A program made the position numbers and the translations under genes. From IMG/VR virus record IMGVR_UViG_3300032307_000380, positions 1 through 49,953 of that record: 49,953 bases of DNA; one strand, written 5' to 3'. Below, piece after piece: positions 1 through 49,953 of this stretch. The notes beneath the pieces were generated by a model. That model was given only the letters and a program-made list of their open reading frames with translations. It was not told the DNA's origin and ran no database searches. How positions within the stretch are numbered: position 1 is the first letter of the stretch; each line of letters opens with the position of its first letter. Source of the DNA: a virus.

Positions 1-590
1 AGTAGATGTCGATGTACTAGTTAATGTTGGCGTTGATGTACTAGTAGATGTCGATGTACTAGTTAATGTTGGAGTACTGGTTGGTGTTGGTATAGGTACA
101 CTAGTAGATGTCGATGTACTAGTAGATGTCGATGTACTAGTTAATGTTGGTGTACTAGTTAATGTTGGTGTACTAGTTAAGGTTGGCGTTGGTGTACTAG
201 TTCTAGTTGGTGTTGACGTGGTAGTTAATGTAGGTGTATTAGTCGGTGTTGGTGTAGATGTACTAGTTAATGTAGGTGTCGACGTACTAGTCAACGTTGG
301 AGTATTAGTTTTAGTTGGTGTTGGTGTACTGGTTAATGTGGGTGTTGGTGTTTGAGTTAATCCAGGGGTAACAGTTAATGTAGTCGTACTAGTTAACGTA
401 GGTGTGGGTGTAGGTGTACTAGTTTCAGTTTGAGTCGCAGTTAATGTGGGTGTGGGTGTAGGTGTACTAGTTTCAGTTTGAGTCGCAGTTAATGTGGGTG
501 TTAGTGTACTAGTTAATGTTGGTGAAGACGTTGGTGTACTAGTTCTAGTTTGTGTAGCAGTTAGTGTGGGTGTAGGTGTTAATATTTCAG
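1..590 (-). repeat. Long Thr-Pro/Thr-Ser linker tract
   Basis: Almost 200 codons of T alternating with P, S, Q, L or N run to the window edge. The DNA is a degenerate hexamer array (GGTGTA/GGTGTT/GTACTAGT types on the plus strand). The plus-strand ORFs here are valine/glycine-rich shadows. AGTAGATGTCGATGTACTAG recurs at 1, 43, 103 and 121. Confidence 0.9.
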
Positions 591-3225
591 GACAAGTTAG
601 TATAATATCCCATAAAGTACCTTCTAATGGTGTTGTAACAATAATTGTGATTATAGATGGTGTTATAGCCGATTTAGTAAATGATACTGTAATTAAACCA
701 GTACCAGAAACATTAGGGTAACCTAATGAATTTAATTGTGAATTATATATTTCATTACCTATAAAACCAGTATCTATGACTTTATTTCCACCCCAATAAA
801 CTTCAAATTTATCAGGAGCATTATATGAATTTAAATTTAATGAAACAATTCCTGTTGAAAGACCAGTATCCACCACAATTGTTGTTAATGTTCTACCACC
901 TAGTCCACCTAATAAACTAGAATTAATTTGTTCTCCACAATAACCAGTATAATAAATTTGTTCAAATGATGTTGCTGTTGGTGTTTGTGTTGGTGTAAGT
1001 GTTGGTGTCGATGTTAATGTTTGTGTTGGTGTAAGTGTTGGTGTCGATGTCGGTGTAAGTGTTTGAGTAGAAGTAGATGTTTGTGTTGGTGTAAGTGTTG
1101 GTGTCGATGTCGGTGTAAGTGTTTGAGTAGAAGTAGATGTTGGTGTTTGAGTAGATGTAGGTGTAGGTGTAGGTGATAATAATTCTAAAGTAAAATCACA
1201 ATTAGATGTTTGTGTAGGATGACTAAGAGTAAAATTCCATATTGACCCAACTAATGGTACTGTAACAACAATTAAAACTTGTGAAGGAAATGATTTTGTC
1301 TTACCAAAATAGTCAACACCAGTACCTGGTCCTGAAATATTCGGAAACCCAATTTGATTTAATTGTTCATTAAAAAATTCATCTCCCCTAAAACCAGTAT
1401 CTATAACTTTTTTACCATCCCAATAAACTCTAAATTTATCTGGTGTAACTAACGCATTGAAATCAAAAGTCACTAAACCAATTTCTTCACCCATATCCAT
1501 ATAAATAAGATATGTAACCATACCGTTATTTATACCTGAATACACTGTTTCTCCAGGTGACCCAAATAATACTATTTGTTCAAATTTTGTTGCAGTTGGT
1601 GTAGGTGTAAGTGTAGGTGTAGATGTTAATGTTTGTGTAACTGTTTGTGTTGGTGTTTGTGTTAATGTAGGTGTTTGTGTTCGTGTATTAGTTAATGTTG
1701 GTGTTGGTGTAGATGTAGACGTACTAGTTAATGTTGGTGTAGGTGTGGATGTAGTTGTAGGTGTTGGTGTAGGTGTTCTTGTTGGTGCAGGTATTAAAAC
1801 AACATCAACAGAATTTCTATTAACACCTTTATCACTTATTTTATAAATCATATTTATAAATGAACTTGTTAAATAACCTCCAATAATAATCTCATTAGTA
1901 TGTAAAATTTCAATAGTATTTAAAACACTAATTTCAGGTGTCACATCCATATTAAATGTGTCATCAATAGACCCATTAGAATTTAATCTCACTAATTTAT
2001 TTACAGTAATTCCATTGTACTGTGTAAAACGACCACAAATTAATATTTTACCGTCTGATTGTATTTGAATATCAGTAACTTTTCCATTAAATCCTGTTCC
2101 AGCGTCAAATGAACTATCAACTAAACCATCTGAATTTAATCTAATTATATTATTACATAATACCGTTTGGTACCCCATAAAAGTACCTCCAACTAATATT
2201 TTACCATCAGTTTGTTCTGATAAACTATTTATTTCCGGTAAAAATCCAATTTCACTATAAAAACCATTACCCACAATAAATGTGTCATCAATAGAACCAT
2301 CTGAATTTAATCTTACAATATAATTAACTAATTCACCAGAATATGAGGTAAAAGAACCCCCAACTAAAATTTTATCATCTGATTGTAATGTAATATCACG
2401 AATAAAACCATTTGTAAAAAACACATCTTCAAATCCTGAACCAATATTGAATGTATCATCAATTGAACCATCTGAATTTAATCTTACAATACCATTGTAA
2501 GATACTCCCGAATAGGACGTGAAAGTACCACCAACTAAAATTTTATTATCTGGTTGTAAAACAATTTCTTCCACAAAATTATCAAAACCTGTTCCAACAT
2601 TAAATGTATTATCAATAGATCCATCTGAATTTAATCTTGTGATATAATTAACTGATTCACCAGAATATGAGGTAAAAGAACCCCCAACTAAAATTTTATT
2701 ATCTGTCTGTTCTTCAATAGTTAAAACAGAATCATTAAAACCTGTACCAATATTAAATGTATTATCAATAGTACCATCAAATTTTAATTTAATTAATCTA
2801 TTATAAGTTTCACCTGAATAAATTGAATAGTTACCACCAATTAATAAATCATTATTAGAAATTTCTAATATTTTATTAACACTACTTTCAAATCCACCAC
2901 CACTATTAAATAAAAATTCATTTTCATCAAGTATGGTTGGAAAACAATCATCAAGTCTTAAATCTAATAACACTATTTGATAACCACCTTGTAATTTTTT
3001 AGTTGTGTCTCGACCATCACAATGTTCAACGAATAAAAAGGCCTTATCATATATTGAATCTATCGATAAATTCATAACATACCCCAAAATTGATTGTTTT
3101 GGGATTGTTTCCACAAATGTTGAGTTACCAATATTATCAGTTAACCCAGTATATATTTTATATTCTGAACAAGGTGTTTTTTGATTAAAAGACGAAATCG
3201 TAACTTTATATTGTGATATTGACAT
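1..3225 (-). CDS. Fibre/adhesin-like protein with delta-60 beta-propeller and Thr-Pro linkers (partial, 3' end missing)
   Basis: The reading frame opens at the ATG at 3223-3225 (MSISQYK) and stays open for 1075 codons to the window edge, so the C-terminus is missing. Residues 1-95 are unassigned. Residues about 98-465 hold seven repeats of the pattern DGKILVGGxFTxYSG..RLNSDGSIDxTFxxGxGF, matching the delta-60/DUF5122 beta-propeller family and suggesting a seven-bladed propeller. A Thr-Pro/Thr-Ser linker follows (about 478-545). Then come a beta module of about 125 aa (about 545-685), a second linker, a second module (about 753-882, with PDKFEVYWGGNKVIDTGF), and an uninterrupted T/S/P linker to the edge. 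There is no signal peptide or membrane segment, so a virion fibre is more likely than a secreted protein. It is the last gene seen of the left tail operon and shares modules with the two genes upstream. Fibre function is inferred from architecture and position. Confidence 0.8.
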   Translation of the reverse strand, partial: MSISQYKVTISSFNQKTPCSEYKIYTGLTDNIGNSTFVETIPKQSILGYVMNLSIDSIYDKAFLFVEHCDGRDTTKKLQGGYQIVLLDLRLDDCFPTILDENEFLFNSGGGFESSVNKILEISNNDLLIGGNYSIYSGETYNRLIKLKFDGTIDNTFNIGTGFNDSVLTIEEQTDNKILVGGSFTSYSGESVNYITRLNSDGSIDNTFNVGTGFDNFVEEIVLQPDNKILVGGTFTSYSGVSYNGIVRLNSDGSIDDTFNIGSGFEDVFFTNGFIRDITLQSDDKILVGGSFTSYSGELVNYIVRLNSDGSIDDTFIVGNGFYSEIGFLPEINSLSEQTDGKILVGGTFMGYQTVLCNNIIRLNSDGLVDSSFDAGTGFNGKVTDIQIQSDGKILICGRFTQYNGITVNKLVRLNSNGSIDDTFNMDVTPEISVLNTIEILHTNEIIIGGYLTSSFINMIYKISDKGVNRNSVDVVLIPAPTRTPTPTPTTTSTPTPTLTSTSTSTPTPTLTNTRTQTPTLTQTPTQTVTQTLTSTPTLTPTPTATKFEQIVLFGSPGETVYSGINNGMVTYLIYMDMGEEIGLVTFDFNALVTPDKFRVYWDGKKVIDTGFRGDEFFNEQLNQIGFPNISGPGTGVDYFGKTKSFPSQVLIVVTVPLVGSIWNFTLSHPTQTSNCDFTLELLSPTPTPTSTQTPTSTSTQTLTPTSTPTLTPTQTSTSTQTLTPTSTPTLTPTQTLTSTPTLTPTQTPTATSFEQIYYTGYCGEQINSSLLGGLGGRTLTTIVVDTGLSTGIVSLNLNSYNAPDKFEVYWGGNKVIDTGFIGNEIYNSQLNSLGYPNVSGTGLITVSFTKSAITPSIITIIVTTPLEGTLWDIILTCPEILTPTPTLTATQTRTSTPTSSPTLTSTLTPTLTATQTETSTPTPTPTLTATQTETSTPTPTPTLTSTTTLTVTPGLTQTPTPTLTSTPTPTKTNTPTLTSTSTPTLTSTSTPTPTNTPTLTTTSTPTRTSTPTPTLTSTPTLTSTPTLTSTSTSTSTSTSTSVPIPTPTSTPTLTSTSTSTSTSTPTLTSTSTST
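401..501 (-). repeat. Perfect 48-bp tandem duplication in a Thr-Pro linker
   Basis: Positions 401-448 and 449-496 are identical, and the match runs five bases further. Each copy encodes 16 residues of T/P/S/E/Q linker, so the frame is kept. It lies within the long linker of the propeller-fibre gene. Confidence 0.92.
1021..1140 (-). repeat. Perfect 60-bp tandem duplication in a Thr-Pro linker
   Basis: Positions 1021-1080 and 1081-1140 are identical, base for base. Each copy encodes 20 linker residues in frame, between the two modules of the propeller-fibre protein. Perfect identity at third codon positions implies a recent event or ongoing homogenisation. Confidence 0.95.
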
Positions 3226-3270
3226 TTATGAAATAAATTTTTAAAAAAAATAGTACATGGTCTAGTTATA

Positions 3271-3277
3271 ATAAATA
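3271..3277 (-). promoter_or_regulatory. Candidate late-promoter element upstream of the propeller-fibre gene
   Basis: ATAAATA on the plus strand (sense CATATTTATTATAAC), 46 nt before the start, in a 70-nt gap that shows nothing else. It belongs to the recurrent element described in the findings. Confidence 0.22.
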
Positions 3278-3295
3278 TGTTAATATTTTTATTTT

Positions 3296-5179
3296 TTAAG
3301 GAAACGATGGATAATAATATGTCCCAAAAGCATACGACACCACACCATCACCATTTATAACATAAAAATCAAAATACATATATCCCGATGTGAGTATTGG
3401 TCCATCTATAGTATGGGTTCCAATTGTTGCTCCTCCAGGTATTTGTATAGAACTACCATCACCAACTTTTATACCAGAAAATGTGTCTGAAAAATTAGTT
3501 TTATATATTAAACCAGCACCTATTATATTTGAATTATTACTAGGATTGTTTGATGTTTCCATTATACTATAAGTAAGTCTTAATTGTTTCCTAAACGGAA
3601 TGTTTTCATTTATTAAAATTTCAGCGGTAACATATCTAATACTTGGTATTGAATATGGAAAATATAAAGTATTACTAAATGAACCATAAGGTCCAGCAAC
3701 TGTAATAGTGTAATTTCGACCCATTTGTAGTTCAGAACCATAAAGTATTTCACTAAAATAATGTGTTCCTGCAGTTAAACCTTGACCATTATTAAAATAA
3801 ATATTTTGTGAAAGATTGCCATCGATATATATTTGAATAAAATCACTTCCCGTTCGATTACCATATACCGTAATACTACCATCCACTCTATAAGGATACC
3901 AAGAATCTCCACCACCAATTGTGACAGACATAGTGGGTTCTCTATCTATGGTAAATGTGATTTGATTACCATACCCAACTCCAACACTATTTAATGCATA
4001 TGATCTAACATAATGTGTCGACGTACTAAACGGTAAATTACTAATTTGACTATTAAAATTAACTAAACCTGACCCAACAATAATTTTTGTTCCATTTAAG
4101 ATTGTTGGTGTCGGTGAATATGACCAAACAAACCCCCTTTCTGTGATAGGTGAAAGATTATCACTAATAATACTTGCACTAACAATAGCCGATGTTTCAG
4201 TTATAGATGATGCATTATTAGTAGTTAGTGTCGGTATACCCGCAGGTGTTCTTGTTGGTGTTCTTGTTGGTGTGGGTGTTAATGTTCTTGTTGGTGTTAG
4301 TGTAGGTGTTGATGTTGTTGTTCTTGTTGGTGTTAGTGTAGGGGTACTAGTTAATGTTCTTGTTGGTGTTGGTGTTAATGTATTTATTAAAGGACATGTA
4401 ACCCAAATATTATGTGAAGGTCTTGACACTATCTGAATAGTGAAATTATCAGTTAAATTAGATGGAATATTAAACGTTTTTTCTTGTGAAGGTGAAATTG
4501 TTTCGTTAAAAACAATAGTAGAATTCCAAGTTACTTTAACAGAATTAGAAAAATCTCCATTATTTTTTAAAATAAAATTTCCATATCTATTAGAGTTAAA
4601 CGTAAAAAAATAATCGTATATTCCTCTTACAGAGGAAAATAATTCATAGTTGTCACAACTAGCTGTACGATTAAATAATTGATATGTTGTTTCTGTTGGT
4701 GTAGGTGTTGGCGCATTTTCTGTTTGAGTTAATGTTTGTGTTGAAGTTAATGTTGGAGTACTTGTTAATGTCGGTGTTGAAGTTAATGTTGGAGTTGGTG
4801 TTGACGTTGGCGTCGACGTACTAGTAGATGTTGGAGTTAATGTCGGTGTATTAGTAGATGTTGGAGTTGGAGTTGGTAATGATTCAACACGTTCAACATT
4901 TACACTAAAACATATAGTATCATAACAAGGATACGATTTACTATCATGAGTGTAAATGTTTTTTATTATATAACGATTTGTTAATTGGTCGGTCATCTTT
5001 ACCCAATACTGAGTATCAAAAGTTAAACCAGTTATTTCAATAGATGATGCGGTTAGTCCAGTACCGTAAGTTATGAATGTACTATCATTATATTCAGGCC
5101 ATGGATTCTCACCACTTTTATACCTTATAGAATAAGGACCATCAGAAATTATATTATATAAACGTATATTTAAACCCAT
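3296..5179 (-). CDS. Fibre/adhesin-like protein with FN3-like domains and Thr-Pro linkers
   Basis: The protein has 627 aa. Residues 1-97 form an FN3-like beta domain (ITGLTFDTQYWVKM). A Thr-Pro/Thr-Ser linker (about 98-163) leads to a diverged copy of the module found in the neighbouring giant proteins (about 164-262, ending NIWVTCP). A second linker (about 262-320) leads to an FN3-like domain (about 320-411, with ITERGFVWSYSPTPT and STHYVRSYALNSVG), then two further beta-rich domains to the C-terminus. It lies 44 nt downstream of the 2737-aa gene and 70 nt upstream of the propeller-fibre gene, and all three share linker type and modules. Known: FN3-like modules of the ERGxVxSxxPxPT type are frequent in Bacteroidota proteins. 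Inferred: a distal fibre or baseplate decoration for host binding. The exact role is unknown. Confidence 0.8.
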   Translation of the reverse strand: MGLNIRLYNIISDGPYSIRYKSGENPWPEYNDSTFITYGTGLTASSIEITGLTFDTQYWVKMTDQLTNRYIIKNIYTHDSKSYPCYDTICFSVNVERVESLPTPTPTSTNTPTLTPTSTSTSTPTSTPTPTLTSTPTLTSTPTLTSTQTLTQTENAPTPTPTETTYQLFNRTASCDNYELFSSVRGIYDYFFTFNSNRYGNFILKNNGDFSNSVKVTWNSTIVFNETISPSQEKTFNIPSNLTDNFTIQIVSRPSHNIWVTCPLINTLTPTPTRTLTSTPTLTPTRTTTSTPTLTPTRTLTPTPTRTPTRTPAGIPTLTTNNASSITETSAIVSASIISDNLSPITERGFVWSYSPTPTILNGTKIIVGSGLVNFNSQISNLPFSTSTHYVRSYALNSVGVGYGNQITFTIDREPTMSVTIGGGDSWYPYRVDGSITVYGNRTGSDFIQIYIDGNLSQNIYFNNGQGLTAGTHYFSEILYGSELQMGRNYTITVAGPYGSFSNTLYFPYSIPSIRYVTAEILINENIPFRKQLRLTYSIMETSNNPSNNSNIIGAGLIYKTNFSDTFSGIKVGDGSSIQIPGGATIGTHTIDGPILTSGYMYFDFYVINGDGVVSYAFGTYYYPSFP

Positions 5180-5224
5180 TATATATTTTATCTATTTATT
5201 TTTTTCCATATTATTTAATTTTAA

Positions 5225-8200
5225 TTATGGTAATGTTGTATATTCTCTTTCATTACTATATGTGGTACCCTGACTATTAGTAGCATAACACTTAATATAA
5301 TATTTTGTATTAGGTATAACTCCACTAATATACGAAGTGAATCCACCTGTACCCATTCCATCATTTGTTTTTGTTAATAATAAAATCGTTGGATTTGGGT
5401 TAGTTGACCATACAGTACCTTTTTCTGTTATAGTTGATCCACCATCATTAAATATCGGTAAATTATTATTATAGTCATTTGACCATTCTATAGAAAAAGT
5501 CGTTCTTCCTGGATTAATAGTAGAATCAATCCCTCCCTCAATAATACTAGGTGGACATGATAATGTTGTAAAAATTATTTCATTACCATAATTTGTTCCA
5601 AAACTATTTGTAGCATAAGCCCTAATATAATATTGGGTATTTGGTGTTAAATTCATAATATCACTTATAAATATACCTGTACCTATCCCATTATTTGTTT
5701 TATATGAACTATTAATTGTTGGGTTTGGATTCGAAGATAAAACAACACCACGTTCAATCACCGGAGAACCACTATCAATTGTAATGTTTCCACCACTAGA
5801 TACTCCAGTACATGTAATATTAAATATAGGATTAGTTGTTAATATTGGTGTCGTAATAGAATTAGGACAACTTACGTTGATGTTAAAAACACTACTAAAA
5901 GGTGCCGTTACAATTATTAACATATAATTAGGTGATTCATTTATTTTATTAAATGTATAATTTCCATCACCAACACCACTTATTACTGAGTATCCAAGAT
6001 CAATTAATGATTGATTGTAAGATAAATCATCACCCCTAAAACCAGTATCATGAATAAGATTTTCACCTAAATAAATCTGATATCTTTCTGGAATATTTCC
6101 CGAATTATATGTGGTTGTAACATTCCCCGTACCAATACCTATAGGTATATTTAAATAATATTTAGATTTTTGAGTGTTTATCGCGTTAAATGTATTATTA
6201 CAAGTTAATGTTTCGGTAATTACATTTAATGATGTTTCAGGACATTCCATTATTAAATTCCAAGCCGTACCATCTAAAGGTGCCGTTACCACAACAGTAA
6301 CAATTGATGGGTTTGTTTTAGATTTAAAAAAACTTTCTACACCATTTCCAGGTAATGTAGCTATTATTCCGTCTGTGGATTCTCCCCTAAATCCTGTGTC
6401 TATCACTTTATTACCATCCCAAAAAACCTCAAATTTATCTGGAACACTATACGCATTATATTTTAAAACAACATCACCAATATTTGTGCCTGCGTCTATT
6501 ATTATAGTATGTATTCCTTTACCACCAGAAGACCCAATAGATGATGAGGTAATTTCCTGTCCACAATTTCTATTTACCGTTATTAATTCAAAACCTGTTG
6601 GTGTTGGTGTAGGCGTTGGTGTTTGTGTTGGAGTAGGTGTAGGTGTTTGTGTAAATGGTGTTGGACAATTTACAATAAGACTCCAAACGGTACCATTTAA
6701 AGGCGCGGTAACAACAACAGTAATAGTTGTTGGTAATGAACTTGTTTTATAAAATAAAACACTACCTCTACCAGATCCTGAAACAGATGGATAACCATTA
6801 TTATTTAATATAGTATTAAGTGATGAATCACCTCTAAAACCCGTATCTATAACTTTATTACCATTCCAAAACACTTCAAACTTATCTGGAACACTATAAG
6901 CGTCATAATTTAACACAACATCACCTATTTCTGACCCAACATCTATTGTTATCGTATGTATACCTCTACCACCAGATGAACCTATGGATGATGACGTGAT
7001 TTCTTGATTACATAATCCACTAACTGATATGAATTCAAATCCTGTAGGTGTAGGTGTAGGCGTAGGTGTGGGTGTGGATGTTCTTGTTGGTGTTAATGTA
7101 GGTGTAGGTGTTGATGTTCTTGTTGGTGTAAGAGTTCTTGTTGATGTGGGTGTAGGTGTTGATGTTCTTGTTGGTGTAGGTGTCGCGGTGGGTGTTGCAG
7201 TTCTTGTTGGTACCGGTGTTACGTTTCCACAAGAACTAATTATTCTTATAAATGATTCGTTTGAAAAATTAACAGTTTCATAAGAATAATTAGTTCCAGA
7301 ATAATAAAAATATTTTGGAACCGACGTACCAAAGGCGTTATTTAAACAATCATCAACATCATTAAAAATTTTAACATTTTGTAATAAAGTAGGGGTTTTT
7401 GAATAAATTTTAGCAGGTATCGGTTCACCTACATTATAATATTGACAGGTGTTAATTGCACTATTAAATAAATTATAAATTTGGTTATTATTTAAATCGT
7501 ATGTGACATAACCCACAATTACATTAAATTCATAACAAACATTTGTTGGTGTAGGTGTCGATGTTAATGTTCTTGTAAGGGTTTGTGTTGGTGTAACTGT
7601 TCTTGTTGACGTAATAGTAGGTGTTTGTGTAGGTGTAGATGTTAATGTTCTAGTCGGTGTAGAAGTTAATGTCGGAGTTGGTGTTGATGTTGATGTTGGA
7701 ACGGGTGGACAATTTAATATAAAATTCCAAACTGTTCCATCTAAAGGTGCGGTAACAACAACAGTTACAATTGACGGAGAAACACTTGTTTTATTAAAAG
7801 ATACACTATCTGCGCCAGTACCTGAAATGTTTGGATACCCTAACGAATTTAATGCACCATTAAATGTATCACTACCTCTAAAACCAGTATCAATAACTTT
7901 ATTGCCATCCCAAAATACTTCAAACTTATCTGGAACATAATATGAATTAAAATCTAATGTAAAAAGACCAGTTAATGCACCAGTATCAATTGTTATTGTT
8001 TGAATTGATTTCCCACCAGCCCCACCAGATGCGTCAACTTGTTCACCACAAGATGCTATTTTATTAATTAATTCAAATCCTGTTTGAGTTGGTGTTGGTG
8101 TGGATGTTAACGTAGGTGTAGGGGTTGTTGTTGCGGTATTTGTTGACGTAGGTGTAGGTGTCAGTGTGGAAGTAGATGTAGGTGTTAAAGTTGGTGTTGG

Positions 8201-11200
8201 TGTTAATGTAGATGTTGATGTAGGGGTATTAGTTAACGTTTGTGTTGGTGTACTAGTTAAAGTTTCAGTTGGTGTAGGTGTAGGTGTACTAGTTAATGTT
8301 GATGTCTGTGTTGGTGTTGGTGTACCGGTCTCGGTTGGTGTCAATGTTGGTGTTGATGTACTGGTCTCGGTTGGTGTGGGCGTTGTCGTACTAGTTTCAG
8401 TTTGTGTTACAGTTTGTGTGGGTGTTACCGTACTAGTTAATGTTTGTGTTAGTGTCGGTGTTGAAGTACTAGTCTCGGTTTGTGTAACAGTTTGTGTCGG
8501 TGTCGGTGTTGAAGTACTAGTCTCGGTTTGTGTAACAGTTTGTGTCGGTGTTAATGTTGGAGTAGTAGTTAATGTTTGTGTTAAAGTTGGGGTTGGTGTT
8601 TGTGTTGGAGATAAAACACAACTACAAGTTATAAACCAATTTGGAGTAAAATTTAACACCGAAGTAACTTTAATTAAAACATCAGTAGATGATAAATTTT
8701 TACTAAATGAAAAACTACCTGAACCACTACCATTAACTGATGGATAACCTAAATCATTTAATAAAGAATTAAATGTCTCATCACCTCTAAATCCTAAATC
8801 ACTTACTAATGTTCCACCAAAATAAACTTCAATTTTATCAGGTATACCACCTGTATCGTAATTTAATATTATATTACCAATATCTTCACCAACATTAATC
8901 GTCACATAATAAATAACTTTATTGGTTAAATTTCCTGTTGAATCTATAGTTTCATCACACGAACCTGTTTTATAAACTTCTTCAAATAATGTTTGTGTTT
9001 CAGTTAGTGTTGGTGTTTGTGTTGGTGTTTGTGTTGGTGTGGTAGTTAATGTTTGTGTTTGTGTTGGTGTCGGAGTACTAGTTAATGTTTGTGTTGATGT
9101 TTGTGTTTGTGTACTAGTTAATGTTTGTGTTAACGTCTGTGTTGGTGTAGATGTTGGAGTAGTAGTTAATGTTTGTGTCTGTGTCTGTGTTGGTGTTGGT
9201 GTAGGAGTTAATGAAGGAATACAATCAAAGATAGATTTTTCAAGTTCTTGATTCGATGGAATAACGTCACAATTTAATGGGTCAATATAATATTGTCCTG
9301 ATTTAAAACTAATATTAGGATGTTTACTATATGAATGTCTCATTAAAAGTTGATGGTTTATATTACCATCAAATATTGTTATATATTGTTCAGAAAATAT
9401 AGTGTTGTTTTTTGATACATTTATATTATAATATAAACTAATATCACTATAATTCAAATCAACAGAAATAACTTCAATTAAATTACCATATTGATTAATT
9501 AAAAAATCACCATGATCATATGTGTCATCTATCGTTATTGATTTTATTTGTAATTCTTCAGGAAACCTATCATCAAAATGATATAGCCCATTTGTTATTA
9601 ATCCAAAATTTTCAACATATTTATTTGTGTAAACACGTAATTCTGTATTTGGTAAAACTTCAAATATTTCAATATTCCCATTTTTTGTTTGACCTGTTAT
9701 TATATTTTTTTTAACTGAACCTAAACATATTTTATCAGTTACCAATAATTTTGAATATTTGTAAATGAAAGAAAAATCATCATAATTAGCGTCAACAAAT
9801 TGTTGGTTTGTAAATCCAGAAACTGGTAAATAATTTACAGATAAAATATATTCACCCACTTTTAAATCATATACGGTTTTTTTACTTATTGTTCCACCTG
9901 ATATATATGATTCTATTTCTTGTTTTGTTGTTGTATTATCAATTATAATATTTTGATGTATAACTAATACTATGGAATTTTCTTTTAATCCATAATCATA
10001 ATTTGAAATATATTCAACATTAGGTTGTATCGTATAACACATATAATCGTCACATAACGTAACGCCAGAAATTTTAGATATCGTATTTCCAGTTGTTCCT
10101 TGAAATGCAATTAATTCAAAAATCTCAACATGAGTTTTTTCATTTGATGTTGTTAATAAATCATATTCTATTTTTGGTCTTAATCCTAATAATTTAAATT
10201 TAACTTCATTATTTGCCGCATCAATAATATTGAAATCTATTATATCATTTTCAGTAATACCTGTTAATTTGAATCTATTATCATACCCTTCTACTTTTTC
10301 AATAAAAACACTACTATTTTCACTATGTCCATTTATTGAATTAGTATATATATAAAATGGCCAGTTATTACCATTTTGAATACTAAATTTTGTTCCAACA
10401 ATATCAATAAAAATATCTGAAGATAAAAGACAATTTTCAGGTTCTTCACAATATTGTTCTCCATTACCACTTAATTGTACACTTAATCTATCTGTTAATT
10501 TAATTATTTGATAATCAGTTTCAAATCTATAACTAAAATAATCTTTTACTGAACAATCTTCAATACCGTATTTACAAGATGAAAATTTAATTACTTCAAT
10601 ACCTTTTTCGTCTGTTGTTATTAAATATGTTAACATTGGTAAGGTTTCAACACTATATGTTTGACCAGTAGCACCTGTAAATGGTGCATAATTTTCATAT
10701 CCAGATGTATATCTAGATATTCTCATAGAATCAATTAAACTAATTAAAGCACTTACCCATAAACTTTTTATTTTATTTAAATCAGGATTTAAATAGTTTT
10801 TATATTCAGAAATTAATGCAATATTCACTGGATCATCACTAACCAAATCGGTACTACCTGTCATTGGGAATGGGTTAAATAACATAGCACTATTCGTTGT
10901 GTTTGTTATCCCACTAACAACAACGACCATATCGTCAGTCAATATATCATAATTTGGACCACCAAATATTTTACCATCAATTTCTATTACAGGATAAAAA
11001 GTCACACCTGTTAAATTAATTAAACCTCTAAAATTTTCTTCTTCACCAATTAATGTTTCAATATCTTCAATAATTGCAGACTCAAAATCAGGATATACTT
11101 CTTCATAAAAATATTTAGGTTGACACCCAAATTTATACTGATATTTAGAACGACCAAATAAATTATTTTCAATTAAATTACCACCGCTCCATAATGTTGT

Positions 11201-13438
11201 TGATGGTAATAATTGTTCAATTAATTGAACCCAATATGGACTAATTTTATTAACAAATTCTTGAGAATCAATAAAGGTAAAAGAGGTGAATCCCTCCTTT
11301 GAAACATAATCTCGATATATGTCTTCAAGAACTATATAATTTTTCTTATACCTTATTATGTGTGAATTTTTTACTTGTTTGTGTATGAAATTATTCACAA
11401 ATTCGGCAAAAGTAACACCTGTTTGTGGAGGTAAAGTAGCACTACCAAAAGAAATTCCTAAATCTCTAGATTTCCTATATATGTCATAATTTATAGAATT
11501 AGATGCAGAAATATGTATTGAAATATTTTTTCTATTAAGAATTAATTTAGAATCACTATCAATATTATGTGCCTTTATATTGTCAATTTCAGATTTTAAC
11601 CCAAAACCGGTATCTAATCCAGGTAATGTTCTATATATATCAAAATAATCTTCACCATAAGTGTAAGGTTTATTTTTTGTTTTAATAATTTTAGTTCTTC
11701 CAGTTAAATCTGAATTTTCATTATCAATAACTGTTGGTGATCTATGGTCAAGAGTTACATCATACCAACCAGCACCTTTTTCAAAGAAAATATCATCAGA
11801 TTCACTAAAAGCCCTTCTAGGTAAACCAGTATTTTCATCGACAGGATAACCATATCTACTGAAATTTGTTATACCATTAGTTTCAGATTTTGTATATGAA
11901 TATGTAGTCGGGTTAAAATCTGCAACATAATATTTTTTTTCACCTGAAATAACATCATAAATGTCTTGTTCTAAATCAAAACTATTAGGGAATGATGTTA
12001 CTTGGTAAACATATTCATCAATTTTTATTAATGGTTCAGGTGCACCTAAAAATTTTAAAAAAAATTCAATTGAAGATCTGGTTCCTTTAGATTTAAAAAT
12101 AAAGGATAAATTAACTAACAATCTTTTATAAAATTCATATTCAGATTCTACTAAATTTAATCCTAGTGATGAACCATCATAAGATGATATTGTTCTAGTA
12201 TATAAAACATCGTTTAATGTTTTTTCATCAAATAAATTAGTCGTCGAAAAACCTAAATTTTCTGATAAATTTTTTAATAAAATATCAGGTAAATTATTGA
12301 TACCATCATAACTTACATTTCTCATGTAAGCAATGTTATCAATATATTTTTTTACATTATCAAAACTTTGTCCGTATAATTGAAAAACATTTTGAGCTCT
12401 TTTATCTTCCGTATCAAATTCAAACAATTGAGGTGAGGATAAAAATCTAACCACAATGTTTGATTTATAGTTATCTACTTCATCTGATATTGTTTTTAAA
12501 TTTTCAACATATGTTTCAAATTCTAAACCTGTAATCGCAATATTCCACCCATCACTAGATAATGGCCAATTATATTCAACATTTTGTAATGTTATACTTG
12601 AACCGTCATCACTATTTGAAGGTATTTCAAATCTAGAAGAATAAATTGGCACAGTTTCTCTATTCAAAAGAGATTCTTCAATATCATCTAAATCAGAAAA
12701 AAAATCTTCAACTATACCATCATTAGGTCGGATTATAAAATTTTTATTATATGATGTTTCTGAATTAAATGGATTTCCATTAACAACTAAGATTATTTCA
12801 TTAGATGAATTTGATTCAGTATAATTAATTATTGGATAATTTTCATTATTAACTAATATAACATATTTCGTATATGATGAATAAAAATTTCTTATCTCAT
12901 TTTCTGTAGGTAACTTTATTAAACTATTAGGTGTGATTAATGAAATATCAAATGGATTAAAAATTTTACTCTCTTGAATATAAAAAGTTGTTCTATTTAA
13001 ACCATAATCATATGTTATATTATATGCTGAATATGAATTATTCGAAATTGGGCCAGATGCTTTTATTTCAAATCCACTAGGAAACTTATTTATAATTTTA
13101 GTTATCGATACTAATAACCTTTCTTTTAATGACCCAAATAAAGACTTATCTGCATTCCTTTTATTTGTTTTAAAACGAATAGAATTTTTTTTATTTTTTT
13201 GTCCTGTTGGTTCAATTAAATCAATATTTTCTTTTTTATTGATGTCCTCTAATGTCACAAATTCTGAAAATGGTTCAGACCTAAAAGATTTCTCATCTTT
13301 TTCTGGTATGATTTTATCTATTTCAAATACAGTATTAGCAAGCGAAGGACTACCTGTTGTAATTTGTCTTCCAACTAAATTATCATTAAATGTTTCTGAC
13401 CCATTGGCCGCTTGATTTGGTACTTTTCTATTCGCCAT
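5225..13438 (-). CDS. Giant chimeric tail/baseplate protein with C-terminal adhesin array
   Basis: The protein has 2737 aa. The N-terminal 1400 residues are non-repetitive and look like a structural tail protein. Around residue 450 is KSKGTRSSIEFFLKFLGAPE, a motif that resembles P2 gpI-type tail proteins of contractile phages (weak match by eye). From about residue 1408 the chain becomes Thr-Pro/Thr-Gln linkers alternating with modules of about 125 aa at about 1482-1608, 1785-1913, 2131-2259, 2281-2400 and 2401-2526, each built around PDKFEVFWxGNKVIDTGFRG. A different Cys-containing domain (about 1965-2071) sits between the second and third modules. Two FN3-like domains (about 2527-2737) end the protein. 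It starts with a TAATG overlap of the upstream stop. One reading is a baseplate anchor with a built-in fibre; no break or frameshift separates the two halves. Confidence 0.85.
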   Translation of the reverse strand: MANRKVPNQAANGSETFNDNLVGRQITTGSPSLANTVFEIDKIIPEKDEKSFRSEPFSEFVTLEDINKKENIDLIEPTGQKNKKNSIRFKTNKRNADKSLFGSLKERLLVSITKIINKFPSGFEIKASGPISNNSYSAYNITYDYGLNRTTFYIQESKIFNPFDISLITPNSLIKLPTENEIRNFYSSYTKYVILVNNENYPIINYTESNSSNEIILVVNGNPFNSETSYNKNFIIRPNDGIVEDFFSDLDDIEESLLNRETVPIYSSRFEIPSNSDDGSSITLQNVEYNWPLSSDGWNIAITGLEFETYVENLKTISDEVDNYKSNIVVRFLSSPQLFEFDTEDKRAQNVFQLYGQSFDNVKKYIDNIAYMRNVSYDGINNLPDILLKNLSENLGFSTTNLFDEKTLNDVLYTRTISSYDGSSLGLNLVESEYEFYKRLLVNLSFIFKSKGTRSSIEFFLKFLGAPEPLIKIDEYVYQVTSFPNSFDLEQDIYDVISGEKKYYVADFNPTTYSYTKSETNGITNFSRYGYPVDENTGLPRRAFSESDDIFFEKGAGWYDVTLDHRSPTVIDNENSDLTGRTKIIKTKNKPYTYGEDYFDIYRTLPGLDTGFGLKSEIDNIKAHNIDSDSKLILNRKNISIHISASNSINYDIYRKSRDLGISFGSATLPPQTGVTFAEFVNNFIHKQVKNSHIIRYKKNYIVLEDIYRDYVSKEGFTSFTFIDSQEFVNKISPYWVQLIEQLLPSTTLWSGGNLIENNLFGRSKYQYKFGCQPKYFYEEVYPDFESAIIEDIETLIGEEENFRGLINLTGVTFYPVIEIDGKIFGGPNYDILTDDMVVVVSGITNTTNSAMLFNPFPMTGSTDLVSDDPVNIALISEYKNYLNPDLNKIKSLWVSALISLIDSMRISRYTSGYENYAPFTGATGQTYSVETLPMLTYLITTDEKGIEVIKFSSCKYGIEDCSVKDYFSYRFETDYQIIKLTDRLSVQLSGNGEQYCEEPENCLLSSDIFIDIVGTKFSIQNGNNWPFYIYTNSINGHSENSSVFIEKVEGYDNRFKLTGITENDIIDFNIIDAANNEVKFKLLGLRPKIEYDLLTTSNEKTHVEIFELIAFQGTTGNTISKISGVTLCDDYMCYTIQPNVEYISNYDYGLKENSIVLVIHQNIIIDNTTTKQEIESYISGGTISKKTVYDLKVGEYILSVNYLPVSGFTNQQFVDANYDDFSFIYKYSKLLVTDKICLGSVKKNIITGQTKNGNIEIFEVLPNTELRVYTNKYVENFGLITNGLYHFDDRFPEELQIKSITIDDTYDHGDFLINQYGNLIEVISVDLNYSDISLYYNINVSKNNTIFSEQYITIFDGNINHQLLMRHSYSKHPNISFKSGQYYIDPLNCDVIPSNQELEKSIFDCIPSLTPTPTPTQTQTQTLTTTPTSTPTQTLTQTLTSTQTQTSTQTLTSTPTPTQTQTLTTTPTQTPTQTPTLTETQTLFEEVYKTGSCDETIDSTGNLTNKVIYYVTINVGEDIGNIILNYDTGGIPDKIEVYFGGTLVSDLGFRGDETFNSLLNDLGYPSVNGSGSGSFSFSKNLSSTDVLIKVTSVLNFTPNWFITCSCVLSPTQTPTPTLTQTLTTTPTLTPTQTVTQTETSTSTPTPTQTVTQTETSTSTPTLTQTLTSTVTPTQTVTQTETSTTTPTPTETSTSTPTLTPTETGTPTPTQTSTLTSTPTPTPTETLTSTPTQTLTNTPTSTSTLTPTPTLTPTSTSTLTPTPTSTNTATTTPTPTLTSTPTPTQTGFELINKIASCGEQVDASGGAGGKSIQTITIDTGALTGLFTLDFNSYYVPDKFEVFWDGNKVIDTGFRGSDTFNGALNSLGYPNISGTGADSVSFNKTSVSPSIVTVVVTAPLDGTVWNFILNCPPVPTSTSTPTPTLTSTPTRTLTSTPTQTPTITSTRTVTPTQTLTRTLTSTPTPTNVCYEFNVIVGYVTYDLNNNQIYNLFNSAINTCQYYNVGEPIPAKIYSKTPTLLQNVKIFNDVDDCLNNAFGTSVPKYFYYSGTNYSYETVNFSNESFIRIISSCGNVTPVPTRTATPTATPTPTRTSTPTPTSTRTLTPTRTSTPTPTLTPTRTSTPTPTPTPTPTGFEFISVSGLCNQEITSSSIGSSGGRGIHTITIDVGSEIGDVVLNYDAYSVPDKFEVFWNGNKVIDTGFRGDSSLNTILNNNGYPSVSGSGRGSVLFYKTSSLPTTITVVVTAPLNGTVWSLIVNCPTPFTQTPTPTPTQTPTPTPTPTGFELITVNRNCGQEITSSSIGSSGGKGIHTIIIDAGTNIGDVVLKYNAYSVPDKFEVFWDGNKVIDTGFRGESTDGIIATLPGNGVESFFKSKTNPSIVTVVVTAPLDGTAWNLIMECPETSLNVITETLTCNNTFNAINTQKSKYYLNIPIGIGTGNVTTTYNSGNIPERYQIYLGENLIHDTGFRGDDLSYNQSLIDLGYSVISGVGDGNYTFNKINESPNYMLIIVTAPFSSVFNINVSCPNSITTPILTTNPIFNITCTGVSSGGNITIDSGSPVIERGVVLSSNPNPTINSSYKTNNGIGTGIFISDIMNLTPNTQYYIRAYATNSFGTNYGNEIIFTTLSCPPSIIEGGIDSTINPGRTTFSIEWSNDYNNNLPIFNDGGSTITEKGTVWSTNPNPTILLLTKTNDGMGTGGFTSYISGVIPNTKYYIKCYATNSQGTTYSNEREYTTLP
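8095..8610 (-). repeat. Long Thr-Pro/Thr-Gln linker tract
   Basis: About 172 codons of T alternating with P, S, Q and L separate modules 1 and 2 of the 2737-aa protein. Further shorter tracts of the same kind lie at about 9000-9215, 7545-7700, 7045-7225, 6595-6660, 4690-4885, 4220-4395, 1590-1799 and 970-1180. Confidence 0.9.
8452..8551 (-). repeat. Perfect 48-bp tandem duplication in a Thr-Pro linker
   Basis: Positions 8452-8499 and 8500-8547 are identical, with four more matching bases. Each copy encodes 16 linker residues in frame in the 2737-aa protein, between its first and second modules. Confidence 0.92.
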
Positions 13439-14355
13439 TATTCAGTAATAGTATCAAAATTTAAAGTTTCATCAATATCAGTTCTTTCTTCACGAATTTC
13501 ATATAAAGTTTCATTTAATTCGTCCTTAACTTCATAAAGATTATACTGTTTATATATATTATTATTATTATCATAAATCGTATAAATACCTTGAGACACC
13601 GCCTTACTTTGATTACCATATAACGCATGTGCTAATGTTGTGGTATCATGTTCAACCATTTCAACTTCAATTGTTGTTGGATTTAAAAAAGTGTTAGTTA
13701 ATATAATTTTTTGTGAAGGTAATCCAATAAAAGGTACCGTATTAGGTTTATTTGAAGGTGCAGATGATGGTGTAACTGTTAAAAATAAAAAAGATGTGAC
13801 TTGTTCACTATATTGGTATCTTATGGATTTATCACTAGTACTAGTTAAATTTGAAACTATAGGAGTACAATAAAACGAAGACGTAACTATTCTATAAAAA
13901 TTAGGTATTTTTTTATTATCTGAACTGTTTATATATTCAATTCGATAACCAACTAATCCTTGTGATGTAAATTTATTTCTATCTGTTACTGAAACATTAC
14001 TTAAATCAATAATTAATCCTCTAACAGAAGGTAAAGACGCCAAAATACCACAATCAGTTATTGTTGTTCTTATTTGTTTAGGTCGAATATGTATTGTATA
14101 TACACCTAATTCTGAAAAATCTGCTGATGATAATTTTAAATTATATAATCCACCTAATATTTCAACATCCGGCGCGGAAGAATCATCTGTCGTATTCACG
14201 TTATGAAAAACAGGTGTTAAAACATCGGATGAATTTAATCTTTTTAATTCTGCGGTTACGTCACTAGTTCTTCCGGGAACGTAGTGATAATATATTTCAA
14301 CATCTTCCGGTGAAACATCTGATGGTCTAATTATTCCGTATGATCCCTGAGCCAT
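13438..14355 (-). CDS. Tail/baseplate structural protein, unknown
   Basis: I do not recognise this 305-aa protein. It is soluble, beta-rich by composition, and begins MAQGSYGIIRPSDVSPEDVE. It has no membrane segment, signal peptide or nucleotide-binding motif. The C-terminal 50 residues are acidic (KDELNETLYEIREERTDIDE) and may be helical. Its TAA overlaps the ATG of the 2737-aa gene by one base, which suggests translational coupling and paired stoichiometry, for example as an adaptor between baseplate and fibre. A 39-nt AT-only leader separates it from the upstream gene. The virion role is inferred from position only. Confidence 0.75.
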   Translation of the reverse strand: MAQGSYGIIRPSDVSPEDVEIYYHYVPGRTSDVTAELKRLNSSDVLTPVFHNVNTTDDSSAPDVEILGGLYNLKLSSADFSELGVYTIHIRPKQIRTTITDCGILASLPSVRGLIIDLSNVSVTDRNKFTSQGLVGYRIEYINSSDNKKIPNFYRIVTSSFYCTPIVSNLTSTSDKSIRYQYSEQVTSFLFLTVTPSSAPSNKPNTVPFIGLPSQKIILTNTFLNPTTIEVEMVEHDTTTLAHALYGNQSKAVSQGIYTIYDNNNNIYKQYNLYEVKDELNETLYEIREERTDIDETLNFDTITE

Positions 14356-14381
14356 TTTTTTATTTTTTTTATATGTTATTA

Positions 14382-14388
14382 ATAAATA
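14382..14388 (-). promoter_or_regulatory. Candidate late-promoter element upstream of the 305-aa gene
   Basis: ATAAATA on the plus strand (sense TATATTTATTAATAACATATAAA), 27 nt before the start, in a 39-nt gap. It belongs to the recurrent element described in the findings. Confidence 0.22.
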
Positions 14389-14394
14389 TAAATC

Positions 14395-15507
14395 TTATTG
14401 TTTTTTTATATTAAAATATCCATTACCATATATATTTAATTCACCAATGTTATCTATTTCAGATAATCTTAAAGTTTTTTCTAAAACACCTTGTTTACCT
14501 CTTTCAACAAATATATCAGAAAAAATCGTTGGTTCGTCAATAAAACCGATAAAATGTTCATTTCTAGTTAATACAAGATTAATAACTTCTTCTTTAGTAT
14601 AACCTGATGTTGATCCTGTTATTACTGTTATACCATCACTAAAATCTTTATAGGAAAGACCATCTATAGTGTAACCACTATATGTTAATCCAGATTCAGT
14701 ACCTGTTATCACACCAGAATATGTATTTGAACCATAAAGTTTTTTTTCATTAATTCTACTACTACCTATCGAGGCAAAATTAAATGTTGTATTTCCTGTT
14801 ATATTATTTCTCGTATGGTCTAAATTATTTATATAATCTAACGTTTGATTAGTAATAGTTGTATATGGTATTGTGAAACCACTAAATGTACCCAAAGGGT
14901 TTGAAATCGTTATATTTGAGGGTACTGTTATATTTTTTGATAATTTAAAATCTAACCATGGTGTATTAAGTGATATTGTAACTATTTTAACACCTGAAGA
15001 TGAATATGTTTTAGTTACAGAATTTAGTGTTGTTCCAACATGTGCCGTAAATGTACTTGTTGTTGAATCACCCCAATCAACTGTAAAATTAATCTCATTA
15101 ATTTCTGATACTTTACTTGTATCTACTGTATTATATACTTGTACCGTGTTACCTGATTGAGTGTACGAGAAATTACATACTTGTTCAACTTGATGTATAT
15201 TTCCATCAAACCCAACCATAACACCCATTTCATCAACTGATGATTCTAAAAATATCGGAATTTGATGACTTTCTAAAGCGGTCGATTCATTAATAGACAT
15301 CCATGTTGATCCTGACCACATATAATACCCTTGAGGTGGGTTATTTGATATATTATATACAATATCACCATTTAATGGTGGAAGATTTACTGAATCAGTC
15401 CATGGGATTAAATTATTAAAATAATCATACCAATAACGTCCTGTTAAAGAATGTAATTTAATTTTCGGTATATTTTTTCTTAATAATTTATATGAGTTTT
15501 TTTCCAT
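14395..15507 (-). CDS. Structural protein with PKD-like beta-sandwich domain
   Basis: The protein has 370 aa. Residues about 132-190 resemble a PKD domain: VDWGDSTTSTFTAHVG, then a Lys-Thr-Tyr-containing strand (SVTKTYSSSGVKIVTISL). The WGDST plus TYxxxGxxxVT signature is the hallmark of that fold. Residues 20-75 contain an aromatic-rich stretch (GRYWYDYFNNLIPW; GYYMWSGSTWM). The rest is Gly/Thr/Ser-rich beta sequence. Its start overlaps the stop of the upstream 283-aa gene by one base (TAATG). PKD domains usually mediate extracellular binding or act as spacers, so an accessory baseplate or fibre role is likely. No enzyme motif was seen. Confidence 0.75.
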   Translation of the reverse strand: MEKNSYKLLRKNIPKIKLHSLTGRYWYDYFNNLIPWTDSVNLPPLNGDIVYNISNNPPQGYYMWSGSTWMSINESTALESHQIPIFLESSVDEMGVMVGFDGNIHQVEQVCNFSYTQSGNTVQVYNTVDTSKVSEINEINFTVDWGDSTTSTFTAHVGTTLNSVTKTYSSSGVKIVTISLNTPWLDFKLSKNITVPSNITISNPLGTFSGFTIPYTTITNQTLDYINNLDHTRNNITGNTTFNFASIGSSRINEKKLYGSNTYSGVITGTESGLTYSGYTIDGLSYKDFSDGITVITGSTSGYTKEEVINLVLTRNEHFIGFIDEPTIFSDIFVERGKQGVLEKTLRLSEIDNIGELNIYGNGYFNIKKQ

Positions 15508-16358
15508 TATAAAAATCTTTCATAAAACACTATCGGATTATTAGACTGTCCTATTCTACTACCTAAAGAACCATTGAATTCAAAAATTTCATAGGTATAG
15601 TTTGATCTATCTATAATTACTTTATAATATAAATCATTTTCTTCAATTATTACACCGTTAGGTGTTTTTGTTTTATTTGTAAAATCAAATATATTTCCTG
15701 TTTTTGAATTATAAAATTTAGCGGTCATATAAAATGTATTTCCTGTTAAATTAGTTTCATCAAACATTGTGTCATCCATAAACCAAAAAAAATACATATT
15801 CTCTTTATTTTTATAATTAGATCCAAAAAAAACAGGAAAAAATATATAGTCATTAAATGGAATCGATCCACCATTTGTGGTGCCTGAATAAAAAACTTTT
15901 TCACCTAATGGTACAGATAAATTTTTAGAAAAAACTAATCTTCTATTAGAAATATTTGGTGATTCATCATTAGATGTTTTATAAAATTCTAATCTAAAAA
16001 AACTTTCACTTAATTGTTTTAACATTAATGCGTTTTCTTCTAATGAAATATCCATTAATCTATAATCTTGTTCGTATGTAACACCAGTTATAATTAAATC
16101 AACAGGACTTATTGTTTGATAAGAATACTTACCAAAATAAAAATAAAACCATATATCTGATTGACTAAAATTATTAGAATTTATATATGGTTTATGTGAA
16201 TACCTAATAGTTTCATAATTTTCAGTTGGATTAATAATTTGATATAATATCTCTTTTTCCATTATCTCAGCATTATCTGTCCATCCTAAATCAGTTTTAA
16301 ATGTTTGTTCACTATTTAAAATTAAATTCTGATCACTATTTTTTCTTAATAATTTCAT
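15507..16358 (-). CDS. Tail/baseplate structural protein, unknown
   Basis: I do not recognise this 283-aa protein. It is rich in Phe, Tyr and Asn (DIWFYFYFGKYSYQ; NMYFFWFMDDTMF), consistent with a compact beta fold. It has no signal peptide, hydrophobic helix or catalytic motif. It starts one nucleotide after the TAA of the 580-aa gene and its own stop overlaps the next start, so it sits inside a tightly coupled run of five tail genes. The opening MKLLRKN resembles YKLLRKN near the start of the next protein, a possible shared N-terminal docking peptide. The structural role is inferred from context. Confidence 0.75.
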   Translation of the reverse strand: MKLLRKNSDQNLILNSEQTFKTDLGWTDNAEIMEKEILYQIINPTENYETIRYSHKPYINSNNFSQSDIWFYFYFGKYSYQTISPVDLIITGVTYEQDYRLMDISLEENALMLKQLSESFFRLEFYKTSNDESPNISNRRLVFSKNLSVPLGEKVFYSGTTNGGSIPFNDYIFFPVFFGSNYKNKENMYFFWFMDDTMFDETNLTGNTFYMTAKFYNSKTGNIFDFTNKTKTPNGVIIEENDLYYKVIIDRSNYTYEIFEFNGSLGSRIGQSNNPIVFYERFL

Positions 16359-16359
16359 T

Positions 16360-18102
16360 TTAACAATTAATTCTTATTATTTTCTTTAAACTGTCTTGTT
16401 TATTTGTGTATTGTTGTTCATTCTTTAAATAAAAATTAATATCATTTTTAACATAATGGATGTTATTCATAAATGGATAATTTGTACCATATCCTTCAGG
16501 GTCAATAAATCCATGGTCATAAAGATCTCTCCATTTCCATAAACCCTCATTTTCAAAATATTTAGCGTTTTGTGGTAAACCATATATTTCATTCGTTACC
16601 GATGTTTCAATATATGGTGAAAGTTCTCTAAGTTTTACTTTATAATGTGGTTGATAATATAATCCTACTTTATTATTAATCGAAACACCTGAATATGTTG
16701 AAGAATCATCTTGATTATGGTCAAAAACATTTAAAGGTGATGTTAATTTATGAAACGCTTCACTAATGACTCTTTCTTTTAATTCAGATTTGTTGTATTC
16801 AATAAACGCACCAATTAATGTGGTACCTGTCGTTATTGTTGAACCAGAGGTGAAAGTTATTCCAGATTTAACAAATGTTCCATATGGAACAGTTGTCTCC
16901 ATTGAAGTACTACCACTAAAATGGTTGTCTACCCATGTATCATGAAAATTAAATTTATATCCAACTTTATATGGGTAATCAAAATATCCATTTTTATTTT
17001 TAAAAATAATAGATACATAAACATCAGTGGGTAAATAACCTAAATTATTTGTTAAATTTGTTAATGAAAAAGGTGTTTTAAAATCATAAATTAAAGATTC
17101 CATTCTATTTCTAAAAACTACTTTATTATTTTCACCTGCACTATTTTTAAAAATCAATTTTTTTTCATCTTCCCAAATTGAAGATTCGAAACCTATATTA
17201 TCAAGAATAAACGCGTCACCCATTGTTAACACTTTATGTTTGTGTACATAATATTCTGATAAAGTTTCATTTAATTTATTTTTATTAATACATCGTTTAC
17301 CTAAAATAACTGTAGATAATGTTTGACCAACAGGTATTTCAGATTTATTAATTTCTAAAGTATAATTTTCAGAGTTAAATAAACCGTCACCAACCGAAAT
17401 AACCGAAAAGGTTCTACCTGATAACGGTACCGAATTATTTAAAGTACCTCCCGATATCACAATGTATTCACCTTCATTAATTCCATGATAAACAGGACTT
17501 GTAAAAATATATGTTTTCTTTGTTTCAGTTACTCTAAATGGTATTCCATCTTGTGCCGTAAAACTATAAACGGTATTACCAGTTAAAGTATATTTCATAG
17601 GGTGTGTTGTATCACCAGAGTAAACATATGATAAACAAATATTCCAATTATGATACGGTGCGGTTGATTGTGTTATTTCAACATGTTCATTTCCCCCATA
17701 TACTATTATATTTTGAGTAAAAGCTGAAAGAACAGAAGTTGTTACAGGACTGTTAATTTCTCTTTTTACATCATTTCTTAAGAATGCGAATTCATTATAT
17801 GGTATATAACCGTCAAAATTAATTGCATCGTCATTTATTAAATAAAGATTTTTTTTCAATGGTTGATATCCCGTAGACCCACTATATAAATTACGGAAAA
17901 CCATTTTTAATTTTCCGTGAACCTTATAGTATGTACTTTCGTTTCGTTCTTTTGTAAAAAGAACTGAGGTATCTAAAATCGTAGTTCTTTCACCTTCTCT
18001 AAGTAAATTTTTAGTTTCATCTAAACCTATTTTTAAATTTAAATCTTCATCTGTTGACCCAAAGAATTTTTTAGATGGTAATATTATTTGTTTCTTTTCC
18101 AT
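16360..18102 (-). CDS. Tail/baseplate structural protein, unknown
   Basis: The protein has 580 aa, begins MEKKQIILPSKKFFGSTDED and has no family I can name. It is Thr/Ser/Gly-rich and beta-like, with repeated short patterns such as SGSTxxxTG, and has no membrane or nucleotide-binding motif. The start overlaps the TAA of the 1280-aa gene upstream (TAATG) and a single base separates its stop from the next start. This coupling suggests that the 1280-, 580-, 283- and 370-aa proteins are made together as parts of one peripheral baseplate assembly. The virion role is inferred. Confidence 0.75.
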   Translation of the reverse strand: MEKKQIILPSKKFFGSTDEDLNLKIGLDETKNLLREGERTTILDTSVLFTKERNESTYYKVHGKLKMVFRNLYSGSTGYQPLKKNLYLINDDAINFDGYIPYNEFAFLRNDVKREINSPVTTSVLSAFTQNIIVYGGNEHVEITQSTAPYHNWNICLSYVYSGDTTHPMKYTLTGNTVYSFTAQDGIPFRVTETKKTYIFTSPVYHGINEGEYIVISGGTLNNSVPLSGRTFSVISVGDGLFNSENYTLEINKSEIPVGQTLSTVILGKRCINKNKLNETLSEYYVHKHKVLTMGDAFILDNIGFESSIWEDEKKLIFKNSAGENNKVVFRNRMESLIYDFKTPFSLTNLTNNLGYLPTDVYVSIIFKNKNGYFDYPYKVGYKFNFHDTWVDNHFSGSTSMETTVPYGTFVKSGITFTSGSTITTGTTLIGAFIEYNKSELKERVISEAFHKLTSPLNVFDHNQDDSSTYSGVSINNKVGLYYQPHYKVKLRELSPYIETSVTNEIYGLPQNAKYFENEGLWKWRDLYDHGFIDPEGYGTNYPFMNNIHYVKNDINFYLKNEQQYTNKQDSLKKIIRINC

Positions 18103-21100
18103 TATTCAGTTGATGGGAATGCACCTAAAGGTCCAAATCTTTTTATAAATTTATCAACACCTGTGTTTCCTGGTCTTAAACCAAAATAAAATAAAAAAGG
18201 TGTTGATAAAATTTGTTTATTTCCATTATAATAATTTTCCGTTTTTTTTATTAAAAAATAAATAGTGTTATTCCAATTTTTTGTTTCCCACGTTCCAGCG
18301 CTACCATATCTTGTATATAATATACCTGATGTTGGATTTGATTCTGTACCACCAGTTACCCATAAATAGGTAAATCCAGGATATTGTGTGTCATATGATG
18401 TATGATTATCCGTAAAAGTATCTTCAATGACATCAAATTCTAAAAAATTTTCTATTTCATCTGCAGGTATTGTTGACCCTGTTATTGTTAAACCACTAAA
18501 TGTATATGTGATAGGTGGTAATAAATATTTATCTGATGGGTTATCCGTAACACCCGTTAAATTATAACCATATGTCATTCCTTGTAATGGTTGGACTTGT
18601 ATACTACTATAATCCCACGCTTGATTATCTTTTGTACCATCATTATATGGACCAAACCCTGTCCCCTTTTTATCCCATAAATAAAAAGGTATTTGTTGTG
18701 AAGATTCTGTTAATCTACCCACATCATTTAAACAATATCTTACTTTAGTTCCATCATCATCAAATTGCATGGTAATAGGTAATGGTCCCCAAATATTTGT
18801 ACCTCCAGTAAATACATTTGGATATGTTTCAGGGTCTAAATTTTGATAAGAATACCCTAAGTATTTTTGATTTTGTAAGTTAAATTGTTCAATACCAACT
18901 TCATTATTAATTGATATGAGTTGAAGAATATCCCCATCTAATACTTGATTAGTAAAACCATAAGATAAAAAACCAGTGTTATCAAATAGATCGTTTATAC
19001 TAAAACCATCTTTAATTTCAACATCCATTCTATAATTAATAGCTAATCCAAGTAGTTCACCAAAATCTTGGAACGATGTTGGTCCTATTGATCTAACAAC
19101 AGAACAACTAGGGTCTAAAGTTTCATCGGTACAAATTTCTTTAATGAATTCATCTCTTGGTCCTAAATCAACCATTGTAGTTGGATGACCTAATCTTTTC
19201 ATATTAGAAAATGTACTATTTCCAACTAAAGTACCTGATGAATTAGTGATAGTTGAACGATAATAAAATCTTTTAACAGATTCACCTGTTATCGCCTCAC
19301 TTACTTTATAGTATAATAAATCTTTACAATAATTTGTTCTATTAACATTTAATTCTAATGATGATTCGTTTTTCCACCTAACTTTTGATTTGAATTGGAA
19401 AAAATATAAAGAACCACTTAACCAATTGTCAATAAAACCATAATTAACAATTCCACCACAAAACAAAAGACCAACTCTTTTCCTTCTTCTATATTCTTTT
19501 AATATTTCGAAAATCCTTATTGAATTTTGTGTTCCAGGTATAAAATTGAAAACACCATTACTAAATTCCGTATACGCTTTTCCATCAGTATCTGCAGGTG
19601 TGTTTGGTGAATATGTTTCACCATCATATGATATCGGTAATCCGTAATTATCGTTATTTGATAATCTTGTTGCAACAATATTCGCCCCTAATGGTAAAGT
19701 TCCTTCAGTATATGGTGTTCTTCCTTCACCAACATAATACGTTTCAACAATATTTTCATTATATGGTACATCATATAAAGAACAACCTTCTTCTATTTGT
19801 ATTGTGGTGTCTTGTTCACTTTCAAATTTATTTTTATCTCTTATATCACAATTATATGTTATAGTATTATTAAATATACCTTGTGGGTCATTAAATGTTA
19901 AAGTATATCCAGTACAATTATTTGAAATATCTAAATATTTTGTTATTTGAAATCCAGTATCACTAGATGAATTTACTGTAGATAATCCAACATTTATTAT
20001 TGTAGAACCCATAGTGTACGTTAACACATAGTTATTTTGATTATTAACAAAATTTTGTGCTTTATTACACTGAGAAGTACCTGTAATTAATGTTGTACCA
20101 CTACATATTGGTGAAGCATACTGAGTTGTTTCATCATATTGGTCATTATTTACATTTAAAACTCTATTAGTTTCATTACTTGTTCCACTAATTGTTATTG
20201 TCCCAACTTTACAATAATCAATATCCTCATCTATTTCTCTGGTACCATATTCATTTTCACCATTACATTCTTCACATTCAGGATAGTTTATTAAATATAA
20301 TTTTCTTTGTGTACTATTTTGAAAACGGTATGCAAATTTTCTTATAACTTTTGATAATGATTTTATTGGAAAAAAATCAACAGCATCTGATAATCCATGT
20401 AAAATATAAGATACTGTATTAGTTAAAGAAAATGTGAGTAAATTTATCAAATGTTCAAATAACAATAAAACATCAGAAATTAGTAACTGAAAAGAATAAT
20501 TTTTAAAACCAAAATTTACTGGTGGTGTTAATGTGTTACTAGAACAATCATTTTCTTCTGTTGGAACTAAATCTTTTAAACCAATAAATTTATTTTTAAA
20601 TGATAATGATTTAAAATATGAACTTTGGAATGAAGAAACAGTATAAACTTTATTATAGTTTAATCTAAAAAAATAATCTTGTGGATAATAAAAACCACCA
20701 TCATTATTTAAAATATAGTTTTCAACTGCGTGTTGTGGATAATCATCATAATTAGTTGAAAATGAATATGACTTATCTTTAAAATCATCATATTCTCTAA
20801 TGTTTGGTACTAAATAACTAGCGTTACCTCTAACTCTTTCAAGTCCTTCATTCGATAAACTAAATCTAAATCTATAACAAGCGGATGTTGCAATACCTTT
20901 GTTTGAATCATTTGTATATTCTTGTTCACCAAATTCATTAGTATAAAGATAATCCATGTTCATTGGAAGTGAAAAAATAAATGAACCATCTTCATCAATT
21001 TCCCCGTTTAAATCGAAATTTTCAAGTATAGGTCTGTACTCATTATCTTTCCTGTTTGTAAATCTAATAGATTCAACTATACCTGTTTTTGTTGTTAAAT

Positions 21101-21944
21101 CACATTTAGTCCCCATCTTTCCTCTTGGAGAACAATTTTTATTAACTGAATTTTTTCCTGTATCTGTAAATGTACCTCCAATAAGATATGCCTTTGGTTC
21201 AATTCTTATTCCCTTATTTGATAAATCAAAATCAGTTCTTGTTATACCAATTTCACATAATTCTTCATTACCCCAAAATGGATAAACATCTATTGTTTGG
21301 TCGAATGTTACAATTTGTGGTAGTGAGTCAATATCTTCAGATGTTTTAAACGTATATTCATTTTTAAAAGAATCTACACCAATACCTTGACGAATAAAAT
21401 CATCAGGTCTTAAAGAAAAACAGCCAACATCAGAAAGGTCAGTATCAACATGAATTGTTTGTGTCCCAATAGGAACCCCCCAAATCATGAAATCACCAGA
21501 GTTATTAGTTTTTACGGTATATTTATAATACTTTTCATAAACTTCTAATATTTCTTCTCTATTTAAAACATCTTTTTGGTCAGGAAAAGTTCCAGTTGGT
21601 GAATGTCCACCATGTTGTTTTCTTGATGGTAGTAAATTGTACCTATATCCATTTTCGTTTTTATCTGAAATGTCTGTATATGGATATAATTGAGATATAA
21701 CGGGGTCTTCTTTATCTTCCTCTGTAATGGGTATAAATATAGACACCCTAGCATTAGGTACACCTAAACCATTGTTAACTGAAATTCTACCCACAACAAC
21801 TCCATAGTCGGAGCACATAGAGGTATATATATCTGATTGTGTAAATTTAAGTGAAAGAATTTCCAACAAATCAAAATCGTTTTTAAGTTCAACAATAATT
21901 TTTTGGTCAAATCCGATCCTCGTTGAAATTCTGTGTTTCTGCAT
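18102..21944 (-). CDS. Large baseplate-associated protein with carboxypeptidase-regulatory-like domain
   Basis: The protein has 1280 aa. Residues about 46-180 look like a carboxypeptidase-regulatory/transthyretin-like beta-sandwich: GVVVGRISVNNGLGVPNARV at the start and NNSGDFMIWGVPIGTQTIHV at the end, with a loop of about 80 aa between them. Residues about 490-550 are hydrophobic and probably helical (ISDVLLLFEHLINLLTF). They are followed by a CxxC pair (YPECEECNG), a possible metal site. The C-terminal 600 residues are Asn/Thr-rich beta sequence ending in a FKFKSK-type patch and an aromatic-rich tail. A 55-nt AT-only leader precedes it, downstream of the gp6-like gene. The family name is not known to me; the position points to an outer baseplate part. 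Confidence 0.75.
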   Translation of the reverse strand: MQKHRISTRIGFDQKIIVELKNDFDLLEILSLKFTQSDIYTSMCSDYGVVVGRISVNNGLGVPNARVSIFIPITEEDKEDPVISQLYPYTDISDKNENGYRYNLLPSRKQHGGHSPTGTFPDQKDVLNREEILEVYEKYYKYTVKTNNSGDFMIWGVPIGTQTIHVDTDLSDVGCFSLRPDDFIRQGIGVDSFKNEYTFKTSEDIDSLPQIVTFDQTIDVYPFWGNEELCEIGITRTDFDLSNKGIRIEPKAYLIGGTFTDTGKNSVNKNCSPRGKMGTKCDLTTKTGIVESIRFTNRKDNEYRPILENFDLNGEIDEDGSFIFSLPMNMDYLYTNEFGEQEYTNDSNKGIATSACYRFRFSLSNEGLERVRGNASYLVPNIREYDDFKDKSYSFSTNYDDYPQHAVENYILNNDGGFYYPQDYFFRLNYNKVYTVSSFQSSYFKSLSFKNKFIGLKDLVPTEENDCSSNTLTPPVNFGFKNYSFQLLISDVLLLFEHLINLLTFSLTNTVSYILHGLSDAVDFFPIKSLSKVIRKFAYRFQNSTQRKLYLINYPECEECNGENEYGTREIDEDIDYCKVGTITISGTSNETNRVLNVNNDQYDETTQYASPICSGTTLITGTSQCNKAQNFVNNQNNYVLTYTMGSTIINVGLSTVNSSSDTGFQITKYLDISNNCTGYTLTFNDPQGIFNNTITYNCDIRDKNKFESEQDTTIQIEEGCSLYDVPYNENIVETYYVGEGRTPYTEGTLPLGANIVATRLSNNDNYGLPISYDGETYSPNTPADTDGKAYTEFSNGVFNFIPGTQNSIRIFEILKEYRRRKRVGLLFCGGIVNYGFIDNWLSGSLYFFQFKSKVRWKNESSLELNVNRTNYCKDLLYYKVSEAITGESVKRFYYRSTITNSSGTLVGNSTFSNMKRLGHPTTMVDLGPRDEFIKEICTDETLDPSCSVVRSIGPTSFQDFGELLGLAINYRMDVEIKDGFSINDLFDNTGFLSYGFTNQVLDGDILQLISINNEVGIEQFNLQNQKYLGYSYQNLDPETYPNVFTGGTNIWGPLPITMQFDDDGTKVRYCLNDVGRLTESSQQIPFYLWDKKGTGFGPYNDGTKDNQAWDYSSIQVQPLQGMTYGYNLTGVTDNPSDKYLLPPITYTFSGLTITGSTIPADEIENFLEFDVIEDTFTDNHTSYDTQYPGFTYLWVTGGTESNPTSGILYTRYGSAGTWETKNWNNTIYFLIKKTENYYNGNKQILSTPFLFYFGLRPGNTGVDKFIKRFGPLGAFPSTE

Positions 21945-21999
21945 TTATATTTATTTTATAAAATATATCTATAATTTTTATATTATTAAATATTTTTAA

Positions 22000-23832
22000 T
22001 TAAAATGTTGTTGATCCTAATACTTTTGTTCTAATTCTTATATTTTGATTTGGAAATCTAATCTGATAAATTTGATTGGATTTCATGAAAATTGTCATAT
22101 CAGATTGTCTAATTTCTTTTGTTGAATTATCGATATATGATTGTGAAACTTCTGCGCTTGAATATTCTCCACCAGTTAAATTATATACCCTTGTATTAAC
22201 AACATTAATTACACCGTTAATTTGTCCTATCGTTCTATTTAAATCACCAACAAATAATGGATCACCCATTTTACGTTTTTCTATACTAAAATAATCAATT
22301 ATTTCTTGTATTGTGTCTGTGATTATTTCTGTAGCGCTATTATTTTTATCTATAGCTAAGTCAACTTCAATTTTAAAATCAACAACTTGTCCACTTTCAA
22401 TATCAATAAAATCATTTATCATTCGATATTCAGATAAATAATTTAATATATTATCTTTTAATGTATTAGAAACGACATCAGATAAATTACCATTTTCATC
22501 ATATGATAATAATTTAATTTTTATTTTATTATCTTCTTCCATCACATTAACTTTTGCAGGTGCACCATAAGTTGAGGGCATGGTTTCTATTAATGACTTA
22601 TAATCGTTTAATGTTACAGCTCTATTTTGTGCTGCAAAGTTGAAACCAATCATATTTCTAATCTCTTCTATTGTAGGGATATCTGCCCCACCAACTGCGG
22701 GTGTAATATTTGTAACAATTAATGATTGTGAAACTTGGGTATTAGTAGATGTATTAGGACCATTAATAACAAAATCAACATCATCGATATTTGTAATAAC
22801 ATTAACACCAAGATTAGTGTCTTTACCTCCACCAATTCTATACTTGACAAATAAAGTTGTTCCGACTTTAGGTATCATACCTAATGACATATTATTTAAA
22901 TAGGTACTTAAATTAACTTTCATAGAACCTGTCATATAATCATCTAAGTTACTTACTGGGTCAACATTACCGCTACCAAAAGTTAAATAAAAATAATTTT
23001 CTGGTGTATATTCTGTAATAAATTTATTTGTTACACTAATATATTTACCGGCCCTAAAATTATCAGTATCTGAAACACTAGTTGGGTCAGTTATGAATAC
23101 TTTATCTTGTACTAAAGATTTTACTTCATACCATTTATTTGTAACATCTAAAAATTCTGAATTTGTTGGATTACCCCCAAAAGATGTTCCATCTTTATGA
23201 ATTACCGATGTAACACCTAAAATATTTTGTTCAGGTAAATAAATTTTTAAAAATGGTTTTTGGTCAACTTCAGTAATTACTTTTCTGAAAATTCTTGTCA
23301 CTCCATTTATAACTGGTTCTCTTTTTATTATAGTATAAGATATTAGTGTATTATTACCATCAAAATTTGGTATCTTTAATCTATTGGGTTCTCCTTTACT
23401 ATTGAATGGATTTGAAAAGTCTATATCTTCTAATGTTTCAAAAGATTGTCCTCCACCTGAAACTTGTGCACCTGACTTTATTACTCCCAAATAACTTTCA
23501 TTCTCTTTATCACCTTTGACAGGTACATTTATTGAAAAATCACATAACGCTACTGATGGTCTATTTCCAGGAATTTTTAATCCATATGTTTTTGCAATAT
23601 GGAATAATGATTGTCTTTGTTGAGCAAAATCCAATATAGTTTCTTGCCAAACTCTATCAATATGAAAATGTAAATTATCTGCAACCGCAGCATTTAAATC
23701 TAATAAAACAGAATAAATAGATGCATCATTAGTGTTTTTAACTAAATCAGGATAATATTGTTTGGTTAAATTAACTAATTCTTGTCTTAACCCAGCGAAA
23801 TCTCTAGTCGCATATGAAATTTTCTTTCCCAT
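22000..23832 (-). CDS. 6: Baseplate wedge protein, T4 gp6 / baseplate J-like
   Basis: The protein has 610 aa, against about 660 for T4 gp6. The N-terminus (YATRDFAGLRQELVNLTKQY, then LLDLNAAVADNLHFHIDRVWQE) has the typical opening of gp6/gpJ-family wedge proteins. The middle carries IPTIEEIRNMIGFNFAAQNR followed by AVTLNDYKSLIETMPSTYG, the hallmark 'AQNRAVTxxDY' segment of this family. The C-terminal part (VDLAIDKNNSATEIITDTIQ, then MGDPLFVGDLNRTIGQINGV) also fits. gp6 forms the dimeric ring of the baseplate inner wedge with gp25 and gp53. It starts one base after the stop of the gp25-like gene, the same pairing seen in T4-like phages. Strong assignment. Confidence 0.9.
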   Translation of the reverse strand: MGKKISYATRDFAGLRQELVNLTKQYYPDLVKNTNDASIYSVLLDLNAAVADNLHFHIDRVWQETILDFAQQRQSLFHIAKTYGLKIPGNRPSVALCDFSINVPVKGDKENESYLGVIKSGAQVSGGGQSFETLEDIDFSNPFNSKGEPNRLKIPNFDGNNTLISYTIIKREPVINGVTRIFRKVITEVDQKPFLKIYLPEQNILGVTSVIHKDGTSFGGNPTNSEFLDVTNKWYEVKSLVQDKVFITDPTSVSDTDNFRAGKYISVTNKFITEYTPENYFYLTFGSGNVDPVSNLDDYMTGSMKVNLSTYLNNMSLGMIPKVGTTLFVKYRIGGGKDTNLGVNVITNIDDVDFVINGPNTSTNTQVSQSLIVTNITPAVGGADIPTIEEIRNMIGFNFAAQNRAVTLNDYKSLIETMPSTYGAPAKVNVMEEDNKIKIKLLSYDENGNLSDVVSNTLKDNILNYLSEYRMINDFIDIESGQVVDFKIEVDLAIDKNNSATEIITDTIQEIIDYFSIEKRKMGDPLFVGDLNRTIGQINGVINVVNTRVYNLTGGEYSSAEVSQSYIDNSTKEIRQSDMTIFMKSNQIYQIRFPNQNIRIRTKVLGSTTF

Positions 23833-23833
23833 A

Positions 23834-24286
23834 TTATATATTGATAATTATAAAATCTGATGAACTAAATGGTTCGTTATTAATGTCATAATCAATTCTA
23901 ACCTTAGCAGTATAAGGTTTTGTAGAATTACTTGATACTCTGAATAATCTACTATCACTTTCTTCGCTAACGCTTGAAAGTTCCTCTGTATCTTGATCAG
24001 CTTGTACTATTCTTATTTCTGTTATATCTAAATTTGGAATAAATTTTTTAACTGTTGTTCTAATTTCATCCTCAATCATTTGAAATGTAACAGAATCGTT
24101 TGGTTCAAAAATATATTCATAGAGTCTTGTACCGAAATCAGGTAAATAATACCTTGTCCCTCTTCTAGTTAATATTAAATGTAACAAATTCGCTCTTATT
24201 TCTCTGTCAGGCGTTTCAGTCATATTAAAAAATGTACCTCTTCTACTTTCATTAAAAGGAAAATCTATACCATACGTTTTTGCCAT
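23834..24286 (-). CDS. 25: Baseplate wedge protein, gp25/GPW family
   Basis: The protein has 150 aa, the usual length for the family. LLHLILTRRGTRYYLPDFGT is the conserved GPW/gp25 core, where LLxTxxGxRxxxPxFG is diagnostic, followed by EYIFEPND and a helix containing EDEIRTTVKKFIP. gp25 is the most conserved wedge subunit of contractile tails; it contacts gp6 and the sheath and helps start sheath assembly. It is the first gene after the nrdA terminator and so probably heads the left tail operon. The 41 nt between terminator and start are almost pure A/T, with an ATAAATA element and no Shine-Dalgarno sequence. Confidence 0.93.
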   Translation of the reverse strand: MAKTYGIDFPFNESRRGTFFNMTETPDREIRANLLHLILTRRGTRYYLPDFGTRLYEYIFEPNDSVTFQMIEDEIRTTVKKFIPNLDITEIRIVQADQDTEELSSVSEESDSRLFRVSSNSTKPYTAKVRIDYDINNEPFSSSDFIIINI

Positions 24287-24309
24287 ATAAAATATTATAT
24301 TATTTGTTT

Positions 24310-24316
24310 ATAAATA
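24310..24316 (-). promoter_or_regulatory. Candidate late-promoter element upstream of gp25
   Basis: The plus strand reads ATAAATA (TATTTAT on the sense strand), 24 nt before the gp25 start and just downstream of the nrdA terminator. The same 7-mer recurs in five other gaps of the tail operons. Promoter function is inferred, not shown. Confidence 0.25.
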
Positions 24317-24326
24317 TTATAATAAT

Positions 24327-24353
24327 AAAAAACCCAACTTTAAGTTGGGTTTT
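24327..24353 (-). terminator. Rho-independent terminator after nrdA
   Basis: On the sense strand a 10-bp stem AAAACCCAAC/GTTGGGTTTT with a 5-nt loop runs into six T's and then ATTATT. It lies about 105 nt downstream of the nrdA stop, after the structured element, and closes the replication/nucleotide operon before gp25. The plus strand also has TTTT after the stem, so weak bidirectional action is possible, but no plus-strand gene is present. Confidence 0.85.
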
Positions 24354-24377
24354 AAGATAATTTGTGTTTTGATATTC

Positions 24378-24451
24378 GCCCCCTGTATTTTCAAAACATA
24401 GAAGCTTAAGGTACGCCTTAACGACAGTAGACTACTTTGAGGGAGCCTCCC
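24378..24451 (-). ncRNA. Putative structured RNA in the nrdA 3' region
   Basis: This stretch of about 74 nt is clearly GC-richer than the flanks and non-coding. Read on the minus strand, GCTCCCT (24440-24446) can pair with AGGGGGC (24378-24384) as a 7-bp closing stem. Inside it are a short hairpin AGTA-GTC-TACT, a 6-bp hairpin TTAAGG-CGTA-CCTTAA and an A/T hairpin around TATGTTTTGAAAATA. The closing stem has a U-G wobble on the minus strand but a C-A mismatch on the plus strand, which favours a minus-strand RNA. The layout is cloverleaf-like, but there is no T-loop consensus, D-loop GG or 7-nt anticodon loop. It lies between the nrdA stop and the terminator, so it could be a 3'-UTR element or a processed small RNA. 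Confidence 0.35.
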
Positions 24452-24457
24452 ATATAT

Positions 24458-27400
24458 TTACGAACTACAACCTTCACAATCAAATAATGAATCAGTTGGT
24501 TTAATGGGTTCTATTATATTAGTATCATTTTTTATTACAAATGTATTAACACTGGAAGTGTCAATACCTAAACCTTTTAATGGGTCAACCGCTGACCTTG
24601 TTCTTAAATAATACATACCTGTTTTTAATCCAAGTTTCCACCCATAGATATGTGCTGCTAATAATTTTTGTTTTGTAACATTATCAATAAATAAATTTAA
24701 CGATTGTGATTGGTCAATATATACTGAACGATTTGATGCCATCATAAGAATTCGTTTCTGTGACATTTCCCAAACAGTTTTAAATATTTCTTTTATGTCT
24801 GTTGGAATTTCAGGTATATTTTGTACTGAACCATTTTCAATAATTAATTTCTTTTTTATATCTTCTGACCATAAATCCTTTTCTAATAACATTTTTATTA
24901 AATGTTTATTTATCATTACAAATTCACCACTTAATGTTCTCCTCGTATATAAATTTGTAGTGAATGGTTCAAAAGCCTCATTATTTCCTAATATTTGTGC
25001 AGTTGATGCGGTCGGCATTGGTGCAACTAAAAGTGAATTTCTAACACCATGTTTTAAAATTTCTTCCCTTAATGATTTCCAATCCCATCTACCACTATTA
25101 TCTTCGTCTTTTTTATTCCATAATTGGTATTGAAAAATTCCTTCAGATAGTGGAGAACCATTAAATGTTTCATATGAACCATTTTTTTGTGCCAAATCTT
25201 TTGAAGATGTTAATGCTGCAAAATAAATTGTTTCAAAAATCTCTATTTGTAGTTTATCTGCTTCATTACTTTCAAATGGTAATGATAATAAACAAAAAAC
25301 ATCAGCTAAACCTTGTACACCAATACCAATCGGTCTATGTCTCATATTTGAAGTCATAGTTTCCTTTGTTGGATAAAAATTTAAATCAATAACATTATTT
25401 AAATTTTTAACTACTTGATATGTGTATTCATATAATAATTTATGATTAAAAACATCATCAGTAATATACTTTGGTAAAGCTATGGATGCTAAATTACAAA
25501 CGGCCTGTTCTTCTGGTGAACTAAATTCTATTATTTCGCTACAATTAAATGTTTTTAATCCTTGTGAAATAAAAATATGTTCGTTATTATAAATTGTTGG
25601 GCAATAAACATCTTCTTTTCCTACATAATCAATTGAAATGACTTTATAACCTTTTTTTGTATTGTTTCTATACGTTTTATTTTCTAATTTAATACCTTTT
25701 CTATCTAAAAAACCCGTGTTTTCATTTAAAACAAGAGCATCGTTTTTATTACCAATAATCAATCTAAAACAATCTTTACATTTAAAGTATTTTTTTCCAC
25801 CTTTTCCATCTGGTAATAAATTGTACGATTCTTTTCTCAATAACCTAATTGATGTTTGTAAACCTAAATTATTAAATAAAATTTGTAATTCTTTTAAAAA
25901 ATCAATATTAATATCTGTATATGATATTTGTATAGGGTTTCCTTTACTATTACTAACATGTACTGTACCATCAGCATATAATAATCCTCTTAAATAACTC
26001 CATTGTGTTTTTTCATTTGATGACCAAATCCAATTTGGAATATATCCTTTTTCAAATTTTAAATCTTTTTTAAAAAACTGTGATGTTAATCTTTTCTTTT
26101 TAACTGTTGAGAACTTAACTTCACAATTAATAAATTCACCACCTTTATTTGAATATCTCGGAGTATAATCATATTTTTTATAAAGATTAGAAACTGATTT
26201 CTCTATTTCATCTATTAAATCAAAGTCATTTTCCCATATATCAAAATAAAGAGTGTTAAGTGATTGTGTCCCATCTGATTGATATAAACCAAGTAAAAAA
26301 GCCTCTTCAGTCATTTCAACATTACCAAATAATCCTTTTTTTGTTTGAATTGGTATCTTATCACCTATTTTTAAATCTTTACATTCAACACGAGTTATAT
26401 TATTTCTTGAATCAACAATAGGTATACCGTGATATGGTGTTACTTTATGTTCCATACCATTTTCTAATGTTATTTTATACACATCTTCATTTTCCCCACG
26501 TTTAATCATTTTAGATGATTTAACGATTTCAGAGTCATTAAAAAGTTCCAATTCTTCATCTATTTCATGAAGTTCTTTTGCAGTTAAATATCCTTTTGTT
26601 GTTACTACTCTTTGGTCTCCAGTTATACAAAGATTAGAAGATTTAATCGTACCTAAATTTTTTTGGTTTGATTTATAATTAGCGGCATCTTTATATAACA
26701 TGTACGGTGTACCAGTTTCTATTTGTGCAGTTAAAATTGCATCCATTAATTTTCTAGCCTTAACTACTTTTCTTGCTCTCCCTTCTTTTTCATACTTCTC
26801 ATACAATTCTGTAAATTCTTGTGTAAACTTATATGGGTCATCATAAACATCAGATAATCCTGGTGCTTCGTCAGGTGAAAATAATGACCAATCTCCATCT
26901 TCTTCTACACGTTTCATAAACAAATTAGGAGTCCACATTGCTAAAAATAAATCTCTTGCTCTTAATTCTTCTTTCCCATGATTTTTTCTTAAATCAATGA
27001 ATTCAAAAATATCTGAATGCCATGGTTCAAGATAAACAGCAAAAGAACCTTTTCTCTTCCCTCCATTATGAACTAAACAAGACGTTAAAGTATATGAAGG
27101 ATCTTCGTCATTTTCTTTTATTTTTAAATCATAAACTTTACCATCGTAATTGTCTAACATTTTTACACTTGTAATTCTAGTGTAAAGAATATTATCCCAT
27201 ATTATCCAATTTTTTTTGGTTATTTCTTCAACATTTAATAAAGTTGCAAGTTCATTAAATGAAGGTATTCTTAAATCACAAGACAGTGTAAATTCTTGTG
27301 TACAACCATTTTCTTTTAAATAAACACTATTATTTTCTCTATTACTCCATTTACCATATGTTGGTACACCAAATCTAAGTATTTGATAGGATATATCTTC

Positions 27401-29020
27401 AATTAAAGATTCACTAGTATTATAGAAATGAATTTCATTTTTTCTATAAACACCACCGTCCGATTTAATTAAACCTAAAATTATTTTTATTGATTTTTTT
27501 AATGGTAAATGTGAATATTTTTTATGTATTCGTTTTTTCTTCTTATCATCATAAAGTTGTTCATATGATAACCAAGATAATTTAGATAAAGAGAATCTAA
27601 TAGAAAGATATGGTTTATCACTTATAGTGTATTCCCAAAAATTTATATCTTTTTTAGATAGATATTTTTTAACAAAATCAACTTCTTTATCATTTGTTAA
27701 TTTATTGAATGATATCCCCACTTCATTTTTAGAAATATGTCCATCACCTAATAATAATCCATAAATAAATGCATCATCTTCTGTAAAATCATCAACATCA
27801 ATAATTTCTTTTGGTATTGGTTTACCAATAAAATCACCAACTTTATATTCTCCACTATCTATCCAATCAGGTGAAACTATTCCCTTTTCTAATTGATTAA
27901 GGTAATCACTATTTTCTCTAGAAATCCTATTATAGGTATTTTTAAAACCAAATAGTGGATGTCCATCTGTTAAGATTAATGGTTTTAATGATGATTTTGT
28001 TTCAATTTCAATCATACCACCATTTTGTTGATAACAAAAAACTTCTCCAACTTCAGAATATTTTCTTTCTTTAGTTAAAACTAAATCACCACTTTTAATT
28101 TCATCTATTCTTTTTATACCTTCACTAGTGTATAATAATGTTTCAGGAGAAAAACACTGGTTGATCCAACGAGCAACTTCATTATATGTCTTCATCATTG
28201 GAATAAGTCCGTCAGATTCACCACCAGTCCCTTTTATATATGACCCCTTACCTCTAACATCATGAACATGTAATCCAATTCCACCAGCCCATTTTGATAT
28301 TTTAGCAACATCTTTTATTGTATCAAATAAATTATCGATATCATCACCTTTATTTGCAACTAGAAAACAAGAAGACATCTGAGGTCTTACTGTTCCTGCG
28401 TTAAATAATGTCGGTGTTGCGTGAGTATAGTATTGTAATGAAAGGTCATCATATATTTTAAGTGCCATTTCAATATCTCCATTACATATCCCTACGGCAA
28501 CTCTCATGTACATATATTGTGGTCTTTCAACTATTTTTGAACCATTTTTTAAAAGATATGAACGTTCAAGTGTTTTAATACCAAAATAATCAAAATCAAA
28601 ATCTCTATCTTGTTTAATTGCGTTGTCTAATATTTCTTTATTTTGAATAACAAATTGATAAACATCATTTGCAATTAATGATGTTTCTTTACCTGTTTTT
28701 GATTCAACAAACGAATATAATTCTTTAATAGATTGTGAGAATTTTTTTGGTGTTGTTTTATGTAAATTAGATACCGCTAACCTTCCTGCTAATTTTGCGT
28801 AATCAGGATGTGTTGTCACAAGTGAAGCCGCAGTTTCTGCTGCTAACGTATCTAATTCATTTGTAGTAATACCATCATATATCCCTTGTGTTACTTTTAA
28901 AGTAATTAATGTTGGATCAATATATTCTTTATCTAAATCATCACAAAAATATTGTATTCTTTTTGTAATTTTATCATATCTCATTTCCTCTAAGGAACCG
29001 TCTCTTTTTTTTACCTTCAT
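24458..29020 (-). CDS. nrdA: Class Ia ribonucleotide reductase large subunit with two inteins
   Basis: The precursor has 1520 aa. Removing the two inteins (residues 289-652 and 798-1159) leaves 794 aa, the normal NrdA length. Residues 1-90 are an ATP-cone allosteric domain (KVKKRDGSLEEMRYDKI). The redox pair is C218 (QMSSCFL) and C1175 (QAVCNLASI). The thiyl-radical cysteine is C1160 in the spliced NL-CSEI motif, with N796 and E1162. The PMPTASTAQILGNNEAFEP loop is at about 1334-1352, the radical-transfer tyrosines are Y1470 and Y1471, and the C-terminal shuttle pair is C1515/C1518 (CEGCSS). The enzyme reduces ribonucleoside diphosphates with NrdB, which is encoded 6 nt upstream. It is the last gene of the operon. 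Both inteins interrupt conserved active-site segments, so activity depends on protein processing. The leader has no Shine-Dalgarno (TTTTAATAAAAA before ATG). Confidence 0.97.
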   Translation of the reverse strand: MKVKKRDGSLEEMRYDKITKRIQYFCDDLDKEYIDPTLITLKVTQGIYDGITTNELDTLAAETAASLVTTHPDYAKLAGRLAVSNLHKTTPKKFSQSIKELYSFVESKTGKETSLIANDVYQFVIQNKEILDNAIKQDRDFDFDYFGIKTLERSYLLKNGSKIVERPQYMYMRVAVGICNGDIEMALKIYDDLSLQYYTHATPTLFNAGTVRPQMSSCFLVANKGDDIDNLFDTIKDVAKISKWAGGIGLHVHDVRGKGSYIKGTGGESDGLIPMMKTYNEVARWINQCFSPETLLYTSEGIKRIDEIKSGDLVLTKERKYSEVGEVFCYQQNGGMIEIETKSSLKPLILTDGHPLFGFKNTYNRISRENSDYLNQLEKGIVSPDWIDSGEYKVGDFIGKPIPKEIIDVDDFTEDDAFIYGLLLGDGHISKNEVGISFNKLTNDKEVDFVKKYLSKKDINFWEYTISDKPYLSIRFSLSKLSWLSYEQLYDDKKKKRIHKKYSHLPLKKSIKIILGLIKSDGGVYRKNEIHFYNTSESLIEDISYQILRFGVPTYGKWSNRENNSVYLKENGCTQEFTLSCDLRIPSFNELATLLNVEEITKKNWIIWDNILYTRITSVKMLDNYDGKVYDLKIKENDEDPSYTLTSCLVHNGGKRKGSFAVYLEPWHSDIFEFIDLRKNHGKEELRARDLFLAMWTPNLFMKRVEEDGDWSLFSPDEAPGLSDVYDDPYKFTQEFTELYEKYEKEGRARKVVKARKLMDAILTAQIETGTPYMLYKDAANYKSNQKNLGTIKSSNLCITGDQRVVTTKGYLTAKELHEIDEELELFNDSEIVKSSKMIKRGENEDVYKITLENGMEHKVTPYHGIPIVDSRNNITRVECKDLKIGDKIPIQTKKGLFGNVEMTEEAFLLGLYQSDGTQSLNTLYFDIWENDFDLIDEIEKSVSNLYKKYDYTPRYSNKGGEFINCEVKFSTVKKKRLTSQFFKKDLKFEKGYIPNWIWSSNEKTQWSYLRGLLYADGTVHVSNSKGNPIQISYTDINIDFLKELQILFNNLGLQTSIRLLRKESYNLLPDGKGGKKYFKCKDCFRLIIGNKNDALVLNENTGFLDRKGIKLENKTYRNNTKKGYKVISIDYVGKEDVYCPTIYNNEHIFISQGLKTFNCSEIIEFSSPEEQAVCNLASIALPKYITDDVFNHKLLYEYTYQVVKNLNNVIDLNFYPTKETMTSNMRHRPIGIGVQGLADVFCLLSLPFESNEADKLQIEIFETIYFAALTSSKDLAQKNGSYETFNGSPLSEGIFQYQLWNKKDEDNSGRWDWKSLREEILKHGVRNSLLVAPMPTASTAQILGNNEAFEPFTTNLYTRRTLSGEFVMINKHLIKMLLEKDLWSEDIKKKLIIENGSVQNIPEIPTDIKEIFKTVWEMSQKRILMMASNRSVYIDQSQSLNLFIDNVTKQKLLAAHIYGWKLGLKTGMYYLRTRSAVDPLKGLGIDTSSVNTFVIKNDTNIIEPIKPTDSLFDCEGCSS
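25544..26629 (-). mobile_element. Intein 2 of NrdA with LAGLIDADG homing endonuclease
   Basis: This element is residues 798-1159 of the precursor (362 aa). The N-terminal splicing block starts with Cys (CITGDQRVVTTKGYLTA). Block B is VTPYHGIPI, with the TxxH motif at T861-H864. Two LAGLIDADG-type helices are visible: AFLLGLYQSDGT and SYLRGLLYADGT. The C-terminus is HIFISQGLKTFN, followed by +1 Cys. The penultimate residue is Phe, not the usual His; this is known in some active inteins, which use other residues to assist Asn cyclisation. The +1 Cys is also the predicted catalytic radical cysteine of NrdA (C1160), so the insertion site is as conserved as possible, a typical homing target. The endonuclease looks intact. 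Confidence 0.93.
27065..28156 (-). mobile_element. Intein 1 of NrdA with LAGLIDADG homing endonuclease and non-canonical +1 Gly
   Basis: This element is residues 289-652 of the precursor (364 aa). Block A is CFSPETLLYTSEGIKRIDEI followed by KSGDLVL. Block B contains LILTDGHPLFG (TxxH at T351-H354). Two LAGLIDADG motifs are present, FIYGLLLGDGHIS and IILGLIKSDGGV. Block F/G ends VYDLKI...SCLVHN. The flanks join as ARWINQ/GGKRKGSF, where NrdA proteins usually have QGG(G/N)KR. The residue after the terminal Asn is therefore Gly, which cannot act as the +1 nucleophile, and the spliced product would be one residue short of the usual motif. Both splicing ends otherwise look intact. Processing may be cleavage, or use an unusual mechanism. 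Confidence 0.92.
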
Positions 29021-29026
29021 TTTTTA

Positions 29027-30001
29027 TTAAAATTCTATGTCGTCAATATTATTTATGTCATCAATTGAACTATTAGTCATAATTCCTGCTTTTTGATATT
29101 CGGCAACTCTTTTTTCAAAAAAATTAGTTTTACCTTGAATTGCTATGTTCTCCATAAAATCAAATGGATTTGCAGTGTTATAAACTTTAGACACACCTAA
29201 AGAAACTAATAATCTGTCAGTAACAAATTCTAAATATTGTGACATTAATTTTGAATTCATACCAATAAGACTAACAGGTAAAGATTCAAGAATAAATTCT
29301 TTTTCAATTTCTAATGCTCCACATATAACTTCTTTAATTCTTTCATCCGTTAATTTATTAGTTATATGGTTCATATATAAATGACAAGCAAAATCACAAT
29401 GCATACCTTCATCCCTTGAAATAAGTTCATTGGAAAAAGTTAAACCAGGCATTAATCCTCGTTTTTTTAACCAAAAAATAGAACAAAAAGAACCTGAAAA
29501 AAATATACCTTCAACTGCTGCAAATGCAACTAATCTTTCAACAAATGATTCAGAATTAATCCATTTCATTGCCCAATCAGCTTTCTTCTTAACAGATGGT
29601 ATTGTGTCAACTGCATTAAATAAATGGTTTTGCTCTGATTTATCTTTTATATATGTGTCAATTAATAATGAATATGTTTCACTATGTATATTTTCCATCA
29701 TTATTTGAAAACCATAAAAGAACTTTGCTTCAGTATATTGTACTTCATTAACAAAATTCATAGCTAAATTTTCATTTACAATACCGTCTGATGCTGCAAA
29801 AAACGCTAATACGTTTTTAACAAAATATTTCTCATCATCGTTTAATTTATTTTCCCAATCAGTGATATCTTGACCTAAATCAATCTCTTCAGCGGTCCAA
29901 AAACACGCTTCTTGTTGTTTATAGTAGTTCCAAATATCGTTATGTTCGATAGGAAAAAGGACAAAACGTCCCTTGTTTTCTTCTAAAATTTTTTCAATCA
30001 T
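29027..30001 (-). CDS. nrdB: Class Ia ribonucleotide reductase small subunit
   Basis: The protein has 324 aa, a full-length R2. The di-iron ligands are recognisable: D72 ([10 protein letters not shown]), E103 and H106 (ENIHSETY), the Glu of [12 protein letters not shown], and Glu/His of [11 protein letters not shown]. The radical tyrosine is Y110, in the usual position four residues after H106, so this is a tyrosyl-radical class Ia type rather than an R2c type. [12 protein letters not shown] near the N-terminus is the typical eukaryote/Bacteroidota/T4-like signature. The C-terminal acidic tail ([13 protein letters not shown]) is the peptide that binds NrdA. It lies between the helicase gene (14 nt) and nrdA (6 nt) in one operon and supplies dNTPs for replication. 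Confidence 0.97.
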
Positions 30002-30015
30002 TTTAATATATTTTT

Positions 30016-31392
30016 TTAATTACGGTTTAACATTTCTTGTCTTTGTTTAAAGACCTCTACTGCCCTATTCATGTTAGTTTTTACTTGTTCTTCTTTATGT
30101 CCAAGTAATGTTGTCTGTGTTTCTGTATCTATTTCAAGTAATTTATTATCAAATTTACAATTATTCCATATAACACCATCTTGTCCAATACGTGACTTTA
30201 ACAAAGTTAACGTAGCTAAATTGTGTTCTTTTTGTTCCATTGTTTTACCGATAGACAAAACAATATGACCAATTTGTGCCTTTTTTATGGAACCCCCCAT
30301 TTGATTAGTTGTGACAACTTCAGAAGAAATTGAATTTCTATTTCCTTGTGTTGCCGTCCATATTGCAATATTAAATTCACTTGTCATTGATTCTAAACTC
30401 CTCATTACCGATCCCTCACCTTTCCATTCTTCGTTATAATTTGTTTTTTCAGGTACAATACAATCAACATAATCTATAACTAATAGATCGACCTTTTTAC
30501 CATCAGAAATGTGTTTTCTAATTCTAGATTTAATATCAGAAATAGTTACTGAATCACTTGGTAATTTTAATAAACTTAGTGAACCTTTACTTCTTTTTTT
30601 AACCCCATTAATCATTTCTTTCACTTCTTCCCTTCTATGAGATTGTTCATCAGGTTCAATACCCGACCAAATGGTAAAATGTTTCCTTTTTATATTTACT
30701 TGATTATCTTCAAAAAATATTTGTAAAACATGAAAATCATGGTTATACGCTGAATTAGAGAACTTAGTTAACATACTAGTTTTTCCAACTCCTGTTGGTG
30801 CCAGTACTATTCCAAGTTCACCCCTACCTATACCACCTTTTAACATGTTATCAACACCACTAATACCTGTTGGTAAGGTTTCTCTATTAGTCCCGTCTAA
30901 AGCAACATCTATATCATCAAATATATCAGTTGATTCTTCTACAGGTAATCCAACCTGTAACGCTTTTTGTATGATATTTTCAATGGTAGGATATTCATGA
31001 AATTTACCGTTATCAATTATTGAATTTATTTTTTTTAATTCCTTTTTTAAATTCTGTTGTTTACAAAAATTTAATGCCTCATCTTTAACTATTTCAGTTT
31101 CTTCTTTATTATTTTTAATGCCTTCTAAAGTATCTAAATGAATTCTACCATTTTCTATAGAATTAAATTCAGAAGTCATCTTTAATGATAATGATTCAAA
31201 ATTTGGTGTTTTAGAATACTTTGTATAATATTCTTTAATATTTTCACAAATGAATCTAAATGAAACATTGTCGAAATATTTACTCTCAATTACATCTATT
31301 ATTTGTTCACCATACTTTTTATCCTCTATAATTGCTCTTAATAAGGATTGTTGAAATAATGTACCAAGAGTACCAAAATTTTTGTCGTTCAT
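30016..31392 (-). CDS. 41: Replicative DNA helicase, DnaB / T4 gp41-like
   Basis: The protein has 458 aa. The N-terminal 150 residues are helical. The RecA-like ATPase domain starts near residue 170 ([20 protein letters not shown]), with Walker A APTGVGKT at 198-205 and Walker [11 protein letters not shown] at about 301-310. The downstream segment WTATQGNR (about 345-352) and the C-terminal SIGKTMEQ and [10 protein letters not shown] fit motifs H3 and H4 of the SF4 helicases. gp41/DnaB proteins form hexamers on the lagging strand and work with primase. It sits 10 nt after the 147-aa gene and 14 nt before nrdB. No primase gene is in the window. Confidence 0.92.
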
Positions 31393-31402
31393 TTTATTTT
31401 TT

Positions 31403-31846
31403 TTAAAGTTCGTAATTTAAATATGTTGTTTCCAATTCTCTTGAAGATAAAATATCTGTAAGGTCAGTTAAATATCTTTTTAGATATGGTCGAATATCTA
31501 CGGTATATCTTACTTTTGGATGTAGAAAATAAGCCGGAAATATTCTCTGAATAAATACGTCCTCATTTATTTTAATCTCAAGTAAAAAGTTCTCCTTGTC
31601 TCTATTTTCTGTTTCTTCCACATTTTCTAAACCACCATAATATTCGTAGTTTTCATATAGAAAATCAGAACTTTTTATTACCAAATGTTCAGATATTTCT
31701 TCACAAATATTTTTTACATATTCGTGTAAATCCATAGATCTTAATGCTTTTGGATTGTAATCTTTAACATTAAAGTATCTTTGTACAACGATGTTTCCTT
31801 CTAAACTTAAAAGGAACTCAAATTTAGTTAAATCTTGATTATTCAT
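31403..31846 (-). CDS. Small protein with two tandem copies of one domain, unknown
   Basis: I do not recognise this 147-aa protein. It appears to be an internal duplication. Residues about 9-55 (FEFLLSLEGNIVVQRYF, then HEYVKNICEEI) align by eye with residues about 85-135 (NFLLEIKINEDVFIQRIF, then RPYLKRYLTDL). Both share FLL, an IVVQR/VFIQR segment, an aromatic stretch, Arg-x(2-4)-Asp and a Tyr-containing helix. It overlaps the RNase H gene by 8 nt and precedes the helicase, so a replication-related role such as a small binding or regulatory protein is plausible. No nucleotide-binding motif or metal site was seen. Confidence 0.8.
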   Translation of the reverse strand: MNNQDLTKFEFLLSLEGNIVVQRYFNVKDYNPKALRSMDLHEYVKNICEEISEHLVIKSSDFLYENYEYYGGLENVEETENRDKENFLLEIKINEDVFIQRIFPAYFLHPKVRYTVDIRPYLKRYLTDLTDILSSRELETTYLNYEL

Positions 31847-32864
31847 GTGTTTTTATTTTTATTATTTTTTTATTTTTTTCTTTTCGTATTAATCTTAGAA
31901 ATGGATTTAAAAAATTAACCCATGCATCGTCAGATTTTGCTAATAAAAGATGTAACCCATCTTCCATCATCATTTTCATTGTGTTTTTATAAGACCTACC
32001 TTCAGGGTCTAATAAATCATTTACTAATACCATAATATTTTCTTTTGCTTCTTCGGTTAAAAATGGTTCATCTAAACTAACTATTTTTTGGTTTAATAAA
32101 AAAAATTCTTCACCTAAAACACCATATTTTGTAACACCAGTTAGTAAATTTGTTACAAAAGTACTGTTTTGTTTTTTTGAATTAAACAGTTCATTAAATC
32201 TATTTTTAATGAAATCTAAAGATATTATTTCGGTTTTTAACTCTGGTACAACAGAAAGTAATCTTTTTATACCTAAATTTTTGATTCCTGCAATATTATC
32301 TGAAGGATCACCACATAGTATTTTTATAATTTTAACATTCTCGACCCTAATTTGTTCATGTTTATAAACAAATGTATCTTTTAAATTATACATCTTACTA
32401 TGTGATGGATTAAACAATCTAGTACTTTCTGAAACTAATTGAGTTAAATCACCATCTGATGAAAATATTGTTATATTCTCGTTTTTAGAATTTTGAGAAT
32501 AATAAGCTATCGCATCATCTGTTTCACAAAAATCGTACTCTCCTTGACGAACAAATAGTTCTTCTAAGTATTGTTTAACTCTATTTCTTTGTTGTTCATA
32601 TGATTGTATTTGTTCTTCAGTTTTGACATTACTCTTCCTGTTTTCTTTATACTGGTGATAATATTTCTTACGTGATAATGAACCTTCTTTACCATCCCAA
32701 AAAACAACAACCTTGTCTAATTTGTAGATTTCAATACCTTTACGAAGGGTATTCACAAAGTGATATAAAGCACCAATGTGATTACCCTTGTAAAAATGGT
32801 TTTTAAGTCCATAAAAACCTATAGTTAATAAATTATCCCCGTCAACTAATAAAACATTAGACAT
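31839..32864 (-). CDS. rnh: RNase H / 5'-3' exonuclease, FEN-1 family (T4 Rnh-like)
   Basis: The protein has 341 aa (T4 RNase H has 305). The PIN-like N-domain opens with VLLVDGDNL, with metal-binding acidic residues D8 and D10. VVVFWDGKEGSLSRKKYYHQ corresponds to the D-x-R arch region. CETDDAIAYYS and IFSSDGDLTQLV carry the next acidic clusters. LCGDPSDNIAGIKNLGIKRL is the helix-three-turn-helix DNA-binding motif of FEN-1/T5/T4 nucleases. The enzyme removes RNA primers and nearby DNA from Okazaki fragments. It lies just after uvsX and overlaps the next gene by 8 nt. The C-terminus is very basic (IRKEKNKKIIKIKTHE), suited to DNA or partner binding. Confidence 0.93.
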   Translation of the reverse strand: MSNVLLVDGDNLLTIGFYGLKNHFYKGNHIGALYHFVNTLRKGIEIYKLDKVVVFWDGKEGSLSRKKYYHQYKENRKSNVKTEEQIQSYEQQRNRVKQYLEELFVRQGEYDFCETDDAIAYYSQNSKNENITIFSSDGDLTQLVSESTRLFNPSHSKMYNLKDTFVYKHEQIRVENVKIIKILCGDPSDNIAGIKNLGIKRLLSVVPELKTEIISLDFIKNRFNELFNSKKQNSTFVTNLLTGVTKYGVLGEEFFLLNQKIVSLDEPFLTEEAKENIMVLVNDLLDPEGRSYKNTMKMMMEDGLHLLLAKSDDAWVNFLNPFLRLIRKEKNKKIIKIKTHE

Positions 32865-32889
32865 TAATCATTATTGATATTGTTAATAA

Positions 32890-33921
32890 TCATTCTTCGT
32901 TTTCGTCTTCGGGAATTGGTTCAAATTTAATCTCAGATATACTTGAAACTGGTTCACCAAATAATCGACTAACATAATCGATATGGTCTTTAATGTAACT
33001 TTCCTTAGAAAGTTTTTCTTCTGCCGCTTCTCTCATTCTCATGAATCCATGAGGAGTAACCATAATTTTACCGTCACCAAATTGGATACCATTAACATGG
33101 TTTTTCATTACAGTAATTTTACTTCTAACGGCTATTGTAATTGTTCGTTTATTTCTAGTGATTGGTATTTTTGTTGTCCCTGCGTTTTTCTCATTACCAA
33201 ATCTAAATACCAATGTAGAATTCAACCAAACTGATTCACCACCTTTAGCCTTTATTTTTGGTTGTTCATACGGATTACTAGGTAATTCAACCCATGGCTG
33301 ATTAATAATAATTAACGTATTTGTATGTTGTTTATCCGCTCTTCTTGACCCAGATATTCTTTGGTTAATACCCATACCAATTTTATCTGATAAAACAGAT
33401 GCGTTGTGTTGTTTACCTCCTTTACCTTCCCAAGTCATTTTACAAGGAACAGAACCAACAGAATCCCAAAGAAATAATAAATCGTAAGGTATTTCGCCTT
33501 TTTCTTGGTCATCAATCATTTCATTAATAAAATCAGTAATTTGTTCAATATATTCAAAATCATTTCTGAAAATAAAATCTCCATTAAACGTAACTTCACC
33601 TGTTTCAGTATCCACTTCTTCTCTTACAGGTAAACCCATAATACTTGCATGCTCAAACGCAAATTTTTGTTCAGTAATAATAAAAACAGGTAAAATACCT
33701 TTTTTAACCGCGTCTGCTGCGGCAGATAATAACGCCGTTGTTTTACCAGTATCTGAATGACCTATAAACATGTTAATATGACCTATTGCAGGTCCAGGTA
33801 ATCCAGTTGCATCTAAAAAAGCATCACCCAAATCTAAAAACCTATCTGGTTTATAGGTCATTTTACTAGAATACTTATTTGTTATATTTGAAATTGAAAA
33901 ATCTTTTTTCTTGATTGCCAT
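32890..33921 (-). CDS. uvsX: UvsX/RecA-like recombinase
   Basis: The protein has 343 aa. The RecA fold is shown by Walker A GHSDTGKTT (54-62), the catalytic Glu in IITEQ (E84) and Walker B LLFLWDS (D153 at the end of the strand). A DNA-binding loop region lies around QRISGSRRADKQHTNTLI, and LIIINQPW carries the sensing Gln/Asn position. The GHSDTGKT variant and the overall length fit phage UvsX rather than bacterial RecA. The C-terminus is acidic (PIPEDENEE), as in many recombinases where it modulates DNA binding. UvsX drives strand exchange and recombination-dependent replication. It lies 78 nt downstream of the gp32-like gene; that gap holds a perfect hairpin. The stop codon is TGA, unusual in this window. 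Confidence 0.93.
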   Translation of the reverse strand: MAIKKKDFSISNITNKYSSKMTYKPDRFLDLGDAFLDATGLPGPAIGHINMFIGHSDTGKTTALLSAAADAVKKGILPVFIITEQKFAFEHASIMGLPVREEVDTETGEVTFNGDFIFRNDFEYIEQITDFINEMIDDQEKGEIPYDLLFLWDSVGSVPCKMTWEGKGGKQHNASVLSDKIGMGINQRISGSRRADKQHTNTLIIINQPWVELPSNPYEQPKIKAKGGESVWLNSTLVFRFGNEKNAGTTKIPITRNKRTITIAVRSKITVMKNHVNGIQFGDGKIMVTPHGFMRMREAAEEKLSKESYIKDHIDYVSRLFGEPVSSISEIKFEPIPEDENEE

Positions 33922-33943
33922 GATACTTTTGGTTAATTAAAAT

Positions 33944-33967
33944 CTCGAGGACAATATCGTCCTCGAG
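33944..33967 (-). promoter_or_regulatory. Perfect 9-bp hairpin between ssb and uvsX
   Basis: CTCGAGGAC and GTCCTCGAG form a perfect 9-bp inverted repeat around a 6-nt loop. It is GC-rich in an AT-rich gap, starting 22 nt before the uvsX ATG and 32 nt after the gp32-like stop. No clean T run follows on the sense strand (ATTTTAATTAA), so it is a weak terminator candidate. It could be an attenuator, an mRNA processing or stability element, or a protein-binding operator. Confidence 0.6.
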
Positions 33968-33999
33968 TATATATATATGTAAAAATCGAAAAACTCTAA

Positions 34000-34839
34000 T
34001 TAAAATGGTAAATCATCGTCGTCAGAAATAACATCTTCTTGAAGATCCATAATTGGTTCATGTTGACCTGTAACAATAATGTTTTCATCAGATGATGATA
34101 TAAACCTTTTATTAACAGAATCCCATTTTGGAACTTCACCTTTAGCTACCATTTCAAGATATTCTTCAGGTTTTTTTGAGTAAACATCTTCCCATGTTAA
34201 TTCATCATTTACCCAAGAATTTGAAATAACACTATCAGTATGTAATGGACTTGAATCATCAGGGATGATTGATGTGATTGTTGTATAATCTTTACCATTA
34301 CCTGATTTCGTAACCCCTAGTGTGATAATTAAATCTCTACCTTGGTTAATATCTGTAATGTCCCCTTTGTTTTTAAATAAAGGTAATAATTTATCAAAAA
34401 CACCTTCGTTCTTGTAATTATTTTTAAATCTCCAAAACTTTACACCATGACTTTCATTTTCTCTATCGATAACTTTTACGATGAAAAATTTTCTTGCTCT
34501 GTAATCTCTAGCAAGTGTTTTGTCTGATTCTAATCCAGACATCATAAGTGCGTCGTAAACTTCATTTAGTGGTGAACGTTTCCCTTCTTGTTTAGGATCG
34601 TATAATTTTAACCAATTACCATCCACTAAAACTTCATGGAAAAAAACTTCTACGAAAGGACTTTCTCCGTTTGCTGTGGGTAAAATCCTAATCTTTTTTT
34701 CTCCTGATGTCACACCCTTTGGTAAAATAGGTGCAAAATACTTTTGTAGTCTTTCCTCTTGAGGAATTTTGTTTGAGTTGCCGCTTGCGGCCTTGTTGTT
34801 TTTTTCGTACTGTTGAAGTACTGCATTTAATGTAGACAT
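34000..34839 (-). CDS. 32: Single-stranded DNA-binding protein, T4 gp32-like
   Basis: The protein has 279 aa (T4 gp32 has 301). The N-terminal basic arm (TLNAVLQQYEKNN) is followed by a core with KKIRILPT, VEVFFHEVLVDGNWLKLYDP and KFFIVKVIDRENESHGVKFW. The last segment matches the gp32-type OB-fold, in which xxVLVIKDPxxPENEGKVF is typical. The C-terminus is strongly acidic and ends DDDDLPF, the tail used for partner binding. The Cys/His zinc site of T4 gp32 is absent: there are no cysteines in the protein. The gene is the first of the replication operon, right after a terminator, and is followed by uvsX, as expected for proteins that act together on ssDNA. Confidence 0.88.
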   Translation of the reverse strand: MSTLNAVLQQYEKNNKAASGNSNKIPQEERLQKYFAPILPKGVTSGEKKIRILPTANGESPFVEVFFHEVLVDGNWLKLYDPKQEGKRSPLNEVYDALMMSGLESDKTLARDYRARKFFIVKVIDRENESHGVKFWRFKNNYKNEGVFDKLLPLFKNKGDITDINQGRDLIITLGVTKSGNGKDYTTITSIIPDDSSPLHTDSVISNSWVNDELTWEDVYSKKPEEYLEMVAKGEVPKWDSVNKRFISSSDENIIVTGQHEPIMDLQEDVISDDDDLPF

Positions 34840-34881
34840 ATTTAAAAAATTTTAATTAAAAAATCATACTGCAATTATAAG
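34840..34881 (-). promoter_or_regulatory. Leader of the replication operon
   Basis: This 42-nt A/T-rich interval lies between the upstream terminator and the gp32-like start and must hold the promoter and translation start signals of the replication operon, unless read-through supplies it. No -35/-10 pair or Bacteroidota TTTG/TAnnTTTG element is convincing. There is no Shine-Dalgarno sequence; the ATG is preceded by TTTTTTAAAT. Unlike the gaps of the tail operons, it lacks the ATAAATA element. Confidence 0.3.
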
Positions 34882-34912
34882 AAAAAAAAACCAAATTACA
34901 AAATTTGGTTTT
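34882..34912 (-). terminator. Rho-independent terminator of the right tail operon
   Basis: On the sense strand an 11-bp stem AAAACCAAATT/AATTTGGTTTT with a 4-nt loop merges into a run of nine T's. It lies 31 nt after the stop of the DUF5856-like gene and separates the tail genes from the replication operon. Confidence 0.88.
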
Positions 34913-34943
34913 AATTATTTTTCTTTAAAATTGTTTTTCTTTG

Positions 34944-35324
34944 TCATTCTAAACTTAGAAGGTAAATAAGTTGATTTAATGTACTCATCATTTCATCCCT
35001 TATGTTTAGTAAATCACTATCTTTTTCTGGATCTAAATCATTAGAAAATTCAATCAACGCATCAATACAAACAGAAATCATATTTTTTGGGTTCATTTCA
35101 GATAAATTAATAAGTTTTATCTGATTCGTTTCATCGTCTAATGTAAACCTACCATATTTTCCCATGGATACTTCAACAAAAGTATCAATTAGTCCACCTA
35201 ATTTATCGTATGTGTCTCCAAAAGCTAAATGTCTTGATAACCCTTTAGTTTGCCAATGGTTTATTTTTAATTGGGTGTGTAACCCTAATAAAAAATTTAC
35301 TTTAGAACTTAAATTCATCGTCAT
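34944..35324 (-). CDS. Ferritin/Dps-like small phage protein (DUF5856-type)
   Basis: The protein has 126 aa and is largely helical. The segment LLGLHTQLKINHWQTKGLSR, followed by GDTYDKLGGLIDTFVEVSMG and KYGRF, is the pattern of DUF5856 phage proteins, which resemble four-helix ferritin/Dps folds (HxxH-W-Q and D-x-F-x-E positions). In Dps such residues bind iron at subunit interfaces; whether this one does is unknown. The first ATG is used here, but MNLSSK two codons later is equally possible. It overlaps the 213-aa gene by 23 nt and is the last gene before the terminator. A virion or late function is inferred from the operon. The stop codon is TGA. Confidence 0.75.
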   Translation of the reverse strand: MTMNLSSKVNFLLGLHTQLKINHWQTKGLSRHLAFGDTYDKLGGLIDTFVEVSMGKYGRFTLDDETNQIKLINLSEMNPKNMISVCIDALIEFSNDLDPEKDSDLLNIRDEMMSTLNQLIYLLSLE

Positions 35325-35943
35325 AATCTTGTTTATTAAAGGTATCTCTTATGGTTTCTTGAGAATAATTCTCAATGTCATTTTTTGTTAAAATGTATTC
35401 ATTTTTTCCAGATGACCTCATTTGGTCTTGTTTCTGTGTGAAAAATTCTTGTGGATTTTGATTAAATGGATATGAATCTAAAGAACGCATTTGTAATCTT
35501 TCTTGTGGTGTAGGTTCTTTCACTTGTTCAATTTTAGCACCTAATTCATCAATCTTAGTTATAATATTATTCATACTAGCTAATTTGGATTCCAAATCAT
35601 TTAATTTTGTGAATACATCATCCATTTTACCAATAACATCTTTATTCTCACCTTTAGTATTTTCAATGTCTGTTTTAATAGATTTAGTCATATTTACTAA
35701 ATCTGTTATATCAATTTCTTCAGTATTTGAAACATCTGGTGGTGCAACTTCGGCACCAGTTGGTGGTACTCCACCTGCTTCTCCAGGTAATGCTCCAGTA
35801 TCTGCCGGTAATTCACCAGTATCGGTTGGTAACCCTCCTGCTTCAGGTTCCGGTAATTCTTGCTCTTTCATAAGTTTTCTAGTGTACTTATTGATTTGAT
35901 TAAATCTAGCAACTTCTTCTAATAATTTTTTTTCTAATTTCAT
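35302..35943 (-). CDS. Coiled-coil protein with Pro/Gly repeat, likely virion-associated
   Basis: The protein has 213 aa. A charged N-terminal helix (residues 1-28) is followed by a low-complexity stretch (about 30-70) of repeated GxLPxDTG units, then a long predicted coiled coil (about 73-143, with KMDDVFTKLNDLESKLASMN). A polar C-terminus ends YDDEFKF. I recognise no enzyme. Its position between the hub-like gene and the DUF5856-like gene suggests a structural or scaffolding accessory. It begins 4 nt after the stop of the 67-aa gene. Confidence 0.75.
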   Translation of the reverse strand: MKLEKKLLEEVARFNQINKYTRKLMKEQELPEPEAGGLPTDTGELPADTGALPGEAGGVPPTGAEVAPPDVSNTEEIDITDLVNMTKSIKTDIENTKGENKDVIGKMDDVFTKLNDLESKLASMNNIITKIDELGAKIEQVKEPTPQERLQMRSLDSYPFNQNPQEFFTQKQDQMRSSGKNEYILTKNDIENYSQETIRDTFNKQDYDDEFKF

Positions 35944-35947
35944 AATA

Positions 35948-36151
35948 TTAATCTTGTAATAATTGTCTTCCGTCTTCTGTTATGAATTTTTTATTAATTC
36001 TTTCAACAATACCATCTTTACTTGTGATAACATAACATTCACCTGTCTGTAAATCACACTCTTCTCTTTCCATGTTATTTTTAGTTACTTTTCTAGTATT
36101 ACTGTTTGACATGTACTTATCTAAAGTTTTATTTATTTTTTCGTTTCCCAT
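35948..36151 (-). CDS. Small hypothetical protein
   Basis: The protein has 67 aa, is charged, and contains two cysteines (EECDLQTGECYVITSKDG). It is not recognised. It sits 38 nt after the 1904-aa gene and 4 nt before the 213-aa gene, in phase with operon spacing, and is preceded by an A/T leader with an ATAAATA element. There are no shadow ORFs of comparable length here, and the close packing supports it as real. Confidence 0.65.
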   Translation of the reverse strand: MGNEKINKTLDKYMSNSNTRKVTKNNMEREECDLQTGECYVITSKDGIVERINKKFITEDGRQLLQD

Positions 36152-36163
36152 ATTTTTTTATAT

Positions 36164-36170
36164 ATAAATA
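36164..36170 (-). promoter_or_regulatory. Candidate late-promoter element upstream of the 67-aa gene
   Basis: ATAAATA on the plus strand (TATTTAT on the sense strand, followed by ATATAAA), 13 nt before the start, in a 38-nt gap. It belongs to the recurrent element described in the findings. Confidence 0.25.
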
Positions 36171-36189
36171 TCATTCAAGAATAAAAAAA

Positions 36190-39100
36190 TTAAGACATTC
36201 TAAAATAGATAACTTCACCATCATTAATTTTTAAATCTGACATTAATTTTGGTGACATACCCATACCATAATTATCTAATCTTGGCCCAACAGATATTGG
36301 TCCTTGAACTTTTATATCACCAATAGAACGATCTAATTGATATTCTGGTTCTAATATTAGTGTTTTATTATTTAATGGGTTTTTAAATTCTGTTTTTACA
36401 TCTCTAATGTTTTTAGCATTTGCTACATTTAATTGGAATTTTAAATTATAAAATTTCATGTCAGAATTATTCACATCTGACCATAATACACCTGTTGCTA
36501 TATTCATCAATGTATTTTCTTCTATTGGATAATTAACACCACCCATTTTTACTACGATTGTCCTTAACCATGTTCCATCATTATCAACTTTTTGTACTGA
36601 TAACTCATTATCATAACCATTGTAAGGTACACCAAATTCAGTGATACCTACTTTTGGTGTAGTTTTGGTTATTTCTTCACCAGGAATTTTAACATCCCCT
36701 AAATTAGTTAAATATACATTACCATCATATTCTACTGAAGTAGTTTTTAAGTTTGTTTCTGTTTGTTGTTTTAATATCGCCTTTGCTCTATTTGAAATTT
36801 TATCGAACAATACACGATAACTCGCAATAAACGAATCTTTTGGATCTGGTAATGATGTATAAGGAATTCTAGTTCCAACAAAGTTTGTTGTGATTACATT
36901 ATTCTTTATACTATGATTAACCTCACTGATATAATACGACCCCTTAAACATTGGAATATTTTTTAAATAAAAATACATTGTGGGTTGAATCATAACATTA
37001 CCCATACATGATACGTCACATTTATAAGACGCTTGTTTATAATAATCAAATAAACCAATATCAACATTATATGCACCTGCACCAGATTCAGATCTAGCTA
37101 AGTTTTCTAAAACAACATACGATTCTGACGTATTTTTTAATGACGTTTGATCTAATGTAACTCCTTTAAATATTCCTTGATTTTGGTCACCAAAACTAAC
37201 TTCAAAAGCAACAACTTTATTTGATTTACTCAAATCGTTAGTTGAAAAACTTTCTAAACATGTGGTGATTAATGGGTTGTTATTTACACTACCAATATAG
37301 AAACTATCATCAGAAAATTTATATTCTTTACTATATGATAAATCAAGACTTTTAGATGTATTACCAACTAATTGAAGTATAATTTTAGGTGATGATTCTT
37401 GATAGTCAACTTCTAAAAAAGTTCCAAATAAATTATTAGCAATAGTTTTGGATGGTAAAATTTTACTTTTATTTTTTAAATTAGTACCATAGAAATTTAC
37501 ATAAGAAGGTAATGCCCTCATATCTAATCCAGTACCTTGTATTAAAATAGAAATTGCTGAGTATAAATTAATATTAACATTTTTAGGGTCTAATAAATGA
37601 GTTATTTTATCGATGTTCAAATAAAACTTATCTCCGATATCTCTATTTGATTTATCTAAAATTAAAAACTCTTCTAATAAAAGTCTTTGTCCTATAGAAT
37701 TTCCTGACGACCATTTATCATTAAATGATTTAAATGTATTATATAATTCAAGTTTTGTTTGGTCAGTATTATAACCTCTATATAAATTTACATAATTATC
37801 TTTTATTTTTAATGATTCATTTTTATATGAACTTAGTTTTTTAAATAAAAGATTAATAAAGTATTCTAATCTTCTTTCAGATCCTGTAGCGTAAATTCCA
37901 TTACCATTACCACTAAATATTGATGTCTGTAAATACTGTTTAAACGCCACATTAGTATTTACTCCGCCTGATTTAACATAACCAGCATAAATTTGAACCA
38001 TAGGTCGATATGCTATAATATTTTCCTCATTCAACTTAATATTATTAATAATGAAAAAATTATTATAATAACCATCAATATCTTCACCAATATAAAGTTT
38101 TATGAAATTTTGATTATTTAGTGTATTGTCAGTTGAATCAAAAGTTGATTCCTTAAAAAGTGATAACGTTTTTTTATAATTAAAAACTTCAGGTTGTGCT
38201 ATTCCATAAAAAGTGTATGGGTCTATTTCTTTTGGATTAGCAACCGTAAATTTAATTAAATTTTGATTATTAAGAATATTTGATGTTATATATTCCGATT
38301 TAATCGTTTGTTTTTGTTTTATTAAAGTGAGTAATGGATCACCAGTAATTGTGGTATTTGTATCTTTATCTATTGTACATATATCTTTTAATAAATCTTG
38401 AAATTTTGGATAATTAACATTTAAAAATTTTTGATACGGAATTTCATAGTTACCATTTTCAGAAGCAAAGTCTAAAAACATTTCTTCAAATGATTCTAAA
38501 ATTTTTGGATTAAATGTCCCAATTAAATCAATAACTTTTCTATAATTTGAATCAATAGAAAAAACATTATCAGTGGTAGAATTTGGAACATAATTTCTTG
38601 GATATTCAGAATAAGACGCGAATGTTTTTCCAGAAAACTCTGAAGTTATAAATTCATCACCCCAAAAGATTCTAATATTATATTGTTCAGCAAATGGAAA
38701 TAATTCGTTATTCTTATTTTTTAAATCATTATTATTAAAACCATTAGAAGGTAATAAAGTATAATAATTTTGTGTTGGATTATATTCTGAATTATCAACA
38801 TATACTGTCCAATAATTATTATTCTTTACTTCTTTTTTATGTATTATTTTATTTGAAATTGTTTGAGCACTGTATGATGTGTTTCCTGAACTTACATTAT
38901 AATGAGCATACCCATTTACTATTTGATGGAAGATAGCTTGGTAAAATGGGTTAATACCCACATTAGTATCGTGTGTTACTGTTGTTGAATTTATTGTAAA
39001 TGTAGTATATGTTGTACCAGTATAATCACCATCAAAAAATGTCGTACCTGTTATGGGTTGTGTTATATTATTTGAATTCAAAAAACCATCTAAAATATCT

Positions 39101-41904
39101 ATATTATTTTTTATTTTATTTTTATAACGATGATAAATTGACCCCCACTTTAACATTAAATGATATGGTATAAAATGTGTGGATGATATTTCTCTAAACA
39201 ATGATGACATTAATATAGACCTACCATTAAATGTTATATTGTCTTCCAAATCAAGAAAGGGTAAAGAATTTAATAATAGATATGCTGATCCACTATATTT
39301 ACCTTCGTCTTTTTTATTAATAAAGTCAGTATAAAGTTGTTTATGGAAATATGGTGTATTTAAAATATTTATATTGTCATTACCATTTTTAATACCATGT
39401 AAAAACATATTTTTTACATATGGGGTTTTAACCCATGATTCTGAATTAACAGGTGAACATATGAAACCTTGATTTGGATTCACGGTTAAAATACCATCAA
39501 AAATAAAATTGTTATCAGTAAATGATGAAACATCTAAGTAATCTAAATATATATCTGAATTAAATGGGTATATATTTTTTCTATATGGTTCTGGAACATA
39601 TCTCAATAATTCTGAATTTAATTCATCTTTCTTAAATGAATTTGATGATTTTGAAATGTTACTATATTTTTCGAAATAAAATGGATATTCAATAATGTCT
39701 TTCAGATAGGATATGGTTGGTAAATTATCTCTAAAATATTGGAACCTATCATTTGGTGATGAATCCACAAGAAATCCATCTAATACTTTACTATCTGTTG
39801 AAATAGAAATTAATGAATCTATTGTTTTTAAGTTTTTCATCAATTGAATTAAATCAATATTTCCTTCAATAGATTCTATTATATTTTCATATTCTTCATC
39901 AACTAAATACCTTAAAAAAGTATTATTAAAAGAATCAAATAATGTTATATATTTTGCTCTTTCATATATTTCATAAATAAATGACGCGAATGTTTTATCA
40001 ACATATGGTAAATTTTTATTTACCACATCGATACCACTTATATCATCAATTTTATTCTCATCAAAATCACTCTCAAATATATAGTTTATGTCATTAGTTG
40101 TTGGTTCATTTTTAACATTAGTATCAATTCTGTTGGTCACTATTTTAATAAACTCTTCAACAAAATCTACTTCAGGCCATATATTTTTATCATTTGATTT
40201 TAATTTTTCAATTAAGTCTACTTCTCCAGGGTATGATAATACATTTTGTTTACACCCTACATTTGGTCTTTTTACTTCCGGCCATGGGTATATTGGTAAT
40301 GTATTTTTACTTTGTTCATTAGTTAGACCATATAATAAATTTGATCTAACATTTCCATTATCAAAAGACCTATTATGGACATCTTTCATTAACCTAATAT
40401 ACACATCAGCGTTTGCTAAAATAACAGCTAATATGTTACGAATGGTCGGTTCAAATCCAAATCCTTTAGACGGGTCTTTGATGATTTCATTCATTTTTAA
40501 TTCAACTTCATTTTGAAGTTTATTTTTTTGTTCATCAAACGATTGTCTAACTTTATAGATGTCATTAATTAAATTATCAATACCTACAATTACTTTATTA
40601 GTCGAATCCTTCTCATAATAATCTTTAATTGATTTGACACTTTTTAATGTCACTTTTTTAAAATCAGAATTTGTTTTATTTGAAAAACTATTAACAGTAT
40701 CTAATAATTTTGTTATTTGTTCAGTTCCGTTAATGATTAATTTTTCTAATGAACCATTTTTATTTTTATCAATTATTGTATCTAATTTTGTTTTATCAGA
40801 ACCAACAATATAATACCAATTTTCAGATGATGTACTATTGTTTTGTAAAACTTTTGTTTTAACTGTATATTCTTTAGTTAAATTTTTACTTGCCCAAGCT
40901 TTAATTATGTTTTCAAAATTTTCAATTTCTTTTTCTAAATCTTTAACACCAGATAAAACTTTCATATCCACAACATTTTTAAAAATTTCTTTTTCTAAAA
41001 TTTTATCTAATGATTCTGCAATATATCCTAACTCTTTTAGAGTTTTAACTGGCATATCTTTTGGTACTAAGTTTTTTTGTTTGTATTCATTAAAAATTGA
41101 TGTTAATATAGAATAACCTTTTGACCCTTTTGATACATATTTTTCGTATCTACCTGTTGATTCATTAAATTTTTTGTTTTCAACTTTTTCATTTAAAAAC
41201 ATATATGGTGAATTAACCAACTGAGATAATGTTATATCACTTAGAAAAGCATACGTTGATCCAACAAAAGTTGTTGTTACCTCAAAATTACCATTTGAAT
41301 CGTTAAATCTAGAACTAAATTTAATCATATGTAAACGATACCTAATCGCTTTACCATAAAATCCTTTTACTGTTAAATAAAAAATTGGCCAAGGTAAATG
41401 AAAAAATGCCTTATATGGTGAATTAGATGCTGATTCAAATAATACTTTACCTCTAACATCAACAAAATTAATAGTTACTTGTGGTATGAAATTTGCACCT
41501 TTTATATTAATACTTATTGAATCTATACCAAAGTTTTGACCAGATTTATCTGATAAAAAATAATCATCATTTTCTTTTGTTGAATTATTTAATTCGGGTA
41601 TACCCACAAAAGAATCAGTATATGATGTATCAAAATCACCGTCACCTGTTTGTGATCTTAAAAAATTAAGATTACCTTTAGCTATGTTTGTTAAAGTTGA
41701 GCCTTGGTCTTTTGATACAAGAATAGATCTTGGAACTAAATCGGCCTCTAAATTAACATACATAACCAAATTTTCTTGTTTGAAATTTCTTGGTTGTACT
41801 TTACCATCATTATCTACTATACTATTTGGGTCAATATATATTAAATTATTTTGGTCTACTTTTACTAAAATATTTTCATTACTATTTAAATCGTTATTCG
41901 CCAT
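36190..41904 (-). CDS. Very large baseplate hub-like tail protein
   Basis: The protein has 1904 aa. Residues about 136-222 (VTINFVDVRGKVLFESASNS, then PYKAFFHLPWPIFYLTVKGF) form a conserved-looking beta domain. A second one lies near the C-terminus at about 1620-1690: GNVMIQPTMYFYLKNIPMF followed by GSYYISEVNHSIKNNVITTN. The pattern 'MxPxxYxYLxxxPxFxGxYxIxxVxHxIxxNxxxTxFxG' is typical of tail hub proteins of the gp27/gpD type. The roughly 1400 residues between are Asn/Ser-rich and unassigned. T4 gp27 has 391 aa, so this protein is about five times larger. The start overlaps the LysM/gp53-like gene by 11 nt. No lysozyme motif was recognised. Hub assignment is inferred from the two end domains. 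Confidence 0.8.
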   Translation of the reverse strand: MANNDLNSNENILVKVDQNNLIYIDPNSIVDNDGKVQPRNFKQENLVMYVNLEADLVPRSILVSKDQGSTLTNIAKGNLNFLRSQTGDGDFDTSYTDSFVGIPELNNSTKENDDYFLSDKSGQNFGIDSISINIKGANFIPQVTINFVDVRGKVLFESASNSPYKAFFHLPWPIFYLTVKGFYGKAIRYRLHMIKFSSRFNDSNGNFEVTTTFVGSTYAFLSDITLSQLVNSPYMFLNEKVENKKFNESTGRYEKYVSKGSKGYSILTSIFNEYKQKNLVPKDMPVKTLKELGYIAESLDKILEKEIFKNVVDMKVLSGVKDLEKEIENFENIIKAWASKNLTKEYTVKTKVLQNNSTSSENWYYIVGSDKTKLDTIIDKNKNGSLEKLIINGTEQITKLLDTVNSFSNKTNSDFKKVTLKSVKSIKDYYEKDSTNKVIVGIDNLINDIYKVRQSFDEQKNKLQNEVELKMNEIIKDPSKGFGFEPTIRNILAVILANADVYIRLMKDVHNRSFDNGNVRSNLLYGLTNEQSKNTLPIYPWPEVKRPNVGCKQNVLSYPGEVDLIEKLKSNDKNIWPEVDFVEEFIKIVTNRIDTNVKNEPTTNDINYIFESDFDENKIDDISGIDVVNKNLPYVDKTFASFIYEIYERAKYITLFDSFNNTFLRYLVDEEYENIIESIEGNIDLIQLMKNLKTIDSLISISTDSKVLDGFLVDSSPNDRFQYFRDNLPTISYLKDIIEYPFYFEKYSNISKSSNSFKKDELNSELLRYVPEPYRKNIYPFNSDIYLDYLDVSSFTDNNFIFDGILTVNPNQGFICSPVNSESWVKTPYVKNMFLHGIKNGNDNINILNTPYFHKQLYTDFINKKDEGKYSGSAYLLLNSLPFLDLEDNITFNGRSILMSSLFREISSTHFIPYHLMLKWGSIYHRYKNKIKNNIDILDGFLNSNNITQPITGTTFFDGDYTGTTYTTFTINSTTVTHDTNVGINPFYQAIFHQIVNGYAHYNVSSGNTSYSAQTISNKIIHKKEVKNNNYWTVYVDNSEYNPTQNYYTLLPSNGFNNNDLKNKNNELFPFAEQYNIRIFWGDEFITSEFSGKTFASYSEYPRNYVPNSTTDNVFSIDSNYRKVIDLIGTFNPKILESFEEMFLDFASENGNYEIPYQKFLNVNYPKFQDLLKDICTIDKDTNTTITGDPLLTLIKQKQTIKSEYITSNILNNQNLIKFTVANPKEIDPYTFYGIAQPEVFNYKKTLSLFKESTFDSTDNTLNNQNFIKLYIGEDIDGYYNNFFIINNIKLNEENIIAYRPMVQIYAGYVKSGGVNTNVAFKQYLQTSIFSGNGNGIYATGSERRLEYFINLLFKKLSSYKNESLKIKDNYVNLYRGYNTDQTKLELYNTFKSFNDKWSSGNSIGQRLLLEEFLILDKSNRDIGDKFYLNIDKITHLLDPKNVNINLYSAISILIQGTGLDMRALPSYVNFYGTNLKNKSKILPSKTIANNLFGTFLEVDYQESSPKIILQLVGNTSKSLDLSYSKEYKFSDDSFYIGSVNNNPLITTCLESFSTNDLSKSNKVVAFEVSFGDQNQGIFKGVTLDQTSLKNTSESYVVLENLARSESGAGAYNVDIGLFDYYKQASYKCDVSCMGNVMIQPTMYFYLKNIPMFKGSYYISEVNHSIKNNVITTNFVGTRIPYTSLPDPKDSFIASYRVLFDKISNRAKAILKQQTETNLKTTSVEYDGNVYLTNLGDVKIPGEEITKTTPKVGITEFGVPYNGYDNELSVQKVDNDGTWLRTIVVKMGGVNYPIEENTLMNIATGVLWSDVNNSDMKFYNLKFQLNVANAKNIRDVKTEFKNPLNNKTLILEPEYQLDRSIGDIKVQGPISVGPRLDNYGMGMSPKLMSDLKINDGEVIYFRMS

Positions 41905-42217
41905 AATATAAATTATATAATTCTATGTTCCTATTATAATCTTGTAATGTAGTAATTAATGGAAAAGGTATTCTTAATAAAGAATTATTTGGTATCATAA
42001 ATTCGATACTACCTACAAATGGATTTGATAATAATATTAACCAACCAAATGTTGGTGTATTATAATATTCTTGCGATATTTTATCTAATCTATCTTTTCC
42101 TTTTTTATATAAAAAATATTTATCTGTTGTTTTAATAGGTATTTCAATTCCAGGTACTATCTTGAATTCACTATCTTCAACAAAAAATTGATATCTATTA
42201 AAATATTCTCTTGCCAT
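41894..42217 (-). CDS. 53: LysM-like baseplate wedge protein (gp53-type)
   Basis: The protein has 107 aa. FLYKKGKDRLDKISQEYYNT followed by PTFGWLILLSNP and MIPNNSLLRIP is a LysM-like fold as used in T4 gp53 and tail protein X: a 'DRLDxIAxxYYxxxxxWWxIxxxN' core and a final 'G..LRIP'. gp53 joins wedges in the T4 baseplate; this one is about half the length and consists of little beyond the LysM-like part. Its ATG overlaps the TAA of the 1582-aa gene by one base (TAATG) and its end overlaps the 1904-aa gene by 11 nt, so the three tail proteins are translationally coupled. Confidence 0.75.
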   Translation of the reverse strand: MAREYFNRYQFFVEDSEFKIVPGIEIPIKTTDKYFLYKKGKDRLDKISQEYYNTPTFGWLILLSNPFVGSIEFMIPNNSLLRIPFPLITTLQDYNRNIELYNLYYGE

Positions 42218-45200
42218 TATTTTTTAGTTTTATAAAAATTTAGTTTAGTTGTCACTTCAAAAGAATCTGAATTTATTTTCTTAATCTCTTCTTTTATATT
42301 CTCGTTTGTATCTGTAGATTCTGTTATGTTAAACTTTATCACGTTAGAATTTTTTCTCTGAGGAATTTTACTGAATTTAAAATCTTTCTGTTTAGGTTTT
42401 TCAAGAAAATCTTCAATCCTTTTTCTAATTTTAACTCTTACATTTTCAGGAAAAACTATGGTATCTTTTTCATATTCTTTCATGATTAAATCAAGAAATG
42501 GTACACTATTAATAGAATTGTTTAATAATACTTTTATGATTTTTTTAAAATCATTATCCAAAATAATAGGGTTATAAAAATCTATAGTTGTTGTTAAGTC
42601 ATTATATAATTTAAAAGTATTTTTTTCAATATACTCAATACAAGAAGAATATTCGTTGTATATAATATCGTATGTGAATCCTGACAACATTGCAGATGTA
42701 ACTATTTCTCCTGAAATTTTACTATCCTTCCCAAACTTAACAACATAATTAAGTTTATCTAATGTTGATATTAGATTGTTTCTTGTTTTTTCTAATTCTT
42801 GGAATGGATTTTTATCTACTAAATAATTTATTATTTTTTCAGTATATGAAACAATATATGGTGTTATAAATTGATTAGACCTTGTAACTTTTGCTGGTGA
42901 TAAATCTTTATCCAAATTAAACATTTCAGATAAATTAGTTGTATTTATTTTCCCTACTAATGATTCCAATAAACCTCTTTTTAATACTGATAAGTCTTTA
43001 TTTTTTTTATAATTACCAAATAGTGATATAGTTTTTCCTGGTGTATTAGATGTTGTTGTATAAACATCATATTGATGTATTGGTCTATACAAAGTATCAA
43101 ACAACAATCTACCAATCTCTAATCCATATGTCGGTATTAACTTATTATATAATGTCTCATAAGTCTTTAAATATTGTTCAGTATATAAGAAAATATCATT
43201 AATGTATTGGGTATATTCTAATGTATTATTTTTTGTATCTAACAACCCAATATATTTTCCTTCACTTATTTTATTTACATTTTGTGTTTCTGTTTTTTGT
43301 GTAGGTTTATTTCTTAATTCATATAATTCAGTTAAAAAATCTTTTGTAAATTCTTCTGTTGTTTTACCATCAATCTTTTCATTAGTAGTTATTGATCTTT
43401 CATCATACATTTCAGTATTAGCAAAGAAATTTGATGATAACGCATTTTGTAGTTTTTCTATTGGTTTTGATAATCCTTGACCTCCAATAAATGCGATTGA
43501 ACATGATACATTTGCAATCATTGGTTGCATTCCAATACCTTCAGGGTTCATATCCCATGTACTATCATCATATGTAATATTAACATCTCTTATTATAATT
43601 TTAGAATGATAAAAATCACCTATTCTTAAAATACTTACAGGTGGTGGTCCAAATGATGTATTTCTAGCAGTTAAATCACTTTCATCAACAATACCTTTAA
43701 CTGGTATCGTATCTCCAGGTCTAATACATTGAAGCATAAATGTTAAACGAGAATTAAGACCTTCTGGTGTTGTTGAATGAAAAGCGGGATGAAAATATTT
43801 TAATTTTTCTTTTAAAGATTTAAAAACAATTGGAGAATTTTCTTCAAGTTTTTTAAAATAATAACATTCCGATAATGTTTTCATAATTATCCTTTTAAGA
43901 GGATCAATTAATGGTTTATTTGTTGGTGAATCTATAATAATGTCAGGTCCAGGTGTTATTATTGTAACTGGTTCAGGTGGTACTATTGGTTCTGGTGGTA
44001 CAACTTCAACTTCACTATATTTTAATGTAACTTTAGATTGTCTACAAAAAAAAGCAATTGGTGAATTTGTTTTTAATCCTTTAACAACAGAAAATTCTTT
44101 TCCAATACAATTAGTTTCAGGTGAGTTACCCGTAAATTTCTCACCATAATTTACAGTATTTATAATTACATTTCCTTGATTATTTTCATAACCAAATTCA
44201 CTTAATTTAAATTGTCTTATAATTTTTATTGGTTGTCCTTTTGTAACTACAGTTAAATCAGGAGTATTTTGGTCGGCTGGTTTTGATTCTGATTCACTAA
44301 TGCTTTTAATCCATTTTTTTTCTAAATCAGGTACTTTACCATTACTAATTCTTTGAAAAAAATCATTTATAATACTTGAACTTCTTCTTAATGAAAGTTT
44401 TTCGTTATATAATTCTGAAGCAAGAGATGATGCTGACGATTCTATTGTTATTGTGATATTATTTATTTTTTTTGTTAATATTTTTTGTTTTAATATTTCA
44501 CTTTTTTCTGTATAATTTAAAAATTGGTCGTTAGATTCTATAAATGCAAGGTCTAACTTTACTACTTGTTCATTTACTTTATCTGTTGTTATAACTGTAT
44601 TTGGGTCACCAAATACATATGATATTTCATTTTTTAATTGATTTGTTCGTGTTAATCCTGTTATACTTTTTAAATCATTATTCAAGTCTAATAAAACTTT
44701 ATCTTTTTTACCATAAAAAGATTGGAATGATGGACCATATTGTGTATTAACATAAACAGTTTGTAAGTTTGGACCAGGGTAATCATTATCAAATTTTAAA
44801 TTAAATGAATTTGTTATTTCACTTACTTTGTTATTATTGTTTGTTGGTTGTTGTGGAACTTCAACTGGACTTAAAACACTTTTTTGTGTTTTTATAACTT
44901 GAGTGTCTTTAGATTTTTCAAGATATGAAAGTATTAATTTAATATCGTCAGCATCTAAATAAGTATATTTTCTAATTAAATCATAAAAATCTAATTGTTC
45001 ACATCCAGAAAAAAAAGATTTAATATAATTTTCAGATTCTTCATCACTCATATTAGTAAAATGTTCTCTTACTAACAAATTTAATATACTAGGATGGTCA
45101 ACAACAATCTTAAATGATAATTGACCAGTTCTTGATGTATCTTGATACGTATAAATTGGTTCAGGTCTTCCAAGGAATGTATTATCTGACCATCTAGCAC

Positions 45201-46965
45201 TATTACTCTCAGTAATTTTTAAATCATATGGTGGGAACCACATTACTCTGCCACCGTTTGGTCCTCTCTCACAATAAGGTAAATCATTATATGTAAAACC
45301 TTGTTTATTTGAACTTTTCCAAGCCAAATTTTCAATAGAGAACATATATTTTTTTGCATAAAAACCATCACCTTGTTTAAAAATATTTGTTGATGTTCCT
45401 TCGAATTCTTTATTACCATTAGAAACAGGTGCTATATTTAAATTCCACGGAGTTGAGATAACACTATCTTCAAATTTACGAATATTTCCGGTTCTTTTCA
45501 TCGTGTCGGAATAATTCATATAAGACCTGTCTTTAGTCCAAACTCTACAATATTCTATACCTGTGGGTTGTTTTGTATATTTATCCACATATTGTACTGC
45601 AGAACCTCTTGACAACATTTTATCACCTTCTTTGAAGATTCTACTTGTTTGGTCAATTACGTTCCCTACATGAGATTTAGAAGATAAACCATCTTTTGGC
45701 ATACTATCTAAAATTTGTTGTGTTTTACCTAAAATAGAATCTTCTCTAAAACCATATTTTGTTGATAAAGAATCATTTAATTCTGTAGATTCTTGATCCC
45801 ATTCATTATTATATAAACCTAATTTATTAATTGAATTTTTACTTATCCAAGTTAGAGGTCCACTAATACTTCCTCCTTCAGAAATATTTTTTGTTCTTTC
45901 AAATAAATTTGCGGAAATTGGGTCAAACATTAAACTTAAGTAATATGTACTTCTAATGATGTTACCATTTAAATCTGCAGTTGCGTATTTAACATCATCA
46001 CTTCTATCATCACCAATATAAGCCACACCACTAGGTGCTTCAACACCTAAAATATTTTTTACATCTTTTGAAACATTATCAATAAAGTTTAAAATTTTTG
46101 AAGATTGCTGTGACCTTGCTCTTGTTGTATAATTTGGTGAATATTTTGAATATGAAAGATTATTAAATAATGATTGTTTTTGACCATCACCCATATATTG
46201 AATCATAAGGTCAGATGGTTTGGTTGCTATTCTTCTTTTTTTATCGTTATTAAACAATAACCCTATAGAACTTAATTGAGTTCCGTTTTCAATAGGGTTA
46301 TTTGGATTAGTTAAATAATCACCAGGTATTGTACTAAATGGTACTTCAACACCTGCAACAGTCTGTAAGAAATCTACTCCTTTACCTATTAAACTTTTAG
46401 ATACCGTTATTTTATAATTTTTTTCAATAAAAGGTTCTTTACCTGTTACTATACCTATTGCAGTTGATAAATTACCATTCAAAGCATCAATAAGATTCAC
46501 TCTACCTAATGTTGAGGTAATTAAGTTTTGTCTTATCCTTGATAAAACAGGACCCTCTTTATTTTCTCTAATATTTTTAACGGCAAATTTCATTAATTTT
46601 GAATCATTATCAAATTTTTTTCCTGTCATAATACCAACTAAACCAGTATCTACTCTTGTGAATGAATCAATATATCCAGAATATACTTTACCGTTATTAC
46701 TTAATTGTAAATTTAAACTAGATAAATTTACATATTCATTGAATTTATCATATTGAAATAAATTAAGACCAAAACTATCTTTAAAAAATTTATTCCAATT
46801 TGTTTTTACGTCTCCAGGGTCTATGTTGGGTAATACATTGATAGAACGTACACGATAATTAGCTTCCGTAAAGGTCTGTGGACCATTAGGTCTTTTAAGT
46901 GTTTTGTCAATTAAAAAATCTCTAAATTCTTTAGTATTTTTAAAATTTAATTTACTTTCTATCAT
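42217..46965 (-). CDS. Large tail/baseplate protein, possibly tube-cap related
   Basis: The protein has 1582 aa. Residues about 572-628 hold VMWFPPYDLKITESNSARWS followed by LGRPEPIYTYQDTSRTGQLS and FKIVVDHPS. Residues about 1058-1165 hold PPPVSILRIGDFYHSKIIIR, a WDMNPEGIGMQP motif and CSIAFIGGQG. Such 'LRxGDFY ... WD..PEGxGxQP ... xSxxFIGG' segments resemble baseplate/tube-cap proteins (gp48/gp54-like) of contractile tails, but the whole is far larger than those (about 320-365 aa). A Pro-rich hinge (PPEPIVPPEPVTIITPGPD) lies near residue 1010. The gene directly follows the tape measure (11 nt), where T4 has gene 48. The function is suggested by this position and the motifs, not proven. Confidence 0.78.
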   Translation of the reverse strand: MIESKLNFKNTKEFRDFLIDKTLKRPNGPQTFTEANYRVRSINVLPNIDPGDVKTNWNKFFKDSFGLNLFQYDKFNEYVNLSSLNLQLSNNGKVYSGYIDSFTRVDTGLVGIMTGKKFDNDSKLMKFAVKNIRENKEGPVLSRIRQNLITSTLGRVNLIDALNGNLSTAIGIVTGKEPFIEKNYKITVSKSLIGKGVDFLQTVAGVEVPFSTIPGDYLTNPNNPIENGTQLSSIGLLFNNDKKRRIATKPSDLMIQYMGDGQKQSLFNNLSYSKYSPNYTTRARSQQSSKILNFIDNVSKDVKNILGVEAPSGVAYIGDDRSDDVKYATADLNGNIIRSTYYLSLMFDPISANLFERTKNISEGGSISGPLTWISKNSINKLGLYNNEWDQESTELNDSLSTKYGFREDSILGKTQQILDSMPKDGLSSKSHVGNVIDQTSRIFKEGDKMLSRGSAVQYVDKYTKQPTGIEYCRVWTKDRSYMNYSDTMKRTGNIRKFEDSVISTPWNLNIAPVSNGNKEFEGTSTNIFKQGDGFYAKKYMFSIENLAWKSSNKQGFTYNDLPYCERGPNGGRVMWFPPYDLKITESNSARWSDNTFLGRPEPIYTYQDTSRTGQLSFKIVVDHPSILNLLVREHFTNMSDEESENYIKSFFSGCEQLDFYDLIRKYTYLDADDIKLILSYLEKSKDTQVIKTQKSVLSPVEVPQQPTNNNNKVSEITNSFNLKFDNDYPGPNLQTVYVNTQYGPSFQSFYGKKDKVLLDLNNDLKSITGLTRTNQLKNEISYVFGDPNTVITTDKVNEQVVKLDLAFIESNDQFLNYTEKSEILKQKILTKKINNITITIESSASSLASELYNEKLSLRRSSSIINDFFQRISNGKVPDLEKKWIKSISESESKPADQNTPDLTVVTKGQPIKIIRQFKLSEFGYENNQGNVIINTVNYGEKFTGNSPETNCIGKEFSVVKGLKTNSPIAFFCRQSKVTLKYSEVEVVPPEPIVPPEPVTIITPGPDIIIDSPTNKPLIDPLKRIIMKTLSECYYFKKLEENSPIVFKSLKEKLKYFHPAFHSTTPEGLNSRLTFMLQCIRPGDTIPVKGIVDESDLTARNTSFGPPPVSILRIGDFYHSKIIIRDVNITYDDSTWDMNPEGIGMQPMIANVSCSIAFIGGQGLSKPIEKLQNALSSNFFANTEMYDERSITTNEKIDGKTTEEFTKDFLTELYELRNKPTQKTETQNVNKISEGKYIGLLDTKNNTLEYTQYINDIFLYTEQYLKTYETLYNKLIPTYGLEIGRLLFDTLYRPIHQYDVYTTTSNTPGKTISLFGNYKKNKDLSVLKRGLLESLVGKINTTNLSEMFNLDKDLSPAKVTRSNQFITPYIVSYTEKIINYLVDKNPFQELEKTRNNLISTLDKLNYVVKFGKDSKISGEIVTSAMLSGFTYDIIYNEYSSCIEYIEKNTFKLYNDLTTTIDFYNPIILDNDFKKIIKVLLNNSINSVPFLDLIMKEYEKDTIVFPENVRVKIRKRIEDFLEKPKQKDFKFSKIPQRKNSNVIKFNITESTDTNENIKEEIKKINSDSFEVTTKLNFYKTKK

Positions 46966-46976
46966 TTCATTTATTT

Positions 46977-48851
46977 TTAATTACCATATGGTTTACTACC
47001 GTATCCAAAAAAATTATTAAATTTATCATTAAACGTTTCAACTGCTTTAGGATTTCTAAACGTCTTATTTATTAATTCGTCGTTTCCAACATCATTATTA
47101 AATGTGTGAATATGATTTATTGTCATATTTTTTACTGTTCTATTTTCCATTGATGATAAACTTTTAACATCAAATAAATTTTCAAAAAGACTTGACATAT
47201 CATTAGTAATTCCTTCTAAAGTACCACTAAATGGAATTTTTTTACCAACTGGATTTATCATATCACTAAGTCCTTTAATATATTCATCAGCATTTTGTAA
47301 AGGTATTCGTGCTGCAGATGCGAATCTAACTTTTAACATTGTAGTTATTTCACGTACACTAAGTTCTAATTGTTGTGTTGCTGAATATTGTTCTCTAGCG
47401 ATTTCTTCAGGTGATAACGTTTCAAAATATTTTTGATTTTCAAGAAGAGCAGCCGCAGTGTTTTGGTCTAAATTTTCCAAAGCGACTCTGGTTTCTTCAA
47501 TACCTAATTTTTGTGCTAATGATTGAGGAATGTCGATAACCATTTTACCACCTTCCATTCTTGATATATTAGTTAAAAATTCTTTTTCTTTATCTTCTAA
47601 TTTTAATCCACTTGATAATAAGTCAATTGCTGCAGATGATCTTTCAGCTGCTGCAATTGCTCCATTAGCTAATTCATTATATGAAATACCTAATTCGTTT
47701 GCTAAATCTTTTGCCCTTCTTAAATTAATTCCTGTTATTTCAAATCTACCTTGTTCTGTATTATATGTTGCCAACGAACCAGCAACCCCAATTAACGCAT
47801 CTTGTAATCCTTCAACATTATTTGTTGCCATATACATTAATTTTAATGGGTCATTTAAATCACCAACTGCACCACCAATTGCTTGTAAATTGGCTGATAA
47901 TTCTATTGCCCCTTCTGGACTAAATACTTTTTCTGCTAATTGAAACGCGGATTCCATTCCCATTCTAAATTCAATAGATTTTTGAACCATTTTACTAAGT
48001 CCGTTTATACCATTTTGAAAACCATATTGATTTATTTTACTTAAATTAGTTTGAGTTTCAGACACAACTTTTCTTGCTTGTAAACCAATATTTAAAGATG
48101 ATTGACCAATTTTATTTATATTGTCAAAAGCCTCTTCGTTACCAATACCTAATAATTCAAAATCTCTAACTAATTTTGCAGAATTTTCTAAGTCACCAAT
48201 AAATGCTCTTGACGTTACAGCCATTTTTTCCATAGTTTCTTTATTAACTAATGAAAAACGACCTGTTTGTTCCATAGTTTTTATTACAGTACTGCTTAAA
48301 TCTTCAAAACTGTAACCCATGGATTCAACTGATGGAAGAGACTCCATTATTTCATTTCTGAAATCTCTAGATAATTGTCCAGAAATTCCTATAGATGAAT
48401 TAATATCGTTTCTTAATTTAACTTCTTTTTCTAAAATATCAACACCCCCATCAAATACAGATTCAACTATTCCACCAAGAATTTTTTTTACACTTGTCCC
48501 AAACTCATTTTCTTTTTCTTTTTCACTTTTATCTGATGTCAATATACCAACTAAACTATTAATTGCTCCTGCCAATAATTCAGGTTTTTCACTAATAAAT
48601 GAACTTGAGGCAACACTATAATTAAGACTTTGTATACCTGTTACTTTTTCTGTAAATCCTTTATAGTCGATTTTACTTGAATTATTTTTATTTCTTTCTT
48701 CATTTCTATATTCATCCAAAGCATTCATTGCTAAAGTTTGGTCATCTACACTATTGTTAGTGTAACTACTAATAGCTTGACTATATTTATCAACATCTCC
48801 TTTATATTTTTTAATTTCTTGTAAATAAAAAGATTTACTTTGATTTGCCAT
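46977..48851 (-). CDS. Tail tape measure protein
   Basis: The protein has 624 aa and is mainly helical, with a central alanine/glycine-rich hydrophobic section (about 250-380: SANLQAIGGAVGDLNDPLKL; GVAGSLATYN) typical of tape measure proteins. Residues 95-200 contain KKILGGIVESVFDGGVDILE and repeated amphipathic helices. At the usual 0.15 nm per residue, 624 aa would set a tail of about 94 nm, close to T4, whose gp29 has 590 aa. The C-terminus (INHIHTFNNDVGNDELI; FFGYGSKPYGN) is polar. It follows the gp26-like chaperone and its overlapping ORF, the expected order chaperone then tape measure. Confidence 0.85.
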   Translation of the reverse strand: MANQSKSFYLQEIKKYKGDVDKYSQAISSYTNNSVDDQTLAMNALDEYRNEERNKNNSSKIDYKGFTEKVTGIQSLNYSVASSSFISEKPELLAGAINSLVGILTSDKSEKEKENEFGTSVKKILGGIVESVFDGGVDILEKEVKLRNDINSSIGISGQLSRDFRNEIMESLPSVESMGYSFEDLSSTVIKTMEQTGRFSLVNKETMEKMAVTSRAFIGDLENSAKLVRDFELLGIGNEEAFDNINKIGQSSLNIGLQARKVVSETQTNLSKINQYGFQNGINGLSKMVQKSIEFRMGMESAFQLAEKVFSPEGAIELSANLQAIGGAVGDLNDPLKLMYMATNNVEGLQDALIGVAGSLATYNTEQGRFEITGINLRRAKDLANELGISYNELANGAIAAAERSSAAIDLLSSGLKLEDKEKEFLTNISRMEGGKMVIDIPQSLAQKLGIEETRVALENLDQNTAAALLENQKYFETLSPEEIAREQYSATQQLELSVREITTMLKVRFASAARIPLQNADEYIKGLSDMINPVGKKIPFSGTLEGITNDMSSLFENLFDVKSLSSMENRTVKNMTINHIHTFNNDVGNDELINKTFRNPKAVETFNDKFNNFFGYGSKPYGN

Positions 48852-48868
48852 TATTTTAATTTATAACA

Positions 48869-48875
48869 ATAAATA
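48869..48875 (-). promoter_or_regulatory. Candidate late-promoter element upstream of tape measure
   Basis: ATAAATA on the plus strand (sense GTATTTATTGTTATAA), 18 nt before the tape measure start and touching the stop of the 71-aa ORF. It belongs to the recurrent element described in the findings. Confidence 0.25.
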
Positions 48876-49091
48876 CTATTTTATATTATTTTCTATCTCA
48901 ACAATATAATTTATATAATATCTTCTAACATAAATTGGCATAAGAAGTATGTCGTTGTACGCAAAACCTTTCTTTACTAAGAATAAAATTTCATCTAATT
49001 GTCCTTTTTTATAATCCGTAGAAAGGGCGAAAAAACTCAACCCCAAATCCAACTTCAACTTGTACGGACTCTCCTGATGGGGATTTAACAC
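48876..49091 (-). CDS. Second-frame extension of the gp26-like gene (71-aa ORF)
   Basis: This 71-aa ORF overlaps the gp26-like gene by 83 nt in the +1 frame. Its first 21 residues lie inside the upstream gene and look like a shadow; the non-overlapping 50 residues (LDEILFLVKKGFAYNDILLM, then PIYVRRYYINYIVE) look like a real small domain of the 'FSYxDixxMPxxxRxxxIxxIxE' type that follows gp26-like genes in T4-like phages (recognised by eye). Either the ATG at 49089-49091 is used, or the domain is made as a fusion by ribosomal frameshifting at the TTT TTT CGC site. It ends with TAG, the only TAG stop seen in the window. It lies directly before the tape measure, where lambda-type phages have the frameshifted G-T chaperone. 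Confidence 0.65.
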   Translation of the reverse strand: MLNPHQESPYKLKLDLGLSFFALSTDYKKGQLDEILFLVKKGFAYNDILLMPIYVRRYYINYIVEIENNIK

Positions 49092-49758
49092 TTCTTTTCA
49101 GGTCTAATCCTGGGGTATTATCTTTCACATATTTTTTAAAATCTTGTGAATCTTTGATTGGTAATCTTTCAACAAATTGATGTATATTCATCATTTCTCT
49201 ATTACCAGCTACTGATTTTATCATCATTTCAAGTTGTTTTGTTACTATTGGTGCAACACCAACACCTTTCCAACTTTTTTCTATTTCGTTAATTTGTGTT
49301 AATTGTTTTTTTGTTAAAAATTTAAAAGTTATATCAACATCACATTTTTCCATATGATATTTAAATTCACCGTTTGAATCAGGTTCTAAGTTAAAATCTT
49401 TAAATTTTACTTCACTAATATCAATAGTTGATTTAAATTCTTCATTTGTTTTAGGATCACTTAAGTAAAATGTATATTCAGAACCAAAAGCAGTGTTTCT
49501 TAAAAACAATAAAATAGCTTGTCTATCTTCATCTACTAAATCATCAATTAAAAAATCTTTATCTAATATTTTTCTTTTCAAAAGTTCATCAACAACCATA
49601 TTAGTTGATATTAAGTTTTGTGCTGATAAAATATTTTCATCAGATGCTGTTAAATAAGCAACTCTTAACGACTTTTTTTTATTTTCGTAATGAATACCTC
49701 TTGAAGGTAATTCAACAATGTCATAAGAAATAGTCGGATCTATTTTATATTCTTCCAT
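49009..49758 (-). CDS. 26: Baseplate hub assembly / tail chaperone protein, T4 gp26-like
   Basis: The protein has 249 aa (T4 gp26 has 208). YDIVELPSRGIHYENKKKSL is followed by LTASDENILSAQNLI, VVDELLKRKI and DFLIDDLVDEDRQAILLFLR. This 'LPSxGxxY...TAxDExxL......L.xGDrxxilxxLR' pattern is typical of T4 gp26-family and related tail assembly proteins. The T4 members often carry a zinc-binding CPxC after it; here the segment reads YLSDPKTNEEF, without cysteines. The C-terminal half is helical (KKQLTQINEIEKSW). The last six codons lie after a possible frameshift site. It is the first gene after a strong terminator and so probably heads the right tail operon. Confidence 0.7.
   Translation of the reverse strand: MEEYKIDPTISYDIVELPSRGIHYENKKKSLRVAYLTASDENILSAQNLISTNMVVDELLKRKILDKDFLIDDLVDEDRQAILLFLRNTAFGSEYTFYLSDPKTNEEFKSTIDISEVKFKDFNLEPDSNGEFKYHMEKCDVDITFKFLTKKQLTQINEIEKSWKGVGVAPIVTKQLEMMIKSVAGNREMMNIHQFVERLPIKDSQDFKKYVKDNTPGLDLKRSVKSPSGESVQVEVGFGVEFFRPFYGL
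49027..49035 (-). other. Possible programmed +1 frameshift site
   Basis: The sense strand reads TTT TTT CGC in the gp26-like frame, six codons before its stop. A +1 slip of tRNA-Phe from TTT to TTC gives GCC and enters the downstream open frame, producing a fusion of about 293 aa (243 + 50). TTT-CGN is the core of the known influenza PA-X +1 shift site, and CGC should be a rare codon in such an AT-rich genome. A -2 slip on the T6 run would reach the same frame. Confidence 0.45.
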
Positions 49759-49772
49759 TTTTATTTTTTTTT

Positions 49773-49786
49773 ATAAATAATAAATA
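49773..49786 (-). promoter_or_regulatory. Candidate late-promoter element upstream of the gp26-like gene
   Basis: Two ATAAATA copies on the plus strand, at 49773-49779 and 49780-49786 (sense CGTATTTATTATTTATAA), 15-22 nt before the start and downstream of the terminator. It belongs to the recurrent element described in the findings. Confidence 0.3.
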
Positions 49787-49816
49787 CGAAATTTAATTAA
49801 CTATGTAAATTTTAAT

Positions 49817-49851
49817 TAAAAAAAAATTCCTATAAATAAATTTATAGGAAT
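49817..49851 (-). terminator. Rho-independent terminator after the right-edge gene
   Basis: On the sense strand an 11-bp stem ATTCCTATAAA/TTTATAGGAAT with a 4-nt loop is followed by eight or nine T's. It lies 35 nt after the stop of the right-edge partial gene and before the tail operon. Confidence 0.87.
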
Positions 49852-49885
49852 CTTAATATTTTTAATTAATATATAAAATTAAATA

Positions 49886-49953
49886 TTAAAATACTTGAAT
49901 ACATCTATCCATTCTTAGTGAACAAGTTATATTTGCAATATCATCTCTTGAAT
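49886..49953 (-). CDS. C-terminal end of an upstream gene (partial)
   Basis: An open frame enters from the right edge and gives the last 21 residues SRDDIANITCSLRMDRCIQV-F before TAA. The other two minus frames stop within the fragment. The following terminator supports a true gene end. The position before the gp26-like gene suggests a tail tube or similar structural gene, but 21 residues are too few to name it. Confidence 0.6.
   Translation of the reverse strand, partial: SRDDIANITCSLRMDRCIQVF

Follow-up and report, generated by a model that had tools for sequence, protein, structure and literature searches.

The window analysed here, a 49,953-nucleotide stretch of viral DNA (IMG/VR record IMGVR_UViG_3300032307_000380), contains a gp26-like gene that reads TTT TTT CGC close to its end, at a point overlapped by a second reading frame, and this raises the question of whether ribosomes pass from the one frame into the other. 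Judged from sequence comparison, a ribosomal +1 slip at UUU-CGC almost certainly yields both a short and a longer chaperone from this single gene; the earlier note had proposed a programmed +1 shift extending the gp26-like protein, and the comparative evidence supports it. The features concerned are as follows.

49009..49758, minus strand: gp26-like gene, 249 aa, the 0-frame short form (PF12322, phrog_150, AlphaFold2, BFVD)
49027..49035, minus strand: putative frameshift site TTT TTT CGC, with C49029 as the skipped base (conserved TTT CGN in relatives)
48876..49028, minus strand: +1-frame extension, 50 aa and stop, the proposed C-terminal domain of the long form (dN/dS, AlphaFold2, cyanophage alignment)
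49078..49082, minus strand: 5' arm of a helix, CCCCA, upstream of the slip site (synonymous constraint, covariation)
49041..49045, minus strand: 3' arm of the helix, TGGGG (GGG codon bias, covariation)
46977..48851, minus strand: next gene, 624 aa, which only its position makes a tape-measure candidate (39% identity with its positional counterpart in L020)

Read on the minus strand, the end of the gp26-like gene is GTT GAG TTT TTT CGC CCT TTC TAC GGA TTA TAA, with GAG at 49038-36, the two TTT codons at 49035-33 and 49032-30 and CGC at 49029-27. When C49029 is skipped the reading becomes GCC CTT TCT ACG GAT TAT AAA AAA (ALSTDYKK...) and runs to a stop at 48878-48876; the slip site, the entry at ALSTDYKK and the 50 added residues (ALSTDYKKGQLDEILFLVKKGFAYNDILLMPIYVRRYYINYIVEIENNIK), as first described, are confirmed by direct reading of the sequence. 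The -1 frame at the site is closed four codons beyond the 0-frame stop. Within the 23 complete genes of the window (15,159 codons) an in-frame TTT CGN occurs only once, at the slip site, and the CGC there is the sole CGC codon in these genes (1 of 469 window Arg codons). The codon at 49089-49091, claimed to be an ATG, is GTG. That no Shine-Dalgarno sequence precedes the second frame is true, but this carries little weight, as the neighbouring ATGs at 49758 and 48851 also lack one. An estimate of chance from the number of open codons that follow stops in the window proved useless because neighbouring genes overlap.

Relatives were gathered with patterns lying away from the slip site, so that the site had no influence on their choice. 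The close and middle-distance clade provided 104 loci with a readable gene end, 77 of them less than 90% identical to each other in DNA, and the site and the extension frame are present in all 104. All of the 77 have TTT as the second Phe codon with CGN directly after it, and all keep the extension. Arginine is encoded by CGN at this site in 77 of 77 cases, compared with 57 of 650 Arg codons (8.8%) elsewhere in the same genes; CGC occurs 24 times at the site and in none of the 650, and CGG 22 times at the site and in three of the 650. These counts are non-independent through kinship, and the fairest measure is the history of the Arg codon on the protein tree, where the third base has changed at least 26 times and the first base, the one skipped in a +1 shift, never. 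In the 26 of 77 sequences with CGA or CGG, a change of that C to A would leave the short protein as it is and would not be read at all in the +1 frame. Synonymous constraint along the gene reaches its maximum at this same Arg codon, and the three properties looked for in a UUU-CGN +1 site, UUU in the P site, a rare CGN in the A site and selection on the skipped base, are all found.

The earlier note had named relatives that keep both frames without the slippery site as the observation that would tell against a shift, and every close or middle-distance relative with the extension has TTT CGN. Of the T6-C site whose conservation it proposed to check, TTT CGN is kept throughout the 77, but in some the six T are interrupted, giving TTCTTTC. 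Beyond this clade CGN is not universal: more distant relatives that bear the extension keep UUU-based variants, among them TTT CTT in Flavobacterium phage immuto and TTT TTT TGG in Microcystis phage Mel-JY01, as well as TTT CTA and others, and the motif reaches phages of Flavobacterium and Microcystis. Six distant loci of 28-36% identity (L214-L219; rumen-type Bacteroidales and a gastranaerophilale) have neither the site nor an extension in either frame, as expected if both were lost together. Two records deserve separate mention. In Mel-JY01 (L035 3776-4012) the annotation gives the extension a gene of its own, which begins at a TTG within the chaperone gene; in a 595-kb uncultured phage record (L040, about 3700-3900) the FF motif is followed by a 0 frame that continues for 18 codons, and a similar domain (YPINERKYI) lies in the -1 frame.

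It is conceivable, though improbable, that the second frame is a small gene in its own right, started at the GTG at 49091, at TTG codons or by re-initiation, with no shift at all. The window does contain GTG and TTG codons in this frame, and the homologous domain is annotated alone in cyanophages, in a KVP40-type Vibrio phage and in SD25, its ATG coinciding with the stop upstream or lying close to it. Two observations argue against it: first, in 15 of the 77 relatives no ATG, GTG or TTG precedes the domain, so that a separate gene would be unable to make the whole of it in the usual way, and the starts in the others are mostly TTG codons forced by the 0-frame sequence. Second, a separate gene gives no reason why the skipped C and TTT should be under selection. 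Upstream of the slip, at 49091-49029, the second frame behaves like a shadow of the first, as had been suspected, with a stop three to nine codons before the slip in those 15 relatives.

The same product but for one residue more, FFF-ALST, would result from a -2 shift, for which phage Mu is a precedent and which TTT TTT would permit through re-pairing two bases back. This alternative, which the earlier note had left standing beside +1, is weakened by natural TTC TTT CGC sites and has little probability. At TTC TTT CGN, found as TTC TTT CGC in L052 and L113 and as TTC TTT CGT in the Streptococcus phage GXN1, an anticodon moving two bases back would meet UCU, whereas a +1 slip meets UUC, the best codon of tRNA-Phe. 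Re-pairing two bases back, which a Mu-type shift would need in all members, is not possible in these three, and two further relatives, with AGC TTT CTT (L033) and AAC TTT CTA (L034), fit +1 only.

Still less probable is that RNA polymerase slips on the run of six T, or that an error of sequencing or assembly in the homopolymer hides one continuous gene. The run is there in the window, and transposase families with mixed shift direction, which may use transcript slippage (PMC3711429), offer a possible precedent. However, transcript slippage is made less likely by the relatives with TTC TTT CGN, where the run is absent, and sequencing error by the number of contigs that share the arrangement, 104 loci. 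Furthermore, the C-terminus of the 0 frame (FFRPF) is itself conserved. A ribosomal +1 slip is preferred to all of these.

That the added 50 residues are a genuine domain, as was first supposed from their appearance, is supported by selection and by structure prediction. Beyond the overlap the extension has a dN/dS of 0.112 over 29 independent pairs, compared with ratios of 0.99 and 1.37 when this DNA is read in its two remaining frames, which contain 221 and 301 stops in 2374 codons. AlphaFold2 predicts three helices with a mean pLDDT of 93, the extension and the short form having been folded apart and not as the fused protein. An accidental overlap, in which the short protein alone matters, has next to no probability against this ratio and against the reach of the motif into phages of Flavobacterium and Microcystis.

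The slip site is accompanied by an upstream helix of the form RCCCCR/YGGGGY, which has five pairs in the window and in the family closes four bases before TTT TTT. It is 95.4% paired across the family, and double-change cells number 14, where shuffling gives 1.8; once the tree is taken into account the covariation is modest, the best position having 2-6 independent pairs in agreement. The GGG codon of the 3' arm is used in 73 of 77 sequences, compared with 10% of Gly codons elsewhere. It counts against a role of the helix that its 3' arm would sit inside the ribosome at the moment of the slip. A pseudoknot pairing TCAGGAGAA with TTCTTCTGA across the site was rejected, as two of its pairs are broken in 25 and 40 of 76 sequences. 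A Shine-Dalgarno-like stimulator of the prfB type is less favoured, since the covarying helix accounts better for the conserved GGGG. In the prfB-type +1 shift the Shine-Dalgarno-like sequence lies about 3 nt before the P-site codon, whereas here GGGG lies 8 nt before the second TTT and is paired in the helix. No consensus structure was found downstream of the slip site.

Family, gene order and fold point to a tail assembly chaperone comparable with lambda G/GT and with T4 gp26/gp51. In profile searches the gp26-like protein matches PF12322 (T4_baseplate, 1.9e-7), a family that also matches T4 gp26 and T4 gp51, and phrog_150 (baseplate hub, 2.5e-8). The AlphaFold2 model of the short form (pLDDT 87) finds gp26 and baseplate hub assembly chaperone models in BFVD. 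Sequence search finds no relative among solved structures; the best structural match among these is the HK97 tail assembly chaperone (2ob9_B, Z 5.0, 95 residues, rmsd 4.4; next Z 2.3), a modest match to which Foldseek alone gives a prob of 0.20 and which is only suggestive of the tail assembly chaperone fold. Sheath and tail tube genes lie upstream in L020 and a tube gene in L064, giving the order sheath, tube, chaperone. The product of the next gene (46977..48851) has no informative profile match and no similarity to the annotated tape measure of a Flavobacterium phage. Elsewhere in the window, at 5225-13438 on the minus strand, there is an open reading frame of 2737 aa.

Taken with the site itself, it is very likely that this is the tail assembly chaperone of a T4-type contractile-tailed phage, the host of which is probably a member of the Bacteroidota, and that a +1 shift at UUU-CGC extends it into a lambda-like two-form system. 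Most ribosomes would terminate at 49009 and release the 249-aa short form. In some, with UUU and its tRNA-Phe (anticodon GAA) in the P site and the very rare CGC waiting in the A site, the tRNA would move one base forward onto UUC, a better match to the anticodon, and the C would be skipped; the forward slip would add the 50-residue three-helix domain to give a long form of 293 aa. The upstream helix probably discourages a backward slip or favours the forward one. By analogy with lambda gpG and gpGT, many copies of the short form may coat the tape measure, and a few copies of the long form may recruit tail tube subunits.

The homologous gene of cyanophage-type phages ends T TTT TTC, and in all 42 loci read a small downstream frame, annotated gp51 in some records, continues in -1. 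A profile of the complete +1 product, built with three intermediate sequences, aligns along 255 columns with the complete cyanophage -1 product (Prob 97.4, E 1.4e-11), both slip junctions lying on the same FF pair. It appears from this alignment that homologous chaperones are extended by shifts of opposite direction on nearly the same bases, UUUUUUCG, differently phased. No consensus helix or other structure was seen around the cyanophage -1 site. In turn, the cyanophage extension has a match in the C-terminal region of T4 gp51 (Prob 97.5, E 2.8e-11 for a single comparison). Alone, the extension of the present clade matches the end of T4 gp51 weakly (Prob 47), and the single T4 gp51 sequence gave no match against the +1 fusion profile, so that the link to T4 gp51 runs through the cyanophage family. 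The T4 context first given for this gene was incomplete: T4 gp26 and gp51 are paralogues, gp26 being the counterpart of the short form and gp51 that of the long one. Only tentatively can it be proposed that UUUUUUCG is an octamer on which the cyanophage type steps back and the present clade steps forward, with the upstream hairpin setting the direction, and that the T4 lineage substituted gene duplication.

Several records of these relatives bear on annotation. The two PF12322 genes of T4, gp26 and gp51 (L036 3803-4429 and 4480-5229), are divergent in T4, and in RB43 the paralogues stand in tandem (L044 3001-3744 and 3737-4294). T4 gp26 ends GAG TTC TTT GAG, possibly a remnant of a slip site. 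In cyanophages and a KVP40-like phage, small genes that carry the annotation gp51 or hypothetical (L041 3193-3384, L042 3232-3369, L045 3274-3441) look less like genes of their own than like the second halves of -1 frameshift products, and in S-RIM8 the annotated start of the small gene falls inside the domain.

Tail assembly chaperones of T4-like phages have already been identified (Vladimirov, Gautam and Davidson 2022), in a paper known here by its title and by papers citing it. The title proposes a mechanism other than frameshifting in T4-like phages; according to one citing paper, some of these phages possess a short and a long gene rather than a shift, and a second citing paper credits the 2022 work with -1 poly-T signals. 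The earlier note supposed that a UUU-CGC +1 shift in a T4-type gp26 gene would be new. Publications on T4-like chaperones and on -1 poly-T sites exist, but in the literature searched neither the +1 UUU-CGN version nor the reversed direction was met. That literature also yielded no frameshift in Flavobacterium-phage chaperones. By all sequence evidence a large T4-type clade depends on +1 at the rare UUU-CGN, and homologues elsewhere carry a -1 site, so that one gene family allows a direct test of how shift direction is chosen and of how gene duplication replaces a shift. In the annotations read here, phages of this kind lack an entry for the long form.

In T4, gp26 and gp51 both belong to PF12322 and gp51 is a gp26-like protein with a C-terminal part resembling the extension, but T4 has two genes and no overlapping frame where a single gene with a shift is found here; a 2016 review described the chaperone frameshift arrangement as widely conserved 'except T4' (PMC5009743). 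The cyanophage and KVP40-type gp26 with its small 'gp51' would give the same two-part product but needs a -1 shift on T TTT TTC. The chaperone of Vandenendeviridae and Andersonviridae likewise has a poly-T site ending the short-form gene, with a shift in the opposite direction, -1 at GTTTTT (PMC12846349). Influenza PA-X (UUU CGU), to which the site had been likened, shares UUU followed by CGN, and here too no downstream consensus structure is detected; it differs in being an unrelated gene read by a eukaryotic ribosome, and in the 5' helix that accompanies the site here. The pairing of a rare A-site codon with a better codon-anticodon match is the logic of PA-X, and by analogy may operate here. 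The haloarchaeal myovirus HSTV-2, contractile-tailed like the phage considered here, has a chaperone gene that very likely uses a +1 shift according to its description (PMC5009743). Lambda G/GT resembles the present system in having a short and a frameshift-extended form, a slip near the 3' end and a chaperone gene downstream of the tube gene (PMC5009743), and differs in that lambda shifts -1 and the present clade, in all likelihood, +1 at UUU-CGN.
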